The notes beneath the pieces are model-generated. The model worked only from the letters and a program-made list of their open reading frames with translations, was not told where the DNA came from and did no database searches. A program made the translations under genes and the position numbers. 64,000 bases of DNA from Acidocella aquatica. GTDB taxonomy: Bacteria; Pseudomonadota; Alphaproteobacteria; Acetobacterales; Acetobacteraceae. The stretch spans positions 1-64,000 of the forward strand of contig NZ_BSOS01000013.1 of assembly GCF_030160635.1 (NCBI RefSeq), given 5' to 3'. Within the stretch, counting starts at the first letter, position 1, and each line of letters begins with the position of its first letter. Positions 1 through 64,000 of this stretch are shown in pieces.

Positions 1-1
1 G

Positions 2-532
2 GCGCGGGCAGGGGACGCGGGGCGTGGTTTCGCCGTGGTGGCAACCGAGGTGCGCGCCCTGGCGCAGCGTTCCGCCGATGCCGCGAAGGAGATCAAAACC
101 CTTATCTCCGCCTCCGGCCAGCAGGTCGCCACCGGCGTGCGTCTGGTGGGCGAAACCGGCAAGGCGCTGGGCCGCATCGTGGAACAGGTGGAGCGGCTGA
201 ACGGTCTGGTGAGCGAAATCGCCGCCTCGGCGCAGGAACAAGCCACCGGCCTCGCGGAGGTGAACACCGCCGTTAACCAGATGGACCAGGTCACCCAGCA
301 AAACGCCGCCATGGTCGAGCAGACCACCGCCGCCAGCCACAGCTTGGTCACCGAGGCCGAGGAACTCTCCCGCCTCGTCGCCCAGTTCCAGACCGGCTAC
401 ATTGAAACCGGGCACCCCGAACCACCGCCAATACGCAAAACCGCCGCGCCGGCTGGCCGTTTTCTGCCGCTGGCCCGCACGGATAAAACCCCCCAGCTTG
501 CCCTGGCGGATGACGATATGGAGGAGTTCTAG
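2..532 (+). CDS. Methyl-accepting chemotaxis protein, C-terminal part (5' end outside window)
   Basis: The frame is open from base 2, so the gene begins upstream. The visible 176 residues are the cytoplasmic signalling bundle of a chemoreceptor. They start in the conserved hairpin tip region (ARAGDAGRGFAVVATEVRAL), which contacts CheA and CheW, followed by the returning heptad coiled coil (QRSADAAKEIKTLI; SAQEQATGLAEVNTAV; QMDQVTQQNAAMVEQ). A low-complexity tail of about 45 residues ends in an acidic DDDMEEF. Sensor and membrane regions cannot be seen. The cheW gene starts 2 bases after the stop, so the two are almost certainly co-transcribed. Class assignment is secure; the ligand is unknown. 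Confidence 0.93.
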   Translation, partial: ARAGDAGRGFAVVATEVRALAQRSADAAKEIKTLISASGQQVATGVRLVGETGKALGRIVEQVERLNGLVSEIAASAQEQATGLAEVNTAVNQMDQVTQQNAAMVEQTTAASHSLVTEAEELSRLVAQFQTGYIETGHPEPPPIRKTAAPAGRFLPLARTDKTPQLALADDDMEEF

Positions 533-534
533 CC

Positions 535-1029
535 ATGAATCAGATATACCGGACCGCGACCCAGCCAGACCGGCGCAGCGAGCTTCTCTCTGTGCGGATC
601 GGCGCTCAGGAATTCGCGATGGACATCCGCTCCATCCGTGAAATCCGCGGCTGGATCGCCTCTACCCACCTGCCGCACGCCCCCTCCTACATCAAAGGCA
701 TGATCAACCTGCGCGGCACCGTGCTGGTGGTGATCGACCTCGCCGAACGCCTCGGTCTGCCGCCGCAGGAACCAAACGCCGCCTCGGTTGTTGTGGTGGT
801 GGAGGACGGCGACAAAACCGCCGGCCTGCTGGTGGATGCGGTGTGCGATATCATCACCGTCACTGACGACATGCGCCAGACCACGCCGGAAACCGGCAGC
901 AACGGCCCAAGGCAATTCATCGAGGGCCTGATCATGCTTGACAGCCGCATCATCAGCACGATCTCCATTCCCGCGATCATGCCCGACGCCACCGCCCTGG
1001 AACAAATCCCGGCGGTCGAGCCTGTCTGA
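535..1029 (+). CDS. cheW: Chemotaxis adaptor protein CheW
   Basis: 164 residues, normal CheW length. After about 15 leader residues comes the CheW fold (LLSVRIGAQEFAMDIRSIREI), the characteristic YIKGMINLRGTVLVVIDLAERLG block, then VVVVEDGDKTAGLLVDAVCDI. CheW bridges chemoreceptors and the kinase CheA in the cytoplasmic array. It begins 2 bases after the receptor gene, and a GGAG in that gene's final codons can serve as ribosome binding site. No cheA, cheY or cheR lies downstream, so any further chemosensory genes are upstream of the window or elsewhere. Confidence 0.95.
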   Translation: MNQIYRTATQPDRRSELLSVRIGAQEFAMDIRSIREIRGWIASTHLPHAPSYIKGMINLRGTVLVVIDLAERLGLPPQEPNAASVVVVVEDGDKTAGLLVDAVCDIITVTDDMRQTTPETGSNGPRQFIEGLIMLDSRIISTISIPAIMPDATALEQIPAVEPV

Positions 1030-1126
1030 TTTGTCTCTATAAACACAAATGAACCCAATTTTTGTTCCAGCGCGTGGCTTCATCTGTTAAATTGAAGCCA
1101 CAGGTTCATTTTAGCTGATTATCGCG

Positions 1127-1777
1127 TTAAGCCGCCGTCGCCCCGGCAAACTCCCAGAAATTCGCGCGCGGTGATGTTCTGGCGATAAATGCCCGCAAAT
1201 TAGGGTGCTGCCATCCATCAGGGCCGATAAGCGCGCTCATCGGTGCAAAAAACTCGTGCGCATGCGGAACCTGGCTCGCGGAAAACCCCTCATAATGCCG
1301 TGGCCGCAGCGCATACATCACCCTGATATCGCGCACCGGCAGCGTCATCGGCCCGGCGGGTTCATTACGGAGTAATCCGGTATAGCGCCAGCGCAACATG
1401 TTGTTGTTCTCCGAAACCGGGCTGTTCAACCACTCCACCGGGCAAACCGCCAGCAGCGAGTGCATGGAAGGCGCGAAGCGCGAGCGTTTATCCAGCAGAT
1501 TCTGGAACGAGCCACACGCCTCGATGGCAAAAATATCCACAAACGGGTCTCGCTCCGTCCCCCCGAAACAAAGCCACAGCCCATCCGGCATGGTACGAAG
1601 CCGGTTCGAACCGGGTAGTTTCAACAACGGCTGGTCCAGATCATTCACCGTTCCCGGCCGCGCCCGCAGCCACGCACCTCGCGCGCCCATCTCGCGGTCA
1701 GCAAGGCCGGGCGGGTGCTGCGGCCAGGTGCGCAGTTTCTGGCGAACGAGTTGGTCAAGTGTCGTCGCAGCGGCCAT
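1127..1777 (-). CDS. Hypothetical protein, family not recognised
   Basis: About 216 residues from the ATG at 1777, which has AGGGA roughly 8 bases upstream; longer in-frame starts at 1795 and 1834 lack such a site. No family is recognised. The most distinctive stretch is DPFVDIFAIEACGSFQNLLDKRSRF near residue 75-100 (given here as separate parts: DPFVDIFAIEACGS, then FQNLLDKRSRF), followed by HSLLAVCPVEWL and a C-terminal HEFFAPMSALIGPDGWQHP. The D...E-x-C spacing loosely recalls the core strand of PD-(D/E)XK nucleases, but that is only a resemblance. No signal peptide or membrane segment. It stands alone between cheW and AT-richer noncoding DNA, which would fit acquired DNA. Confidence 0.6.
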   Translation of the reverse strand: MAAATTLDQLVRQKLRTWPQHPPGLADREMGARGAWLRARPGTVNDLDQPLLKLPGSNRLRTMPDGLWLCFGGTERDPFVDIFAIEACGSFQNLLDKRSRFAPSMHSLLAVCPVEWLNSPVSENNNMLRWRYTGLLRNEPAGPMTLPVRDIRVMYALRPRHYEGFSASQVPHAHEFFAPMSALIGPDGWQHPNLRAFIARTSPRANFWEFAGATAA

Positions 1778-2182
1778 CGGTATTTTCCCTAACATTGTAT
1801 TACGTGAAACAACCTTAGATTGAATACTGACCAAAAACGACTCGGATGCAAGGTCTAATTTGCATATTCAGGATATTAGCCATGTTTTTATCAACCGGGC
1901 GCATAAATTACACAAAGACTAATCAATTGATTATACGGCAAGTTACCGCGTATTCAACCTGAAGTAGCTCCTTTCCGCTATCCGGGATTAATCGCTTTGC
2001 CGCCGCCGTATGGCTGCCCGCACGGAATGTGGCTAACTCAGCCCGGTAAGATGATGCGATAACACACTGTTACAGCGCTCCTTGGGCGTGCTCCGGCATG
2101 GTGGCCATTGCTCTTGTGCTTTGGTGGATTGTGCTATCTCTTAAAGCAAAGGCCTGCCAGGCCGCATAAGGAGTTTGCTTAC
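1778..2182. other. AT-richer intergenic region upstream of the efflux lipoprotein
   Basis: About 405 bases with no convincing gene. It holds the leader of the hypothetical gene on the minus strand and of the NodT-type gene on the plus strand. A perfect 14-bp palindrome lies at 1920-1933. An AAGGAG ribosome binding site at 2168-2173 serves the GTG at 2183. TTGTGC- and TATCTC-like hexamers around 2115-2140 could be a promoter, but this is weak. Confidence 0.5.
1920..1933. repeat. 14-bp perfect palindrome
   Basis: TAATCAATTGATTA reads the same on both strands. It lies in AT-rich DNA about 145 bases upstream of the hypothetical gene's start and 250 upstream of the efflux gene. It may be a regulator-binding dyad; the binder is unknown and chance is possible in AT-rich sequence. 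Confidence 0.4.
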
Positions 2183-3658
2183 GTGTTTTCCCCTCTCCGG
2201 CTTCACCCGAAACTATTAGGCGCCGTCTCGCTGCTTGCCCTCTCGGGCTGCATGGTGGGCCCAAATTTCACCGCCCCGCGCCCGGCGGTTCCCGCAGCCT
2301 ATATCTCCAGCGCCCCCGCCACCCCTTATGTCTCCGGCGGCCCGGTGGACCCGCAATGGTGGAACAGCTTTAACGACCCCGAGCTGACCAAGCTGGAGGC
2401 CGAGGCCGTGGCCCAGAACCTTGACCTGCAAATCGCCACCCAGCGCATGCTCGAAGCCGAGGCCCAGGCGCAGATCGACGGCGCCGTGCTCTATCCCAGC
2501 ATCGGCGCCAACGCCTCCTATTCCCGCCAGGGGCTGAGCGACAAGGGCGTCGTCCAGGCTCTGGGCGGCGGTGGCGGCGCCGGCATCCCCGTCTCCGGCA
2601 TTCCCCCGTTTGACGTTTACCAATACGGCCTCCAGGCAACCTACGACCTTGATTTCTGGGGCAAGAACCGCCGCACCGCCGAGGCCGCCGTTGCCGCCGC
2701 CGCTGGTTCGCTGGAAGCCCGCCGCGCCGCGCTGCTCAATGTCGAAACCCAGGTCGCCAGCAACTACATCCAGCTATGCGGCACCGAGGCTGTGCTCGCC
2801 ATCACGCAAAAAAACCTGGATTCGGCCAATCAGCTGGTCAATCTCACGGTCGAGCGCCAGCAGGCCGGCCTCACCACCGCGCTGGATGTCGCCAACGCCC
2901 GCGCCACCGCGGCCCAGATCTCCTCGCAAATCCCCACCCTCACGGCCCAGCGCGACGCGCTGATCAACCAGATCGGCCTGCTGCTGGGGCAAACCCCCAA
3001 CGCTTTGCCGCCTGAGCTGGTCACCGCCGCACCGGTGCCGCTCACCCCGCCCAGCGTACCCGCCGGCCTCCCGGCCGACCTTCTTCGCCGCCGGCCAGAC
3101 GTGCGCGAGGCCGAGGACAAGCTCCACACCGCCACCGCCGAAGTCGGCGTAGCCGTGGCGCAGTTCTTCCCGGATTTCTCCCTCACAGGCTCCGTCTCGC
3201 TCCAGGCCCTGCAACTCAAAAACCTGAACGGGCTGAGTGCGCTCACCTACGCGGTGGGCCCCACGCTCACCATCCCGCTGTTTGAGGGCGGCCAGCTCCA
3301 CGGCCAGCTCAAACTGCGCAAGGCGCAGCAGCAGGAAGCCGCCATCGGCTACGCAAAAACCGTACTCACCGCGTTTTATCAGGTGGACAACGCCCTAAGC
3401 GCCTACACCCAGGAACACGCCACGCTGAATGCGCTGACCCTCGATGCGCAACAAAGCCAGATCGCCCTCAGCCTCGCCGAAGACCAATACAAACAAGGCC
3501 TGGTGGACTACCTGACCGTGCTCACCGCCCAACAGGCCTACCTGGCCGCCCAACAGGCCCAGGCGGTCGCGGTGGAAACCCTGGGCACTGACCTCGTCAC
3601 CCTCTACCAGGCGCTCGGCGGCGGCTGGGAAGGCGATGTCACCACCGGCAATTCATAG
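2183..3658 (+). CDS. Outer-membrane efflux lipoprotein, NodT family
   Basis: 491 residues starting at GTG 2183, chosen because AAGGAG lies 9 bases upstream and because it places a lipoprotein signal directly at the N-terminus: LRLHPKLLGAVSLLALSGC, lipobox L-S-G-C at about residue 21. MVGPNFTAPRPAVPAAY follows the lipobox and is typical of NodT/OprM-type factors. Two OEP repeats follow (NLDLQIATQRMLEAEAQ; LPADLLRRRPDVREAE; VGPTLTIPLFEGGQLHGQL). These proteins form the trimeric channel of RND or MFS tripartite efflux pumps. No membrane-fusion or inner-membrane pump gene is adjacent, so its partner must be encoded elsewhere. Confidence 0.92.
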   Translation: MFSPLRLHPKLLGAVSLLALSGCMVGPNFTAPRPAVPAAYISSAPATPYVSGGPVDPQWWNSFNDPELTKLEAEAVAQNLDLQIATQRMLEAEAQAQIDGAVLYPSIGANASYSRQGLSDKGVVQALGGGGGAGIPVSGIPPFDVYQYGLQATYDLDFWGKNRRTAEAAVAAAAGSLEARRAALLNVETQVASNYIQLCGTEAVLAITQKNLDSANQLVNLTVERQQAGLTTALDVANARATAAQISSQIPTLTAQRDALINQIGLLLGQTPNALPPELVTAAPVPLTPPSVPAGLPADLLRRRPDVREAEDKLHTATAEVGVAVAQFFPDFSLTGSVSLQALQLKNLNGLSALTYAVGPTLTIPLFEGGQLHGQLKLRKAQQQEAAIGYAKTVLTAFYQVDNALSAYTQEHATLNALTLDAQQSQIALSLAEDQYKQGLVDYLTVLTAQQAYLAAQQAQAVAVETLGTDLVTLYQALGGGWEGDVTTGNS

Positions 3659-3671
3659 GGGATCACGCGGC

Positions 3672-3703
3672 AGGCTGAGCCTGGTTTATCCCAGGCTCAG
3701 CCT
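3672..3703. terminator. Hairpin between convergent genes
   Basis: AGGCTGAGCCTGG (3672-3684), a 6-base loop, then the exact reverse complement at 3691-3703. It lies after the efflux gene and overlaps the last codons and stop of the convergent ABC ATPase. There is no T-run on either side, so intrinsic termination is not certain; it may protect 3' ends or act as a weak bidirectional terminator. Confidence 0.5.
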
Positions 3704-5016
3704 TCCTCCTCGTCTTCTTCCTCCAGCCCGAACTGCTGCGCCTCTTCGTCATACTCAAACAATTCCGCATACCGCCCCCAGGCGATCACCGTGCGCAGCG
3801 TTTCCTCGGCGTATTCGGGAGACATATGGTCCTCCAGCTCGTCGCGGAAGCGCACCGCCGATGCCCGGTGGTTGGAGCGCTGGTTTATCACCGTGGTAAT
3901 CGCCGAGATCAACGGCACATGCGCGCGCAGTTGCGCCGCGAAAATCACCTTGCGGTCCTCGGTCTCGGCCTCGGCAAACTTCCGCCCCATCTCGCTCAGA
4001 ATCAAATCGCCTTCCTCGAGCACGGCGAACCCCAGCATCCCCAGCGTCTCGCCCAGCGGTAGCAGCTCATCGGCCTCATATTGCAGCGCCGCCGCCAGCG
4101 CCGGCAAATCCGCCCGCCCGTCATAGGGCGGGTTATGCAGCGTCTCTATCAAGCCGGACATCAAATTCGTGCCCACCGGATGCAGCGGCGTGGCAAACCC
4201 CGTTGGCACCGCCGCCGGCACCGCCTGCACCTCCTTGGGCGCCCGGCGCGTCATAATCCCATAAATATCGTCAACCATCTGGCGGAACGCCGGGTCAAAC
4301 CGGTTGCGCGGATGCGCGAATGGCACCCGCAGCTCATGCGCCACCCGCCCCGGGTTGGAGGAGAACACCAAAATCCGGTCGCACAACAAAACCGCCTCCT
4401 CGATGTTATGCGTCACGATCAGAATGGATTTCACCGGCAGCTTCTTGTCCACCCAAAGGTCGATCAAATCGGTGCGCAGCGTCTCCGCCGTCAACACATC
4501 CAGCGCCGAGAACGGCTCATCCATCAGCAGCAGATCCGGATGCACCACCAGCGCGCGCGCCAGGCCCACGCGCTGGCGCATGCCGCCTGAAAGCTCCTTC
4601 GGGTAGGCCGTATCATACCCGCCAAGCCCGATCAGGTCGATCGCCGCCTCGGTGCGTTCCTCGCGCTCATCCTTGCGCACGCCCAGCGCCTCCAGCCCGA
4701 GCTCCACGTTTTCCTGCACCGTGAGCCACGGAAACAGCGCAAAGCTCTGGAACACCATGGCCACGCCCTCGGCTGGCCCGCGCAGCTCCTTGCCGCGCCA
4801 CTTCACCTCACCCGCGGTCGGCTTGAGCAGCCCCGAGACAATGCGCAGCAACGTCGATTTCCCCGAGCCCGAGCGCCCGAGCAGGCCCACGATCTCGCCC
4901 ACCTCCAGCGTCAGCTCCACATCATCCAGCACCACCAGGTCGGCGCTGGCCTCCTTGTGGTATGATTGCCGGCAGTTGCGCACGGTCAGCAGCGGGCCTT
5001 CAAAATTCTGATCCAT
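3697..5016 (-). CDS. ABC transporter ATP-binding protein with C-terminal AAA-associated domain
   Basis: 439 residues from the ATG at 5016 (GGGGTAA just upstream, 4 bases after the permease stop); a longer in-frame start at 5094 would overlap the permease. The N-terminal ATPase of the nitrate/sulfonate/taurine type shows Walker A GRSGSGKST, Q-loop VFQSFALFPW, signature LSGGMRQRVGLARAL, Walker B LLLMDEPFSALD and the switch His in VTHNIEEAV. From about residue 295 a further ~140-residue domain follows (FATPLHPVGTNLMSGLIETL ... ), ending in an acidic EEEDEEEG tail. It matches the AAA-associated C-terminal domain known from this ABC subclass. Substrate unknown; no binding-protein gene is adjacent. 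Confidence 0.9.
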   Translation of the reverse strand: MDQNFEGPLLTVRNCRQSYHKEASADLVVLDDVELTLEVGEIVGLLGRSGSGKSTLLRIVSGLLKPTAGEVKWRGKELRGPAEGVAMVFQSFALFPWLTVQENVELGLEALGVRKDEREERTEAAIDLIGLGGYDTAYPKELSGGMRQRVGLARALVVHPDLLLMDEPFSALDVLTAETLRTDLIDLWVDKKLPVKSILIVTHNIEEAVLLCDRILVFSSNPGRVAHELRVPFAHPRNRFDPAFRQMVDDIYGIMTRRAPKEVQAVPAAVPTGFATPLHPVGTNLMSGLIETLHNPPYDGRADLPALAAALQYEADELLPLGETLGMLGFAVLEEGDLILSEMGRKFAEAETEDRKVIFAAQLRAHVPLISAITTVINQRSNHRASAVRFRDELEDHMSPEYAEETLRTVIAWGRYAELFEYDEEAQQFGLEEEDEEEG

Positions 5017-5020
5017 GATG

Positions 5021-6748
5021 TTACCCCAAGGTGGTCCGGCGGGTCGCGTAGGCATAGAGCGGCCGCCATAAAATCCGGTTGAAGGTGATGACAAATACGG
5101 ACATCACGACGACCCCCAGCACCACGCGCGCCGTATCGCCATTGTTCGTCGCCTGCGCGATATACGCGCCAAGCCCCTGCGCCACCAGTTTATTGCTGCC
5201 CCAGCTTGCCACTTCGGCAACGATCGAGGCGTTCCACGCGCCGCCCGAGGCCGTAATCGCCCCCGTAATGAAATACGGCAAAATCCCGGGGATCATCACC
5301 TTGCGCCACCACAGCCAGCCGCGCACGCGGAAATTCGCCACCGCCTCCTTCATATCCCCCGGAAACGCCGCCGCCCCCGCGATGACATTGAACAACACAT
5401 ACCATTGCGTGCCGATCAGCATCAGCGGCGAGAGCCAGATGCTGGCGTTCACATGAAAATACACAATCGCGATCACCACCGGCGGAAACAGCAGATTGGC
5501 CGGGAAGGCGGCGAGGAACTGCGCAATCGGCTGCGCGATGCGCGTGGCCCCGGGGCGCAGCCCGATCCAAACGCCAATCGGCACCCATACCAGCGCCGCG
5601 ATGCTCATCAACACAATCACCCGCGTCATCGTATAGGCGCCCATCAGCACTGCGGTGCCCAGGTCATGCCAGTGCAGCGACCCGGCGATAAACCCCACGA
5701 TCTTCCACCCGGCATAGGCCGCCACCAGCGCGATCACGCCAAACCAGAGCCCATCGACAATGCGCGAAGGCTCCCGGTTCTCGTCGATCTGCACCCGCAC
5801 CCCGGCCCCCAGGCGCAGGCGGAAGACCGCCCCCAGCGCATCGCCGATCCCATCGCCAATGGTGCGGAACAACGCCGTCCGGCGCAGCAGCTTCAGCATC
5901 CACGGCTCCGGCGCCGGCACGCTCGCCGTCGTCTCGAAGCGGAACTTGCCAGACCACGCCACCAGCGGGCGGAAAATCAGCTGGTCATAGAGCAAAATCA
6001 CCACGAGCATCGCCAAAATGGCGTAGCCAATGGCCTTTATATCCTTTTGCGCCAGCGCGGTGGCCACATACGAGCCAATGCCCGGCAGCGCGAAATTAGT
6101 ATTGCCCACCGTCACCGCCTCGGAGGCGACCACAAAAAACCACCCGCCAGACATCGAGAGCATGGTGTTCCAGATCAACCCCGGCATCGCGAAGGGCACA
6201 TCAAGCCGCCAGAATTTCTGCCAGGAGGAGAGCCGGAAACTGCGCGCCACCTCCTGCAGGTCATTCGGCAGCGTGGTCAGCGCCTGATAGAAGCTGAACG
6301 CCATGTTCCAGGCCTGGCTGGTGAAGATCACAAACACCGCCGCCAGCTCCGCGCCCATCACCTGGCCGGGGAACAACGCCATGAAGAACGTCACCGTAAA
6401 GGTCAGAAACCCCAAAATCGGCACGGATTGCAGAATATCGAGGATCGGTATCAGCACCATCCCCGCGCGCCGGCTCTTGGCCGCCAGGGTGGCGTAGGTG
6501 AAGGTAAACAAAAACGAGAAGAACAGCGCCGCGAACATCCGCGCCGTGGAGCGCAGCGCATAAAACGGCAGATAGCTGGGGTCGAGATGGATCGGCGTAT
6601 TCTGTATGGCCGCAATCGGCGTCGCAATGGTCCCGCGCCCCACATCCACCAGGCCGATCAACAGCCCCATCACCAGCAGCAGCGCCACCCCGTCCCAGCG
6701 GTTGGGCAACCGGCGTCCGGCCAGGGCAGGGGGGGTATAATTGGTCAT
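5021..6748 (-). CDS. ABC transporter permease with two fused permease domains
   Basis: 575 residues, about twice a normal permease. Two binding-protein-dependent transport domains lie in tandem. The first covers about residues 60-280, with its EAA loop around DLQEVARSFRLSSWQKFWRL. The second covers about 350-560, with its EAA loop around DMKEAVANFRVRGWLWWRKV. Each carries about 6 hydrophobic segments and a hydrophilic linker joins them. One chain therefore supplies both membrane halves that pair with the ATPase downstream. Such fused permeases occur with ATPases bearing the AAA-associated domain; an anion such as nitrate, sulfonate or bicarbonate is a guess by family only. Confidence 0.9.
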   Translation of the reverse strand: MTNYTPPALAGRRLPNRWDGVALLLVMGLLIGLVDVGRGTIATPIAAIQNTPIHLDPSYLPFYALRSTARMFAALFFSFLFTFTYATLAAKSRRAGMVLIPILDILQSVPILGFLTFTVTFFMALFPGQVMGAELAAVFVIFTSQAWNMAFSFYQALTTLPNDLQEVARSFRLSSWQKFWRLDVPFAMPGLIWNTMLSMSGGWFFVVASEAVTVGNTNFALPGIGSYVATALAQKDIKAIGYAILAMLVVILLYDQLIFRPLVAWSGKFRFETTASVPAPEPWMLKLLRRTALFRTIGDGIGDALGAVFRLRLGAGVRVQIDENREPSRIVDGLWFGVIALVAAYAGWKIVGFIAGSLHWHDLGTAVLMGAYTMTRVIVLMSIAALVWVPIGVWIGLRPGATRIAQPIAQFLAAFPANLLFPPVVIAIVYFHVNASIWLSPLMLIGTQWYVLFNVIAGAAAFPGDMKEAVANFRVRGWLWWRKVMIPGILPYFITGAITASGGAWNASIVAEVASWGSNKLVAQGLGAYIAQATNNGDTARVVLGVVVMSVFVITFNRILWRPLYAYATRRTTLG

Positions 6749-6882
6749 CGTGCCGCCTGGCGCTTTAAGGGTTGTTCCGCTGCTCCCCCTTAGCCACGTC
6801 GCGCTCTTTTGTCACCCAGGGAGGGATTGTGCTTTCATGACAAGCCCCGGCCTCACACGTCAGCCCCTCCGTCACGCCCCAT

Positions 6883-6912
6883 CCGTCATGCCAGCGAAAG
6901 CTGGCATCTCCC
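6883..6912. repeat. REP-like short palindromic element
   Basis: CCGTCATGCCAGC-GAAA-GCTGGCATCTCCC contains an 8-bp perfect stem (6888-6895 with 6900-6907) capped by a GAAA tetraloop. The GTCATnCC...GAAA...GG layout is that of extragenic palindromes dispersed through many proteobacterial genomes. It lies in the roughly 190-base gap upstream of the transporter. No second copy was seen in the window. Confidence 0.55.
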
Positions 6913-6939
6913 AAAACACCCCCACGGCCATAACCCAAC

Positions 6940-7128
6940 TCAGGCAGACCGGCAGGTCTTCATCCCCAGCAACCGATACGCCGGGCACCAGCCGATAACC
7001 CCGGTCGCCAGCGGCACAACGCCAATATAGCCCCACAACCCCACATAATGCAGCAACGCCGCCGCAATCAGCGCCAGCCCCACCATAATGCGCAAAATCC
7101 GGTCAATCCCGCCAACATTCTTCATCAT
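6940..7128 (-). CDS. Small inner-membrane protein, DUF2892/YgaP-like
   Basis: About 62 residues from the ATG at 7128 with GGAG 8 bases upstream (ATG 7125 also possible). MKNVGGIDRILRIMVGLALI is the signature opening of the DUF2892 family, the membrane domain also found at the C-terminus of the rhodanese YgaP. Two hydrophobic segments (residues ~12-28 and ~33-52) are followed by GWCPAYRLLGMKTC, with the two cysteines usual in the family. Function is not established; some members sit with sulfur-metabolism genes. It is monocistronic here. Confidence 0.85.
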   Translation of the reverse strand: MMKNVGGIDRILRIMVGLALIAAALLHYVGLWGYIGVVPLATGVIGWCPAYRLLGMKTCRSA

Positions 7129-7377
7129 TTTCAATTCTCCGTGCTGTGCCAAACCAAACACTCCGCAGTATGCGCGCCGGGGTTAACCCCTGGTCCAGAC
7201 TTACATCACGCCACCATTAAATGCCTTTTCGCAACAACCCGCAAGCTATGCCAATGACAGCCAATTCATTCCTTTTCCGTACCAAATCCGCACAAATTGG
7301 GGTGCAAGTAAAAAATTAAACTTTATAAACAGCATATTAAGGGAAATTCCTCACAAACGCTCCACGTGAAGCACCCC

Positions 7378-7830
7378 CTAATGACCAGTGCTGCCAAACC
7401 CGCCAGCCCCGCGCGCCGTCTCGTCCAAATCCTCCACCTCCACCCAAACCGCGCGATAAACCGGCGCCAATACAGCCTGCGCAATCCGCATCCCGCGTGT
7501 CACGGTAAAATCCTCCGCCCCCGCATTCAGCACGATCACACAAACCTCCCCCCGGTAATCTTCGTCGATCGTGCCTGGAGAATTTGGAATCACGATACCA
7601 TGCTTGAGCGCCAGCCCCGAGCGCGGCCGCACCTGCAGCTCAAACCCCGGCGGCAGCGCGATGGCAAACCCCGTGGGGATCAGCGCCCGCCCGCCCGGCG
7701 CAATCCGCACCGGCTCATTCACCGCCGCGAGCAAATCCATCCCCGCCGCGCCCTTGGTCGCATATTCCGGCAGCGCCAGCCCAACGCCATGCGCCAAACG
7801 GCGGATTTTCACCTCATACCCGGCACTCAT
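7378..7830 (-). CDS. dut: dUTP diphosphatase (dUTPase)
   Basis: 150 residues, standard trimeric dUTPase length. All five motifs are visible: [35 protein letters not shown] with the catalytic Asp region; [13 protein letters not shown]; and the C-terminal [11 protein letters not shown] that closes over the nucleotide. It hydrolyses dUTP to dUMP and pyrophosphate, keeping uracil out of DNA and feeding dTMP synthesis. The start overlaps the coaBC stop by 4 bases (ATGA), so it is the last gene of ubiE-coaBC-dut. The roughly 250 bases downstream, before the DUF2892 gene, are AT-rich and hold nothing recognised beyond a GGGGTTAACCCC palindrome near 7178. Confidence 0.97.
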
Positions 7831-9011
7831 GCAAAAAATTTCCCTATCTTGTCAGCCAGAAGCCCGGCCACTTCCCGCTTGCTCAGCTTCGGCCAGGCCT
7901 GCGCGCCCTCATCGCTGAGCAGCAACACCTCGTTTTCCTCGCCGCCCATAATCCCGGTGCCGCCAACATTGTTGGCCACAATCCAGTCACACCCCTTGCG
8001 CGCCCGCTTGGCCGCCGCGTATTCCGCCAGATGCTCCGTCTCGGCGGCAAACCCCACGACCAGCCGCGGGCGCAGCGGCCCCGGCGCTGAGAGCCGCGCC
8101 AGAATGTCAGGGTTTTCAGCCAGTTGCAGCGCCGGGGGGGCGCCGCCATCCTTCTTCATCTTCTGCCCCGCCGCCGCGGCCACCCGCCAATCGCCCACCG
8201 CCGCCGCGCACACCGCGACATCCGCCGGCAGCGCCGCCTCCACCGCCGCCAGCATCTGCGCGGCGGTCTCCACATGCACCGTTTGCACACCCGCCGGGTC
8301 CGCGATGCCAACCGGCCCGCTCACCAGCGTCACCCGCGCGCCCAGCGCCGCCAGCGCCGCCGCGATGGCATGGCCCTGCTTGCCCGAGCTGCGGTTGGCG
8401 ATGTAGCGCACCGGGTCAATCGGCTCATGCGTCGGCCCGGAGGTGACAATCGCATGCCTACCGCTGAGCGGCCTCGCAACCCCAAGCGCCGCCTCAATTG
8501 CCGCCAGAATCACCGGCGGCTCCGCCAGCCGCCCCGGCCCAAACTCGCCGCAGGCCATCGGCCCCGCATCGGGCGCCACCACCAGCACCCCGCGCGACTC
8601 GAGCAATGCCATATTCGCCCGCGTCGCAGCGTGTTCCCACATGCGCACATTCATCGCAGGCGCCACCAGCACCCGCTTGTCGGTCGCCAACAGCAGCGTG
8701 CTGGCCAAATCCCCCGCCAGCCCGGCCGCCATTTTCGCCAGAATATCCGCGCTCGCCGGGGCCACCACCACCAAATCCGCCGAACGGGAGAGCTCAATAT
8801 GCCCCATCTCGCTCTCATCGGTGAGCGAGAACAAATCCGTGTGGACTTTTTCCCCCGAGAGCGCCTGCAACGCCATCGGGGTGACAAATTTCTCCCCCGC
8901 AGGTGTCAGCACGCAGCGCACGCCATAACCGGCCTTGCTCAGCAGCCGCACCAGCTCCAGCGCCTTGTAGGCCGCGATCCCGCCGCTGACGATCAGCAGG
9001 ATGCGCTTCAC
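7827..9011 (-). CDS. coaBC: Bifunctional phosphopantothenoylcysteine decarboxylase/phosphopantothenate-cysteine ligase
   Basis: 394 residues with both coenzyme A activities. The N-terminal CoaC flavodecarboxylase (about 1-180) has [19 protein letters not shown], the [10 protein letters not shown] motif and the flap cysteine in [13 protein letters not shown]. The C-terminal CoaB ligase (about 185-394) has [28 protein letters not shown] and a KMKKDG lysine cluster. It overlaps ubiE upstream and dut downstream by 4 bases each. The linkage to dut is common in proteobacteria. Confidence 0.97.
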
Positions 9012-9757
9012 AGCCGCCAGCCCTGGTGAATCGCGGCAATCCCGCCGGAGAGGTTGCGATAGCTCACGCGCTCCAGCCCGGCGGCCTCCATCATCGCCTT
9101 CAGCGTCTCCTGGCCGGGGAACATGCGGATGCTCTCCGCCAGATATTGGTAGCTATGCGCATCCCTGGCGACGATCTGGCCGATTTTTGGCAGCGCCTGG
9201 AACGACCATGCATCATAGAGCTTCTCCAGCCCGGCGATCTGCAGCTTGGAGAACTCCAGCACCAGGAACTTGCCCCCAGGTTTGAGCACCCGCCGCGCCT
9301 CGGAAATCACCTTATCCTTATTGGTGCAGTTGCGCAGGCCAAAGGCCATGGAAACCCGGTCCACCGACGAATCGGGCAGGGGAATCGCCTCGGCATCGGT
9401 CACCAGAAAAGTGATATCCCCCAGCAGCCCGTTGGTGGTGGCGCGCTCGCGCCCCACCGAGAGCATGGCGGCGTTGATGTCTGACAAAATAGCCGGTCCG
9501 CCGCCCTTTTTCAGCCAGCCAAAGGTGATGTCCCCGGTGCCGCCTGCCAGGTCCAGCAAGGTGCGGTTGGGCCGCGGGTCCAGCGCTTGGATGAATTCGC
9601 GCTTCCACAGCCGATGCACGCCAAGCGACATCAGATCGTTCATGATGTCGTATTTTCCGGCCACGGAATCAAAAACCTCGCGCACCAGTTCGCGCTTTTT
9701 CGCGCGGTCCACGGTGGTGAAGCCAAAATCGACGGTCTCGGGGGTGTTGCTTGTCAT
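9008..9757 (-). CDS. ubiE: Ubiquinone/menaquinone biosynthesis C-methyltransferase UbiE
   Basis: 249 residues from ATG 9757 (MTSNTPETVDFGFTTVD). UbiE signatures: the DFGFTTV opening, VREVFDSVAGKYDIMNDLMS, SAM-binding LLDLAGGTGDITF, and FGLRNCTNKDKVISEARRVL with LVLEFSK. It methylates the C-2 position of the benzoquinol ring in ubiquinone synthesis. The frame stays open to 10249, but that extension lies antisense to mutM and is discarded. Divergent from mutM with a 25-base gap that must hold both starts; the ubiB that often follows ubiE is absent. Confidence 0.96.
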   Translation of the reverse strand: MTSNTPETVDFGFTTVDRAKKRELVREVFDSVAGKYDIMNDLMSLGVHRLWKREFIQALDPRPNRTLLDLAGGTGDITFGWLKKGGGPAILSDINAAMLSVGRERATTNGLLGDITFLVTDAEAIPLPDSSVDRVSMAFGLRNCTNKDKVISEARRVLKPGGKFLVLEFSKLQIAGLEKLYDAWSFQALPKIGQIVARDAHSYQYLAESIRMFPGQETLKAMMEAAGLERVSYRNLSGGIAAIHQGWRL

Positions 9758-9782
9758 GATCCTAGTATAGCCATGTTTACAA

Positions 9783-10610
9783 ATGCCGGAACTCCCCGAA
9801 GTAGAAACCGTGATGCGCGGGCTGGACGCCAGGTTGACTGGCCATGTGATAACGCGCGCCAGCCTGCACCGGCCTGACCTGCGCTGGCCGATCCCCCCCG
9901 AGCTGCCCAAAATCCTAACCGGCGCGCGTGTGCTGGGGTTTCGCCGCCGGGGCAAATTTCTGCTCATGCGGCTGGACCGTGAGGTTTCGGTGCTGATCCA
10001 CCTTGGCATGTCCGGCCGGATGCTCTTTGACGCGCCGCCCGCCAAACATGAGCATCTCACCCTGGAGATGGACGACGGCACGCGGCTGGGCTTTATCGAC
10101 CCGCGCCGTTTTGGCGCTCTGGACCTGATCGCCACCAGCGCCGAGGATACCCACAAGCTGCTCTCCGGCATGGGGCCGGAGCCGCTGGGGAATGAATTCT
10201 CAGGCCCCGTTCTGGCGGCGGCGCTGAAGGGCAAGGCGACCACGATCAAAGCCGCGCTGCTGGACCAGGGGATCGTCGCCGGGATCGGGAATATCTATGC
10301 CAGCGAGGCGCTGTTCCGCGCCAGGATTTCACCGCGCAGGCTGGCGGGGAGCTTGAGCAGGCCGGCGGCGGAGCGGCTGGCAACGGCAATCAAGGAAACC
10401 TTGCGCGATGCCATCGCCGCCGGGGGATCGAGCTTGCGCGATTATGTGCAGCCAAATGGCGAGCTGGGATATTTTCAGCACGCATGGAAGGTTTACGGCC
10501 GCGCCGGAGAGCCTTGCGAGCGCTGCCCCGGCCCGCCGGAATGCACGGGTATCAAGCAGATTGTGCAGGCAGGGCGCAGCACATTCTACTGTCCTAAAAC
10601 CCAGAAGTGA
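9783..10610 (+). CDS. mutM: Formamidopyrimidine-DNA glycosylase (Fpg/MutM)
   Basis: 275 residues. After Met removal the catalytic Pro2-Glu3 is present ([13 protein letters not shown]). The KFLLMRL beta-clamp lysine, helix-two-turn-helix [21 protein letters not shown] and [16 protein letters not shown] follow. It removes 8-oxoguanine and formamidopyrimidines from DNA. The C-terminal zinc finger is unusual: it keeps CERC and YCP, but the final CxxC cysteine is Thr (YCPKTQK), while an extra Cys occurs earlier (PPEC). The stop TGA abuts the stop of the convergent diguanylate cyclase exactly (TGATCA). Confidence 0.96.
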
Positions 10611-11708
10611 TCATTCCGCCGCCAGAATTTTCTCCAGATTGCCGACCACAACCTTGTTCCGCCCGCTGGCCTTGGCGCGGTAGAGGCCGTTGTCAGCGGT
10701 TTGCACCATGGCCTTCAATCCAGCTTCAACGTCCAGCCGCGCCACGCCAATGCTGATGGTGAATTTGCGGTGCGGGAATTCAGAATTCGCCACCAGCGCG
10801 CGCACACGCTCAGCAACCAGAATCGCGTCTGACAAATCAGTCGCGGGGAGCACGATCACGAATTCCTCGCCGCCGTAGCGCGCCAGAAAATCATAGGGCC
10901 GCAGGCTGGCCAGGAGCACGCGGGCGACCGACTGCAATGCGGAATCGCCAGCAAGATGGCCGAACGTGTCATTATATTGCTTGAACAGATCGATATCGAC
11001 CATCAACAGGGAGAGCGGCGCGCCGGTGCGCCGCGCGCGGGAGACTTCCTCGTTCAGTTTCTGGTCGTAGGCGCGCCGGTTGGGGATGCCGGTGAGGGCA
11101 TCGGTGATGCTTTGCTGGCCGAGCCGGGCATTGGCGGCCGAGAGACCGATGACGGTGCGCCGCATGTCCAGCAATTCCATGATCTGGCGCGCCAGCGTTT
11201 CCAATGCGCTGGCTTGTTCGGGCGAGAGGGTGCGGGTGCGCTTATCCAGCACGCTTAAGGAGCCGAGGACCGCGCCGGCGGGCGAGATGAGCGGCACGGC
11301 CGCGTAGAAGCGCAGTTTCGCCGGGGCGGTGATGTTGGTGGCGCCTGAAAAACGCGGGTCCTGCTGCATGTCCGCCACGACGATGATCGGGTCCGGCTGC
11401 GCGATGGTCAGATCGCAGAAGGCATGGCTGCGCGGCAGACTCTGGGCTTTTTCCGCGAAGGCGCTGTTGCTGAAACGTGCCTTGATCCATTGCCGGTCGC
11501 GGTCAAAAAAGGAGATCAGAGCGGTTTGCGTGCCGCAGATGAAGGCGGCGAGCCGCGCGATGTCGCCGTAGGATTTTTCCTCCTCGCTATCGAGGATTTC
11601 ATAGGCTTCAAGCGTCTGCAGGCGGATGGATTCATCATCGTCCAGAACAGGGGCGCTGAATGGCGCGTTGGCGGCACCCGGACGGCGCAAGGCTAAAATT
11701 TCATTCAC
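10611..11708 (-). CDS. GAF-domain diguanylate cyclase
   Basis: 365 residues from GTG 11708, preferred because AAAGG lies about 9 bases upstream; an ATG at 11750 has no such site. Residues ~20-185 are a GAF-type sensor (ILDSEEEKSYGDIARLAA; HAFCDLTIAQPDPIIVVADM; FYAAVPLISPAGAVLGSLSVLD). Residues ~200-365 are the GGDEF domain: DALTGIPNRRAYDQKL, VDIDLFKQYNDTFGHLAGD, and the active site YGGEEF. An RPYD lies five residues before GGEEF, the geometry of the inhibitory I-site. It makes c-di-GMP from two GTP with product inhibition. The GAF ligand is unknown. Confidence 0.93.
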   Translation of the reverse strand: MNEILALRRPGAANAPFSAPVLDDDESIRLQTLEAYEILDSEEEKSYGDIARLAAFICGTQTALISFFDRDRQWIKARFSNSAFAEKAQSLPRSHAFCDLTIAQPDPIIVVADMQQDPRFSGATNITAPAKLRFYAAVPLISPAGAVLGSLSVLDKRTRTLSPEQASALETLARQIMELLDMRRTVIGLSAANARLGQQSITDALTGIPNRRAYDQKLNEEVSRARRTGAPLSLLMVDIDLFKQYNDTFGHLAGDSALQSVARVLLASLRPYDFLARYGGEEFVIVLPATDLSDAILVAERVRALVANSEFPHRKFTISIGVARLDVEAGLKAMVQTADNGLYRAKASGRNKVVVGNLEKILAAE

Positions 11709-11818
11709 GGCACTAAACCTTTCCGTTGGATAGGCCGATGTTAGGTGCATAATGGTTAAGAAAGCATGAAAATGCGTGGAGGCTGTTGTTAATCTTAACG
11801 CAACCATCCGTGGCGCGT

Positions 11819-12724
11819 TCAGGGAGCTTCCGCGAAGATTTTGATATTCATGAAATTGCTGTCGGTGTTCGCGGGCACCTCGCGCCGGTAGCGGATGAGT
11901 GCGGAGGCCAGCCGGGCGAAGCGTATGGCCTCCGAGAAATCAACGCCTTGCAAAAAATCGCCGAGCCAGCTGCACCAATCGAGATAATCCCGCGAACGTG
12001 CATTCAGCATTTTACTGAAGAACACCGATGTCTGGTCTTCGCCATGCCATTGCCCGCTGGTCATGGCTTCGAGATTTCCCGGCTTTGGGCCGTGCATATG
12101 CAAAATCGCCGCATGGCTGGTGAAGGGCCAGTAGGGCTTGTAGTTGAAGAGCGGATCGAGACGTTCCCACAATCCGCGATAGGCTTCGTTCAGGGCGAAC
12201 TGATCGTTATAGCGGACCATATCTCCCGAATTTATGCGGAATTTGATCTGCTCCTCCAACGCCGGATAAGTCGCGCGCATGGCGGGGACATTCAGCAGCA
12301 TCACGCCGGAGTTGAAATAATTCCAGTTGTCCGGCAGCATTTCCGGCGCGGCGGCGAAAACCTTCGGGCGCAGCATCGAGAGATCAAACGAGCGCAGGAA
12401 GATGATGTCGCAGTCGGTATAGAGCACGAATTCGTGCTCATGCTCCACGGCCGGAATTTCCAGCCGCAGCCAATGGCCGATGGAATGGGGATTAAACGTG
12501 CCCGCCGCCCGCGCCTGCGCGAACATGTCCAGAAACCGGGGTTGGATGTCGCGCACGCGCACGCCGTGCTGTTCCATCCATGCGGTGAATCCGGTGCGCG
12601 CACCATAATAAAGCAGCACCGGCTCCAGCCCGCCGATGGCGCGCGCGCTCAGGACCATCAGCCGGGCGAGGGCGCCGGTTTCACCCAGGCCGCCCGCCTC
12701 GTCAATGGCGAAATACCAGCGCAT
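11819..12724 (-). CDS. Family-8-like glycosyltransferase
   Basis: 301 residues. Nucleotide-sugar binding is shown by FVLYTDCDIIFLR, with a D-x-D metal site at about residues 103-105, then YFNSGVMLLNV, YNDQFALNEA and the C-terminal HMHGPKP that typically completes the metal site in GT8 enzymes. Cytoplasmic, no signal peptide. The acceptor cannot be told. The start codon overlaps the bcp stop (TAATG), making it the third gene of glnE-bcp-GT. It is not next to other polysaccharide genes. Confidence 0.8.
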   Translation of the reverse strand: MRWYFAIDEAGGLGETGALARLMVLSARAIGGLEPVLLYYGARTGFTAWMEQHGVRVRDIQPRFLDMFAQARAAGTFNPHSIGHWLRLEIPAVEHEHEFVLYTDCDIIFLRSFDLSMLRPKVFAAAPEMLPDNWNYFNSGVMLLNVPAMRATYPALEEQIKFRINSGDMVRYNDQFALNEAYRGLWERLDPLFNYKPYWPFTSHAAILHMHGPKPGNLEAMTSGQWHGEDQTSVFFSKMLNARSRDYLDWCSWLGDFLQGVDFSEAIRFARLASALIRYRREVPANTDSNFMNIKIFAEAP

Positions 12725-13191
12725 TATTTGAGGGCTTGCACAGCCTTCAAAACCTCATCAGCGTGGCCTGCGACTTTCACCTTCGGCCAGATGTGGGCGA
12801 TTTTACCCTTGGCGTCGACCAGAACGGTCGAGCGCTCGATCCCCATGTATTTTTTGCCGTACATGGATTTCTCCAGCCACGCACCATAGGCGGCGATGGT
12901 GGTGGTCTCGGGGTCTGAGGCGAGGGGAAAAGTGAGGTTGTATTTTTCAGCGAATTTCTCGATCGCCTTCATGCTGTCCTTAGAGACGCCGATGATGGTG
13001 ACGCCGGTTTTGCCAAGCTGGGGCAACGCTTCCTCAAAGGCGCAGGCCTCCTTGGTGCAGCCGGGCGTGTCGGCGCGCGGGTAGAAATAGAGCACGAAGG
13101 GCTTGCCCTTGAGGCCCGCCAGGCTGACGGTGCGCCCGCCCGAGGCGGGGAGGGTGAAATCCGGCGCGGCATCGCCGATGTTGAGGCTCAT
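12724..13191 (-). CDS. bcp: Thioredoxin-dependent peroxiredoxin, Bcp/PrxQ type
   Basis: 155 residues. DAAPDFTLPASGG begins the AhpC/TSA fold; the active-site loop YFYPRADTPGCTKEACAFEE has the peroxidatic Cys in TPGC and the resolving Cys five residues later. GVSKDSMKAIEKFAEKYNL and ERSTVLVDAKGKI complete the family pattern. It reduces hydroperoxides using thioredoxin. The start overlaps the glnE stop by 4 bases. Confidence 0.95.
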   Translation of the reverse strand: MSLNIGDAAPDFTLPASGGRTVSLAGLKGKPFVLYFYPRADTPGCTKEACAFEEALPQLGKTGVTIIGVSKDSMKAIEKFAEKYNLTFPLASDPETTTIAAYGAWLEKSMYGKKYMGIERSTVLVDAKGKIAHIWPKVKVAGHADEVLKAVQALK

Positions 13192-16043
13192 GTGGCAACT
13201 CCCTGGTTTATATACATCTCGAAACAGTTTTTGACATTGAAGGCCGCCTGCGCCATGGCCTCGCGCAACGCCTCCCAGTTGGGCGCGCGGGTTGCGCGCA
13301 GCAGCGGGATTTGCATCGCGGGCGGCACGGTATGGGCGCGGTCGGAAAGGCCGGTGATACGGTTAATGCCCTGCACGCTGCGCCAGAGATGATCCGCCGC
13401 GAGCAGCGCCTGGGCCTCGCCCTGGGGCAGATGCCCGGCCCCGGCCAGGGCGCGCAGGGCGTCGGCGGTGTTGGCGTGGAACAGTTCGGGCGCGCGCGGG
13501 CCGTGGATGAGTTGCAGCGCGGCGGCGATAAAGTTCACCTCCAGCATGCCGCCGGGGATTGTCTTGATGTCAAACGGGCCGTGCGGGGGGAGGTCGGCTG
13601 CGATGCGGTCGCGCATGGAAACGGTGTCGGCGCGGATTTTGGCCGGGGAATCGGGGCGCGAGAGGGCGGTGATGATCTCGGCCGTGACCTTGGCGGCAAA
13701 ACCCGGCGTGGCGGCGAGCACGCGGGCGCGGGTGAGGGCCAGGCGCTCCCAGGTCCAGGCGTCGGTGGCCTGATAGCGGCGGAAGGAAGAGAGCGAGACG
13801 GCGACCGGGCCGTGGTTGCCCGAGGGGCGCAGGCGCATGTCCACATGGTAGAGTGGCCCCTCCGGCCCGCGGGCGGTGAGCGCGGTGGTGAGCGCGTTGG
13901 CGAGGCGCACGAAATAGGGGGTGGGCGCGGTTTCCATCGGGGCGTGGTCGTAGATCAGCATCAGGTCGAGGTCAGACCCGGCGAGCATCTCGCCGCTGCC
14001 GGCCTTGCCCATGGCGACCACGGCGAAGGCGCCGCGCGGCACCTTGCCGTAGCGGGCCTGGTGCTGGGCCAGCACGCGCGGCAGCAGGGCGCCAAGGGCG
14101 GCGGCGGCGAGGTTGCTGCGCAGGCGGCCGGATTCATCGGCATCCATGCGCCCCTCGAGCGTGGCGACCGAGAGGTGAAATTCCTCGCGCCGGACGAAAT
14201 GGCGGGTGAGGGCCACCGCGTCCTCCAGATCATCGGCGTCGCGCAGCAGGTGGCGCAGCACCGGCTTGGGGGCGGCGAAGCGGGCCGTGGGGGAGAGCAG
14301 CGCCTCCAGCGCGTGCGGGTCTTCGGCCAGATGCTCGGCCAGGGCCGGGGCGGCGCCCAGCACGGCGGCCATGCGCCGCAGCACCGCCGGGTTGCGCTGG
14401 AAGAGCGAGAGCAGTTGCACCCCGGCGCGCTGGCGGGAGAGCAACGTGTCAAAATGTGCGAACACCTTGTCCGGCTCGGGCTGTTCGCCCAGCACGGCGA
14501 GCAGCGGCGGCAGGATGTTTTCCAGCAGGTCGCGCGCACGCTCCGAGCGCAAAGCGGGGACCTGGCCACCGGACCATGCGCGCAGGCGCTCGGCGATGTG
14601 CTGGTCACCGGTGAAGCCGAGTTGATGCACCCGCGCCGTGAAGGCGGCGGGCGGCGGGCCTTCGGTGCCGGGGTCGATGCGGCTGTGCGGCGAGGCATCC
14701 TCACCGGCATCAAAAAAGGCCAGGAAGTGGCGGTGTACGCGGGCCAGGAGGCGGGGAAAGTCGCGCCGGAAATTGGTGTCGCCGAGGAAGGTGATGAAGG
14801 CGTTCAGCGCGTCCTCGGTGGCGGGCAGGGTATGGGTCTGGCGGTCGGCGATCATCTGCAGCCGGTGTTCCACGCGGCGCAGCTGGCGGTAGTCGGCGGC
14901 CAGGGTGCGCGCCACGGCGGCGGGCAGGTGGCCGGCCTTCACCAGGGCAGGGAGGGCATCGAGCGTGGCCAGGATGCGCAACTGCTTGTCCTGCCCGCCC
15001 CACACCAGGCTAAGGGTCTGCACGATGAACTCGATTTCGCGGATGCCGCCCTGGCCGCGTTTTATATCGCGCCCGAGGAGGCCGGGGCTGTTATGCCCGG
15101 CGTCGATCTGGCGCTTCATGTCGTGGATGTCGGAGATGGCCGCGAAATCAAGGTTTTTGCGCCAGATGAAGGGGCGGATGGCAGCGAGGAAGGCCTCGCC
15201 CATGGCGATGTCGCCGGCGATGGGGCGGGCCTTGGAGAAGGCGGCGCGCTCCCAGGTGCGGCCCTGGCTCTCATAATAGGCAAGTGCGGCCGGCAGGGCC
15301 ATGACCGGCGGGGTGGCCGAGGGGTCGGGGCGCAGGCGAAGGTCTACCCGGAAAACGTAGCCGTCGGCGTCGCGGGTGGCGAGCAGGCCCGTGAAGTCGC
15401 GCGCCAGGCGGGCCATGATGGGTTGGGCGTCTTCATCATAGACCGGCGATTGCGGGTCGAAGAAGAGCACCAGGTCAATGTCGGAGGAGTAGTTGAGCTC
15501 GCGCGCGCCGAGTTTGCCGAGCGCCAGCATGGTGAAGCCGGAGTCGCGCTCGGGGTCTTGCGGGTATGGCAGGGCGATCTGCCCGGCCTCGTGCAGGCTG
15601 AGCAGCAGGTGGCGGGTCGCGGCGCGGCAGGCGGCTTCGGCGAAATCGGAGAGCGCGGCGGTGATTTTGGGCAGGCGCCAGAGGCCGCCGATGTCAGCGA
15701 TGGCGATGGCGAGGGCAGCCTGGCGCTTGGCCTCGCGCAGCTGCGCCGCGAGCTGGCGGCGGCTGGCGGTGAGCGGCAGGGTGCGCAGGTTTTCCAGGGC
15801 GCGGGCCAGGGCGGCGTCGGGCCCGGCCTTCAGCGTCCGCATCAGGCAGTCCGACTCGCGGCAGGCCATATCCGCCAGATAGGGGGCGTTGCCGCCCAGG
15901 CAATCAAGCATCGCGCGGCCGGCGGGGGTGGCGGCAAAGCGGCGCTGGGCGGGGCCGATGGCTGCAAAATCCTCATGCAGCCGGGCGGCGGCGGCGGGAT
16001 CGGCGGGGCTGGGAAATTGTGGGTTGTGGGATATGGCGTGCAT
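13188..16043 (-). CDS. glnE: Bifunctional glutamine synthetase adenylyltransferase/deadenylase
   Basis: 951 residues, full GlnE length. It has two nucleotidyltransferase domains in tandem. The N-terminal deadenylase site is ELNYSSDIDLVLFFDPQ (about residue 175) and the C-terminal adenylylase site is MLAGSDLDLMLIYDH (about residue 690). Each is followed by a helical GlnD-UR_UTase-like region (GQGGIREIEFIVQ; IPGGMLEVNFIAAALQ). GlnE reversibly adenylates glutamine synthetase in response to PII and glutamine. It heads glnE-bcp-GT and diverges from an AsmA-like gene with only 17 bases between starts. Confidence 0.97.
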   Translation of the reverse strand: MHAISHNPQFPSPADPAAAARLHEDFAAIGPAQRRFAATPAGRAMLDCLGGNAPYLADMACRESDCLMRTLKAGPDAALARALENLRTLPLTASRRQLAAQLREAKRQAALAIAIADIGGLWRLPKITAALSDFAEAACRAATRHLLLSLHEAGQIALPYPQDPERDSGFTMLALGKLGARELNYSSDIDLVLFFDPQSPVYDEDAQPIMARLARDFTGLLATRDADGYVFRVDLRLRPDPSATPPVMALPAALAYYESQGRTWERAAFSKARPIAGDIAMGEAFLAAIRPFIWRKNLDFAAISDIHDMKRQIDAGHNSPGLLGRDIKRGQGGIREIEFIVQTLSLVWGGQDKQLRILATLDALPALVKAGHLPAAVARTLAADYRQLRRVEHRLQMIADRQTHTLPATEDALNAFITFLGDTNFRRDFPRLLARVHRHFLAFFDAGEDASPHSRIDPGTEGPPPAAFTARVHQLGFTGDQHIAERLRAWSGGQVPALRSERARDLLENILPPLLAVLGEQPEPDKVFAHFDTLLSRQRAGVQLLSLFQRNPAVLRRMAAVLGAAPALAEHLAEDPHALEALLSPTARFAAPKPVLRHLLRDADDLEDAVALTRHFVRREEFHLSVATLEGRMDADESGRLRSNLAAAALGALLPRVLAQHQARYGKVPRGAFAVVAMGKAGSGEMLAGSDLDLMLIYDHAPMETAPTPYFVRLANALTTALTARGPEGPLYHVDMRLRPSGNHGPVAVSLSSFRRYQATDAWTWERLALTRARVLAATPGFAAKVTAEIITALSRPDSPAKIRADTVSMRDRIAADLPPHGPFDIKTIPGGMLEVNFIAAALQLIHGPRAPELFHANTADALRALAGAGHLPQGEAQALLAADHLWRSVQGINRITGLSDRAHTVPPAMQIPLLRATRAPNWEALREAMAQAAFNVKNCFEMYINQGVAT

Positions 16044-16060
16044 CTGGCAAGCAGCACAAG

Positions 16061-18763
16061 ATGAAATGGCGCGCAGGTCAAGCAGGGCGGATTGTGGGGG
16101 AGGCGGTGCATCAGCTCGGCCGCATCGCCATGCTCGCGGCGATACTGGTGCTGGTGAGCGTTCTGCTGCTCGGCTTCCGGCTCTCGCAAGGGCCGATTTT
16201 GTTGCCGGAGCTGGCTTCGCGCCTGGCCACCGCGGCTTCGGGCCACGGCATCAGCGTGGAGATGAAAGAAGCGGAGCTGACCTGGGCCGGATACCGGCAG
16301 GGCGGCGGCGTGCCTGTTTATTTGCGGCTGGGCGACATCGCCGTGCGCAACGGGGTGGGGGTGACCCTGGTGAGCATTCCAAGCGCAAAGCTGGAGTTGC
16401 TGCCCTCGGCGTTGATGGGAACCGCCGCGCCGCTGCTGGTGAGCGCGGCGCATGCGCAGTTTTCCGGCTCAAGCGTGCCGGTTTCGCTGCAAGCGGCGAT
16501 CTGGCCGGGGGCTGATTTCAATTTTGCCCGCGCGGAAGTCGGCGTCACGCTCGGGCCTGGGCGGCTGGGCGTGGGGGTGAACAGCCTGCCGGTCGATTCC
16601 GGCGGCTTCAGCGTAAAAATCGCGCCGGGGGCGGCTGATCTTGCCGGCGGGTTTCTCGACCTGAGCCGCACCGGCGCCAGCAAGCCGCGCATGACATTCA
16701 GCGGCAACGCGCGGCTGAGCAGCCTTTGGAATATCAGCATTTCCGCCACGGCCGATGAGGTGCAGGCCGGGGATATGGCCGCCTACTGGCCACCGGGGCT
16801 GATCCCGATGACGCGGCGCTGGGTGCTCAACAACATCACCGCCGGCACGGCGCGCAATGCCGGCTTCGTCTTCAGCCTGACAGCGCCGCCCGACCTGGGG
16901 GGGCTGCGGCTCGCCAACGCCACCGGCAGTTTTTCCGCCGAGGATTTGACGCTGCGCTGGCTTGACGGGGCCACGCCGCTCATCGGGCTGAACGGTGGCA
17001 TGGTGTTCCAGGATTTGAACAACGCGCTGGTCACCGCTGAGACCGCGCGGCTGGGCGGGTTGGTGCTCACCCATGGGCAAATGGCGCTCTCGGATATGAG
17101 CGTGCCGGCGCCAACCATGGGGCAGGTTGATGTGAGCCTCGCGGGTACGGTTCCTGACGCCATCGCGGTGCTCAACGCGCCGCCGCTCAGCCTGCTGAGC
17201 CAGGCGCCGCCGCAACTGGCAAAGGCAACGGGGAATGTCACCGCCGCGGTTGAGGCGCGAATACCGTTTGTTAATGATCTGCAACTGGAAAATACCGGGC
17301 TGCGGGTCACCGCCGATCTGAGCCAGACGGCATTTGGCTCCGGCGTGCAGGGGCTGCCCTTTTCCCAGGGCAAAGGCGTGCTGGAGGCGACGGTGCTGGG
17401 GCTGACCGCCAAAGCGGACCTGCAGTTCGCCGGGCAGCCGGCGCAGTTGAATGTGAAAGTGGGGTTCTCCGGCAAGGGCGGGACAGAGGATGTAAGCCTG
17501 AAAAGTCTGGCCGGGCCGGTGCTGCTGCGCCGCCTGGGGCTGGATACTTCCTCCGGCGTTGCGGGCGGCGCGGTGCCCTACAGCCTGCACATCACCGGCA
17601 ATGCCACCGGGACACAGAACCTTGCTCTACAGGCAGACCTGACGCCCGCGGCGCTGCGTGCCGCGCATCTGGGCTGGAGCAAGCCCGCCGGGGCGGCGGG
17701 GGAACTAGCTCTGAGCGCGACGCTTCGCAACGGGCAGTTCGCATCATTGGATGGCATCAACGCCAGCGCGCCGGGGCTGAATATCCAGGGGCAGACGCGC
17801 GACGGGGAGATGGCGTTTTCGACCATCAACATCGGCCGGACCGTGGCGAGCGGGGTATTGCGCCCGCCTGCCGCGGCGGATGCGGCCTGGGTTGCCAGCT
17901 TCTCCGGCCCCATGCTGGATTTGCGCACGCAGGACACCACGCAGGCCAAAACAGGAGCGGCCGCCAGCACCGCCACGGACACAGGTCCACCCAGCGGGGC
18001 TTTATGGCGCGCCCAGTTGAATTTTGAGCAGCTTGCGCTGGCCGCCAGCCCGGCGCCGGTGCTGAACGGGTTCAGCTTCAGCGGCAACGGGCAAGGCGGG
18101 ACATTGTTGCAGGGGAGCGGCATGGCGGGGGACGCGGCCCTGAGCATCACGCCCGCAAGCCCGCTGCAACGGCATGCGCTGATACAGGCGCCCGATGCCG
18201 GGCTGCTGTTGCGGGCCATGAACGCCTATGAAGGCTTGCAGGGTGGGGCGCTGACGCTGGATGCCGATTATGGCGGCGGCTTGCCTGCCACGGGGCAGGC
18301 CGTGCTGACGGATTTCAGGCTTTTGAAGGCGCCGGCCTTCACCAAGATCATGCAGGCGCTCACGGTTTATGGCGTGCCTGCGGCGGCTTCGGGGCCTGGC
18401 CTCTCATTTGCCCGGGCGGTGGTGCCCTTCAGCCTTGATGGCGCGGTGTTGAACCTGCAAGGCGCGCGGGCCTATTCGGCCTCGCTGGGGTTCACCGCGA
18501 CGGGGCGGATCGGCCTGGACGACGGCAGCCTGGATGTCGATACGACCATCATACCCGCCTATGAAATCAACGCGTTGCCTGGAAAAATTCCGTTGCTGGG
18601 GCATTTGTTCACGGCGGAGAAGGGGGGCGGGTTGATCGCGGCGCGGGTAAAGATCACCGGCACGATGGATGATCCGAACGTTGGGGTGAACCCGCTCTCG
18701 GCGCTGACACCAGGATTTCTGCGCGGGATTTTCGGGATCGGGAGCGAGACCGGGACGAAGTGA
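16061..18763 (+). CDS. AsmA/YhdP-like envelope protein
   Basis: 900 residues from ATG 16061; an earlier ATG at 16019 overlaps glnE. One N-terminal membrane segment (IAMLAAILVLVSVLLLGFRL, about residues 22-41) is followed by a long periplasmic repetitive beta-rich chain. The opening (GHGISVEMKEAELTWAG ... LRLGDIAVRNG) and a DUF3971-type middle (AAYWPPGLIPMTRRWVLNNI) resemble YhdP. The end (LLRAMNAYEGLQGGALTLDADY; DTTIIPAYEINALPGKIPLL) matches the AsmA_2 C-terminal region. Related proteins carry phospholipids between inner and outer membrane. Family placement is good; the exact role is inferred. Confidence 0.82.
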   Translation: MKWRAGQAGRIVGEAVHQLGRIAMLAAILVLVSVLLLGFRLSQGPILLPELASRLATAASGHGISVEMKEAELTWAGYRQGGGVPVYLRLGDIAVRNGVGVTLVSIPSAKLELLPSALMGTAAPLLVSAAHAQFSGSSVPVSLQAAIWPGADFNFARAEVGVTLGPGRLGVGVNSLPVDSGGFSVKIAPGAADLAGGFLDLSRTGASKPRMTFSGNARLSSLWNISISATADEVQAGDMAAYWPPGLIPMTRRWVLNNITAGTARNAGFVFSLTAPPDLGGLRLANATGSFSAEDLTLRWLDGATPLIGLNGGMVFQDLNNALVTAETARLGGLVLTHGQMALSDMSVPAPTMGQVDVSLAGTVPDAIAVLNAPPLSLLSQAPPQLAKATGNVTAAVEARIPFVNDLQLENTGLRVTADLSQTAFGSGVQGLPFSQGKGVLEATVLGLTAKADLQFAGQPAQLNVKVGFSGKGGTEDVSLKSLAGPVLLRRLGLDTSSGVAGGAVPYSLHITGNATGTQNLALQADLTPAALRAAHLGWSKPAGAAGELALSATLRNGQFASLDGINASAPGLNIQGQTRDGEMAFSTINIGRTVASGVLRPPAAADAAWVASFSGPMLDLRTQDTTQAKTGAAASTATDTGPPSGALWRAQLNFEQLALAASPAPVLNGFSFSGNGQGGTLLQGSGMAGDAALSITPASPLQRHALIQAPDAGLLLRAMNAYEGLQGGALTLDADYGGGLPATGQAVLTDFRLLKAPAFTKIMQALTVYGVPAAASGPGLSFARAVVPFSLDGAVLNLQGARAYSASLGFTATGRIGLDDGSLDVDTTIIPAYEINALPGKIPLLGHLFTAEKGGGLIAARVKITGTMDDPNVGVNPLSALTPGFLRGIFGIGSETGTK

Positions 18764-18772
18764 AGGTACGCC

Positions 18773-18803
18773 TTGCGTCACCCCGTTTGGGCGGGGCGCG
18801 CAA
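18773..18803. terminator. Hairpin between convergent AsmA-like gene and grpE
   Basis: Nested inverted repeat: TTGCG/CGCAA outer arms and CCCCG/CGGGG inner arms around TTTGGG. It lies just after the AsmA-like stop and before the grpE 3' end. There is no T-run, so terminator function is tentative. Confidence 0.35.
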
Positions 18804-18817
18804 CGGCGGCAGGCGGA

Positions 18818-19417
18818 TCAGGCCGTTTCGTCGATCTTCACGGACGGGCCGGATGGCGCCGGGAGCTTGCCGACGACAACCATGCCGGGGCGCAGCAGGC
18901 GGCCATGAAGCTGCCAGGTCTGGGTCCAGGCTTGCAGGATGGTGCCGGGCGGGTGTTCGCTGGTTTCCTGCTCGGCCATCGCCTGGTGCATGTTGGCGTC
19001 AAACGTGGAGCCGGTGGGGTCGTGGCGGGTGATGCCGTTGCGTTCCAGCAGGGAGAGGAAGGAGCGCTCGATGCCCTCGAACCCTTCGCGCATTTTGGTG
19101 ACGATTTCGGCCTCGCCTTCCTGGCGCTTGGGCAGGCTGTCGATCCCGCGTTTCAGGTTTTCGGCGGCTTCCACCACGTCCTTGGCGAATTTCTGCACGG
19201 CGTAGAGCCGCGCGTCCTCAACTTCGCGTTTGGTGCGGGCGCGCAGGTTGGCCATCTCGGCCTCCGAGCGCATCCATTTGTCCTTCATTTCCTGCAGCGC
19301 GGCTTCAAGCTCGGCGATGCGGGCGGCGGGGTCCTGCGCCGGGGAGGCCTGGGCGGCGGGCGCCTCGGCGGGGGTTACGGGCTCGGTGGAGGGGGTTGGT
19401 TCTTGATGCTCGGTCAT
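18818..19417 (-). CDS. grpE: Nucleotide exchange factor GrpE
   Basis: 199 residues. An acidic Pro/Ala-rich leader (about 1-35) precedes the long dimeric coiled coil (IAELEAALQEMKDKWMRSEA; NLRARTKREVEDARLYAVQK) and the C-terminal beta domain with NPTG-like DPTGSTFDANMHQAM and PGMVVVGK. GrpE exchanges ADP for ATP on DnaK. No hrcA or dnaK is adjacent. It follows the PAS/GGDEF gene on the same strand after a 39-base gap. Confidence 0.96.
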   Translation of the reverse strand: MTEHQEPTPSTEPVTPAEAPAAQASPAQDPAARIAELEAALQEMKDKWMRSEAEMANLRARTKREVEDARLYAVQKFAKDVVEAAENLKRGIDSLPKRQEGEAEIVTKMREGFEGIERSFLSLLERNGITRHDPTGSTFDANMHQAMAEQETSEHPPGTILQAWTQTWQLHGRLLRPGMVVVGKLPAPSGPSVKIDETA

Positions 19418-19456
19418 GGCGTGGAATTAGGCGATACGGGGCGCGGAAACAAGACT

Positions 19457-20413
19457 TCAATCACGCTGCCAGACCTTCCAGGCGCCGCTGGTGTGCTCGC
19501 TGCCAGCGCGTTGCGCGACGACATCCGCCAGCCGCAGCGCCGCGATGGCATGCGCGGTGACCGTTGCGCTATCCTCGCCGCTGCCGGTCCAGCGCGGGGC
19601 GACGCCGACGGTGACCTGGGCGCCATCAGGCAGAACGGGGGGAAGCTGCGCGCAGAATTTGGCCGCGCGCTCGCCGCCGGTCAGATGGTCCATGTTGTCG
19701 CACCAGAGGGCGATGGTGGTGGCGTCGATACGGCCGAGAAGGTCGGTCGGGCGGACAATATCGCGCAGTTCCTCGGCCATGCGCATGGCGATGGCGCTGT
19801 GCAGCGCCGCCGGGGCGCGCGAGAAGCCGAGATAGAGCAATGTGCCGGGTTGGCCCTCGACATCCAGACGGTCGAAGCGGCGCGACATTTCCTCGGCGAA
19901 GGTGCGCTGCGACCAGAGGCCGGTCTCGGCGTCCAGCATGGTGTTGTGGCGCAGGGCGGGGTCATCGGCGCGGCCGGCGTGGCTGTCGGGCAGGGTCAGC
20001 TCCGGGGTGTCCATGTCAAACAGGATGCCGTAGGTGCCGCTGACGGTGCTGCCGGAGATGCGCGGGGCGAGAGAGAGGCGGAAGATGCTGGTGCGCCCAT
20101 CCGGCCGGATGAGTTGCACCCGGCCGTGCCAGGCGACGCATTCCATGCAGATGGTGGTGATGATGGAGCGGAACTGGGCGGCGCTCAAACCTTCCTCGCC
20201 ATTGGGGCCGGTGAGCAGGCTGGCCATCTCCACGCCCAGCAGTTGCGCCGCCGGTTTGCCCAGCACCTTGCCGGGGCCAAAGGCGGTGAAGCGGCCGAGC
20301 GGGTCGGTCTCGAAGGCCAGATCGGTCAGCATGCCGGCGACGGCGAGCCAGCCGGTGCCGGGCGAGGAGGCCAGCGCGAAGGATTCGGTGCTCGAAATAT
20401 GCGAGGTTGTCAT
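19457..20413 (-). CDS. PAS-domain protein with degenerate GGDEF domain
   Basis: 318 residues. The N-terminal ~150 residues look like a PAS sensor (MLTDLAFETDPLGRFTAFGP ... VLGKPAAQLLG; RVQLIRPDGRTSIFRLSLAP). The rest aligns with a GGDEF domain: DAETGLWSQRTFAEEMSRRF stands where DxLTGLxNRRxF is normally found, and LLGRIDATTIALWC replaces the RYGGDEF strand. The catalytic GG(D/E)EF is thus DATTI, so cyclase activity is unlikely. The RPTD five residues before DATTI keeps the I-site spacing, suggesting c-di-GMP binding rather than synthesis. Confidence 0.75.
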   Translation of the reverse strand: MTTSHISSTESFALASSPGTGWLAVAGMLTDLAFETDPLGRFTAFGPGKVLGKPAAQLLGVEMASLLTGPNGEEGLSAAQFRSIITTICMECVAWHGRVQLIRPDGRTSIFRLSLAPRISGSTVSGTYGILFDMDTPELTLPDSHAGRADDPALRHNTMLDAETGLWSQRTFAEEMSRRFDRLDVEGQPGTLLYLGFSRAPAALHSAIAMRMAEELRDIVRPTDLLGRIDATTIALWCDNMDHLTGGERAAKFCAQLPPVLPDGAQVTVGVAPRWTGSGEDSATVTAHAIAALRLADVVAQRAGSEHTSGAWKVWQRD

Positions 20414-20531
20414 GCGGCATGAATAGCCGGGAGAGGCTGAAGGGAAGGTTAATAAACCGGCGGCGCGTTGACATCACGGCGGCGCGCCACGATGGTCCGC
20501 CGCAGTTATGGACTTCAGCCAAGGATACGAC

Positions 20532-21380
20532 ATGAGCGCCGCATCGCACGAGCAACTGCAACAGATCATCGCCAGCGCCTGGGAGCGCCGGGGCGAACTC
20601 TCCCCCGCCACCACCGGCGCCGATCGCGATGCGGTGGAGGCGGTGCTGGGCCTGCTGGATGCGGGCGCGGTGCGTGTGGCCGAGCCGGGCGCGGATGGCT
20701 GGGTGGTGCATCAATGGCTCAAGCAGGCGGTGCTGCTCTCCTTCCGGCTGAACGCCAACAGGCCGATGGGCGGGGTTGGCGGCGCGGATGTGTTCGACAA
20801 GGTGGCGATGAAATTCGCCGGTTGGGATGCCCGCGCGTTCGCTGAATCGGGCGTGCGCGCGGTGCCGGGCGCCGTGGTGCGCCGCTCGGCCTATATCGCG
20901 CCCGGTGTGGTGCTGATGCCGTGTTTCGTGAATGTCGGCGCGCGGGTGGACGAGGGGACGATGATCGACACCTGGTCGACCGTGGGGTCTTGCGCGCAGG
21001 TCGGCAAAAACTGCCATATCAGCGGCGGCGTGGGCATTGGCGGCGTGTTGGAGCCGTTGCAGGCGGGGCCGGTGGTGATCGAGGATGATTGTTTCATCGG
21101 CGCGCGCTCGGAAGTGGCGGAAGGCGTGGTCGTGGGGCGCGGGGCGGTGATTTCGATGGGCGTGTTCCTCGGCGCTTCCACCAAGATCGTTGACCGCGAG
21201 TCGGGCGAGATGTTCTCGGGCTATGTGCCGCCCTATTCGGTGGTGGTGCCGGGCACGCTGCCGGGCCGGGCGATGGCGGATGGTTCGCCGGGGCCGGGGC
21301 TGGCCTGCGCGGTGATCGTGAAGCGGGTGGATGCGCAGACGCGCAGCAAGACCTCGATCAACGATCTGCTGCGCGCGTAA
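20532..21380 (+). CDS. dapD: 2,3,4,5-tetrahydropyridine-2,6-dicarboxylate N-succinyltransferase
   Basis: 282 residues from ATG 20532, preferred over 20508 because AAGGA sits 6 bases upstream. Helical N-domain followed by the left-handed beta-helix of hexapeptide repeats ([59 protein letters not shown]) and a C-terminal [20 protein letters not shown]. It succinylates tetrahydrodipicolinate in the diaminopimelate/lysine pathway. dapE follows 9 bases later, so two consecutive-branch enzymes are co-transcribed. Confidence 0.97.
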
Positions 21381-21389
21381 GTTCAGGGC

Positions 21390-22484
21390 ATGGACGTTCT
21401 CGCCTTCGCGCAGAGCCTGTTGCGCTGCCAATCCGTCACCCCGGCGGATGGCGGTACGCAAGGGCTGCTGGCGGCGCAGCTGGAGGCGCTGGGCTTTACG
21501 GTGACGCGGCTGCGCTACGGCGAGATCGAGAACCTGTTCGCCGAGCGGCCGGGGGCTGGGGCGCATTTGTGCTTCGCCGGGCATACCGATGTGGTGCCGC
21601 CCGGCGAGGGCTGGGGGCATGATCCGTTCGGCGGGGTGGTCGAGGGCGGGATGCTGTATGGCCGCGGGGCTGTGGACATGAAGGGGGCGATTGCCGCCTT
21701 CGTGGCCGCGGCGGCGCGCGCGCCGGGGCATGTCTCATTGCTCATCACCGGCGATGAGGAGGGCGTTGCCACCGATGGCACCGTGCGCGTGCTGGAATGG
21801 ATGGCGGCGAACGGCAAAATCCCGGATTTTTGCGTCGTAGGCGAGCCGACGAGCCGGGCGGTGCTGGGCGATGTGGTGAAGATCGGCCGCCGGGGCAGCA
21901 TGAACGCGCGCATCACCGTGACCGGGCGGCAGGGGCATGTGGCGTATCCGCATCTGGCGGATAACCCGGTCCACCGGCTGATCGCGGCGCTGGGCGCGAT
22001 GACGGCGGCGCCGCTGGATTCGGGAAACGAGTGGTTCGAGCCTTCCAGCCTGCAGGTGACCTCGGTGGATGTGGGCAATGCGGCGAGCAATGTGATCCCC
22101 GCCACGGCGAGCGCGCGGCTGAACGTACGGTTCAACAACCTGCACGGCAGCGCCGGGCTGACCGAATGGCTGCGCGGGATTCTGGCTGAGTTCGCTCCGG
22201 CGAACGAGTTGCAGGTGCAGGTTTCCGGCGAGGCGTTTTTGACGCAGGCGGGGCTGCATACCGAGGCGCTGACACGCGCGATCGAGAAAGTGACGGGCGT
22301 GACCCCGGAGCGCAACACCGGCGGCGGGACATCGGATGCGCGCTTTATAGCGCGGTATTGCCCGGTGGCGGAGTTCGGCCTGGTGGGGGTGAGCATGCAC
22401 CGCACGGATGAGGCTGTGGAAGTGGCGGCGCTGAGCCGGCTGGCGGATGTTTATAAAACCCTGATCGAGGATTTTTGCCGATGA
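21390..22484 (+). CDS. dapE: Succinyl-diaminopimelate desuccinylase
   Basis: 364 residues of the M20 dizinc peptidase family. Metal and catalytic residues are visible: CFAGHTDVVPPG (first His), GRGAVDMKGAI (bridging Asp), TGDEEG (general base Glu and ligand), and a C-terminal His in VSMHRTDEAV. A dimerisation domain lies in the middle (RGSMNARITVTGRQGHVAYP). It releases succinate from N-succinyl-LL-diaminopimelate. Its stop overlaps the next start (ATGA). Confidence 0.96.
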   Translation: MDVLAFAQSLLRCQSVTPADGGTQGLLAAQLEALGFTVTRLRYGEIENLFAERPGAGAHLCFAGHTDVVPPGEGWGHDPFGGVVEGGMLYGRGAVDMKGAIAAFVAAAARAPGHVSLLITGDEEGVATDGTVRVLEWMAANGKIPDFCVVGEPTSRAVLGDVVKIGRRGSMNARITVTGRQGHVAYPHLADNPVHRLIAALGAMTAAPLDSGNEWFEPSSLQVTSVDVGNAASNVIPATASARLNVRFNNLHGSAGLTEWLRGILAEFAPANELQVQVSGEAFLTQAGLHTEALTRAIEKVTGVTPERNTGGGTSDARFIARYCPVAEFGLVGVSMHRTDEAVEVAALSRLADVYKTLIEDFCR

Positions 22485-23041
22485 TTTTGCGCGGTCTGTT
22501 CATGCTCGCGCGCGGGAAAAAAACCGGCATCAACGAGTTCAGCGACTCCATGGACGCCTTCACCGCCTCGCTGGCGCCGTTGATCGCCTTTCCGCTGGTG
22601 GGGGCCGGTATTTCCGCGATGAGCGGGCAGTGGGCGTTCGCGCTGCTGGGGCTGTTTTCGCGAATTTGCGCGGTGCTGGCGCTGCCGGTGATTATTTATG
22701 AATTGGCGAAACGGACCGGCCGCGAGGCGCTGTGGCTGCGCACCGCCACGGCGCTGAACTGGTCGTTCTGGATGCTGCTGCCGGTTTTGTTCGTGGCGGC
22801 GTTCATCGCGGCGGTGATCGTGCAGTTTGGCCTCGCCATGACGCAGGCCGAGATCATGGTGCTGGGGTTGGCCGGGGCATATCTGCTCTGGTATCACTGG
22901 TTTATCATGCGGACGGGGCTGGCGCTGAGCGGCTTGCAGGCGCTGGGGCTGCTGCTGTTCAGCAGCCTGGTGATCGCGGTACTCTCCGCCGCGCCGATTT
23001 TGGTGTTTCCGCAGTTATACGCCCAGGCCATCCAGCTTTAG
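22481..23041 (+). CDS. Integral membrane protein of unknown function
   Basis: 186 residues from the ATG that overlaps the dapE stop. After a short basic leader (LRGLFMLARGKKTG) come about five hydrophobic segments near residues 33-50, 53-72, 95-118, 125-142 and 150-180. Only GINEFSDSMDAFTASLAPLI stands out as a possible conserved motif. No family is recognised. The coupling to dapE suggests co-expression with the lysine genes, not necessarily shared function. Confidence 0.75.
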   Translation: MILRGLFMLARGKKTGINEFSDSMDAFTASLAPLIAFPLVGAGISAMSGQWAFALLGLFSRICAVLALPVIIYELAKRTGREALWLRTATALNWSFWMLLPVLFVAAFIAAVIVQFGLAMTQAEIMVLGLAGAYLLWYHWFIMRTGLALSGLQALGLLLFSSLVIAVLSAAPILVFPQLYAQAIQL

Positions 23042-23116
23042 GCGGCTGCCGTTTTGGCTTGACGGCGGGGAGCGCGCGCGCAGAATAATCGAGAGACTTC
23101 CAGGAGGTCCGCCGCC

Positions 23117-24250
23117 ATGAAACCTGATCTGTTTGAGCGTCTTGCCGCATGGCGGCATCATCTGCATGCGCATCCCGAACTCTCGTGCCATGAGCGCGCG
23201 ACCGCCGCGTTTGTTTGCGAAAAACTGAGCGAGCTGGGCATCCCGTTTGCCGCCGGGATCGGCGGGCATGGCGTGGTGGCGACGCTGCGGCGCGGGCGGT
23301 CCAACCGTGCGGTCGGGTTGCGGGCGGATATGGACGCGCTGCCGGTCATGGAGACGCCCGGGCGGGCGCATGGCTCACGCAACCAGGGTGTGATGCACGC
23401 CTGCGGGCATGACGGGCACACAGCCTCGCTGCTCGGCGCGGCGGCGCTGCTGCTGGAGGATCCATCGTGGTCGGGCACGGTGCAGTGCATTTTTCAGCCC
23501 GCCGAGGAGGGGTTTGGCGGCGCGCAGGCGATGCTGGAGGATGGGCTGCTGGAGCGGTTTCCGGTGGAGCGGATATTTGGCTACCATAACTGGCCAGGGC
23601 TGGAGGCCGGGGTGGTGATGGTGCATGCCGGGCCGGTGATGGCCGCGGCTGCGAGTTTCAACATCACGCTGCACGGGGTGGCGGGGCATGCCGCCATGCC
23701 GCATGATTGCGCCGATCCGGTGCAGGGGCTGGCGCATCTGATCATCGCGCTCAACGCCATCGTGGCGCGCAATGTGGACCCGCAGGAGGCGGCGGTGATC
23801 TCCACCTGCATGCTCAAGGCCGGGGAGGCGAGCAACCTGATAGCGCATGAGGCCTCGCTGGGCGGGACGATCCGCGCGTTAACGCCGAAGATGATGCATT
23901 TTTTGCTGGCGCGTGTCCGCGAGGTGGCGGAGCATACCGCGCGGGCGCATCAGTTGAGCGCGCTGGTGGAGATCACCAGCGAGGTGCCGGCCACCATCAA
24001 CCATGCGGCAGAGGCGGCGCTGGCCGCCAGGGCCGCCGCCGATGCGGGGCTGAGCCTGCGCGGCGATATCAAGCCCAGCATGGCGGGGGAGGATTTCGGG
24101 CGGTTTCTGGAGGTGATGCCGGGGGCTTATGCGTGGATCGGCAACGGCGCCTCGGCCGGGCTGCATAACGAGGCCTATGACTTTAACGACGAAATTCTGC
24201 CCGTGGCGGCGCGCTATTACGCCGCCGTGGCGCGGGCGGCGCTGGCCTGA
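23117..24250 (+). CDS. M20-family amidohydrolase (HipO/aminoacylase-like)
   Basis: 377 residues preceded by AGGAGG. MKPDLFERLAAWRHHLHAHPELS is the typical opening of hippurate hydrolase/IAA-amino acid hydrolase-like enzymes. Metal-site motifs: VGLRADMDALPV, MHACGHDGHTA, FQPAEEGFGGA, GYHNWPG, and SMAGEDFGRF near the C-terminus, with the lid domain in between (VAGHAAMPHDCADPVQG). Such enzymes hydrolyse N-acyl amino acids or related amides. The substrate is uncertain; a role in N-acetyl-diaminopimelate metabolism is possible but unsupported, since dapD/dapE of the succinyl route are present. Confidence 0.88.
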   Translation: MKPDLFERLAAWRHHLHAHPELSCHERATAAFVCEKLSELGIPFAAGIGGHGVVATLRRGRSNRAVGLRADMDALPVMETPGRAHGSRNQGVMHACGHDGHTASLLGAAALLLEDPSWSGTVQCIFQPAEEGFGGAQAMLEDGLLERFPVERIFGYHNWPGLEAGVVMVHAGPVMAAAASFNITLHGVAGHAAMPHDCADPVQGLAHLIIALNAIVARNVDPQEAAVISTCMLKAGEASNLIAHEASLGGTIRALTPKMMHFLLARVREVAEHTARAHQLSALVEITSEVPATINHAAEAALAARAAADAGLSLRGDIKPSMAGEDFGRFLEVMPGAYAWIGNGASAGLHNEAYDFNDEILPVAARYYAAVARAALA

Positions 24251-24979
24251 ATGCTGGAGTGGCAGGAACCGGCGATTGTGCTGGAGACCGCCGCCTATGG
24301 CGAGGGCGACGCGCTGGTAAGCGTGTTGACCGCGCAAGGGCTCTGGCGCGGGCTGGCCAAGGGCGGGGCGGCGCGCGGCAAGGCGGGGATGTGGCAGAAG
24401 GGCAATATGCTCTCGGCGCGCTGGGTGGCGCGCACGGCGGAGCAACTGGGAACGCTGGCGGGCGAGATGGTGCACCCCGCCGCCGCGCTGGCGATGGGGG
24501 AGCGCGACTCCCTGGCGGTGTTGAATGCCGCCTGCGCGCTGGCGGCCGGCGCTATGGCGGAGCGCGAGGCGTGCCCGGCGGTGTTCGCGGGGTTGGCGCG
24601 GGTGCTGGCGGGGATTGATATTGCGGGCGTGCCGCTGCCCGAGCTGGTGCGCTGGGAGGTTTTGCTGCTGCGCGAGCTGGGGTTCGGGCTGGATTTTTCC
24701 GCCCAGGCGGGAGGGAATGACCGGCTGGCCTATGTCTCGCCGCGCACCGGGCGGGCGGTGAGCCTGAGCCAGGCGGGGGAATGGGTGGACCGGCTGTTTC
24801 CCCTGCCGGAATTCATGCTCGGCGAGGGGGAGGCGAGCCTGGCGGATTGCCTGGCGGGGTTGCGCATCACCGGGCATTTCTTCACCCGCGATGTGTTCGG
24901 GGCGCGCCATCGCCCCCTTCCAACGGCGCGCCAGCGTCTCTATGAGCTGATCGCTGATCGGCTGGCCGAGGGAGAGTAG
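24251..24979 (+). CDS. recO: DNA repair protein RecO
   Basis: 242 residues, beginning immediately after the M20 stop. OB-fold N-terminus ([39 protein letters not shown]) and the helical C-terminal domain ([33 protein letters not shown]) match RecO. It loads RecA at gaps with RecF/RecR. Where many relatives carry a cysteine in LDLxxCAVTG, this protein has LDFSAQAGG, so a structural zinc is probably absent. parC starts 4 bases after the stop. Confidence 0.9.
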
Positions 24980-24983
24980 AATT

Positions 24984-27212
24984 ATGCTGGATGAGGTTTC
25001 GGGCCATATCGAAGACGCGCCGCTGAGCAACGCGCTCTCGGAGCGCTATCTGGCCTATGCGCTGTCCACCATCATGTCGCGCTCGCTGCCCGATGCGCGT
25101 GACGGGCTGAAGCCGGTGCACCGGCGGCTGATCTATGCGATGCACCAGCTGAAGCTGGACCCCCGCTCAGGCTTTAAGAAATGCGCCCGCGTGGTGGGCG
25201 ATGTGATGGGCAAGTTTCACCCGCATGGCGACAGCTCGATCTATGAGGCGCTGGTGCGCCTGGCGCAGGAGTTCTCCTCGCGGTTCCCCTTGATCGAGGG
25301 ACAAGGGAATTTTGGCAATATCGACGGCGATAACGCGGCCGCGATGCGCTACACGGAATCGCGGCTGACCGGGATCGCGGAGTTTCTGCTGCGCGGGATT
25401 GATGAGAACGCGGTGGATTTCCGCCCCACCTATGACGGCGAGGAGAGCGAGCCGGTGGTGCTGCCCGGCGCGTTCCCCAATCTGCTGGCCAACGGCGCGG
25501 CGGGGATCGCGGTGGGGATGGCGACCTCGATCCCGCCGCATAATGCCGGGGAGGTGTGCGCGGCGGCGGTGCATCTGGTGCAAAACCCTGAGGCAAGCAC
25601 GCAGGAATTGCTGAAGCATCTGCGCGGGCCGGATTTTCCCACGGGCGGGGAGCTGGTGGAGGACGAGGCGACGCTGCTGGCGGCCTATGAGAGCGGGCGC
25701 GGCTCGTTGCGCACGCGCGCGCGCTGGACCAAGGAGGCGCAGAAGAACGGCACATGGGTGATCGTGGTCACCGAAATTCCGTATCAGGTGCAGAAATCGC
25801 GGTTGATAGAGCAGGTGGCGCTGCTGTTGCAGGAGAAGAAGCTGCCGCTACTGGGGGATATTCGCGATGAGAGCGCGGAGCATATCCGCCTGGTGCTGGA
25901 GCCCAAGGCGCGCACGGTGGATGCGGAGATGCTGATGGCATCGCTGTTTCGCGCCACCGCGCTGGAGACCCGCTTCGCGCTCAACATGAATGTGCTGGAT
26001 GGCGGGCGCACGCCGCGCGTGATGGGGCTGAAGGCATTGTTGCGCTGCTGGCTCGATCACCGGCACGAGGTGCTGGTGCGCCGCTCCAACCACCGGCTGG
26101 AGGCGATTGCGCGCCGGTTGGAGATTCTGGACGGGTATCTCGTGGTTTACCTCAACCTGGATGAGGTGATCCGCATTATCCGCAGCGAGGACCAGCCCCG
26201 GCCGGTTCTGATGAAGGCGTTCAGCCTGAGTGAGACGCAGGCCGAGGCGATTTTGAACATGCGGCTGCGCGCGCTGCGCCGGCTGGAGGAGCAGGAGATC
26301 CGCGGGGAGCACAAAAAGCTGAGCGCGGAGCAGAAGGGCCTGCAGGCGCTGCTGGGCGATGCGGGCAAGCGCTGGGATAAGATCGTGACCGAGATTAACG
26401 AGGTGCGGGAGACCTTTGGCGCGGGCGCCCTGGGTGCGCGGCGCACCAAGATAAGCGCCGCGGCGCCGGTGGTGGAGATTGTGGCCGAGGCGCTGGTGGA
26501 GCGCGAGGCGATTACTGTGATTTTGTCGCAAAAGGGCTGGATCCGCGCGCAGAAGGGGCATCTGGCCGATGATGCTGAGCTGAAGTTCAAGGAAGGCGAC
26601 AGGCTCGATTGCCTGCTGCGCTGCGAGTCAACTGACCGGATTACGCTGCTGGCCACCAACGGGCGGGTTTATACGCTCAAAGCCTCCGAGCTGCCGCGCG
26701 GGCGGGGGGATGGGCAGGCGATCCGCCTGCTGATCGACCTGGCCAATGAGGATGGGGTGTTGCGGCTGTTCCTGCCGGATGCGAACGGGAAATACCTGGT
26801 GGCCTCATCCGCCGGGCGCGGGTTTGTGGTGCCGGGGGCTGAACTTAGCTCCGAGCGGCGGGCGGGCAAGACGATTTTGGCGTTGCGGCCGGGCGAGGAA
26901 TGGGCGGCCTGCGTGCCGGCCAAGGGCGACCATGTGGCGGTGATCGGCAGCAACCGCAAGCTGCTGGTGTTTCCGCTGGTGGAAGTGCCGGAGATGCCCA
27001 AGGGGGCGGGCGTGGCGTTGCAGAAATACAAGGACGGCAGTTTGAGCGATGTGAAGGTGTTCACCCTCGCCGAGGGGCTGACCTGGCGGCTGGGCGATAA
27101 GACCCGCACGGAGCCGAAACTGACCGAGTGGCTGGGCGTGCGCGCGCAGGTGGGGCGGATGCCGCCCAACGGGTTCCCGAAATCGGGCAAATTTGGCGGC
27201 GAGGCGGGTTGA
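24984..27212 (+). CDS. parC: DNA topoisomerase IV subunit A
   Basis: 742 residues. Breakage-reunion domain with [38 protein letters not shown] and the catalytic tyrosine in [13 protein letters not shown] (about residue 120). The QT-type tower and coiled coil follow ([19 protein letters not shown]). The C-terminal ~250 residues form beta-pinwheel blades ([17 protein letters not shown]-like positions). It lacks the GyrA box, supporting ParC over GyrA. With ParE it decatenates daughter chromosomes. It ends a run dapD-dapE-membrane protein-M20-recO-parC. Confidence 0.95.
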
Positions 27213-27270
27213 ACGAAGCGGTCAGCCCCATTCTTCCAAAAATGCGGCTTCCAAAAATGTTCCGATACCA

Positions 27271-27291
27271 GCGGTCATTCATCATGACCGC
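27271..27291. terminator. Hairpin between convergent parC and roadblock-globin gene
   Basis: GCGGTCAT (27271-27278), a 5-base loop, then ATGACCGC (27284-27291). It sits in the 84-base gap between convergent 3' ends. No T-run, so intrinsic termination is possible but unproven. Confidence 0.4.
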
Positions 27292-27296
27292 CGGCA

Positions 27297-28412
27297 TCAG
27301 AACGACAATGCGCGATTCGCCGGTGCAGCGGGCTGTTTTTGGGCCTGACCAAGACGGATCAGCGCGTGATAATATTTGGGGTCGATGAGATACTGGCACA
27401 GGTCGAGCAGCCGCAGCAGCGAGCTGCTGGCCGCGGCCTGTTCGGCGGGGTTGCTGATGTTGGCGGTGAGCAAGGGCGGGAACGCCGCGCGCAGGAAGGC
27501 CATGCTTGCGGCAAAATAGATGGGGGGGATGTTGGCCCGCGTGTGAGCCTCGCCGATATCCTGCTGGCGGCGCACGAAATCAGCCCCGTACTCGCCCTCG
27601 AACAGGTTCTCCAGCCATGCCGTGTGGGTTAATTTGAGGGTATCCACCCGGTTCTGAATGTAGGGGGCCATTTGCGGGTCGGCCAGAAGAACTTTGTAGA
27701 AACGCGCTGTCAGGGATGGCAGGAGCGGGCGCATCAGGCTCCGGAGTGATTTGATGACCGCCTGATCTTCGGGGCTGAAGCCGACATCCTCGCATAAAAC
27801 ATGCAGGGTCTGGTCCTGGGCGGCGGCTTCAGGCGCGTTGTCTCCCGCCGGAGCCTGGTTCGGCTCGGTGGCGGATTTGAGCAGGTAGGTATCGTCCAGA
27901 ACCAGGGTTGGCTCCTCCGCGAATTCTGGCGCGGCGGGAAGTTCGGGGACGGGCTGCGGCGCGGAAGGTGGGGGCTCGGGGGCGGCGGCGGCGGGGAGGG
28001 GGGCGATGAGTTTCGCGGCGCGATGGGTTTCCAGAATGCCGTTGAACGTGTCTTCATGGACCAGAATGCTTGAGACCGCCGCGCTGGCTTCCTGAAACAA
28101 CTGGCCCAGCTTCGCGGATTTCGCGGCAATCGCGCACATCACGGCATCGCGCCCGGCGCGGACGATCAGCACAGAGCCTTGCCGGCCGCTGATCATCACC
28201 TGCTCCAGGCTGCCGCGCGAGAGCTCCATCGCGGTCCGCTCGCCAAGCGAGAGGGTGGCGGCAATCAGGGCGCTGACGCGATCTTCATCCATTCCCGCCG
28301 CGAGGACCGAGGCGATAACGAAACCATCGGTGGATATGAGCGCGGACGCCTGAATATCGGCTGAACTACTGTTCAGGGCGGATAGCAGGGCGGTTATTTG
28401 GTCTTCACTCAT
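27297..28412 (-). CDS. Roadblock/LC7-protoglobin fusion protein
   Basis: 371 residues from ATG 28412 with GGAGG 5-6 bases upstream. Residues ~1-120 are a roadblock/LC7 domain (SADIQASALISTDGFVIASV; DRVSALIAATLSLGERTAME; LEQVMISGRQGSVLIVRAG), the fold of MglB-type regulators of small GTPases. A Pro/Ala/Glu-rich linker follows (about 140-225). The C-terminal ~145 residues are a protoglobin/globin-sensor domain: ARFYKVLLADPQMAPYI, THTAWLENLFEGEYGADFV, and IGEAHTRANIPPIYF, whose His is in the position of the heme-coordinating proximal His. Roughly 70% of its roadblock residues match the separate roadblock gene at 28897. Heme binding and signalling role are inference. Confidence 0.85.
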   Translation of the reverse strand: MSEDQITALLSALNSSSADIQASALISTDGFVIASVLAAGMDEDRVSALIAATLSLGERTAMELSRGSLEQVMISGRQGSVLIVRAGRDAVMCAIAAKSAKLGQLFQEASAAVSSILVHEDTFNGILETHRAAKLIAPLPAAAAPEPPPSAPQPVPELPAAPEFAEEPTLVLDDTYLLKSATEPNQAPAGDNAPEAAAQDQTLHVLCEDVGFSPEDQAVIKSLRSLMRPLLPSLTARFYKVLLADPQMAPYIQNRVDTLKLTHTAWLENLFEGEYGADFVRRQQDIGEAHTRANIPPIYFAASMAFLRAAFPPLLTANISNPAEQAAASSSLLRLLDLCQYLIDPKYYHALIRLGQAQKQPAAPANRALSF

Positions 28413-28896
28413 GACTACCTCCAGCAGGCTTGCCGTCATACCAGCAATAACTAAAACTTCCCAGACAGACATCCCGCCAGGCGGGATTTTATGCAGCATT
28501 TCAACAATTTGATCGTCCGTTCATTAAACGATACATTGCACATAATAAGCAACAATTGCGATGGCTGCCCACCGCAAAGGGCGGGGAACACCGCCCAGGC
28601 GGCTCGCCGGGCTGTTCAAATAATCGTGTTGTTTGATTTCAGTTGTGAAATGCTTTTGCGGCGCAATCGCAACCGCGCGGCCGCGACTTAAAAACGCACG
28701 ATAACCAATTGATAAAAAATAAATAAATTCGGCTTGACCCAGGGTGTTTTTGTTGCGTGGTCAGATCGATATTCCCGGCGCCGCGGCCCGCGCGTAACTG
28801 AACCGTGTTATTAACAAAATATCGTTAGGTATTCGTATTGCACTAAAATAAAAAGCTTTTAGTCTCGGGCGCGCACCCAACTTTTTGGAGGAATTC
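28413..28896. promoter_or_regulatory. Divergent control region of the roadblock-globin locus
   Basis: 484 bases with no gene, strikingly AT-rich in its plus-strand half for this genome. It must hold promoters for both the fusion gene (leftward) and the roadblock-globin pair (rightward). Visible symmetry: a 6-bp-stem hairpin GGGCGG/CCGCCC at 28579-28596, CGCGGCCGCG near 28677, and TGTTATTAACA at about 28804-28814. AT-rich stretches near 28845-28860 could be a -10 region. No certain FNR, sigma-54 or other box was found. Confidence 0.5.
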
Positions 28897-29262
28897 ATGC
28901 GTGAAGACCAGATAAGAACCATTCTGACGGATCTGAACGGGGGTTCCGCCGATATTGAAGCCTCCGCGCTGATATCAACCGATGGCCTGATCATTTCCTC
29001 CGCCCTCGCGGCGGGGATGGATGAAGACCGGATCAGCGCCATGGTTGCCGCCATGCTCTCCTTGGGGGAACGCACCGCCGCCGAACTTTCCCGCGGCAAT
29101 CTGGAACAAGTGATGATCAGCGGCACGCAGGGGCATGTGCTCATCATTCACGCAGGCAATGACGCTGTGCTTTGCACGATCGCCGGCAAGCAGATCAAAC
29201 TTGGGCTGCTGTTCATCGACGCGAGCCGCGCCGCCAAGGCCGCCACCGCGATCCTGCGATAA
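28897..29262 (+). CDS. Stand-alone roadblock/LC7 domain protein
   Basis: 121 residues from ATG 28897 (GGAGG then AATTC before the ATG). The whole protein is one roadblock/LC7 domain and aligns without gaps over ~105 residues with the N-terminus of the divergent fusion protein; by eye about 30 positions differ. Shared blocks include EASALISTDG, LAAGMDEDR and LSLGERTA. Such domains dimerise and in bacteria often act as MglB-like partners of Ras-like GTPases, but no GTPase gene is in the window. The protoglobin gene follows 23 bases after the stop, so the pair is very likely an operon. Confidence 0.88.
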   Translation: MREDQIRTILTDLNGGSADIEASALISTDGLIISSALAAGMDEDRISAMVAAMLSLGERTAAELSRGNLEQVMISGTQGHVLIIHAGNDAVLCTIAGKQIKLGLLFIDASRAAKAATAILR

Positions 29263-29285
29263 ACACTTCCCCGGAAGACATTTCG

Positions 29286-29837
29286 ATGCAACTGCAAAGC
29301 AACGATCCAAACATTCAGACATTTTGGCATGTTTGCGGATTGGATAAAGATGATGAAAGCATCCTCTGGACCGTTCGCGGCTACATCCTGCCGCTGATCC
29401 CGGGTCTTACGGATGCGTTTTATGAAACACTCGCGACGGACCCGCAGACCGCGCCGCTGATCGAGGGGCGTGTCGAACAGCTCAAGCGCACCCATGTTGC
29501 CTGGCTGGAGAGCCTGTTCAATGGCGGCTATGGCGCGGATTTTATCCGCAGGCAGCAGCAAATCGGCGAAGTCCATGTGCGGGCCAAAATTCCGCCGACC
29601 TTCGTTGCGGCAAGCATGAGCTTTTTGCGCGGCGCCTTGCCGGATGTGCTGGCGGCGAACATCGCGGACAAGGACGACGCCAAGGCGGCGATGGGCACGC
29701 TGCTGCGGCTGTTCGATCTCTGCCAGTTCCTGATCGACCGTAGCTATGATGGCACTTTGAGCGATGGCCTGATGGGCAATCTGGGCATCAGCCCGGCCCT
29801 GCTCGCCCGCCTGCAGACCGTGGGCAAAAAAATCTGA
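29286..29837 (+). CDS. Stand-alone protoglobin-type globin
   Basis: 183 residues from ATG 29286 (GGAAG upstream). It is a single protoglobin/globin-coupled-sensor globin: DAFYETLATDPQTAPLIEGR, THVAWLESLFNGGYGADFI, then IGEVHVRAKIPPTFV with the candidate proximal heme His, and LLRLFDLCQFLIDRSYD. The FY tyrosine near residue 48 is a candidate distal (B10) ligand. No output domain is attached; the preceding roadblock gene supplies what the divergent paralogue carries in one chain. Probable O2, NO or CO sensor by family; ligand and partner are inferred. Confidence 0.87.
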   Translation: MQLQSNDPNIQTFWHVCGLDKDDESILWTVRGYILPLIPGLTDAFYETLATDPQTAPLIEGRVEQLKRTHVAWLESLFNGGYGADFIRRQQQIGEVHVRAKIPPTFVAASMSFLRGALPDVLAANIADKDDAKAAMGTLLRLFDLCQFLIDRSYDGTLSDGLMGNLGISPALLARLQTVGKKI

Positions 29838-29977
29838 CCGGCGGGAGCGCGGGCGCCGGGCTTTAACATCCGGCACCGCGGGCATACGTTCCGAAACATT
29901 CGCAGCATCATGGCGTTACAATCCCATGTGTAACTGGTGATCGTGCAACTGATGCGCAGATGAGGAGGAGTTGTGAC

Positions 29978-30310
29978 ATGCTGTCTCGCCGGGGTTTGGC
30001 AAAGTCGTTGTTGAGCGCGGGTGCCGCCGCGTTGGTGCTGGGTTTGGGCGCGGGGCAGGCCCGCGCGCAGGTGCCGCCGCCCTATCCCCCTTATTACCGG
30101 CCGGTGCCCCCGCTCCAGCGGGAGATTATCCCCGGCGCGCCGGGGGCGGCCTATGTGTGGCGGCCGGGGCATTGGGTGTGGGATGGCGCCGGGTATCATT
30201 GGCGGCCAGGGCATTATGTGCGGCGCCGGCATGGCTGGCACCATTGGGTGGATGGACGCTGGGCGCTCCGGGCAGGCACCTGGATCTGGGTTCCCGCTCA
30301 CTGGAATTGA
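29978..30310 (+). CDS. Exported YXWGXW-repeat protein
   Basis: 110 residues from ATG 29978, with GAGGAGGAG about 9 bases upstream. Signal peptide: basic SRRG, hydrophobic core SLLSAGAAALVLGLGAG, cleavage near ARA-QV. The mature part is Pro/Tyr-rich (PPPYPPYYRPVPP) and then Trp/Gly/His-rich: VWRPGHWVWDGAGYHW, RPGHYVRRRHGWHHW, WIWVPAHW, as in YXWGXW-repeat proteins. Function of the family is unknown. It follows the globin gene on the same strand after 140 bases and probably has its own promoter. Confidence 0.82.
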   Translation: MLSRRGLAKSLLSAGAAALVLGLGAGQARAQVPPPYPPYYRPVPPLQREIIPGAPGAAYVWRPGHWVWDGAGYHWRPGHYVRRRHGWHHWVDGRWALRAGTWIWVPAHWN

Positions 30311-30364
30311 TAGGAGGCCGGGGGGCCCAGAGCGCGATCGCATTTAAAGCGATCAGGCTTTAGG

Positions 30365-30796
30365 TCAGGCCCTGGCAAGCAACTGAATGCGCTCCACCAT
30401 CGCGGCAACGCCGTTGCCGCGGTTGGTGGAGAGGGCGCTGATCAGCCCGAGGTCGTGCAGGAATTTCGCCGGGGTGGCGAGGATTTCGGCGCGCGGCCGG
30501 CCGGAGTAGACGCGCAGCACCAGCGCCACCAGGCCGGAGACGATGGCGGCATCGGACGCGCCGGCAAAGTATAATTTCTCGCCGTTATCCTCGGCCGCCA
30601 GCCAGACCTGGCTTTGGCAGCCTTTCACGCGATGTTCCTCATCCTGCCATGCGGCCGGGTAGGGGGGGAGCTTGCGGCCCAGCTCTATGATGAACTGGTA
30701 GCGGTCCATCCAATCGTCGAACAACGCCAGATCCTCCCCGATGGCGGCGATGGCGCCGGCCGCGCTGAGGTCTTCGGGTTGGTAGAAAGCAGTCAT
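30365..30796 (-). CDS. sufE: SufE family sulfur acceptor
   Basis: 143 residues from the ATG that overlaps the corA stop (ATGA). SufE fold: DDWMDRYQFIIELGRKLPP, the active-site cysteine in RVKGCQSQVWLAAE, and GLVALVLRVYSGRPRAEI. SufE accepts persulfide from the cysteine desulfurase SufS and enhances Fe-S cluster assembly. The suf operon is not here; lone sufE copies away from suf are common in alphaproteobacteria. Confidence 0.93.
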   Translation of the reverse strand: MTAFYQPEDLSAAGAIAAIGEDLALFDDWMDRYQFIIELGRKLPPYPAAWQDEEHRVKGCQSQVWLAAEDNGEKLYFAGASDAAIVSGLVALVLRVYSGRPRAEILATPAKFLHDLGLISALSTNRGNGVAAMVERIQLLARA

Positions 30797-31782
30797 AGCC
30801 AGCCTTTCTTGCGGAACCATGCCAGCGGCAGCATGGAGGAGAGGATCATCACCCCCCAGGCGTACACATAGCCATAGCGCCAGGTGATTTCAGGGATGTC
30901 GTGAAAATTCATGCCATAGATGCCAGCAATGAGGGTGGGCGGGATGCCGACGATGGAGACGATGGTAAGCACCTTGATGAGGCTGTTCTGCGCGACGTTG
31001 ATGAGGCCCAGCGTAGCGTCCAGTAAAAATTGCACCTTGTCGGAGAGGTGAGTGCTGAACTCGTTGAGCGAGGCGATGTCTTTTTCCACCGATTGCAGGC
31101 GCTGCCTCGCCGCTTCGGGCAGCCAGGCCGCGGTGCCCAGCACATAGGGGGCGATGCGGGCGATGCCGAGCTGGCTGTCACGCAGGAAGGAGATGGTGTC
31201 ATAGCCGCGCCCGAGCACGGCCAGGGTGGCTTGCAGCTCGGCCTCGGCGTTGCGGCGGCGCGCGGCGCGTTCCTGCGGTTTGGCGCTCAGGCGGTGGTGG
31301 AAAATCTGGTGCGACAGATCATCCAGCTCGCGGCGCAGGTTTTCCAGCGCGTCGGCCTGGCGGTCAACGATGGCCTCCAGCAGGCCGGTGAAGATAAAGG
31401 CCGCGTTCGAGGCGCCAGATACGCCGGTTTCCAGCGGTTGGGTGGCGAACTGGGTGAAAACCTGGCCAGGGGTGAAGCGAATGGTCACCAGCCGGTCTGG
31501 CGCCAGGACAAAGCCGCAGGCGCTCGATTGCAGGCCCTCGGGCGTGCGGGTGACGATGGGCATGGTCAGCGTGAGCACATCGCCATTGGCCGAAAGACGT
31601 GATGAATTCTCGATTTCCAGGATGTTGTCCTGCTGGGGGAGCGCCAGGCCAGTCTCGCGGGTGACGAAGGCGTAGTCCTCGGGCGCCGGGTTTTCGAGGT
31701 CAAACCACAGCGCCTGGGGCATCTGGGCGAGCGCCAGGCTGGTGAGGCGGCCGCCGGGGGCGCAGGCATAGGCTTTCAGCAT
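30793..31782 (-). CDS. corA: CorA-family divalent metal transporter
   Basis: 329 residues. A soluble N-terminal funnel domain of about 270 residues with a long helix (DRQADALENLRRELDDLSHQ) is followed by two C-terminal membrane segments. The pore signature GMN is present (IYGMNFHDIPE), and the chain ends in a basic WFRKKGWL. The pentameric channel takes up Mg2+ or Co2+. It is followed by sufE with a 4-base overlap. Confidence 0.94.
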   Translation of the reverse strand: MLKAYACAPGGRLTSLALAQMPQALWFDLENPAPEDYAFVTRETGLALPQQDNILEIENSSRLSANGDVLTLTMPIVTRTPEGLQSSACGFVLAPDRLVTIRFTPGQVFTQFATQPLETGVSGASNAAFIFTGLLEAIVDRQADALENLRRELDDLSHQIFHHRLSAKPQERAARRRNAEAELQATLAVLGRGYDTISFLRDSQLGIARIAPYVLGTAAWLPEAARQRLQSVEKDIASLNEFSTHLSDKVQFLLDATLGLINVAQNSLIKVLTIVSIVGIPPTLIAGIYGMNFHDIPEITWRYGYVYAWGVMILSSMLPLAWFRKKGWL

Positions 31783-31916
31783 GTCGCCCCCTTTTAAGGT
31801 TCGTGTTCGCGCGCAGAGATACCAAGGGGTGCGGGAATTACAATGGCGGCGGCAATTGCTGAGCCGGGATGGATCGGGTTAGGCTGATGCAAAGTATAAT
31901 CGCGAGGGGAAGTCCG

Positions 31917-32555
31917 ATGATTACCATTTACCATCTGGGTGTGTCGCAATCCGACAGAATTGTCTGGCTGATGGAGGAATTGGGGCTGCCCTATCAGTTG
32001 GAGTGGTTCGACCGGATGCCCAATATGTTCGCGCCGCCGGAGTACAAGGCGCTGCATCCGGTGGCGACGGCGCCGACCATCCGCGATGGCGGCAAGGTGT
32101 TTTGTGAGTCGCTGGCGATTGTTGAATATATCGTCAACCGCCATGCCGGCGGGCGGCTCGGGGTGGCGGTGGACGCGCCAAATTATGCCGATTATCTCTA
32201 TTGGCTGAGCTTCAGCAACTCGCTGATGGCGAGCGTGATGGCGGTGATGGCCAGCGACCCGAACACCACCGATCCGATGCGGGCGATTTTCGCGAAAGCC
32301 TCGGCGGACCGGGTGGCGCTGTATTTTAATCACCTGAACCTGCGGCTGGGTGAGTCGGACTATCTGGCCGGGCCCGAGTTTAGCGCCGCCGATGTGCAGA
32401 ACATGTTCGCGCTGACCACGATGCCGAAATTCGGCGGGCCATCAATCAGCCATTTGCCCAATGTGGTGGCCTATGTGGAGCGGATTTCGGCGCGCCCGGC
32501 GTATCAGCGGGCGATGGCGATCGCGGGGCCGGAGGCGGTGAGGCCGGAGGCGTAG
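31917..32555 (+). CDS. Glutathione S-transferase family protein
   Basis: 212 residues from ATG 31917 (GGGGAAG upstream). N-terminal thioredoxin-fold half: MITIYHLGVSQSDRIVWLME, a cis-Pro region VATAPTIRDGG and the glutathione-binding ESLAIVEYI. C-terminal helical half: ADYLYWLSFSNSLM, DYLAGPEFSAADVQNMFAL with the conserved N-cap Asp, and RPAYQRAM. Detoxification or thiol-dependent isomerisation is likely; the substrate is unknown. Confidence 0.9.
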   Translation: MITIYHLGVSQSDRIVWLMEELGLPYQLEWFDRMPNMFAPPEYKALHPVATAPTIRDGGKVFCESLAIVEYIVNRHAGGRLGVAVDAPNYADYLYWLSFSNSLMASVMAVMASDPNTTDPMRAIFAKASADRVALYFNHLNLRLGESDYLAGPEFSAADVQNMFALTTMPKFGGPSISHLPNVVAYVERISARPAYQRAMAIAGPEAVRPEA

Positions 32556-32621
32556 GCGCCCGGCGGCGAAAAGCCGCGTAAGCGGCTGATCGGACTTTAA
32601 TCATGTTATGAATGGCCGCGG

Positions 32622-32695
32622 TGGCTGGGGGACCTGGATTCGAACCAAGGCTGCCCGGGTCAGAGCCAGGAGTTCTACCGCTAAACTATCCCCCA
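32622..32695 (-). tRNA. tRNA-Gln (anticodon CTG)
   Basis: Reading the minus strand: acceptor stem TGGGGGA pairs with TCCCCCA, followed by G and an encoded CCA (32622-32624). The D-arm has TAGTTTAGCGGTAGAAC. The anticodon arm CCTGG-CTCTGAC-CCGGG gives anticodon CTG, which reads CAG Gln codons. The T-arm CTTGG-TTCGAAT-CCAGG follows. All four arms form; 74 nt. Confidence 0.95.
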
Positions 32696-32843
32696 ACGGT
32701 CACAGCGAGGCCCGATTAGCACCGGTGTGCGCGGGCTGCAACATCTGGGGTCATCTCATCGTCATAAATTTAATCGCGGCATGGCGAACATGTGTGCTTT
32801 CCCGCTTGCCCATCACCCCAATAAAGCGCGACTATGCAGGGGT

Positions 32844-33904
32844 ATGGCAAGCTCGTCTTCATTACTGAACGCTCAGACCGACGCCGCCTCCAGGCGGGGG
32901 GGGCGGCGTCCGGTGTTTGCGGGAATCGACCTGGGGACGAATAATTGCCGCATGCTGCTGGGGACGCCTGCGGGGCAGGGGTTCCATGTGCTCGACAGTT
33001 TTTCGCGAGTCGTGCGGCTGGGCGAAGGGCTTTATGAGACCGGGCGGCTCTCCGCCGTGGCGATGGACCGCGCGATTGCCAGTTTGAGCATCTGCGCTGA
33101 GCGGGCGCGCCGCTGGGCGGCGGACACGGGGACCGGGCCGCTGCGGCTGCGCGCGATTGCCACCGAGGCCTGCCGCCAGGCGGAAAACGGGGCGGAGTTC
33201 ATCGCGCTGGCGCGTGAGCGCACGGGGCTGCCGCTGGAGATCATCAACACGCGCGAGGAGGCCGAGCTGGCGGTGGAGAGCTGTGCCTCGCTGATCGCCA
33301 AGGCGGAGCGGCGGGCGCTGCTGTTCGATATCGGCGGGGGCTCCACCGAGGTTGCCTGGGTGCGGGTGAACTGCAATGGCGCGGCGCCGGAGCTGATCGG
33401 CTATCTCTCGCTGCCCGTGGGTGTTGTTACCCTCTCCGAGCGCTGCTCCCAGGCCTGCTACACCGAGGAGGGGTTTGCCGCCGTGGTCGAGACCGTGGCC
33501 GCGATGCTGCGGCCCTTCGAGGCGGTCCACCGGATCGGCCAGGAAATCCGCCAGGGCGGGGTGCTGATGGTGGGGACATCAGGCACGGTGACCACGCTGG
33601 CCGGGGTGTCGCTGAAGCTGGAACGCTACCGCCGCGGGCTGGTGGACGGGTTTTTCATGAACCGCGGCGCCGTGGAAGCGGCGCTGGCCGAGGCCAAGGC
33701 CATGGGGCGGGATGGTTTGAGCCGCCACCCCTGTATTGGCGCCGACCGGGTGGACTTCGTGCTGCCGGGTTGCGCGATTTTTGCCGCCATCCACGAACTG
33801 TGGCAGATACCGGATTTAGTGGTGGCTGACAGGGGATTACGCGAGGGTATGTTAATGCGGCTGATGCGCAATGTGCGACCGGAACGGCGTGGCTACGGCC
33901 TGGC

Positions 33905-33908
<4 letters not shown>
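32844..33908 (+). CDS. Ppx/GppA-family phosphatase
   Basis: 354 residues if ATG 32844 is used; the ribosome binding site is unclear (AGGGG lies almost against the ATG) and ATG 32790 is an alternative. ASKHA-fold motifs: FAGIDLGTNNCRMLL, IATEACRQAENG, LLFDIGGGSTEVAW and GTSGTVTTLAGVSL. It has only the core two subdomains, shorter than E. coli Ppx. Family members hydrolyse polyphosphate or pppGpp. The stop overlaps the rlmE start (ATGA), a frequent pairing in alphaproteobacteria. Confidence 0.9.
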
Positions 33909-37471
<3,563 letters not shown>

Positions 37472-37475
<4 letters not shown>

Positions 37476-38005
37476 TCGCGATCCGCCGCGCGCGCGCAGC
37501 CGATGCGCCCGGGATCGCGGCGGTGCATGTGGCAACCTGGCGTAATGCCTACGCAACCCTGTTGCCCGAAACATTCCTGGCCGGGCTCTCGGCCGAGCGG
37601 CTGACGCTGCATTATGAGCGTAGCATCCGCATGGGGCATGGCGTGTTTGTGGCGGTGCGGAGCGGGGAGCGGAGCGCGCCGCTGGTGGTGGGGTTTTCCA
37701 CAGTGCGGCGCTGCCATGGCGCAAAGCTGGGAGACGGCGAGGTGGAAACGCTCTATGTCGCCGACGACTGGCAAAACATGGGGCTGGGGGGCCAGTTGTT
37801 GCGCGTCGCGGCGAAATATCTGGCTTCTCTGGGCTGCCGCTCGGTGTTTATCTGGGTGCTGCACGGCAACCCGGCGATTTTTTTCTACGAGCGGCTGGGC
37901 GGACGGCGGCTGGCCAACGGCACCACCTATGTCGCCGGTTCGGCCGTGCCACAGGTCGCCTATGCATGGGACCCGATCGAAACGCTGTTGGATGTGGACG
38001 CCTGA
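37472..38005 (+). CDS. GNAT-family N-acetyltransferase
   Basis: 177 residues from a GTG overlapping the rsmB stop (GTGA). GNAT fold: IRRARAADAPGIAAVHVATW, the acetyl-CoA loop DDWQNMGLGGQLLRVA (a Q/RxxGxG/A variant) and VFIWVLHGNPAIFFYERLGG. The target is unknown. It is the last gene before the large palindrome preceding guaA. Confidence 0.88.
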
Positions 38006-38028
38006 TACGCGTTTTGGGCGCGCAATTT

Positions 38029-38070
38029 TATCGGTTTAATTGGCCCCCGGCGATTCCAATTAAACCGATA
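38029..38070. repeat. Long perfect inverted repeat upstream of guaA
   Basis: TATCGGTTTAATTGG (38029-38043), 12-base spacer, then the exact reverse complement at 38056-38070: 15 bp without mismatch, AT-rich in GC-rich surroundings. GCAA (38022-38025) and TTGC (38071-38074) extend the symmetry. No T-run follows. It sits 18 bases before the guaA start, so it could terminate the guaB operon, act as an operator dyad, or fold in the guaA leader. Confidence 0.7.
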
Positions 38071-38088
38071 TTGCTCTAGCAGCACATC

Positions 38089-39639
38089 ATGCACACACAA
38101 AAGATTCTGATCCTCGATTTTGGTAGCCAGGTTACGCAGCTGATCGCCCGCAGGGTGCGCGAAAGCGGGGTGTATTGCGAGATACTCCCCTTTAACGCCG
38201 ATCCCGCGCGAATCGCCGCGTTTGGCGCCAGCGGCATTATCCTCTCCGGCGGCCCGGCCAGCGTCGCTGATGAAGGCTCGCCCCGCGCGCCGGACTATGT
38301 GTTCTCCGCCGGGGTGCCTGTGCTGGGCATCTGCTACGGGCAGATGGTGATGTGCGCGCAGCTGGGCGGCGATGTGAAGGGTGCCGAGATCCGCGAGTTC
38401 GGCCGCGCCTATGTGGATGTGGTGGAGGATTGCACGCTCTTCGACGGCGCCTGGGTGAAGGGCGCGCGCGAGCAGGTGTGGATGAGCCATGGCGACCATA
38501 TCTCCGCCCCGCCGCCGGGGTTCCGCACTGTCGCGGTCTCCGAGGGGGCGCCGTTCGCGATGATCGCGGATGATGCGCGGCGGTTCTATGGGCTGATGTT
38601 CCACCCCGAGGTGGTGCATACCCCGCATGGCGCGCAGCTGCTGCGCAATTTCACCCATAAGGTCTGCGGGCTGGCGGGCGATTGGACGATGGCCGGGTTC
38701 CGGCAGGCGGAAATCGCGAAAATCCGCGCGCAGGTGGGCACCGGCAAGGTGATCTGCGGGCTCTCCGGCGGGGTGGACAGCTCAGTCGCGGCGGCGTTGA
38801 TCCATGAGGCGATCGGCGACCAGCTCACCTGTATTTTCGTTGACCACGGGTTGCTGCGCGGCGGCGAGGCCGAGGAAGTGGTGCGGGTGTTCGGCGAGCA
38901 GTTCAACATCAGGCTGATCCACCGCGATGCCTCTGATCTGTTCCTTGGCCAGCTCGCCGGGGTGACCGACCCGGAGCAGAAGCGCAAGATCATCGGGCGG
39001 TTGTTCATCGAGGTGTTCGATGAGGAAGCCACCAAGCTCGGCGGCGCCGACTTTTTGGCGCAGGGTACGCTGTATCCCGATGTGATCGAGTCCGTGAGCG
39101 CGCTGGGCGGGCCCTCGGTCACCATCAAATCGCACCATAACGTCGGCGGGCTGCCGGAGTTCATGAAGCTCAAGCTGGTTGAGCCGCTGCGCGAATTGTT
39201 CAAGGACGAGGTGCGCGAACTGGGCCGCGAGCTGGGGCTGCCGGAAAATATCGTGGGGCGGCATCCGTTCCCCGGGCCGGGGCTGGCGATCAGGATTTTG
39301 GGCGCGGTGAACCGCCCGAGCGTGGAGATTTTGCAGAAGGCGGATGCGATCTATCTGGAGGAGATCCGCGCCGCCGGGCTGTATGATGCGATCTGGCAGG
39401 CGTTTGCCGTGTTGCTGCCGGTGAAATCAGTCGGTGTGATGGGCGACGGGCGGACCTATGACCAGGTGTGCGCGCTGCGGGCGGTGACCAGCACGGATGG
39501 CATGACGGCGGATATCTACCCGTTCGACATGGGCTTTCTCTCGCGCGTCTCGAACCGGATTGTGAACGAGGTGCGCGGGATCAACCGTGTGACCTATGAT
39601 ATCACCAGCAAGCCGCCCGGCACGATCGAGTGGGAATAG
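38089..39639 (+). CDS. guaA: GMP synthase (glutamine-hydrolysing)
   Basis: 516 residues. The class I glutamine amidotransferase (about 1-195) has the nucleophile Cys in GICYGQMVM and the His-Glu of [10 protein letters not shown]. The ATP pyrophosphatase domain (about 205-385) has the PP-loop [14 protein letters not shown] and [10 protein letters not shown]. The dimerisation domain ends in [17 protein letters not shown]. It converts XMP to GMP and completes the pathway begun by guaB. Its immediate leader holds a 15-bp inverted repeat. Confidence 0.98.
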
Positions 39640-39650
39640 GGGCGCGCCAC

Positions 39651-40490
39651 ATGGAAAACACCGCAAACGCAGCGCAGGTTGACTACTGGAACGCGCTGGC
39701 CGGGCAGACCTGGGCGCGCTTTCAGGCGCAGCTTGACCGCCAGATAGACCCGCTGGGGCGTGAGGCGATAAGGGTTTTGGCGCCGCGGGCCGGGGAGCGG
39801 ATACTCGATATTGGCTGCGGCTGCGGCCAGACGACGATGGAGCTGGCGGCGCTGACCGGGGCGGCCGGCTATGTGAAGGGTGCGGATATTTCAGCGCCGA
39901 TGCTCGAGATTGCGAAGGCGCGGCCGGTGCCGCCGGGTGCGGTGGCGCCGGTGTTCGAGCAGGCGGATGCACAGGTGGCCAGCTTTGGCGATGGCGCCTT
40001 CGATGCCGCGTTCAGCCGGTTTGGGGTGATGTTTTTCGCCGATCCGGTGGCGGCTTTCGCCAATATCCGCAAGGCGTTGCGCGCGGGCGGGCGGCTGGCG
40101 TTCGTGTGCTGGCGGCCGTTTGCGGAGAATGTGTGGATGCGCGCGCCACAGGAAGCGGCGGCCCCCTTTATGCCGGAAAGCCCGCCCTCGGACCCCACGG
40201 CGCCAGGCCCATTCGCCTTTGCCGACGCCGGGCGGCTGCGCGGGATTTTGGGCGATGCCGGGTTCCGGGATATTGGCATTGAGAAATTCGACTGCCTGAT
40301 CGGCGGTGGTGATCTGGAGCAGAGCCTGGAGCTGTCGCTGCGCGTTGGCCCGCTGGGTGGCGCGTTGCGCGAGCATCCGGAGCTGGTGAGCAAGGTCAGC
40401 GATGCGGTGAAGGCCGCGCTGGCGGGATATATGACCCCCCAGGGCGTGCTGATGCCGGCCGCAAGCTGGATTGTACGGGCGCAGGCGTAA
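39651..40490 (+). CDS. Class I SAM-dependent methyltransferase
   Basis: 279 residues from ATG 39651, with AGGGG about 8 bases upstream. The N-terminus (AAQVDYWNALAGQTWARFQA) and SAM motif I (ILDIGCGCGQTTMELA) followed by GADISAPMLEIAK and FDAAFSRFGVMFFADPVAAF place it among Methyltransf_11/25-type small-molecule methyltransferases. Substrate unknown. It starts 11 bases after the guaA stop and is probably read through from guaA. Confidence 0.88.
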   Translation: MENTANAAQVDYWNALAGQTWARFQAQLDRQIDPLGREAIRVLAPRAGERILDIGCGCGQTTMELAALTGAAGYVKGADISAPMLEIAKARPVPPGAVAPVFEQADAQVASFGDGAFDAAFSRFGVMFFADPVAAFANIRKALRAGGRLAFVCWRPFAENVWMRAPQEAAAPFMPESPPSDPTAPGPFAFADAGRLRGILGDAGFRDIGIEKFDCLIGGGDLEQSLELSLRVGPLGGALREHPELVSKVSDAVKAALAGYMTPQGVLMPAASWIVRAQA

Positions 40491-40507
40491 GCGGAGAGTT
40501 TGAGACA

Positions 40508-41140
40508 ATGACATTGCAGGTTGCGGTTATTCCGGTCACGCCGTTTCAGCAGAATTGCACGCTCGTGTGGAATGCGGAGAGTTTGCGGGGCGCGGTGGTG
40601 GACCCTGGCGGCGATGTGCCGCAGCTGCTCGCGGCGATTAAACAGGCCGGGATTACGGTGACGGATATCTTCCTCACGCACGGGCACCTCGACCATGCCG
40701 GAGGGGCGGCGGAGCTGGCGGCGGCGCTGGGGGTGAAGATCACCGGGCCGGGGGTTGAGGATAAATTCCTGCTCGATGGCATCGCCGTGCAGGCGAAGAC
40801 CTTCGGCTTTCACGCGCAAAACTGCACGCCGGACACATGGTTGCGCGAGGGCGACCGGGTGAGCATGGGCGGCGAGGAATTCGAGGTGCTGCACTGCCCG
40901 GGGCATACGCCGGGGCATATGGTGTTCATCAACCACGAAGCGAATTTCGGCATGGTGGGCGATGTGCTGTTCCGCAACTCCATCGGGCGCACTGATTTCC
41001 CGTATGGCGATACGGACGCCCTGCTGGATGCGATCGCGGCCAAGCTGCTCGTGCTGCCGGATGATTTCACCTTTATCTGCGGCCATGGCCCAAACTCGAC
41101 CATCGGCGCGGAGAAGCGCAGCAATCCGTTCCTGCGGTAG
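40508..41140 (+). CDS. MBL-fold hydrolase, YcbL/glyoxalase II-like
   Basis: 210 residues. Dizinc site: THGHLDHAGG (HxHxDH), HCPGHTPGHM (next His), VGDVLF (bridging Asp) and FICGHGPNSTIGAEKRSNPF with the final His and the typical C-terminal NPF. Close in pattern to YcbL-type glyoxalase II-like enzymes that hydrolyse thioesters such as S-lactoylglutathione; the substrate here is inferred from family. It is convergent with the phosphoesterase 7 bases away. Confidence 0.9.
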   Translation: MTLQVAVIPVTPFQQNCTLVWNAESLRGAVVDPGGDVPQLLAAIKQAGITVTDIFLTHGHLDHAGGAAELAAALGVKITGPGVEDKFLLDGIAVQAKTFGFHAQNCTPDTWLREGDRVSMGGEEFEVLHCPGHTPGHMVFINHEANFGMVGDVLFRNSIGRTDFPYGDTDALLDAIAAKLLVLPDDFTFICGHGPNSTIGAEKRSNPFLR

Positions 41141-41147
41141 GGCTTCG

Positions 41148-41819
41148 TTACGGCAGGTCTATGTCCATCCATGACAGATGCCCGCCCTTGCCCGCACCGG
41201 TATCAAGAAACACGGCCCGGGCGCCGGCCCGCCCGGAGCGGATATAGGGGCGGCCGTCGGCGCTGCGCTGGTCGTGGCCGCAATAGAGCGTCATGCCCGG
41301 CGGGATATCGTCCACCCAGCGCAACAGGCGCTCGGGTTTGCCGGCACCTGTGACGCGCCCGGTCGTCTGGCCATAGAGGGCGCGGGCGACCAGCGGCTCG
41401 GGGCGGCCCGGCGGGAAAGGCGGCGGGGACTGGCCCAGCATGCCGGGGTGGAAGCCGCCGTGGACAAATATGGCGGTGCGCGTGCTGATCCAGGCGGGGG
41501 CCTGGGAGATGACTTCCAGCGTGCGCTCCCGCATGGAGGCGGGCAGCTCGGCCAGGGTGCGTGCCACGCCGGGGCCGTAGACCTTGTCACCGCGCAGGGC
41601 GCGGGCGAGTTTGAAATCATGGTTGCCGAGCAGGAACAGCCCGCGGCCTTCATCGAGCAGGCGGAACATGACGGCAAGAGCGCCAGGAGTGTCTGGTCCG
41701 TCGTCCACCAGATCACCCAGTTGCACGATAAAGCGGTCTGTCTCGGCGGCGATGGCGAAGGCTCTGGCGTCGCCATGCACATCGCCCACCACGCGCAGGC
41801 GCGGCGGCAATGGCTTCAT
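41148..41819 (-). CDS. Calcineurin-like metallophosphoesterase
   Basis: 223 residues. All phosphoesterase motifs are present: VVGDVHGD, VQLGDLVDDGPD, LLGNHDFKLAR, VHGGFHPG and YCGHDQRS. This resembles the PrpA/PP2A-like serine/threonine and dinucleoside polyphosphate phosphatases. The start overlaps the photolyase stop by 4 bases, so it is the third gene of PdeM-like-phr-phosphoesterase. Its substrate cannot be told from sequence. Confidence 0.88.
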   Translation of the reverse strand: MKPLPPRLRVVGDVHGDARAFAIAAETDRFIVQLGDLVDDGPDTPGALAVMFRLLDEGRGLFLLGNHDFKLARALRGDKVYGPGVARTLAELPASMRERTLEVISQAPAWISTRTAIFVHGGFHPGMLGQSPPPFPPGRPEPLVARALYGQTTGRVTGAGKPERLLRWVDDIPPGMTLYCGHDQRSADGRPYIRSGRAGARAVFLDTGAGKGGHLSWMDIDLP

Positions 41820-43219
41820 TTTCCCCTCAGTGCTGCATAAGCGCCCAATGCCCGCGCCCTTCCTTCCGCCAGTGACACTATGGGATATGGATAGCTTGAC
41901 CCCAGTTTAACACCGGCACCGAGGAGAATTTGCGGCGGAGCCTCCCAGGGGGACTGGATGTCACGGTCCGGCAGGCGGGCCAGCTCGGGCACATAGCGGC
42001 GAACGTAAGCGCCGGTGGGGTCAAACTTCTGGCCCTGCAGAACAGGGTTGAAAATGCGGAAATAGGGCGCGGCATCGGCGCCGCAGCCCGCCACCCATTG
42101 CCAGGAGGCGGCGTTGGCGGCTTCATCGGCCTCGCAGAGCGTGTCCCAGAACCAGGCCTCGCCAAGCTGCCAGGGCAGCAGCAGGTGCTTCACCAGATAG
42201 GAGGCGCAGATCATGCGCACGCGGTTGTGCATCCAGCCGGTCTGCCACAGCTCGCGCATGCCGGCATCAACGATGGGGATGCCGGTTTGCCCGCGCTGCC
42301 AGGCGCGCAGGGCAGGGGCGTTTTCAGCCCAGGGGAAGCCCGCGAACTCGGCGCGGATGGGCCGGGTGCGTAAATCGCGGTGCTGCCAGAGCAGGTTGAT
42401 GGAGAATTCGCGCCAGAGCAGCTCCTTCAGGAAGGTTTTAACGCCCGGCGCATCGCCCAGGGCCGCCGCGCGGTGCCAGACGAAGCGCGGCGAGATTTCG
42501 CCGAAATGCACATGTGGGGAGAGGCGCGAGGTGCCGGGCAGGGCGGGAATGTCGCGCGCCGTGGCGTATTCGCGCACGGGCTTGGCCAGAAATTCATCCA
42601 GCCGGGCATGGGCGCCGGCCTCGCCGGGGGTCCAGCTCGCGCGCAGGCCCGCGGCCCAGTCGGGTTTTTTGGGGAGCAGGGACCAGCCAGCCAGGGTATC
42701 GCCGGAGATGCCGGGCAGGCCCGGGATATGCGCCGGGGTGGGGCAGAGCGTCTCCGGCACTCCGGCGCTGAAGCAGGCATTGGCAAAGGGGGTGTAGACG
42801 CCGTAAGCGCCGCCGGTTTTGGTTTGTATCCGCTCCGGCGCGAACAGGCTGGTGGAGAGGTGGCGGTGGAAGCCGATGTTATGCGGGCGCAGGGCGGCGT
42901 CCACGGCGCGGTCGGAATCGCGCAGGGCGGGCTCGAAACTGCGGGCGGCATGCACGGCGGTGGCGCCGGTTTGCGCGGCCAGTTCGGGGATGATGCGGGC
43001 CGGGTCACCCCGGCGCAGCACCAGCGCGGCGCCGCGCTGGGCGAAATCGGCCTGCAGGCGGGTGAGCGAATGGTGCAGCCACCAGCGGCTGGCGGCGCCC
43101 ATCTGTTCATCGAGGATATAGACCGGCAAAACCGGGCCGCCCCCGGCGAGGGCGGCGGCGAGCGCCGGGTTGTCGTGCAGCCGCAGGTCGTTGCGCAACC
43201 ACAGCAGCGCAGGCTTCAT
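41816..43219 (-). CDS. phrB: Deoxyribodipyrimidine photolyase
   Basis: 467 residues from ATG 43219, which overlaps the upstream gene's stop; a longer frame to 43402 is antisense noise. The N-terminal antenna domain has LLWLRNDLRLHDNPALAAAL and LPVYILDEQMG. The C-terminal FAD domain has HVHFGEISPRFVWHR, RAWQRGQTGIPIVDAGMREL, GWMHNRVRMICASYLVKHLL and the WQWVAGCGADAAPYFRIFNP block. It repairs cyclobutane pyrimidine dimers using blue light. Confidence 0.95.
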   Translation of the reverse strand: MKPALLWLRNDLRLHDNPALAAALAGGGPVLPVYILDEQMGAASRWWLHHSLTRLQADFAQRGAALVLRRGDPARIIPELAAQTGATAVHAARSFEPALRDSDRAVDAALRPHNIGFHRHLSTSLFAPERIQTKTGGAYGVYTPFANACFSAGVPETLCPTPAHIPGLPGISGDTLAGWSLLPKKPDWAAGLRASWTPGEAGAHARLDEFLAKPVREYATARDIPALPGTSRLSPHVHFGEISPRFVWHRAAALGDAPGVKTFLKELLWREFSINLLWQHRDLRTRPIRAEFAGFPWAENAPALRAWQRGQTGIPIVDAGMRELWQTGWMHNRVRMICASYLVKHLLLPWQLGEAWFWDTLCEADEAANAASWQWVAGCGADAAPYFRIFNPVLQGQKFDPTGAYVRRYVPELARLPDRDIQSPWEAPPQILLGAGVKLGSSYPYPIVSLAEGRARALGAYAALRGK

Positions 43220-43902
43220 GCCACCTCGGCCATGCGGCCAAGCTGCTCCAGCGCGAAGGAGAAGAGCTGGTCCTGCCCGAGGAGGAACACGCGCAGGCCG
43301 CGCGGGAAGAAGCGGGAGATTGTGTGGTCGCGCACATCCAGCCCGCCGCCATGCGTGCCGAAGGCGGGCAGCATGAGCCGGTTGGCGCCGGTGACGAAAC
43401 ACGGGCGGCTGACGCGCTTGGCGCGGGCATCGATGCTGGCCTTCGGCTGGAAATAGCCGGAGATCTCGAACTCGCGCGGCCCAAGCTGCGGCCCGGCGGC
43501 GTGGCGGAAGGTGAACGCGCCCTCGCGGTAGAGAGAGACGCAGACGCCCGGCAGACCCGCGGTGGCTTCTGGTTTGTCCGACACCCAGATAAAGCTCGCC
43601 TCGCGGGCCATCACCTCGATTCGCGCGCGCTCATCCTTGGCCAGCAGGCTGGTGGCGTCACGGTCCGGCAAATTGCCGCCCAGAATGATAACCTTTGCCG
43701 GGCGGTAGAGGCGGACAAGGCGGTTGAGACGCTCCAGCGTGGCCTTGTTGTCATGCGGCGCGGGGGGGCGCGGCGCACCGGGGATGGGCCTCTCGAATTG
43801 CAGGTCGGCGGCGATGAGAATACGCCGCGCCGGCCAGAAGGCAGCGCCGGCTGGGTCGAGCATAAAGCGTTCATCGCGCAGGTGAATGGGGGCAGCGGTC
43901 AT
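43216..43902 (-). CDS. PdeM-like phosphoesterase homologue lacking metal ligands
   Basis: 228 residues from ATG 43902 (an in-frame TTG at 43914 is less likely). Length and layout match PdeM, the ligase-associated phosphoesterase. The phosphoesterase motifs are degenerate: IAADLQFERP replaces D-x-H, ILGGNLPD replaces LGD, WVSDKPE replaces GNHD, and ISGYFQPKA replaces GHxHP. A catalytic dimetal site therefore looks absent and the protein may be structural or regulatory. The usual partners (ATP-dependent ligase, Lhr-like helicase, exonuclease) are not in the window. It leads photolyase and a functional-looking phosphoesterase. Confidence 0.75.
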   Translation of the reverse strand: MTAAPIHLRDERFMLDPAGAAFWPARRILIAADLQFERPIPGAPRPPAPHDNKATLERLNRLVRLYRPAKVIILGGNLPDRDATSLLAKDERARIEVMAREASFIWVSDKPEATAGLPGVCVSLYREGAFTFRHAAGPQLGPREFEISGYFQPKASIDARAKRVSRPCFVTGANRLMLPAFGTHGGGLDVRDHTISRFFPRGLRVFLLGQDQLFSFALEQLGRMAEVA

Positions 43903-44061
43903 GCGCTGCAACAAGCATATTATGCGTTTTTCGGCTATGGATAAATTGCTGATTAAGTTGATTTCAGCGCAGGCATGCGCCCGGGGAAAGCGCCGCTATC
44001 TAAATAGCGCGCCCCCACCAGGCGGATTTTCATGAGACCCCAACGCAACCACCTTGGTGGC

Positions 44062-44460
44062 TCAGAGAGCCAGAGCCAGGGCGGTGATGCTGGCGGTGAG
44101 CAGCACGATCCAGGTGAGCATCGCGCCGCCAGCGCGCAGCAGGTTGGGGGCGGGGCGGGGCAGGCCGAAGGCGTGCGACAAGCGGGCGGCAACAAGCGCC
44201 ACCGCCAGGCCCACGACCAGAGCATGCGGCGCACCGGCATATTCGATGCCGCCGAGCAGAATGAGGATCAGCGGCACATATTCGGCGAAATTGGCGTGCA
44301 TGCGGATCGCGGCGCGCAAGCCCTCGGTGCCGGGCCTCGCGTCGCCATCGCCAATCACCACCTTGGTGGCCATGCGCTGGCGCACCACGTGGATGGAGAT
44401 CCCCAGAAAGATGAGCCCCAGAACACCGGCGGTGAGCAGCGTGATATGAAAATTCTGCAT
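44062..44460 (-). CDS. MAPEG family membrane protein
   Basis: 132 residues with four hydrophobic segments (about 5-24, 62-82, 83-98, 108-130). The signature RAAIRMHANFAEYVPLIL is the conserved R-x-H-x-N-x-x-E block of MAPEG (membrane-associated proteins in eicosanoid and glutathione metabolism). Bacterial members may have glutathione transferase or peroxidase activity. It follows topA on the same strand after a 73-base gap. Confidence 0.9.
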   Translation of the reverse strand: MQNFHITLLTAGVLGLIFLGISIHVVRQRMATKVVIGDGDARPGTEGLRAAIRMHANFAEYVPLILILLGGIEYAGAPHALVVGLAVALVAARLSHAFGLPRPAPNLLRAGGAMLTWIVLLTASITALALAL

Positions 44461-44533
44461 GCGATGGTTCCTCTCCGGTGCGCGGGGCTGGGTTTATTTC
44501 CAGCTTTTTGAAAATTTTCCCAGGCGGTCCGGC

Positions 44534-47224
44534 TCAGGCTTTTGCCTTGGCGGGAGCTTTGGGTTTGGCGGCGGGCTTGGCCTTGGCTGGTGCCTTAGCG
44601 GGGTGTTTTGGCTTCGCCTTCGCCTTTGGCGGGGCTTTCGCCTTGGCCTCTTTCACGGCCGGAGCCGCCTTGGCTTTCGCCTTGGCCGCGGGCTTTTTCG
44701 CCGCCCCCTTTTTGCCCTTGGGCACGATGACCTTGCCCTTTTCGGCCAGCAGCGCCACCGCCTGCTCCAGGGTGAAGTCGCCCAGTTCCACGCCGCGCGG
44801 CAGGTTGGCAACCACATTGCCCCATTGCGCATAGGGGCCGAAGCGGCCCTTGCGGGCAACCACGGGGGCGCCATCCTTCGGGTGGTCGCCCAGGCTGCGG
44901 ATGGAATCCTGTTTTTTGCCGATCAGGTCCATCGCGCGGTTGAGGCCGATGTGGAGCACGTCGTCGTCACGGTCGAGCGAGGCAAAAATGGCGCCCATTT
45001 TCACATAAGGGCCAAAGCGGCCGACCCCGGCCTCGATCTTCTGGCCCGACTCGGGATGCAGGCCGATCAGGCGCGGGAGCGAGAGCAGGCCCAGCGCGTC
45101 TTCCAGGGTCAGCGCCTCGGGGTCCATGCCCTTGGTCAGCGATGAGCGTTTGGGCTTGGCCTTCTTATCCGCCGGGTCAGGCTCGCCCTGTTGCACATAC
45201 AACCCATAAGGGCCTCGTTTTAAAGTAATATCTTCGCCGGTTTCGGGGTGTTTGCCGAGCAGGCGCATACCATCCTTCAGGCTCTCATCCGGGTTGTCTC
45301 CACCGTCGATGGCGAGTTTGCGGGTGTATTGGCAGGTGGGATAGTTGGAGCAGCCGATGAAGCTGCCAAAGCGCCCGAGCTTGAGCCCGATGCGCCCGGC
45401 GCCGCAGGCGGGGCAGGAGCGCGGGTCGGTGCCGTCCTCGCGGGGGGGGAAGAAATGCGGGCCGAGGTCGGCGTCCAGCGCGTCGATGACGTCGGAGATT
45501 TTGAGGTCTTTGGTTTGCGCCACGGCGGCGGAAAAATCGTCCCAGAAGGCGCGCAGCACGTCGCGCCAGCGCATCTTGCCCTCGGCGATCTCGTCGAGCT
45601 GTTCCTCCAGCGCGGCGGTGAAGCCGGTGTCCACATAACGCGAGAAGAAGCTGGTGAGGAAGGCGGTGACGAGGCGGCCGCGGTCCTCGGGGATGAAGCG
45701 GCGGGCTTCCAGGCGTACGTAATTGCGGTCACGCAGAACGGTGAGGATGGAGGCGTAGGTGGAGGGGCGGCCGATGCCCAGCTCCTCCATCTTTTTCACC
45801 AGCGAGGCCTCGGAATAACGCGGCGGCGGCTGGGTGAAGTGCTGGGAGGCATCCACCTTGGCGGTTTTAAGCGGGTCGCCCTTGGCGATGGGCGGCAGCA
45901 GGCGGGAGTCCTCGTCATCCGAGGACGCGTCGTCCTGGTCCTCGTGGTAGAGCTTCAAAAATCCGTCAAAGGCCAGCACGGAGCCGGTGGCGCGCAGGGT
46001 TTGGCCCTTTCCGTCGGTCATATCCACGGCGGTTTGGTCCAGCTCGGCGGCGGACATCTGGCAGGCCATGGCGCGTTTGTAGATCAGCTCGTAGAGCCGG
46101 GCCTGCTCGCTGCTCAGCATGCGGCCGACGCGCTCGGGCTTCAGGCCGATATCGGTGGGGCGGATGGCCTCATGGGCCTCCTGCGCGTTTTTCGCCTTGG
46201 AGATGTATTCGCGCGGGGCCACGGGGATATAGTCCGGGCCGAAATCGGATTTGATCTGCGCGCGGATTGCGGTAACGGCCTCCTTGGCGAGCTGCACGCC
46301 GTCAGTTCGCATGTAGGTGATGAGGCCCACGGTCTCACCGCCGATGTCGATGCCTTCATAGAGCTGCTGCGCGAGGCGCATGGTCTGCTGCGAGGAGAAG
46401 CCGAGCTTGCGGCTGGCCTCCTGCTGCAAGGTGGAGGTGATGAAGGGCGGCGGCGGGTTGCGCTTGGTGCGTTTTTTATCAACCTGGGCGACGGTGAAGC
46501 TGCCGGATTTAACCGCTTCCTTGGCGGCCAGCGCCTTGGCTTCGCCGCCCAGATCAAACTGCTCGAGCTTCTTGCCCTGGTAATGCGTGAGGCGGGCAGG
46601 GAAGGGCGCGCCGGCCGGTGTGACCATGCCGGCCTCGATGGTCCAGTATTCGCGGGATTTGAAAACCTCGATCTCGGCCTCGCGCTCACAGATGAGGCGC
46701 AGCGAAACCGATTGCACCCGCCCGGCGGATTTGCTGCCCGGCAGCTTGCGCCAGAGCACAGGCGAGAGGGTGAAGCCGACCAGATAATCCAGCGCCCGCC
46801 TGGCCATGTAGGCCTCGATGAGCGGCTGATCCAGCTCGCGCGGGTGGGCCATCGCGGTTTTGACCGCGGATTTGGTGATCTCGTTGAAGGTGACGCGCAG
46901 CACGTTGACGCCCTTGAGCGCGTTCTTGTCCTCCAGCATCGCGCGCACATGCCAGGAGATGGCCTCGCCCTCACGATCAGGGTCAGTCGCCAGATAGAGG
47001 GTTTTGGCGCCCTTCAGCGCACGGGCGATCTCGCCCATGTGCTTGTTGCCGCGCTCGTCGGCCTCCCACGACATGGCGAAATCTTCGTCAGGGCGGACCG
47101 AGCCGTCTTTGGGCGGCAGGTCGCGCACATGGCCGAAGGAGGCCAGGACCTTATACGAATCGCCGAGATATTTGTTGATTGTCTTGGCTTTTGACGGGGA
47201 TTCGACGACGACGATATCAGTCAA
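44534..47224 (-). CDS. topA: DNA topoisomerase I
   Basis: About 896 residues. The start is non-ATG: TTG 47224 (GGA about 7 bases upstream) gives the usual opening TDIVVVESPSKAKTINKYLG; TTG 47236, immediately after the dprA stop, is an alternative. Toprim motif (ATDPDREGEAISWH) and the active-site tyrosine in LITYMRTDG are present. One C4 zinc ribbon (CPACGAGRIG...CSNYPTC) and TopA C-terminal repeats (GRFGPYVKMG; GRFGPYAQWG) follow. The last ~65 residues are a Lys/Ala/Pro tail. It relaxes negative supercoils. Confidence 0.96.
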   Translation of the reverse strand: MTDIVVVESPSKAKTINKYLGDSYKVLASFGHVRDLPPKDGSVRPDEDFAMSWEADERGNKHMGEIARALKGAKTLYLATDPDREGEAISWHVRAMLEDKNALKGVNVLRVTFNEITKSAVKTAMAHPRELDQPLIEAYMARRALDYLVGFTLSPVLWRKLPGSKSAGRVQSVSLRLICEREAEIEVFKSREYWTIEAGMVTPAGAPFPARLTHYQGKKLEQFDLGGEAKALAAKEAVKSGSFTVAQVDKKRTKRNPPPPFITSTLQQEASRKLGFSSQQTMRLAQQLYEGIDIGGETVGLITYMRTDGVQLAKEAVTAIRAQIKSDFGPDYIPVAPREYISKAKNAQEAHEAIRPTDIGLKPERVGRMLSSEQARLYELIYKRAMACQMSAAELDQTAVDMTDGKGQTLRATGSVLAFDGFLKLYHEDQDDASSDDEDSRLLPPIAKGDPLKTAKVDASQHFTQPPPRYSEASLVKKMEELGIGRPSTYASILTVLRDRNYVRLEARRFIPEDRGRLVTAFLTSFFSRYVDTGFTAALEEQLDEIAEGKMRWRDVLRAFWDDFSAAVAQTKDLKISDVIDALDADLGPHFFPPREDGTDPRSCPACGAGRIGLKLGRFGSFIGCSNYPTCQYTRKLAIDGGDNPDESLKDGMRLLGKHPETGEDITLKRGPYGLYVQQGEPDPADKKAKPKRSSLTKGMDPEALTLEDALGLLSLPRLIGLHPESGQKIEAGVGRFGPYVKMGAIFASLDRDDDVLHIGLNRAMDLIGKKQDSIRSLGDHPKDGAPVVARKGRFGPYAQWGNVVANLPRGVELGDFTLEQAVALLAEKGKVIVPKGKKGAAKKPAAKAKAKAAPAVKEAKAKAPPKAKAKPKHPAKAPAKAKPAAKPKAPAKAKA

Positions 47225-47236
47225 GAACCGTTCCAA

Positions 47237-48376
47237 TCATAGGTCGGCGGGACGCGCGACGCGGTTACCGGCGAGGGTTTCCACCCTCCCCGCGAGTTCA
47301 AGCTCAAGTAGAACCGCCGTGACGGCGGCACCCGACAACTGGCAGCGCCGGGCGATCTCGTCAACTCCGGCCGGATCGGCGCCGATCAGCGCTGGGATTT
47401 CCAGGCGCGCGCGGGCGAGTTCACGGGCGCTCTCGGCAGGGTCCACCCAGGCGAATGCGGGTTCGGCGAAGCCGGACGGCGCGCCGTGCTGGAACATCGG
47501 GTCACGGCCCAGGCCCTGGCTGGCGGGGTGGCCCGGCAGGTTGGCCAGAACATCGGCGGCGGATTCCGTGAGGTGGGCGCCCTGGCGGATGAGGTCGTTG
47601 GCGCCCTGGGAGCGCGGGTCCAGCGGGGAGCCGGGGACACCGAACAGCTCGCGCCCCGCCTCAAGCGCCATGCGCGCGGTGAGCAGCGAGCCGGAGCGGG
47701 CCGCCGCCTCGATGACCACAAGGCCCAGCACCAGCCCGGCGATGATGCGGTTGCGCTTGGGGAAGTGGCGGGCAATGGGCGCGGTGCCGAGCGGGGCCTC
47801 GGCGACCACGGCGCCGTGTTGCGCGATCAGGCGTTGCAGTTTTTCGTTCTCGGGCGGGTAGGGCAGGTCCAGCCCGCCCGCGATGACCGCGATGGTCTTG
47901 CCGGTGCGCAGGGCGCCGGTGTGGGCGGCGGCATCTATCCCGCGCGCCAGGCCGGAGACCACGGTGAGGGATGCGGCCAGTTCCGCGCCAAGGGATTCAG
48001 CCAGGCGCATGCCGTTGGCCGAGGCGTTGCGCGCGCCGACGATGCCGATGGCGCGGGTGTGCAGGAGGCTGAGATCGCCCAGCACGGCGATGACCGGCGG
48101 CGCGTCGGGCAGTTGGGCCAGATATTCAGGGTATTCGGGCGTATTCAGGAAGATGAACTTCCCCCCCATGCGGGCAAGGGCCGCGAATTCGCGTTCGGCT
48201 TCCGCGGGCGTTGGAATGCGCGGCGCGGTGGCGCGGCCCCCGGCGCGGGCCAGCTCGGGCAGGGCGGCCAGGGCTTCGGCCGGGGTCTCGAAGCGCGAGA
48301 GCAGGCGGCGGTAGGTGATGGGGCCGACGCTCTCGGTGCGGACCAGACGCAGGCGGTCAATCTGCGGGGGCATCAC
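47237..48376 (-). CDS. dprA: DNA-processing protein DprA
   Basis: 379 residues. N-terminal helix-hairpin-helix-like region (LVRTESVGPITYRRLLSRFE), Rossmann core with IGIVGARNASANGMRLAESL, VVSGLARGIDAAAH, AVIAGGLDLPYPPEN and the SGSLLTARMALEAGR block, and a C-terminal winged helix (about 315-375). DprA loads RecA on incoming single-stranded DNA in transformation. It overlaps plsY upstream by 4 bases and directly precedes topA. Confidence 0.95.
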   Translation of the reverse strand: MMPPQIDRLRLVRTESVGPITYRRLLSRFETPAEALAALPELARAGGRATAPRIPTPAEAEREFAALARMGGKFIFLNTPEYPEYLAQLPDAPPVIAVLGDLSLLHTRAIGIVGARNASANGMRLAESLGAELAASLTVVSGLARGIDAAAHTGALRTGKTIAVIAGGLDLPYPPENEKLQRLIAQHGAVVAEAPLGTAPIARHFPKRNRIIAGLVLGLVVIEAAARSGSLLTARMALEAGRELFGVPGSPLDPRSQGANDLIRQGAHLTESAADVLANLPGHPASQGLGRDPMFQHGAPSGFAEPAFAWVDPAESARELARARLEIPALIGADPAGVDEIARRCQLSGAAVTAVLLELELAGRVETLAGNRVARPADL

Positions 48377-48954
48377 GCCTTCTGGCCGATTTTAGGCTCC
48401 GTGCCGGCCAGCAGCCGCTCAATGTTGGCGCGGTGCTTCCAGAACACCAGCGCCGCGATGATGAGCGCCAGCAAGGCGGTTTTCCAGGATTGAAAATACC
48501 AGGCGGCCGCGGGGGAGATGGCGAAGGCGGAGAGCGCCGCGAGCGAGGAGCGGCGCAATGTGGCCGCAACGGCGAGCCAGAGCGCGCAGCACAGCGCGCC
48601 CAGCGGCCAGCACACGCCCCAGAACACGCCAAGCCCCGTGGCAACGCCCTTGCCACCCTTAAACCCCAGCCAGACCGGGTAGAGATGGCCGAGAAACACC
48701 GCCAGCGCCGCCAGAAACACGCCGCCATGGGCATAATGGCGCACGAAAAGCACCACCAGCGTGCCCTTCACCGCATCCAGCAGCAGGGTGGCGGCGGCAA
48801 GTTTTTTGTTGCCGGTGCGCAGCACGTTGGTGGCGCCGATGTTGCCCGAGCCGATGGCGCGAATGTCCCCCAGACCGGCGGCGCGGGTGAGCAGCAGGCC
48901 AAAGGAGATGGACCCCACCATATAGGCGAACACGCAAAGCAGAAAAATCGTCAT
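48373..48954 (-). CDS. plsY: Glycerol-3-phosphate acyltransferase PlsY
   Basis: 193 residues with about five membrane segments. The three PlsY motifs are present: GSISFGLLLTRAAGLGDIRA with SGNIGATNVLRTG, GFKGGKGVATGLG, and a later loop near FWKHRANIERLLAGTEPK, which carries the usual HRxNIxRLLxGxE end. It transfers acyl from acyl-phosphate to glycerol-3-phosphate in phospholipid synthesis. Overlaps pyrC-like upstream and dprA downstream by 4 bases each. Confidence 0.96.
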   Translation of the reverse strand: MTIFLLCVFAYMVGSISFGLLLTRAAGLGDIRAIGSGNIGATNVLRTGNKKLAAATLLLDAVKGTLVVLFVRHYAHGGVFLAALAVFLGHLYPVWLGFKGGKGVATGLGVFWGVCWPLGALCCALWLAVAATLRRSSLAALSAFAISPAAAWYFQSWKTALLALIIAALVFWKHRANIERLLAGTEPKIGQKA

Positions 48955-50219
48955 CCAAAGACCCTTACACCGGCTTTCCAGGTGCCCAGCACCACGCCTT
49001 CGAGCGCGCGGCCGTCAAAGGGCGTGTTTTGCGCCTTGCCCGGCATCTGCCCGGCGTTCACCTGCCAGGAGCGCTCGGGGTGGAACAGGCAGAGATCAGC
49101 CGGCGCGCCTTTGGCGATGACACCCGCGTTGATGCCGAGCCACGCGGCCGGGCGGGCGGTGAGCAGGGCAAGCGCCTGGGGCAGCGTGAGGTGGCCTGAT
49201 TGCACCTGCGCCAATGTGACGCCAAGCAGTGTTGCCAGGCCAGCGCCGCCGGGAGAGGCTTCGGCGAAGGGGAGGCGCTTGTCGTCGGCGTCGCGCGGCT
49301 GATGGTCGGAGGCGATGGCGTCAATTGTGCCATCGCGCAAGGCGGCCAGCACAGCCTGACGGTCAGCCTCCGCGCGCAGCGGCGGCGAGAGCTTGGCATA
49401 GGTGCGGTAGCCGCCGATCGCGGTCTCGTTGAGGTCAAAATAGGGCGGGGCGGTGTCACAGGTCACGCGCAGGCCCTTGTCCTTGGCCTGGCGGATCAGC
49501 GCCAGGGCCTCGGCGGTGGTGACATGGGCGAAATGCACGGCGCTATTGGCCATCTCGGCCAGGCGGATATCACGCGCCACGCAGATGGCCTCGGCGGCGG
49601 CGGGGATGCCGGGCAGGCCCATCCAGCTGGCGCGCGCGCCGCTGGTGGCGGCGCCGCTCTTGGCCAGCTCATAATCTTCAGGGTGTTGCACAATGCGCAT
49701 GCCAAAACCGCTGGCGTAGCTCAGGGCGAGACGCATCAGGCGCGAGGAGGCGATGGTTTTGGCGCCATCGGTGAAGGCGATGGCCCCGGCGGCTTTCAAC
49801 AGCCCGTATTCGGCCAGCTCCTGCCCGGCGCAGCCGCGCGTGGCGGCGGCGTAGGGCAACAGGCTGACACTGCCGGTCTCGGCACCGCGCGCGGTGATGA
49901 GATGGACCAAGGCTGGGTCGTCGATGGGGGGGGAGCTGTCAGGCAGCACGGCGATGGTGGTGATGCCGCCCGCCGCCGCCGCCGCCGCCGCGCTGGCGAT
50001 GGTCTCGCGGTATTCAAACCCCGGCTCGCCGAGGCTGGCGCGCATGTCCACCAGGCCGGGGCAGAGCACGGCGCCCTCGGCCTCGATGATCGTGGCGCCA
50101 TCGGGCTGGCCGAGCGAGGGGCCAAAATCGGCGATGCGGCCATCCTTCACCAGCAGCTCGCCCGCAACCAGGGCCTGCGCGGCACTATCCAGATATCTGA
50201 TTTTACGGAACAGGATCAT
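48951..50219 (-). CDS. Dihydroorotase-like protein lacking the HxH metal pair
   Basis: 422 residues of the type I dihydroorotase family. The first metal motif, normally PGLxDxHxHxREPG, reads [14 protein letters not shown], so both His ligands are missing. Later positions remain: [19 protein letters not shown] and IASDHQPRD. The start overlaps the pyrB stop by 4 bases. Such defective homologues next to pyrB (PyrX/PyrC' of pseudomonads) support aspartate transcarbamoylase assembly rather than catalysis; that role here is inferred. An Ala run (about residue 77-84) is encoded by GCC/GCG triplet repeats near 49970-49995. Confidence 0.88.
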
Positions 50220-51142
50220 AGGATTTCACCCCGCGCCAGAGCGTCAAGCACGGCCATGCGCACCGCCACGCCCATTTCCACCTGCTCCCTGATGAGCGAA
50301 CGCACCGGGTCGTCGGCAACGTCGCTGTCAATCTCGACGCCGCGATTCATCGGGCCGGGGTGCATCACCAGCGCGTCTGGCTTGGCGAAGCCGAGCTTGC
50401 GGCGGTCCAGCCCGTAATAGGCGAAAAACTCGCGCGAGGAGGGGATCAGCCCGGCGGACATGCGCTCTTTTTGCAGGCGCAGGGCCATCACGATGTCAGC
50501 GCCGTTCAGACCCTCCTCCATGTCATGACACACGGTGACGCCCGCGGCCTCGATGCCGGAGGGAATGAGGGTGGGCGGGCCGACAACCCGCACGAAATTG
50601 CCCATCATGGTGAGCAGCAGAATATTGGACCGCGCAACGCGCGAATGCGCGATGTCGCCGCAAATCGCCACGGTGAGGCCGGAGATGCGGCCCTTGCGGC
50701 GGCGGATGGTCAGGGCATCAAGCAGCGCCTGGGTGGGGTGCTCATGGGTGCCGTCACCCGCGTTGATGACCGAGGCTTCAACCTTCTGCGCCAGCAGCGC
50801 GGGGGCGCCGGAGCGGTTGTGGCGCACCACCAGCAGGTCGCAGTTCATGGCGTTGAGGGTCGCCGCCGTGTCCAGCAGGGTCTCACCCTTGGTGACCGAG
50901 GAGGTGGAGACGGACATGTTGATAACATCCGCGCCCAGCCGCTTGCCGGCCAGCTCGAAACTGGTGCGGGTGCGGGTGGAATCCTCAAAGAAGAGGTTGA
51001 TCAGCGTGCGCCCGCGCAGGGAATCCCGCTGGGTTTTGCCGGAACGGTTGAGGAGGACGTAGCTCTCCGCGAGGTCGAGCAACGAGGTGACGGCGACCGG
51101 GTTCAACCCCTCGATGCCGAGCAGATGCTTGGGAGATGTCAT
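50216..51142 (-). CDS. pyrB: Aspartate carbamoyltransferase catalytic subunit
   Basis: 308 residues from ATG 51142 ([15 protein letters not shown]); longer frames to 51220 add unlikely residues. Carbamoyl-phosphate site [51 protein letters not shown] and [13 protein letters not shown] all match PyrB. First committed step of pyrimidine synthesis. It heads pyrB-pyrC-like-plsY-dprA-topA, joined by 4-base overlaps up to dprA. It diverges from a Spy-like gene; the 135-base gap holds both promoters. Confidence 0.97.
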
Positions 51143-51277
51143 TAAAACCCGGTTAGACCACATTCGCCCGCGTCGTGTGAAGGGTTTGGAGCGAATTATC
51201 CTGTTCTTGACGCAGATCATGGCGCAAACGCCTGGCGCGGGGTTAGGTCGCGGGCACTCAGGAGAAGGGGTTTTGCC

Positions 51278-51931
51278 ATGAGGCCATTACGTGGATTTAC
51301 AGTGTTCGGTAGCGCGGTTTTGTTGTTTGGGGGGCTGGCCGCGTATTCCGCCGCGCAGACACCTGGCGACCAGAGCGCGCCGCCGGCCAGCTACGGTCCG
51401 GGGATGATGAGCGGCTGGGGCGGCGGTTATGGCCCCGGCCCGGGCATGATGGGCGGCTGGGGCGGCGGCTACGCCCCCGGAATGATGAACGGCTGGGGAG
51501 GTGGAGGCTGGAAAGCCAAATCCGGCCCGGCGGCCAGCGAGACCATGTTTGCCGCGCTCAAGCAGGAGCTGAATATCACGCAGGCGCAGAGCGCTGACTG
51601 GGATACATACACCACCGCAGTCACCGCGGCTGATCAGGCGATGTGGCCCGCGATGCGCGCCTTGTTGCAAGGTGCCACGGCCAAAACCGCGCCGGACGAT
51701 CAGTTCACCTTGATGAGCCAGATGATTGATCTGCGTAAGCAGGATTTCGACAAGAAACACGCCGCCGCGCAGGCTTTGCTGCCGCATCTGACAGCCTTCC
51801 AAAGCGGGCAGGCAACCGAAATTTTGCCCGGGTTGGCCGAGGCGGGCAGGGGGATGGCTGGTTGCGGCCGGGGCTTTGGCCGGGAGGGCATGTGGCAAGG
51901 GATGATGGGCTTTGGCGGCCCGCCGTTCTGA
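51278..51931 (+). CDS. Periplasmic Spy/CpxP-like protein with Gly-Trp-Met repeats
   Basis: 217 residues, preceded by AGGAGAAGG. Signal peptide with hydrophobic core [20 protein letters not shown], cleavage near SAAQ-TP. Residues ~38-78 are three imperfect repeats [15 protein letters not shown] / [14 protein letters not shown] / MMNGWGGGG. Residues ~85-190 are helical and fit the LTXXQ/Spy fold ([51 protein letters not shown]). The tail is again Gly/Met-rich. Relatives bind metals or unfolded proteins in the periplasm. A Rieske gene follows on the same strand. Confidence 0.82.
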
Positions 51932-52033
51932 TACCAGAGTTCACACGGTTGCCGCTTGAGAAATGGGCCGTATTGCATCAGAAACGATGTGGCGAGAGCC
52001 AAAACGGCCTTATTTTACAAGGGAGACGCCCGA

Positions 52034-52399
52034 ATGAGCCAGATCGAAGCCGCCAAATCCGACCAGGTGCGCGATAGTAAGCTGCATATTGTTAACGCAG
52101 GCGGGCATTCCGTCGCGCTAACACGCGTAAACGGCAAAGTGCAGGCGTTTGTGAACAAATGCCCGCATCTGGGCATGCCGCTGACCAAGGGCAAGATTGA
52201 GGGCGGGGCGGTGACCTGCCCGTTTCACGGCTCGAAGTTCGACATCTGCTCGGGCCGCAACATGGACTGGGTGAAGAGCCTCCTCGGGATGCCGCTGCCG
52301 GGTTGGGCACAGAGCGCGCTGGCCATGGGCAAGAAGCCCACCGGATTGAAGACGCTGGCCGCGACAGAAAAGGACGGCGCGATTTTTCTGGAAGTTTAA
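52034..52399 (+). CDS. Rieske [2Fe-2S] domain protein
   Basis: 121 residues from ATG 52034, with GGGAG about 9 bases upstream. The cluster ligands are clear: CPHLG and CPFHG, 16 residues apart (CxH...CxxH), followed by SKFDICSGRN. No transmembrane helix, so a soluble ferredoxin-like protein, similar to Rieske components of dioxygenases or nitrite reductases, but without partner genes. The last codons (ATT TTT CTG GAA GTT TAA) form the first copy of a triplicated 20-bp unit. Confidence 0.92.
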   Translation: MSQIEAAKSDQVRDSKLHIVNAGGHSVALTRVNGKVQAFVNKCPHLGMPLTKGKIEGGAVTCPFHGSKFDICSGRNMDWVKSLLGMPLPGWAQSALAMGKKPTGLKTLAATEKDGAIFLEV

Positions 52400-52440
52400 G
52401 AATTTTTCTGGAAGTTTAAGAATTTTTCTGGAAGTTTAAG
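52381..52440. repeat. 20-bp tandem repeat, 3 copies, containing the Rieske gene's 3' end
   Basis: Three head-to-tail units of (G/A)ATTTTTCTGGAAGTTTAAG at 52381-52400, 52401-52420 and 52421-52440; only the first base differs (G in copy 1). Copy 1 is the end of the Rieske coding region with its TAA; copies 2 and 3 are past the stop. Near-identity points to a recent slippage duplication or active turnover. Confidence 0.95.
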
Positions 52441-52446
52441 ACAAGG

Positions 52447-52474
52447 GGCGGCCGGGGCTTGCGGCCGCCTTTTT
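52447..52474 (+). terminator. Rho-independent terminator after the Rieske gene
   Basis: GGCGGCCG (52447-52454), 7-base loop, CGGCCGCC (52462-52469), then TTTTT. An 8-bp perfect GC stem with U-tract ends the Spy-like/Rieske transcript, 7 bases after the triplicated repeat. Confidence 0.9.
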
Positions 52475-52552
52475 CCTGGCCTCCATAAATCGCAGAATCA
52501 ATATTATGGAAAGTCGAAATACAGGCTCCAGCAGCGATCCGCGGCGGAGCGG

Positions 52553-53560
52553 TTAGATTTCAATGCCGATTTTGCCGAAATGGGCGTTGGATTCCTGGTA
52601 ACGGAATGCGTCAACCAATTGTTCCAGCGGGAAAGTCTTGTCGATCACCGGTTTTAGCCCCGTGGCTTCCAATGCGCGGATCAGATCAAGCTGGTGCTGC
52701 CGGCTGCCGACGGTGACGCCAACGACATGGGCCTGGCGCATCATGATGGCCGCGGTGGGAATCGGGCCGGCAAAACCCGCCAGCACGCCGATCAGCGCGA
52801 TATGCCCGCCAAGACGCAGCGATTGGATGGATTGCGGCAAAGTGCCTGCCCCGCCGATCTCCACCACAATGTCCACGCCGCGCCCGCCGGTTATCGCGCG
52901 CGCCGCTACGCCCCATTCGGGCTGCTCGCGGTAGTTGATGAGATGATCCGCGCCCAGCGCCTTCAGCCTTTCCAGCTTTGCCGCCGAGGAGGAGGTGGCG
53001 ATGACCGTCGCGCCAAAGGCCTTGGCCAGTTGCAGCGCGAAGATGGAGACCCCGCCGGTGCCCTGGATCAGCACCGTGTCGCCCGCTTTCACGCCGCCGT
53101 CGGCGACCAGGCCCTTCCAGGCGGTGACCCCGGCGCAGGTGATCGCCGCCGATTCGACATGGTTGAGATGCCTTGGCGCGCGCGTGAACCAGGTGGAAGG
53201 CGCGGTCACGGCCTCGCGGGCATAGCCGTCCATGCCGTCGCCGGGGACGTATTGGAAGCCTTCGTCAGGCGCGCGGCCATCCAGCCAATGGGGGAAAAAA
53301 GTCGTGAGCACGGCATCGCCGGGGGTGAAATCACGCACGCCCTCGCCAACCGCCGCCACCTCACCCGCGCCATCAGACATCGGGATGCGCCCGGCAGCGG
53401 CCGGGATCATCCCGGAGACAACCGCATAATCATGATAATTCAGGCTACTGGCACGCAAAGATACCGTGATTTCGCCAGGGCCTGGCGGCGCGGCGGCGGG
53501 CAGGTTAACCAAGGTGAGCGCGGCGAGCGTGGCCGGGGCGCCAATGCGAACTGCTTTCAT
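52553..53560 (-). CDS. NAD(P)-dependent medium-chain alcohol dehydrogenase/quinone oxidoreductase
   Basis: 335 residues. GroES-like N-terminus (LRASSLNYHDYAVVSGMIPA; IPMSDGAGEVAAVGEGVRDF; PGDAVLTTFFPHWLDG) and Rossmann domain with VLIQGTGGVSIFALQLAKAFGATVIATSSS and LGADHLINY. The usual catalytic-zinc cysteine after the N-terminal strand is replaced, and the profile is closest to zinc-free quinone oxidoreductase-like members. Substrate unknown. It starts 28 bases after the upstream MBL gene on the same strand. Confidence 0.88.
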   Translation of the reverse strand: MKAVRIGAPATLAALTLVNLPAAAPPGPGEITVSLRASSLNYHDYAVVSGMIPAAAGRIPMSDGAGEVAAVGEGVRDFTPGDAVLTTFFPHWLDGRAPDEGFQYVPGDGMDGYAREAVTAPSTWFTRAPRHLNHVESAAITCAGVTAWKGLVADGGVKAGDTVLIQGTGGVSIFALQLAKAFGATVIATSSSAAKLERLKALGADHLINYREQPEWGVAARAITGGRGVDIVVEIGGAGTLPQSIQSLRLGGHIALIGVLAGFAGPIPTAAIMMRQAHVVGVTVGSRQHQLDLIRALEATGLKPVIDKTFPLEQLVDAFRYQESNAHFGKIGIEI

Positions 53561-53588
53561 GCAGGCGTTATCCTCTTGTTTTATTGTT

Positions 53589-54377
53589 TCAGGCTTCGAT
53601 CACCATGCCATCGTATCCTGGTTCCACGCCAGCGGGCAGCGTGGCGCGCAGGTGCTGGTAGTCCATATCCGGCCCCAGATGCGTAAGCACGGTGCGCCTG
53701 GGGCGCAGGCGCTCCACCCAGCCGAGCACGGTGGCCAGATTGGCATGCGTCGGGTGGATCGGGCCTGGGGTGAAGCAATCTATCACCAGCACGTCGAGAT
53801 TTTCCAGCGCTTCGAGCGCGGTCTCGTCCAGCCGCACGACATCCGTGCAGTAGGCCAGGTTTTCCACGCGCAGGCCGAGCGAGCGCATTGTGCCGTGGTC
53901 CTGGTTAATAAACCGCGCGGGAAGGCCTTGAATTTCCACGATGTTTCCTGGCTCGACCGTATGCGGCACCAGCACCGGGCGGTAGAAGAAGCCGCCGCTG
54001 AACGGGCGGAAAGCGTAGTCGAACCGCTGGTACAACTCGCCCCAGGTGCATGTATCGGTGTAGGCCGGCAGCGGCGCGCCCAGCAGGCGGTTGAGAATAC
54101 GGATTTCATCCAGCCCCGCGATATGGTCGGCATGGGCATGGGTGTAGACCAGCGCGTCGATGCGCCCAATGCCGCAGGCGATAAGCTGCAAGCGCAGATC
54201 GGGCGAGGTGTCGACCAATATTCGTTTGTTTTCAGTTGATTCGATGACGATGCTGGAGCGCGTGCGGCGGTTGCGCGGCTCGGCGGGGTCGGTCTTGCCC
54301 CAGTCGCCAAAACCGCCGGGGCCGCCGATCTGCGGCAGCCCGGCCGAGCCGCCAACCCCCAGCAGCGTAACCTTCAT
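53589..54377 (-). CDS. MBL-fold phosphodiesterase, PhnP-like
   Basis: 262 residues. MKVTLLGVGGSAGLPQIGGP opens like PhnP-type enzymes; metal motifs are TSPDLRLQL, YTHAHADHIAGLDEIR (HxHxDH), then NQDHG, and VIDCFTP and VLTHLGPDMDY near the end. The family cleaves cyclic phosphodiesters. In many alphaproteobacteria it follows tatD, as here, with a 4-base overlap; its substrate is not established. Confidence 0.88.
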   Translation of the reverse strand: MKVTLLGVGGSAGLPQIGGPGGFGDWGKTDPAEPRNRRTRSSIVIESTENKRILVDTSPDLRLQLIACGIGRIDALVYTHAHADHIAGLDEIRILNRLLGAPLPAYTDTCTWGELYQRFDYAFRPFSGGFFYRPVLVPHTVEPGNIVEIQGLPARFINQDHGTMRSLGLRVENLAYCTDVVRLDETALEALENLDVLVIDCFTPGPIHPTHANLATVLGWVERLRPRRTVLTHLGPDMDYQHLRATLPAGVEPGYDGMVIEA

Positions 54378-55153
54378 GCCGCCTTGCCGTAGAGGGTGTG
54401 GAAATTCCGGGTTGTGAGTTCCGCCACCGCCTCGGGCGATATCCTTTTGATTTCAGATAATACCTTGGCGGTATGCACAGTGTAGGCCGGCTCATTGCGC
54501 TTGCCCCGGAACGGCACGGGGGCAAGATAGGGGGAGTCAGTTTCCACCAGCAGGCGCTCCAGCGGCATATCTGCGGCGATTTCCCGCAATTCCAACGATT
54601 TGGGGAAGGTTAAAATACCGGAGAAGGAGATATAGCCGCCCATCGCCACCGCCGCCTCGGCCAGTTTGCGGGTGGAGGAAAAACAGTGCAGCAAAAAGCC
54701 GAAATCGCCGCCCCCCGCCCGCTCCTCCTGCAAAATGCGGATGATGTCGTCATCGGCGTCGCGCGCATGGATGGCCAGCGGCAGGCCGGAGATTTGCGCC
54801 GCGCGGATATTGGCCCGGAAATTTTGCGCCTGCACGTCACGCGAGGCTTTTTCGTAGAAATAATCCAGCCCGCTCTCACCGATGCCGATCACCTTCGGGT
54901 GTTTCGCCATCTCGGCGATCGCCTCCGGTGCCGCGACCGGCAAAACATCCGCCGCGTGGTTGGGGTGAACCCCGACGCAGGCCCAGACATTATCATATTT
55001 TTCTGCAATGTCAATGGCTTGTTGTGATTGTTTGAGGGTAACCCCGATTGTCACCAGGGTTTCCACGCCGGCGGCGCGGGCGCGTTCCACCACCGCGGCT
55101 TCCTCACCGGGCTGGTTGAAATAGTCGAGATGGCAATGCGTATCGACCAGCAT
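54374..55153 (-). CDS. tatD: TatD-family metal-dependent hydrolase
   Basis: 259 residues. Metal motifs: MLVDTHCHLDYF, GESGLDYFYE, PLAIHARDADDD, LLHCFSST and VETDSPYLAPVPFRGKRNEP. TatD-type enzymes are metal-dependent deoxyribonucleases. The start codon overlaps the metG stop (TAATG). The order metG-tatD-MBL is conserved in proteobacteria. Confidence 0.94.
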   Translation of the reverse strand: MLVDTHCHLDYFNQPGEEAAVVERARAAGVETLVTIGVTLKQSQQAIDIAEKYDNVWACVGVHPNHAADVLPVAAPEAIAEMAKHPKVIGIGESGLDYFYEKASRDVQAQNFRANIRAAQISGLPLAIHARDADDDIIRILQEERAGGGDFGFLLHCFSSTRKLAEAAVAMGGYISFSGILTFPKSLELREIAADMPLERLLVETDSPYLAPVPFRGKRNEPAYTVHTAKVLSEIKRISPEAVAELTTRNFHTLYGKAA

Positions 55154-56694
55154 TATTTGGCCTCCGCCTCGACGAAGCGGGGGAACAGCCCGGCCGGGGC
55201 GGGCAGCGGCGTGCCTTCGGCCAGCGCGGTATCCAGCGCGGTGAACTGGCGCGCATCCGCCGCCACGCCAAGCTGGTCCAGCAGCTTGGCCATGCTGCCG
55301 GGCATGAAGGGCTGCAGCAACAGCGCCACGGTGCGCAGGACGGCGGCCAGCACGAACAACACCGTGTTCATGCGCGCGATGTCGCTCTTGCGCAGTGCCC
55401 AGGGGGCCTGGTGGTCGATATAGCCATCGGCGGCGCGGATCAGCTTCCAGGTCTCGTCCAGCGCCTCGTGGAAGGCAAGGCGCGACATTGCCCCCCTCAC
55501 CTTCTCCGGCAGCTCGGCTGCCAGCTCCAGCAGCACATGGTCAGCCTCATGCAGCGTGCCTTTTGGCGGCACCACGCCGCCGGCGTTTTTGGCGATGAAG
55601 GAGAGCGTGCGCTGCGCCAGATTGCCGATGCCGTTGGCAAGCTCCGCATTTGTCCGTGAAATCAGCGCCTTGCGGGAGAAATCGCCATCGTTGCCGAAGG
55701 GCACCTCGCGCAGCAGGAAGAAGCGCACCGTGTCCAGGCCGAATTCTTCCACCAAGGGGCGCACATCGATGAAATTGCCGGTCGATTTGCTCATCTTCTC
55801 GCCCTCGACCGTCCACCAGCCGTGCGAGAACACTTTTTCAGGCAATGCCAGCCCCGCGCCCATGAGGAAGGCAGGCCAGTACACGGCGTGGAAGCGGATG
55901 ATCTCCTTGCCCACCAGATGCAGGCTGGCCGGCCAATACCCCCCGCGCGGGCCGTTAAGGTCCGGGTATCCGGCGGCAGTGATGTAGTTCACCAGCGCGT
56001 CGAGCCAGACATACATCACATGTTTCTCATCGCCCGGCACCGGAATGCCCCAGGAGAAGCTGGTGCGGCTGATGGAGAGGTCCTTAAGGCCGCCGCGCAC
56101 GAAGGAGAGGATCTCGTTGCGCTTGGCCTGGGGGGCAATGAAATCCGGGTTGGCCTCGTAATAGGCCAGAAGCCTGTCCTGGAAGGCGCTGAGTTTAAAG
56201 AAATACGACGGCTCGATCACCCATTCCACCGGGGCGCCGCTCGGGGCCCTTTTGGTGCCGTCCGGCCCGGTTGTGAGCTCTTCCTCATCGTAGAAAGCCT
56301 CGTCGCGCACCGCGTACCAGCCCTCATAGGCGCCGAGGTAGATGGCCCCATTTTCCTGCAATTTCAGCCAGATGGCCTGCGCGCTGGCCTTGTGCCGCGC
56401 CTCGGTGGTGCGGATGAAGTCATCGTTGGAGATGTTCATCCGCCGCGCCATGTCCTGAAAATCAGCGGAGACCTTGTCGGTGAAACTCTGCGGATCAATG
56501 CCCGCGGCGCGGGCGGCGGCTTCCACCTTCTGGCCGTGCTCATCGGTGCCGGTGAGGAAAAACACATCGAACCCGTCCAGCCGCTTGAAGCGGGCCAGCA
56601 CATCGGCGGCGACCGAGGTATAGGCGTGGCCGAGGTGCGGCGCGCCGTTCACATAATAAATCGGCGTGGTGATATAAAATTTCTGTTGATTCAT
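55153..56694 (-). CDS. metG: Methionyl-tRNA synthetase
   Basis: 513 residues, the short form without the C-terminal tRNA-binding extension. Class Ia motifs: YYVNGAPHLGHAYTSVAADV (HIGH as HLGH) and EGEKMSKSTGNFIDVRPLV (KMSKS). Anticodon-binding helical domain from about residue 385. It charges tRNA-Met. It overlaps holB by 4 bases and tatD by 1. Confidence 0.97.
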   Translation of the reverse strand: MNQQKFYITTPIYYVNGAPHLGHAYTSVAADVLARFKRLDGFDVFFLTGTDEHGQKVEAAARAAGIDPQSFTDKVSADFQDMARRMNISNDDFIRTTEARHKASAQAIWLKLQENGAIYLGAYEGWYAVRDEAFYDEEELTTGPDGTKRAPSGAPVEWVIEPSYFFKLSAFQDRLLAYYEANPDFIAPQAKRNEILSFVRGGLKDLSISRTSFSWGIPVPGDEKHVMYVWLDALVNYITAAGYPDLNGPRGGYWPASLHLVGKEIIRFHAVYWPAFLMGAGLALPEKVFSHGWWTVEGEKMSKSTGNFIDVRPLVEEFGLDTVRFFLLREVPFGNDGDFSRKALISRTNAELANGIGNLAQRTLSFIAKNAGGVVPPKGTLHEADHVLLELAAELPEKVRGAMSRLAFHEALDETWKLIRAADGYIDHQAPWALRKSDIARMNTVLFVLAAVLRTVALLLQPFMPGSMAKLLDQLGVAADARQFTALDTALAEGTPLPAPAGLFPRFVEAEAK

Positions 56695-57674
56695 GACCTG
56701 TGCAACTGGCTGAGCGCCACGATCACCGCGGCGCGTTTATCAAGATTGAGACCGGCGGTCTCACGTTCAAGCTGTCCGAACTCCTGCCAGAGCGTAACAT
56801 CCCCCGCAAGCCGCGCCAGGTTCTGGCCGGAGCGGGCGGCGGCGCGGGTGCGGCTGGCCAGTTCCGCGCGCAGCAGGGTGAAGAAGGTCTCGAAATGGTC
56901 CGTGCCCTCCACCGCGCGCGCAACGGTGTCGGCAATGGCCTGCGCGCGCGCGGGAGAAACCGGCGCCGCCAGAACCTCGTCCACCAGCCCGGCCAGCGCC
57001 ACGCCGCCTTGCGCCGCGAGGGTCAGCGCCGTGCCGATGCTGCCCTCCGCCAGCCCAACCAGCCGCACCCGCTCATCCGCGCCCAATTCAGGGGCGTAGT
57101 CAGCCAGCAGCGCCGCCACATCGCCATCCGGCAGCGGCGAGAGCGGCAGAGCGCGGCAGCGGCTGCGGATGGTGGGCAGCAACCGCCCAGGCGCCGCTGT
57201 GACCAGCAGCAGGATCGCCCGCGCCGGTGGCTCCTCCAGCATTTTCAGCAACGCGTTGGCGGTCTGCGGGTTCATGTCCTCCGCGCCATCAACGATCACC
57301 ACCCGCCAGCCGCCCTCCGAGGGCGTGTGATGCATGAACCCGATGGCCTCGCGGACCGTCTCGATCACGATAACCGACTGCAGCCGGTCCTTCTTATCAT
57401 TCAACCGCCGCTCCACCGTGAACAGATCAGGGTGCGTGGCCGCCGCCACCCGGCGGAACACCGGGGAGCTGGCAGGCAATGAGAGATCCGCGCTGGTGCC
57501 CCCGGCCAGCAGCCAGCGGGCAAACCTGAAGGCCAGCGTCGCCTTGCCGATGCCCGGCGGCCCCGAGATCAGCCAGCCGTGATGCAGCCGCCCGGCGCTG
57601 GCGGCGTGGTGGAGCGAGGCGAGTGCCGCCTCATGCCCCCTGAAATGCGGGTTGGCGCGCGGCTCGATCGTCAA
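56691..57674 (-). CDS. holB: DNA polymerase III subunit delta'
   Basis: 327 residues. AAA+ clamp-loader features: SGPPGIGKATLAFRFARWLL (modified Walker A), VIVDGAEDMNPQTANALLKM with LEEPP, and IRSRCRALPL (SRC sensor motif). The usual zinc-finger cysteines between strands are missing, as in many alphaproteobacteria. Part of the replication clamp loader. Overlaps tmk and metG by 4 bases each. Confidence 0.93.
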   Translation of the reverse strand: MTIEPRANPHFRGHEAALASLHHAASAGRLHHGWLISGPPGIGKATLAFRFARWLLAGGTSADLSLPASSPVFRRVAAATHPDLFTVERRLNDKKDRLQSVIVIETVREAIGFMHHTPSEGGWRVVIVDGAEDMNPQTANALLKMLEEPPARAILLLVTAAPGRLLPTIRSRCRALPLSPLPDGDVAALLADYAPELGADERVRLVGLAEGSIGTALTLAAQGGVALAGLVDEVLAAPVSPARAQAIADTVARAVEGTDHFETFFTLLRAELASRTRAAARSGQNLARLAGDVTLWQEFGQLERETAGLNLDKRAAVIVALSQLHRS

Positions 57675-58297
57675 CGCCCGGTCCGCTCCCGGATGACTTC
57701 GCGCATGCGGCCCACGACCACCTCCACCGGCTCCGTGCCGTCAACCACCACGCAGCGCGCGGGCTCGGCGGCGGCGATGGCGCGGAACCCCTGGGCGATG
57801 CGCGCCATCACCTCGGCGCCCATCTGCTCATAGCGGTCACTGGCCGCGCCACGCGAATTCAAACGGGATTTTGAAACAGATTCAGGCACTTCCAACATGA
57901 AGGTGATGTCAGGCATGAGGTCTATCAGCCGCGTCAGCGCGGCAACGGCGGCAATCTCCACCCCCATGCCGTAGGCCTGATACGCCATGGTGGAGTCTGA
58001 ATAACGGTCACATATCACCACCGCGCCGCGCGCCAGCGCCGGGCGGATGACACACGCCACATGGTCCGCCCGCGCGGCGAAATGCAGCATTGTCTGGGCC
58101 ATGGCGGTCAATTCCGTGTCAGGATTGAGCAACAGGGCGCGAATCGCCTCCGCCCCCGGCGTGCCGCCAGGCTCGCGCGTGGCCAGAACCTCGTGTCCCG
58201 CCTCGCGCAGCAGCGTGGTCAGGCGCAGGGCGGCGGTGGATTTGCCAGCCCCCTCCCCGCCTTCCAGCGTGATGAAAACGCCGTCGCGCACGCTCAC
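57671..58297 (-). CDS. tmk: Thymidylate kinase
   Basis: 208 residues starting at a GTG. P-loop ITLEGGEGAGKSTAALRL, DRYSDSTMAYQAYGMGV and LDLMPDITFMLEVPESVSKS fit Tmk. It phosphorylates dTMP to dTDP. The GTG start overlaps the TGA of the last of four 9-codon frames that fill the gap from rlpA, so its translation may be coupled to that chain. Confidence 0.96.
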   Translation of the reverse strand: MSVRDGVFITLEGGEGAGKSTAALRLTTLLREAGHEVLATREPGGTPGAEAIRALLLNPDTELTAMAQTMLHFAARADHVACVIRPALARGAVVICDRYSDSTMAYQAYGMGVEIAAVAALTRLIDLMPDITFMLEVPESVSKSRLNSRGAASDRYEQMGAEVMARIAQGFRAIAAAEPARCVVVDGTEPVEVVVGRMREVIRERTGR

Positions 58298-58323
58298 CTG
58301 ATGATTACCCCTAACGCGCTCAT
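58294..58323 (-). CDS. Nano-ORF 4 of the rlpA-tmk chain
   Basis: ATG AGC GCG TTA GGG GTA ATC ATC AGG TGA, nine codons: MSALGVIIR. Its TGA overlaps the GTG start of tmk by 4 bases (GTGA) and its ATG overlaps the stop of nano-ORF 3. Purine-rich AGGGG in the middle may act as a ribosome binding site for tmk. Expression not demonstrated. Confidence 0.35.
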   Translation of the reverse strand: MSALGVIIR

Positions 58324-58349
58324 CGCAGGATTACACCCAACGCGCTCAT
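58320..58349 (-). CDS. Nano-ORF 3 of the rlpA-tmk chain
   Basis: Nine codons, MSALGVILR, ending in a TGA that overlaps the ATG of nano-ORF 4. It differs from copies 1 and 2 mainly by conservative changes (Ile/Val, Val/Leu) while keeping start, frame and stop. Expression not demonstrated. Confidence 0.35.
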   Translation of the reverse strand: MSALGVILR

Positions 58350-58375
58350 CGCACGATAATCTCTAACGCGCTCAT
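58346..58375 (-). CDS. Nano-ORF 2 of the rlpA-tmk chain
   Basis: Nine codons, MSALEIIVR, whose last residues EIIVR repeat the C-terminus of RlpA itself (PEIIVR). ATGA overlaps on both sides. Expression not demonstrated. Confidence 0.35.
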   Translation of the reverse strand: MSALEIIVR

Positions 58376-58401
58376 CGCACGATAATCCTTAACGCGCTCA
58401 T
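58372..58401 (-). CDS. Nano-ORF 1 of the rlpA-tmk chain
   Basis: Nine codons, MSALRIIVR. Its ATG overlaps the rlpA TGA (ATGA) and its TGA overlaps the ATG of nano-ORF 2. An internal AAGG could serve the next start. Expression not demonstrated. Confidence 0.35.
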   Translation of the reverse strand: MSALRIIVR

Positions 58402-59264
58402 CGCACGATGATCTCAGGGTCGGGGATGCCCAGGTCCAGCACTTGTTTCAGTGCCGCGTCGGCATCCTCAACTGAGTGATAAGGCCCTATGTTAACAGCA
58501 TAAAGTGTCCGGTCACCGCCAAATTCGGGAACAATGCGCGCGGGCATCGCGCCCAGGCGCTGCATGGCCTGATGTGCGTCCCACGGCCGGCCAAAGCCCG
58601 GAATTTGCACAAACAGCGGCCCTGGCGAGGGCGCGCTTACTGTGAGTTGGCCGGTCAGCTGCACGGCGGGCGCCGCCGCGCTGCTGGCTGCCACGGGGGT
58701 CAGGTTCTGGGTGTTCCCGGCGGTGGCGGAGCCGGGTGGGCCGAGGCTCTGCGCGGTGATCCCGGCCTCCGGCGCGGCGGTCATCTTCGGCCCTTCCCCC
58801 AGCGCGCCATCCAGCGCGGCGGTTGCCGTGGCGTTCAGCTTCACCTCCACCTCAACGACCCCGCCAAGGGGGTAATTGAGGAGCCGCGCCACGCGCGGCG
58901 TGACCGCGATGATCCGGCCGGGAATATCCGGGCCGCGATCATTCACGCGCACATCCACCGAATTGCCGTTGACCAGATTGGTGATGGTCACGATGCAGGG
59001 CAATTGCAGCACAGGGCTGGCGGCGGCCAGTGCATTGGGGTCATAGGCTTCATTATCAGCCGTGTAGGCCGGGGTGTTGCCGCCAATCACCGTGGAGAGG
59101 CCTGTCGCGTCATAATCGTTGTAGTCGCGCGGATAGCGCCACTCTCCGCCCGCCTGATACGGATTGCCGATGGTAAAGCTCACCGGCCCTGGCGGCGGCC
59201 CCGCGTTCTGGTGCGCGCAACTGGAAAGGACCGCGAAAATGCCGAGAATATAACGGTTTATCAT
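58398..59264 (-). CDS. rlpA: RlpA-family lipoprotein with SPOR domain
   Basis: 288 residues. A short lipoprotein-type signal (ILGIFAVLSSC, Cys16) starts the protein. The double-psi beta-barrel follows (YDPNALAAASPVLQLPCIVT; VDVRVNDRGPDIPGRIIAVT; ARLLNYPLGGVVEVEV), then a Pro/Ala/Thr linker and a C-terminal SPOR domain (about 215-288: LFVQIPGFGRPWDAHQAMQR) that binds septal peptidoglycan. RlpA can be a septal lytic transglycosylase; the usual GxASWYG opening is only weakly kept here. Start overlaps mltB stop (ATGA); its end lies in a tandem repeat. Confidence 0.88.
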   Translation of the reverse strand: MINRYILGIFAVLSSCAHQNAGPPPGPVSFTIGNPYQAGGEWRYPRDYNDYDATGLSTVIGGNTPAYTADNEAYDPNALAAASPVLQLPCIVTITNLVNGNSVDVRVNDRGPDIPGRIIAVTPRVARLLNYPLGGVVEVEVKLNATATAALDGALGEGPKMTAAPEAGITAQSLGPPGSATAGNTQNLTPVAASSAAAPAVQLTGQLTVSAPSPGPLFVQIPGFGRPWDAHQAMQRLGAMPARIVPEFGGDRTLYAVNIGPYHSVEDADAALKQVLDLGIPDPEIIVR

Positions 59265-60220
59265 GCGCTTAGCACAGCCCGCCCCAACGAACCGACGGCA
59301 AGTGCATAAAAATCCGAAGCATTATAGCGCCTTATCACATGGAAATTTGCATAAATCAGGAAGGCTTCGCCACCGGCGCCATCCGGCAACAGCACGGCGG
59401 CCTGGGTGCTGCCGGGCAATGCGGGCGCGCCGGGCAGGCGCTGCACCCCGGCGCGCTGCCAGTCATCGAGGCTGCGCACCACCTCCCGCCCGGTTTGCGC
59501 GGGGTCCAGCCCCGGCGCGAACACCGGCTCGGATGACGGCATCTCGGGCTGCCAGCCGTATTTCACCAGATAGTTCGCCATAGAGGCCAGGGTATCAGCG
59601 TCCGAATCCCAGATATCAGGGTGGCCGCTCCCCGAAAAGGAGATCGCGGTGGAGAGGTAGACCCCAGGCATGAACTGCGGCTGGCCCATGGCCCCGGCGT
59701 AGGAGCCGATGAGTTTTGAGGCCGGGACCGCGCCGCTGGCAACGATACGCATGGCATCAATGGCCTGAGCGCCGAAGAAACGGCTGTTACGGTCCCAGGC
59801 CAGGGTGGCGAGGGCGTCGATCACGCCAAAACCGCCCTGATTGACGCCGTAATTGGTCTCGATCCCCCAGATGCCGAGCAGCGGCTCCGCCCCGACGCCA
59901 AAACGGCTGGTCACGGCGGCGAGCAGACTGCGCGATTCGGCGGCTTTTATAGCACCGGCCTGCAGGCGGGCATGGCTCAACACATGGGAGGAATATTCAA
60001 CCCAGGTCTCGGTGAACTCCGCCTGATGGTGGTCCAGCTTCAGAATAGCGGCGTTGGGGACCAGATTTCCGGTGGTCTGGGCGACAATGGCGGGGGGAAT
60101 GCCCGCGGCCAGGGCGCGTGCGCGCAAGCCTGCGAGAAAACCGGAAAAATCCCGCGCGCGGGCCAACCCAGGCAGAGCCAGGGTGAGGGAAATGCCGCCA
60201 AGTAATGCGCGCCTGTTCAT
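59261..60220 (-). CDS. Lytic murein transglycosylase, MltB/SLT_2 family
   Basis: 319 residues from ATG 60220. RRALLGGISLTLALPGLARA is a signal peptide. Catalytic Glu in GIWGIETNYGVNQGGFGVI; IGSYAGAMGQPQFMPGVYL and DIWDSDADTLASMANYLVKY are typical MltB blocks. It cleaves peptidoglycan glycan strands to 1,6-anhydro products. It starts the operon mltB-rlpA-tmk-holB-metG-tatD-MBL and diverges from rpoN with a 134-base gap holding both promoters. Confidence 0.93.
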   Translation of the reverse strand: MNRRALLGGISLTLALPGLARARDFSGFLAGLRARALAAGIPPAIVAQTTGNLVPNAAILKLDHHQAEFTETWVEYSSHVLSHARLQAGAIKAAESRSLLAAVTSRFGVGAEPLLGIWGIETNYGVNQGGFGVIDALATLAWDRNSRFFGAQAIDAMRIVASGAVPASKLIGSYAGAMGQPQFMPGVYLSTAISFSGSGHPDIWDSDADTLASMANYLVKYGWQPEMPSSEPVFAPGLDPAQTGREVVRSLDDWQRAGVQRLPGAPALPGSTQAAVLLPDGAGGEAFLIYANFHVIRRYNASDFYALAVGSLGRAVLSA

Positions 60221-60354
60221 GGGGTGATTGTGCCACGCCAGCCCGTGGCGCCGCAACCGCCATGCGAAGACGCAACAATCGCGCACGCGAATTGTATGCA
60301 CTTTTTGTGCCAAAACATATTGGCGCTCGCAGAGACTTGCGTTAATCTGCGCGC

Positions 60355-61857
60355 ATGGCACTTGGCCCCTCTTTTGCACCGCGGCTCGCCCTGCGGCAAT
60401 CGCAATCTCTGGTGATGACGCCGCAGTTGCGCCAGGCGATCCAGCTGCTGCAATATTCCAACATTGAGGCAAGCCAGTTCATTGAGGATGAGCTGCTGAA
60501 AAATCCGCTGCTTGAGCGGGCGGACGGAGCTGATGGGGGGGGCGCGGCCGAACCCGATCTGCCCGCGCCGGCGGCAGCCGAGCCGCCCGATGCCACCAGC
60601 TTCGCCAGCTCAGGCATGATGCCGGGCGCTGAGGATGCGCCGCTCGATATTGATGTCAGCAATATCTATGACGCGGGAACCGGCGCGGATGGCGCCTATG
60701 GCGGCGGCGGGCAGGATGGCGAGGATGACTGGAACGCCATCGACGCGCTGGGGGCCAAGGGCCCTAACCTGCGCGAGCATCTGGAGCAGCAGGCGCGCCT
60801 CGCGTTTTCCACCACCCGCGACCGGGTGATCGCCACGGCGCTGATCGCGGCGCTGGACGGCGCCGGGCGGATTTCCGACCCGCCGGAGCAGATTGCCGCG
60901 ACGCTGGGGGTCAGCCTGGAACAGGTGGAGGCCGTGCGCGCAATCATGCTGCGTTTTGACCCGGTGGGCGTGTTCGCGCGCGACCTGGTGGAGTGTTTGA
61001 GCGCGCAGCTGGCGGAGAAGAACCGCATGGACCCGGCGATGGCGGCGCTGCTCGCCAACCTGGAAATGCTGGCCCGGCGCGAGATGCGCGCCCTGCAGGC
61101 GGTCTGCGGGGTGGACGGTGAGGATCTGGCCGATATGGTGGCCGAGCTGAAGCGGCTGGACCCCAAACCCGGCGCGCGCTTTGAGGTGGAGCCGCTGCGC
61201 CCGCTGATCCCCGATGTGTTGATGCGCCCGCTGCCGGTGAAGGCTGGCGAGGCGAACGACTGGATGCTGGAGATCAACCCCGAGACGATGCCCAGGCTGC
61301 TGATCCGCCGCGGGTTCCACGCGCGGCTGGCGGCTTCGGCGTCACGCGAGACGAAGGCGTTTCTCTCCGAGCAGTTGCAGGGCGCGAACTGGCTGGTGAA
61401 GGCGCTGGAGTCGCGCGCGCAGACGATTCTAAGGGTCTCGGCCGAGATCGTGCGCCGGCAGGAAGGGTTTTTCACCCATGGCATCAGCCATTTGCGCCCG
61501 CTCACCCTGCGCGATATCGCAGCCGAGGTGGAATTGCACGAGAGCACGGTGAGCCGGGTCACCTCAAATAAATCCATCGCCACGCCGCGCGGCATATTTG
61601 AGTTGAAATTTTTCTTCACCACCGCCCTGACTAGCGCAAACGGCCAAACACATAGCGCGGAGACCGTTCGCCACCGGGTTCAGACCCTCATTTCGGGCGA
61701 AAACCCAAAAAATATTCTGTCCGATGACGCCGTCGCGGCAATATTACAAAAGGAAGGCATAGACATAGCACGGCGGACCGTGGCCAAATACAGGGAAGCG
61801 TTGCGTATACCTGGCTCGGCGCAGCGCAAGCGGGAAAAATGCCCGCCTAGAGGGTGA
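60355..61857 (+). CDS. rpoN: RNA polymerase sigma-54 factor
   Basis: 500 residues. Region I: LALRQSQSLVMTPQLRQAIQ and LLQYSNIEASQFIEDELLKN, which contacts activators. Acidic Gly/Asp-rich region II (about 55-130). Core-binding domain, then DNA-binding HTH (LRDIAAEVELHESTVSRVTS) and the RpoN box ARRTVAKYREAL near the end. It directs transcription of nitrogen, motility and other genes with AAA+ activators. The start has no clear ribosome binding site. hpf follows, as is usual. Confidence 0.97.
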   Translation: MALGPSFAPRLALRQSQSLVMTPQLRQAIQLLQYSNIEASQFIEDELLKNPLLERADGADGGGAAEPDLPAPAAAEPPDATSFASSGMMPGAEDAPLDIDVSNIYDAGTGADGAYGGGGQDGEDDWNAIDALGAKGPNLREHLEQQARLAFSTTRDRVIATALIAALDGAGRISDPPEQIAATLGVSLEQVEAVRAIMLRFDPVGVFARDLVECLSAQLAEKNRMDPAMAALLANLEMLARREMRALQAVCGVDGEDLADMVAELKRLDPKPGARFEVEPLRPLIPDVLMRPLPVKAGEANDWMLEINPETMPRLLIRRGFHARLAASASRETKAFLSEQLQGANWLVKALESRAQTILRVSAEIVRRQEGFFTHGISHLRPLTLRDIAAEVELHESTVSRVTSNKSIATPRGIFELKFFFTTALTSANGQTHSAETVRHRVQTLISGENPKNILSDDAVAAILQKEGIDIARRTVAKYREALRIPGSAQRKREKCPPRG

Positions 61858-61905
61858 ATGGGTGGCCCTCTGGACTACGAGTCTGATTTGGTTCGGGAGA
61901 AGACC

Positions 61906-62499
61906 ATGCAATTGACGGTCTCTGGCAAACAAGTTGATCTCTCTGATGCACTGCGCACGCATGTGGCAACGCATCTGGATGTCATTACCCATAAATATTT
62001 TGACCAGGCGCTGGAGGCGCACGTTACATTCAGTAAGGCGCGAAGTTTCTTTACCTGCGACATAAACGTGCATGCGGGCCGCGGCATTACCGTGCGCGGC
62101 GAGGGTGAGGCCGGCGATGCGCATGCCGCCTTCGACGATGCGGCCGAGCATATCGCCACCCGCCTGCGCCGCTACCGGCGCCGCGTTTCCGAGCACGCGC
62201 GCGATGCGGGAAACCGCGCCAAACCCGAGGCCGGGCGGCAGTATGTGTTGCAGGCAGAGGCCCCGGCGGAGATTGAAAAACAGGCCGAGGCGCATTCAGA
62301 GGCCGAGGCGCTGCACGCCACCATCATAGCCGAATCCGATGCGGCCATTGAGTCGCTGACGGTGCGCGACGCGGTGATGCGCATGGATCTGGCGTTTCAG
62401 CAGGTGCTGATGTTCCGCAACTCCAAAAACGGCCACCTGAACGTGGTGTATCGCCGCCCTGACGGGCATGTGGGATGGATTGACCCCGCCGGAGCGTAA
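61906..62499 (+). CDS. hpf: Ribosome hibernation-promoting factor, long form
   Basis: 197 residues from ATG 61906 (GGGAG 6-7 bases upstream); an in-frame ATG at 61858 right after rpoN is less likely. N-terminal S30AE domain (QLTVSGKQVDLSDALRTHVA; FDQALEAHVTFSKARSFFTC; DAHAAFDDAAEHIATRLRRY), an acidic linker, and the C-terminal dimerisation domain (RMDLAFQQVLMFRNSKNGHL; VVYRRPDGHVGWIDP). Long HPF forms 100S ribosomes in stationary phase. Followed by a strong terminator. Confidence 0.96.
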   Translation: MQLTVSGKQVDLSDALRTHVATHLDVITHKYFDQALEAHVTFSKARSFFTCDINVHAGRGITVRGEGEAGDAHAAFDDAAEHIATRLRRYRRRVSEHARDAGNRAKPEAGRQYVLQAEAPAEIEKQAEAHSEAEALHATIIAESDAAIESLTVRDAVMRMDLAFQQVLMFRNSKNGHLNVVYRRPDGHVGWIDPAGA

Positions 62500-62506
62500 A
62501 AGCCGC

Positions 62507-62542
62507 GAAAAAGGCCAGGGACAAAATCCCTGGCCTTTTTTT
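62507..62542. terminator. Bidirectional Rho-independent terminator between hpf and map
   Basis: AAGGCCAGGGA (62511-62521), loop CAAAA, TCCCTGGCCTT (62527-62537), with A-run before and T-run after, so it works in both directions for the convergent hpf and map. 11-bp perfect stem. Confidence 0.95.
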
Positions 62543-62559
62543 ATGCCCTGAAGGATTTA

Positions 62560-63363
62560 TCAGACATAAGGCGGAACCGTGTAGCCTTTCGGCGAGAGGG
62601 TGAAAATCTCATGACCGGTTTCGGTCACGCCTATCATATGTTCAAACTGCGCCGAGAGAGAGCGGTCACGCGTTACCGCTGTCCACCCATCATCCAGCAC
62701 CTTCACCTCCGGGCGGCCCACGTTGACCATGGGCTCGATGGTGAAGAACATGCCCGCTTTAAGCGCCGGGCCATCCCCCCGGCGGCCAAAATGCAGCACG
62801 TTGGGCGGTTCATGGAAATTGCGGCCGATGCCGTGGCCGCAGAAATCGCGCACCACGGTAAAGCGCTGCGCCTCGACATAGGATTGAATGGCATAGCCGA
62901 TGTCGCCAAAGGTGGCGCCGGGTTTGACCACGGCAATGCCGCGCATCAGCGCCTCATACGTCACCTCGATCAGCCGCCGCGCGCGGGTGTTGGCTGTGCC
63001 TGCGACATACATGCGGCTGGAATCGCCAAACCAGCCGTCCAGGATCACGGTCACGTCGATGTTGACGATGTCCCCGTCGAGCAGCTTTTTCTCGCCCGGA
63101 ATACCGTGGCAGACGACATGGTTGATGGAGGTACAGATCGACTTGGGGAAACCGCGATAGTTCAGCGGCGCCGGGACCGCGCCATGCGCCAGGATGAAGT
63201 CATGGCAAAGGATATTCAGCTCCTCGGTGGTGACCCCGGGAACCACATAAGGGCCGATCATATCCAACGTCCGGGCAGCCAGCAGGCCCGCCGCGCGCAT
63301 CGGGGCAAAATCCTCTGGCCGGTGTATTGTAATCCGCCGTGCTTCGGCGCCGCCATCCATCAT
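62560..63363 (-). CDS. map: Methionine aminopeptidase, type I
   Basis: 267 residues. The five metal ligands can be placed: NIDVTVILDGWFGDSSRMY (two Asp), FCGHGIGRNFHEPP (His), FFTIEPMVN (Glu) and SAQFEHMIGVTETG (Glu). The NYRGFPKSICTSINHVVCHG substrate region is typical. It removes the initiator Met from nascent proteins. Convergent with hpf; 101 bases without recognised features separate it from fumC upstream. Confidence 0.97.
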   Translation of the reverse strand: MMDGGAEARRITIHRPEDFAPMRAAGLLAARTLDMIGPYVVPGVTTEELNILCHDFILAHGAVPAPLNYRGFPKSICTSINHVVCHGIPGEKKLLDGDIVNIDVTVILDGWFGDSSRMYVAGTANTRARRLIEVTYEALMRGIAVVKPGATFGDIGYAIQSYVEAQRFTVVRDFCGHGIGRNFHEPPNVLHFGRRGDGPALKAGMFFTIEPMVNVGRPEVKVLDDGWTAVTRDRSLSAQFEHMIGVTETGHEIFTLSPKGYTVPPYV

Positions 63364-63464
63364 TCGGGTCTTTCGCTAAAGGGTGGTGCCGTGGGGGCAC
63401 CAGGTTTCTGCGGCATTAGATGCAGATGCGGCCGCCGGAAAGCAAGTGCCAGGTGGAAAACCCT

Positions 63465-64000
63465 TCACGGCTGGTTCTCAATCCGCAGCGGCCGGGTCAT
63501 CTCTTCCGGCTTCACCCATTCGTCAAATTCCTCCCCCGTGGTGACACCCAGGGCCAGCGCCGCCGCACGGAGCGACAACCCCTCGTGATGTGCCTTGAGC
63601 GCCACCTTGGCCGCCGCCGCGTAACCGATGTGCGGGTTCAGCGCGGTGACGAGCATGAGGTTTTTCGCAAGGTTTTCGGCGATTTTCCCGTAGGCTGGCG
63701 CGATGCCCGCCGCGCAATGCGTGTTGAAGGCGCCCAGCGCCTCGGCCAGCAGGCGGGCTGAATCGAGCAAATTGTGCAGCATCACCGGCTTGAACACATT
63801 GAGCTGAAAATTGCCCTGGCTGCCCGCGAAGGCCACGGCATGGTCATTGCCGAACACCTGCACGGCCACCATCGTCAGCGCCTCGCTCTGGGTGGGGTTG
63901 ATCTTGCCGGGCATGATGGAGGAGCCAGGCTCGTTCTCGGGGATCAGCAGTTCGCCGATGCCCGCGCGCGGGCCGGAGGCATACCAGCGGACATCGTTGG
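63465..64000 (-). CDS. fumC: Fumarate hydratase class II, C-terminal part (5' end outside window)
   Basis: The frame is open to the window edge. The visible ~178 residues begin [20 protein letters not shown] and include the superfamily signature [13 protein letters not shown] at about residue 27-39 of the fragment, whose Ser is the catalytic base in FumC. Domain 3 follows ([20 protein letters not shown]). The C-terminus RPLRIENQP is normal. It interconverts fumarate and malate. The ASGPR and [12 protein letters not shown] blocks favour fumarase over aspartase. Confidence 0.93.

Follow-up and report, generated by a model that had tools for sequence, protein, structure and literature searches.

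A roadblock and protoglobin locus encoded as a fusion and as a split gene pair in Acidocella aquatica, a candidate gas-sensing module with GTPase-linked relatives

The role of bacterial MglA-type GTPases in motility has been studied in depth; to our knowledge, the environmental signals that reach most of them are unknown. In MglA group 3, described for Neisseria, Xanthomonas and Stenotrophomonas, a small GTPase is accompanied by a receiver-like protein and an additional MglB-like one (PMC4316618). The same source counts 328 uncoupled MglB homologues; the word 'globin' does not occur in its main text, and the parts of it available mention no heme sensor for such orphan proteins. An orphan MglB acting on a coupled MglB is mentioned in the accessible part of PMC11112851. 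A published globin-Roadblock/LC7 protein, HGbRL of Methylacidiphilum infernorum, for which a signal relay between the domains has been proposed, is said to be unique to its genus; its globin stands at the N-terminus, shares 38% identity with HGbI and falls among flavohemoglobin-like bacterial globins (PMC4476040, in the portions available).

In this study, we analyse a window of 64,000 nucleotides from Acidocella aquatica in which roadblock and protoglobin domains are encoded twice, fused and split. Pfam places both domains in each of the two divergently arranged units (Table 1), as the first-pass annotation of this DNA had claimed. Like HGbRL, the fusion combines a putative heme globin and a roadblock/LC7 domain in one protein. 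However, the order is reversed, the roadblock coming first, and the globin is a PF11563 match; we infer that the two proteins arose independently. The earlier view of roadblock as an unrecorded partner of sensor globins had to be abandoned, HGbRL being already in print, albeit with another globin class and the opposite domain order (PMC4476040, available portions). The best sequence and fold matches of the window globins are globin-coupled sensors (HemAT, AfGcHK, DosC, the G. sulfurreducens GCS), which share the globin fold, the His motif and the Tyr and, like the window fusion, join the globin covalently to a signalling domain. In these sensors an N-terminal globin is followed by the transmitter, whereas the window fusion has its roadblock transmitter ahead of the globin and a two-gene version also exists. 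The locus resembles MglA group 3 in that its nearest outside roadblocks lie in gene runs of the same make-up; it differs by the added protoglobin and in that no such GTPase was detected in the window genome. With orphan MglB it shares a roadblock without adjacent GTPase. RsbR of the stressosome is likewise a sensor globin without heme ligand, as are four sister fusions, but has a STAS output (PMC4476040, available portions). The histidine kinase, CvnB, CvnC and CvnD set of the actinobacterial conservon (CvnA-D) is not at the window locus. In the literature searched we found no description of a roadblock and protoglobin gas-sensing module.

Table 1. Features of the roadblock and protoglobin locus, in window positions.
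Feature	Position	Strand	Basis
Roadblock-linker-protoglobin fusion, 371 aa	27297..28412	-	Pfam and dN/dS
Roadblock part of the fusion, residues 1-118 (Pfam 15-96)	28059..28412	-	Pfam Robl_LC7 (PF03259), E 3.6e-13
Pro/Ala-rich linker of the fusion, residues 119-198, relaxed	27819..28058	-	Alignment and dN/dS
Protoglobin domain of the fusion, residues 201-347	27372..27812	-	Pfam Protoglobin (PF11563), E 1.3e-25; Foldseek of predicted model
His290 (IGEAH), candidate proximal heme ligand of the fusion	27543..27545	-	Aligned with the split globin, which aligns to solved globins
Terminator-like hairpin (20 pairs counted) at the fusion gene end, towards parC	27259..27303	-	Consensus scan only
Stand-alone roadblock protein, 121 aa	28897..29262	+	Pfam, E 7.3e-14
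Stand-alone protoglobin, 183 aa	29286..29837	+	Pfam, E 5.8e-24
His97 (IGEVH), candidate proximal heme ligand of the split globin	29574..29576	+	Alignment to solved globins
Divergent intergenic region separating both transcription units	28413..28896	.	Aligned in 6 loci
Conserved block 5' of the split pair with palindromic core AAAGCTTT, possible promoter/operator	28820..28866	+	

The locus is not a product of chance, because its domains exceed the curated Pfam cut-offs (PF03259, 49.5 and 51.7 bits, cut-off 23; PF11563, 90.7 and 85.3 bits, cut-off 25), dN/dS lies at 0.03-0.24 across all four domains against the orthologues compared, and related loci are present in 16 of the 37 genomes of the genus. 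Against five orthologues, dN/dS of the fusion is 0.15-0.19 for the roadblock (the G032 orthologue being compared across just 78 roadblock codons), 0.34-0.40 for the linker and 0.11-0.24 for the globin. The split roadblock gives 0.03-0.19 against five orthologues and the split protoglobin 0.06-0.11 against two. Orthologous fusions in other assemblies, together with purifying selection, rule out a frameshift or assembly artefact. The fusion gene has GGAGG ahead of its ATG at 28412, the common start of three aligned fusions; the frame also permits a 400-aa form from an ATG further upstream. The hairpin at its end comes from a scan that found four such structures versus 2.5 in shuffles.

Fused and split roadblocks align ungapped with 76 of 106 residues identical, so that the 30 differences agree with the by-eye estimate of the first-pass annotation; the globins share 78 of 147 residues with three gap positions. 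Among PDB sequences the roadblock relatives are 9jue and 7f8m, and the assignment to sensor globins and MglB-type roadblocks is supported. A C-terminal domain other than a globin is ruled out by the Pfam match and by Foldseek, which for the globin part of the fusion model returns 2w31 as best match (E 3e-7, TM by target 0.86). The model, built from a three-row alignment, reaches pLDDT of about 70 for the globin and below 50 for the roadblock, and is not usable for domain packing. The two split genes are separated by 23 bp. Upstream of them the palindromic core is found in all six aligned loci, while an exact copy of the longer repeat CTAAAA-N8-TTTTAG occurs in the window and in G015 only; by eye, the conserved block is not clearly visible in the upstream stretches of eight other loci.

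Both window globins retain the His of the IGE(A/V)H motif, and its proposal as candidate heme ligand is in line with the alignment of His97 with the His of the IGxxH or IAxxH stretch in the solved sensor globins 8h17, 2w31, 5ohe and 1or4. Each of them also has a Tyr where B10 is presumed to lie. The 28 outside globins compared all retain both residues, His and Tyr. This conservation would also suit globins acting as enzymes or gas scavengers, for example in NO detoxification, with the roadblock merely providing oligomerisation or location; nitrite reductase and peroxynitrite isomerisation activity has indeed been reported for a protoglobin (PMC4020757, in its available part). We give this explanation a small chance, as the homologous gene runs hold signalling-like neighbours (the GTPase, and receiver-like and PAS-like proteins, the latter recognised partly by inspection) and four ligand-less fusions persist as open reading frames. 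The window genome also encodes another, separate globin, which by inspection looks like a globin-MCP.

Within the genus, the His is kept by all seven full-length split globins and is absent from six of 20 fusion globins (four Lys, one Tyr, one Phe); moreover, with two shared orthologues as reference, dN/dS is higher for the domains of the fusion than for those of the split proteins. Both observations would fit a fusion that is essentially a heme-free structural subunit, with the split globin as sole sensor. This is improbable in our view, since the window fusion has both His and Tyr, and G002, G022 and G032 (parC context), which are without a whole split globin, retain a His-bearing fusion. 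All four Lys-bearing fusions are paired with a His-bearing split globin. A His-bearing globin of this family is retained in 14 of the 16 carriers, the exceptions being G016 (Tyr) and G035 (Phe).

Roadblock domains are almost missing from the family and class sampled, and adjacent roadblock and globin genes turn up again in other families and classes; the classes of G984 and G731 are presumably Gammaproteobacteria and Zetaproteobacteria, respectively. The co-occurrence search for PF03259 and PF11563, proposed in the first-pass annotation, covered 64 roadblock-positive genomes of another class. Both domains were held by 32 of these, 17 of which have them at most 1 kb apart. Counted by protoglobin places, 19 of 56 in this class have a roadblock no more than 1 kb away, versus about 0.08 adjacent places expected if genes were placed uniformly in a 3-Mb genome; several of the adjacent cases stem from one family and are non-independent. 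Chance adjacency was rejected on this recurrence. Adjacency was also found in five of 55 genomes of another set. A contig scan with the fusion as query returned three loci only (two sister MAGs and one cyanobacterial roadblock). Spread on plasmids was dropped, as plasmid tblastn matched the roadblock part alone (five records).

The window locus consists of roadblock and globin genes only. Its flanking genes look housekeeping (parC, sufE-like and corA-like, by inspection), as would be expected if unrelated genes were merely carried together. This is very improbable, given the adjacency in several families and classes, the covalent fusion and the three chromosomal contexts within the genus. By inspection these are parC/sufE-like, an extradiol-dioxygenase-like gene, and an S24-like regulator with a ClC-like channel; no gene neighbour common to all three was seen.

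Outside the genus, the trees drew on 13 roadblocks and 10 globins only, and the truncated G002 globin was dropped. In the globin tree, whose root support is weak (73), the 20 fusion globins group together in a single clade (SH-aLRT 96) within paraphyletic split globins, and the fusion was rejected as ancestral state; fused and split copies are not resolved in the roadblock tree. This nesting of a single fusion clade among split forms implies that the fusion probably had one origin. An ancestral split pair would have been duplicated, and one copy fused within the genus.

Of 24 loci read in genomes outside the genus, eight carry a gene for a small Ras-like GTPase in the stretch that holds the pair (G1235, G1146, G1215, G1253, G731, G772, G801 and G966), with profile A1 matches at E 9e-53 or better, except 1e-33 for G966. 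This link was strengthened because the search of all reading frames of 60 stretches revealed additional, hidden GTPase frames. The GTPase frames of G801, G966, G903 and G953 lie beneath longer antisense or overlapping frames. No GTPase was found in the fetched stretch of the other 16 loci; eight of these stretches reach the contig end and eight stop short of it, for which reason GTPase-free pairs are also common elsewhere. The G739 pair is without a GTPase in its fetched stretch, unlike its family mates. The split roadblock shares 59-69% identity with its counterparts in G1228, G903, G1215, G1146, G1235 and G1253, all adjoining such a GTPase. Nearest among those compared are G1228 (69%), G903 (63%) and G1215 (62%), whose gene runs hold the small GTPase together with one receiver-like and one additional MglB-like protein. 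We tentatively read the GTPases of the outside gene runs as group 3 MglA. The nearest outside globin, 43% identical over 145 residues, belongs to the G1235 gene run. A second MglB-like protein (about 213 aa) was matched in none of 38 genus genomes in a search run without positive control. A role in type IV pili was given up, there being TPR matches only and no FimV model. From the recurrent adjacency, the GTPase-linked loci and the single fusion clade, the 'Rosetta stone' prediction that the split proteins are partners is well supported.

The remark in the first-pass annotation that no GTPase is nearby can be extended, as two GTPase queries gave no match at E <= 0.01 in the whole window assembly. 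The roadblocks might still regulate a small GTPase that is too divergent for the queries or encoded in a missing part of the assembly, which is split over 137 contigs; the module's nearest outside relatives adjoin GTPases, and the sister species G007, G016 and G020 have one at an unlinked site. We nevertheless consider this unlikely, with a modest chance at most: the same two queries were positive in these three sisters, the window genome is listed as 100% complete, and 13 of the 16 carriers show nothing above long-frame background matches.

Because the GTPase was not found in the window genome, the module is most likely an 'orphan MglB' working on another partner. Our best reading of the sequences, which we hold to be more likely than not, is a gas-sensing module of orphan-MglB type, descended from a GTPase operon and now acting through that other partner. 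The globins would be heme proteins that bind one of the diatomic gases O2, NO and CO, most likely O2, and the roadblock domains may homo- and heterodimerise, uniting split globin, split roadblock and fusion in one complex. Its composition may depend on heme state, as the first-pass annotation had supposed. Ligand-driven movement of the globin could then alter the roadblock platform and hence its binding partners, the ancestral target being presumably an MglA-like GTPase. We see an even chance that, more broadly, roadblock and protoglobin form a recurrent gas-sensing input of bacterial small-GTPase systems across proteobacterial classes, which in this genus was detached from the GTPase, duplicated and fused into a GTPase-independent complex with heme-competent and heme-dead subunits. 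A heme globin beside or fused to roadblock regulators is a concrete candidate for such an input, with oxygen or nitric oxide as the signal. What a roadblock regulator does in the absence of a GTPase would be revealed by the form of the module in this genus, and bears on the many orphan MglB proteins.

The first-pass annotation had described a roadblock and a protoglobin domain encoded twice at one locus, once as a roadblock-linker-protoglobin fusion and once as two neighbouring separate genes (split pair). Pfam searches confirm this arrangement, with PF03259 and PF11563 found in both forms (see table). On alignment, the two roadblocks are identical at 76 of 106 residues with zero gaps and the two globins at 78 of 147. 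The split genes lie 23 bp apart, and the pair diverges from the fusion gene across 484 bp. The locus is flanked by parC on one side and by genes reading as housekeeping on the other; a consensus scan places a terminator-like hairpin where the fusion gene ends, on the parC side. The block preceding the split pair is strongly conserved in all six parC-context loci aligned.

Features of the window locus and of stretches (L) from compared genomes (G; G000, window genome)
Feature	Location	Strand	Description
Roadblock-protoglobin fusion, 371 aa	window 27297-28412	-	PF03259 at residues 15-96, PF11563 at residues 201-347
Separate roadblock gene	window 28897-29262	+	same domain as roadblock part of fusion
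Separate protoglobin gene	window 29286-29837	+	same domain as globin part of fusion
Conserved block before split pair	window 28820-28866		palindromic core AAAGCTTT, from alignment of parC-context loci
Array in G731	L117 5827-8536		three identical roadblock proteins from three different DNA sequences, two different protoglobin genes
Tandem protoglobin genes in G984	L122 5923-8044		three genes; roadblock gene elsewhere in genome
ODP-type diiron/roadblock neighbours	L128 4467-6975 (G795); L118 7457-8597 (G772); L120 4689-5854 (G739)
Third protoglobin of G000	L001 484-2007 (contig C65)		separate protein, by inspection globin then methyl-accepting chemotaxis domain
Third roadblock of G000	L052 9509-9874 (contig C41)		lone gene, 44% identical to roadblock of fusion
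Hybrid kinase of G000	L052 4112-9337		1741 aa, CheB-CheR-PAS-histidine kinase-receiver-LuxR; lone roadblock about 170 bp upstream
Lone roadblock run	L054 9980-11779, homologues in L055, L056		roadblock, then SCP2-like and phosphonate-binding-type proteins

In a phmmer search of PDB sequences, the fusion hits both roadblock proteins (E 2e-15 for 9jue) and sensor globins (E 4e-11 for 2w31). When the split globin is aligned with 8h17, 2w31, 5ohe and 1or4, His97 sits at the histidine of the IGxxH/IAxxH stretch in these structures and Tyr46 at the FY, columns which we take to be globin positions F8 and B10. An AlphaFold2 model of the fusion, built from a three-row alignment, has low overall confidence (mean pLDDT 46), with the globin part reaching about 70. 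Its 30 PDB fold matches at E <= 0.001 are globin domains: they come from globin-coupled sensors and protoglobins, apart from a single cyanobacterial globin domain (8h17). The top match is 2w31 (E 3e-7, TM 0.86 by target length).

Roadblock domains are rare among relatives of the window genome, occurring in 7/299 genomes and 2/102 genera of the family sample and in 1/385 genomes of the class sample (the window's own). The phylum sample has one in 55/398 genomes. PF11563 was sought in 55 roadblock-positive genomes (54 from the phylum sample plus G319) and is present in 20, adjacent to a roadblock gene in five: G731, G772, G801 and G739, from one family, and G966 from another. The genes of G731 run roadblock-globin-roadblock-globin-roadblock. 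The class of G984, probably Gammaproteobacteria, has roadblocks in 71/369 genomes; in the 64 of these new to the search, PF11563 occurs in 32, in 17 of them within 1 kb of a roadblock. Nineteen of 56 globin places there lie within 1 kb of a roadblock, where uniform placement predicts about 0.08. The adjacent cases are partly non-independent, because several share one family.

From beyond the window's genus we read 24 roadblock-globin loci, 19 from the class of G984 and five from the phylum sample; G1228, a roadblock locus without a globin, was fetched in addition. An all-frame search with A1, a profile of small Ras-like GTPases, finds a GTPase in 8/24 stretches: G1235, G1146, G1215 and G1253 (E 9e-53 to 1e-63), G731, G772 and G801 (E about 1e-110; these belong to, or are closely related to, the rows that make up the profile) and G966 (E 1e-33; GTPase directly upstream of the roadblock). 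The other 16 stretches, eight of which reach a contig end and eight of which do not, have no A1 match. The first four gene runs also hold two further proteins. One is roughly 213 aa long and, in G1235, matches roadblock weakly, below the cut-off; the other resembles a protein of G799 that looks receiver-like by inspection, and its G1235 copy has no Pfam match. In G1235, Ras and ATP_bind_1 score above the Pfam cut-off in the GTPase, and its globin, like that of G1215, carries PF11563. The G1215 run has two more members, a phosphonate-binding-type protein and one that is PAS-like by inspection; the gene order in G772 is ODP-type diiron protein, roadblock, globin, 209-aa protein, GTPase. From gene make-up, we read the outside GTPases as MglA family, group 3. 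In Neisseria, GTPase-like frames lie upstream of the roadblock. Outside the genus, the closest roadblocks compared with the window's split copy are those of G1228 (69%), G903 (63%) and G1215 (62%), each adjoining a GTPase; that of G984 is 58% identical, with no GTPase in its stretch. The closest outside globin to the split one is that of G1235 (43% over 145). Separately, two families have genes for ODP-type diiron proteins (PF19583) adjoining roadblock genes, which may be a second link to oxygen sensing; one of these roadblocks lies at the end of what by inspection is an ATPase-like protein.

Of 61 genomes searched at the protein level, 37 belong to the window's genus (window genome counted); 16 of these 37 have roadblock-globin loci, in three chromosomal contexts. 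Beside parC (context 1), fusion and split pair occur together in the window, G015 and G010; in G002 the split-globin frame is truncated (75 aa), and G022 and G032 have the split roadblock, with no split globin found in the domain maps of their parC-context loci. Context 2 (G017, G009, G031, G006) has fusion and split pair among other neighbouring genes, and context 3 (G034, G011, G020, G007, G035, G016) two tandem fusions or a single one, with or without a lone roadblock. For the fusion, dN/dS against each of five orthologues is 0.15-0.19 (roadblock), 0.11-0.24 (globin) and 0.34-0.40 (linker); split values are 0.03-0.19 (roadblock, five orthologues) and 0.06-0.11 (globin, two orthologues), with only 78 roadblock codons aligned for G032. 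By these ratios purifying selection acts on the domains and is weakest on the linker. A maximum likelihood tree of globin domains, with 10 outside globins as root, places all 20 fusion globins in a single clade (SH-aLRT 96) nested among split globins; thus the split pair looks ancestral and the fusion a single event, on a weak rooting branch (73). The roadblock tree leaves fused and split forms unresolved and sets the genus apart from outside roadblocks (98). Several long branches make fine placement in the trees unsure.

Histidine occupies the ligand column in 28/28 outside globins compared and in 21/28 of the genus set. The column holds Lys in four context-2 fusions, Tyr in G016 and Phe in G035; the G002 fragment ends short of it. 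Beside the Lys-bearing fusions (G017, G009, G006, G031; L042-L045) the adjacent split globin keeps His in 4/4, and the fusion does so in 3/3 parC-context genomes that lack a whole split globin. At least one His-bearing globin is kept in 14/16 carriers of the locus; the exceptions, G016 and G035, argue against a strict requirement for one.

Neither the G799 GTPase nor A1 has any match in G000 at E <= 0.01. In G007, G016 and G020 both queries hit a GTPase at a site unlinked to the roadblock-globin locus, and A1 has no match in the 20 genus stretches fetched. Remaining A1 matches in the genus (18-23 bits, frames of 693-955 aa) look to us like translation factors. Thus 13/16 carriers, the window included, appear from these searches to use the module with no GTPase of this type. 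For the roughly 213-aa partner, a search without a positive control gives 0/38 genomes of the genus. The unlinked GTPases lie in L139-L141; that of G016 adjoins a 127-aa protein without a Pfam match, with homologous frames in G007 and G020. The third protoglobin of G000 reads, by inspection, as HemAT-like, and the hybrid kinase may be a partner of the roadblock system. The lone-roadblock arrangement of three sister genomes (L054-L056) resembles the end of the G984 and G1215 gene runs.

We propose that the module most likely works as a heme-gas sensor that acts via a roadblock dimer platform, its ancestral target being probably an MglA-like GTPase. At the window locus the two roadblocks, one with its own globin, would probably form mixed complexes with the split globin. 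Passages of PMC11112851 describe an orphan MglB (MglB being the roadblock regulator of MglA) that lacks GAP activity and interacts with the coupled MglB. Comparative genomics gives good support to the Rosetta-stone argument that the fusion predicts interaction of the split proteins. The view of roadblock as an unprecedented output domain for sensor globins is wrong, because HGbRL of Methylacidiphilum infernorum, a globin joined to a roadblock, is already published (PMC4476040), the only such report among the matches listed in open-licence literature. In a survey of prokaryotic Ras-like GTPases (PMC4316618), 'globin' has 0 occurrences in the main text. New here are a protoglobin-roadblock pair that recurs, with small GTPases as neighbours in a third of the outside loci read, an apparently single-origin fusion and, in the window's genus, GTPase-free, partly heme-dead descendants of the pair.
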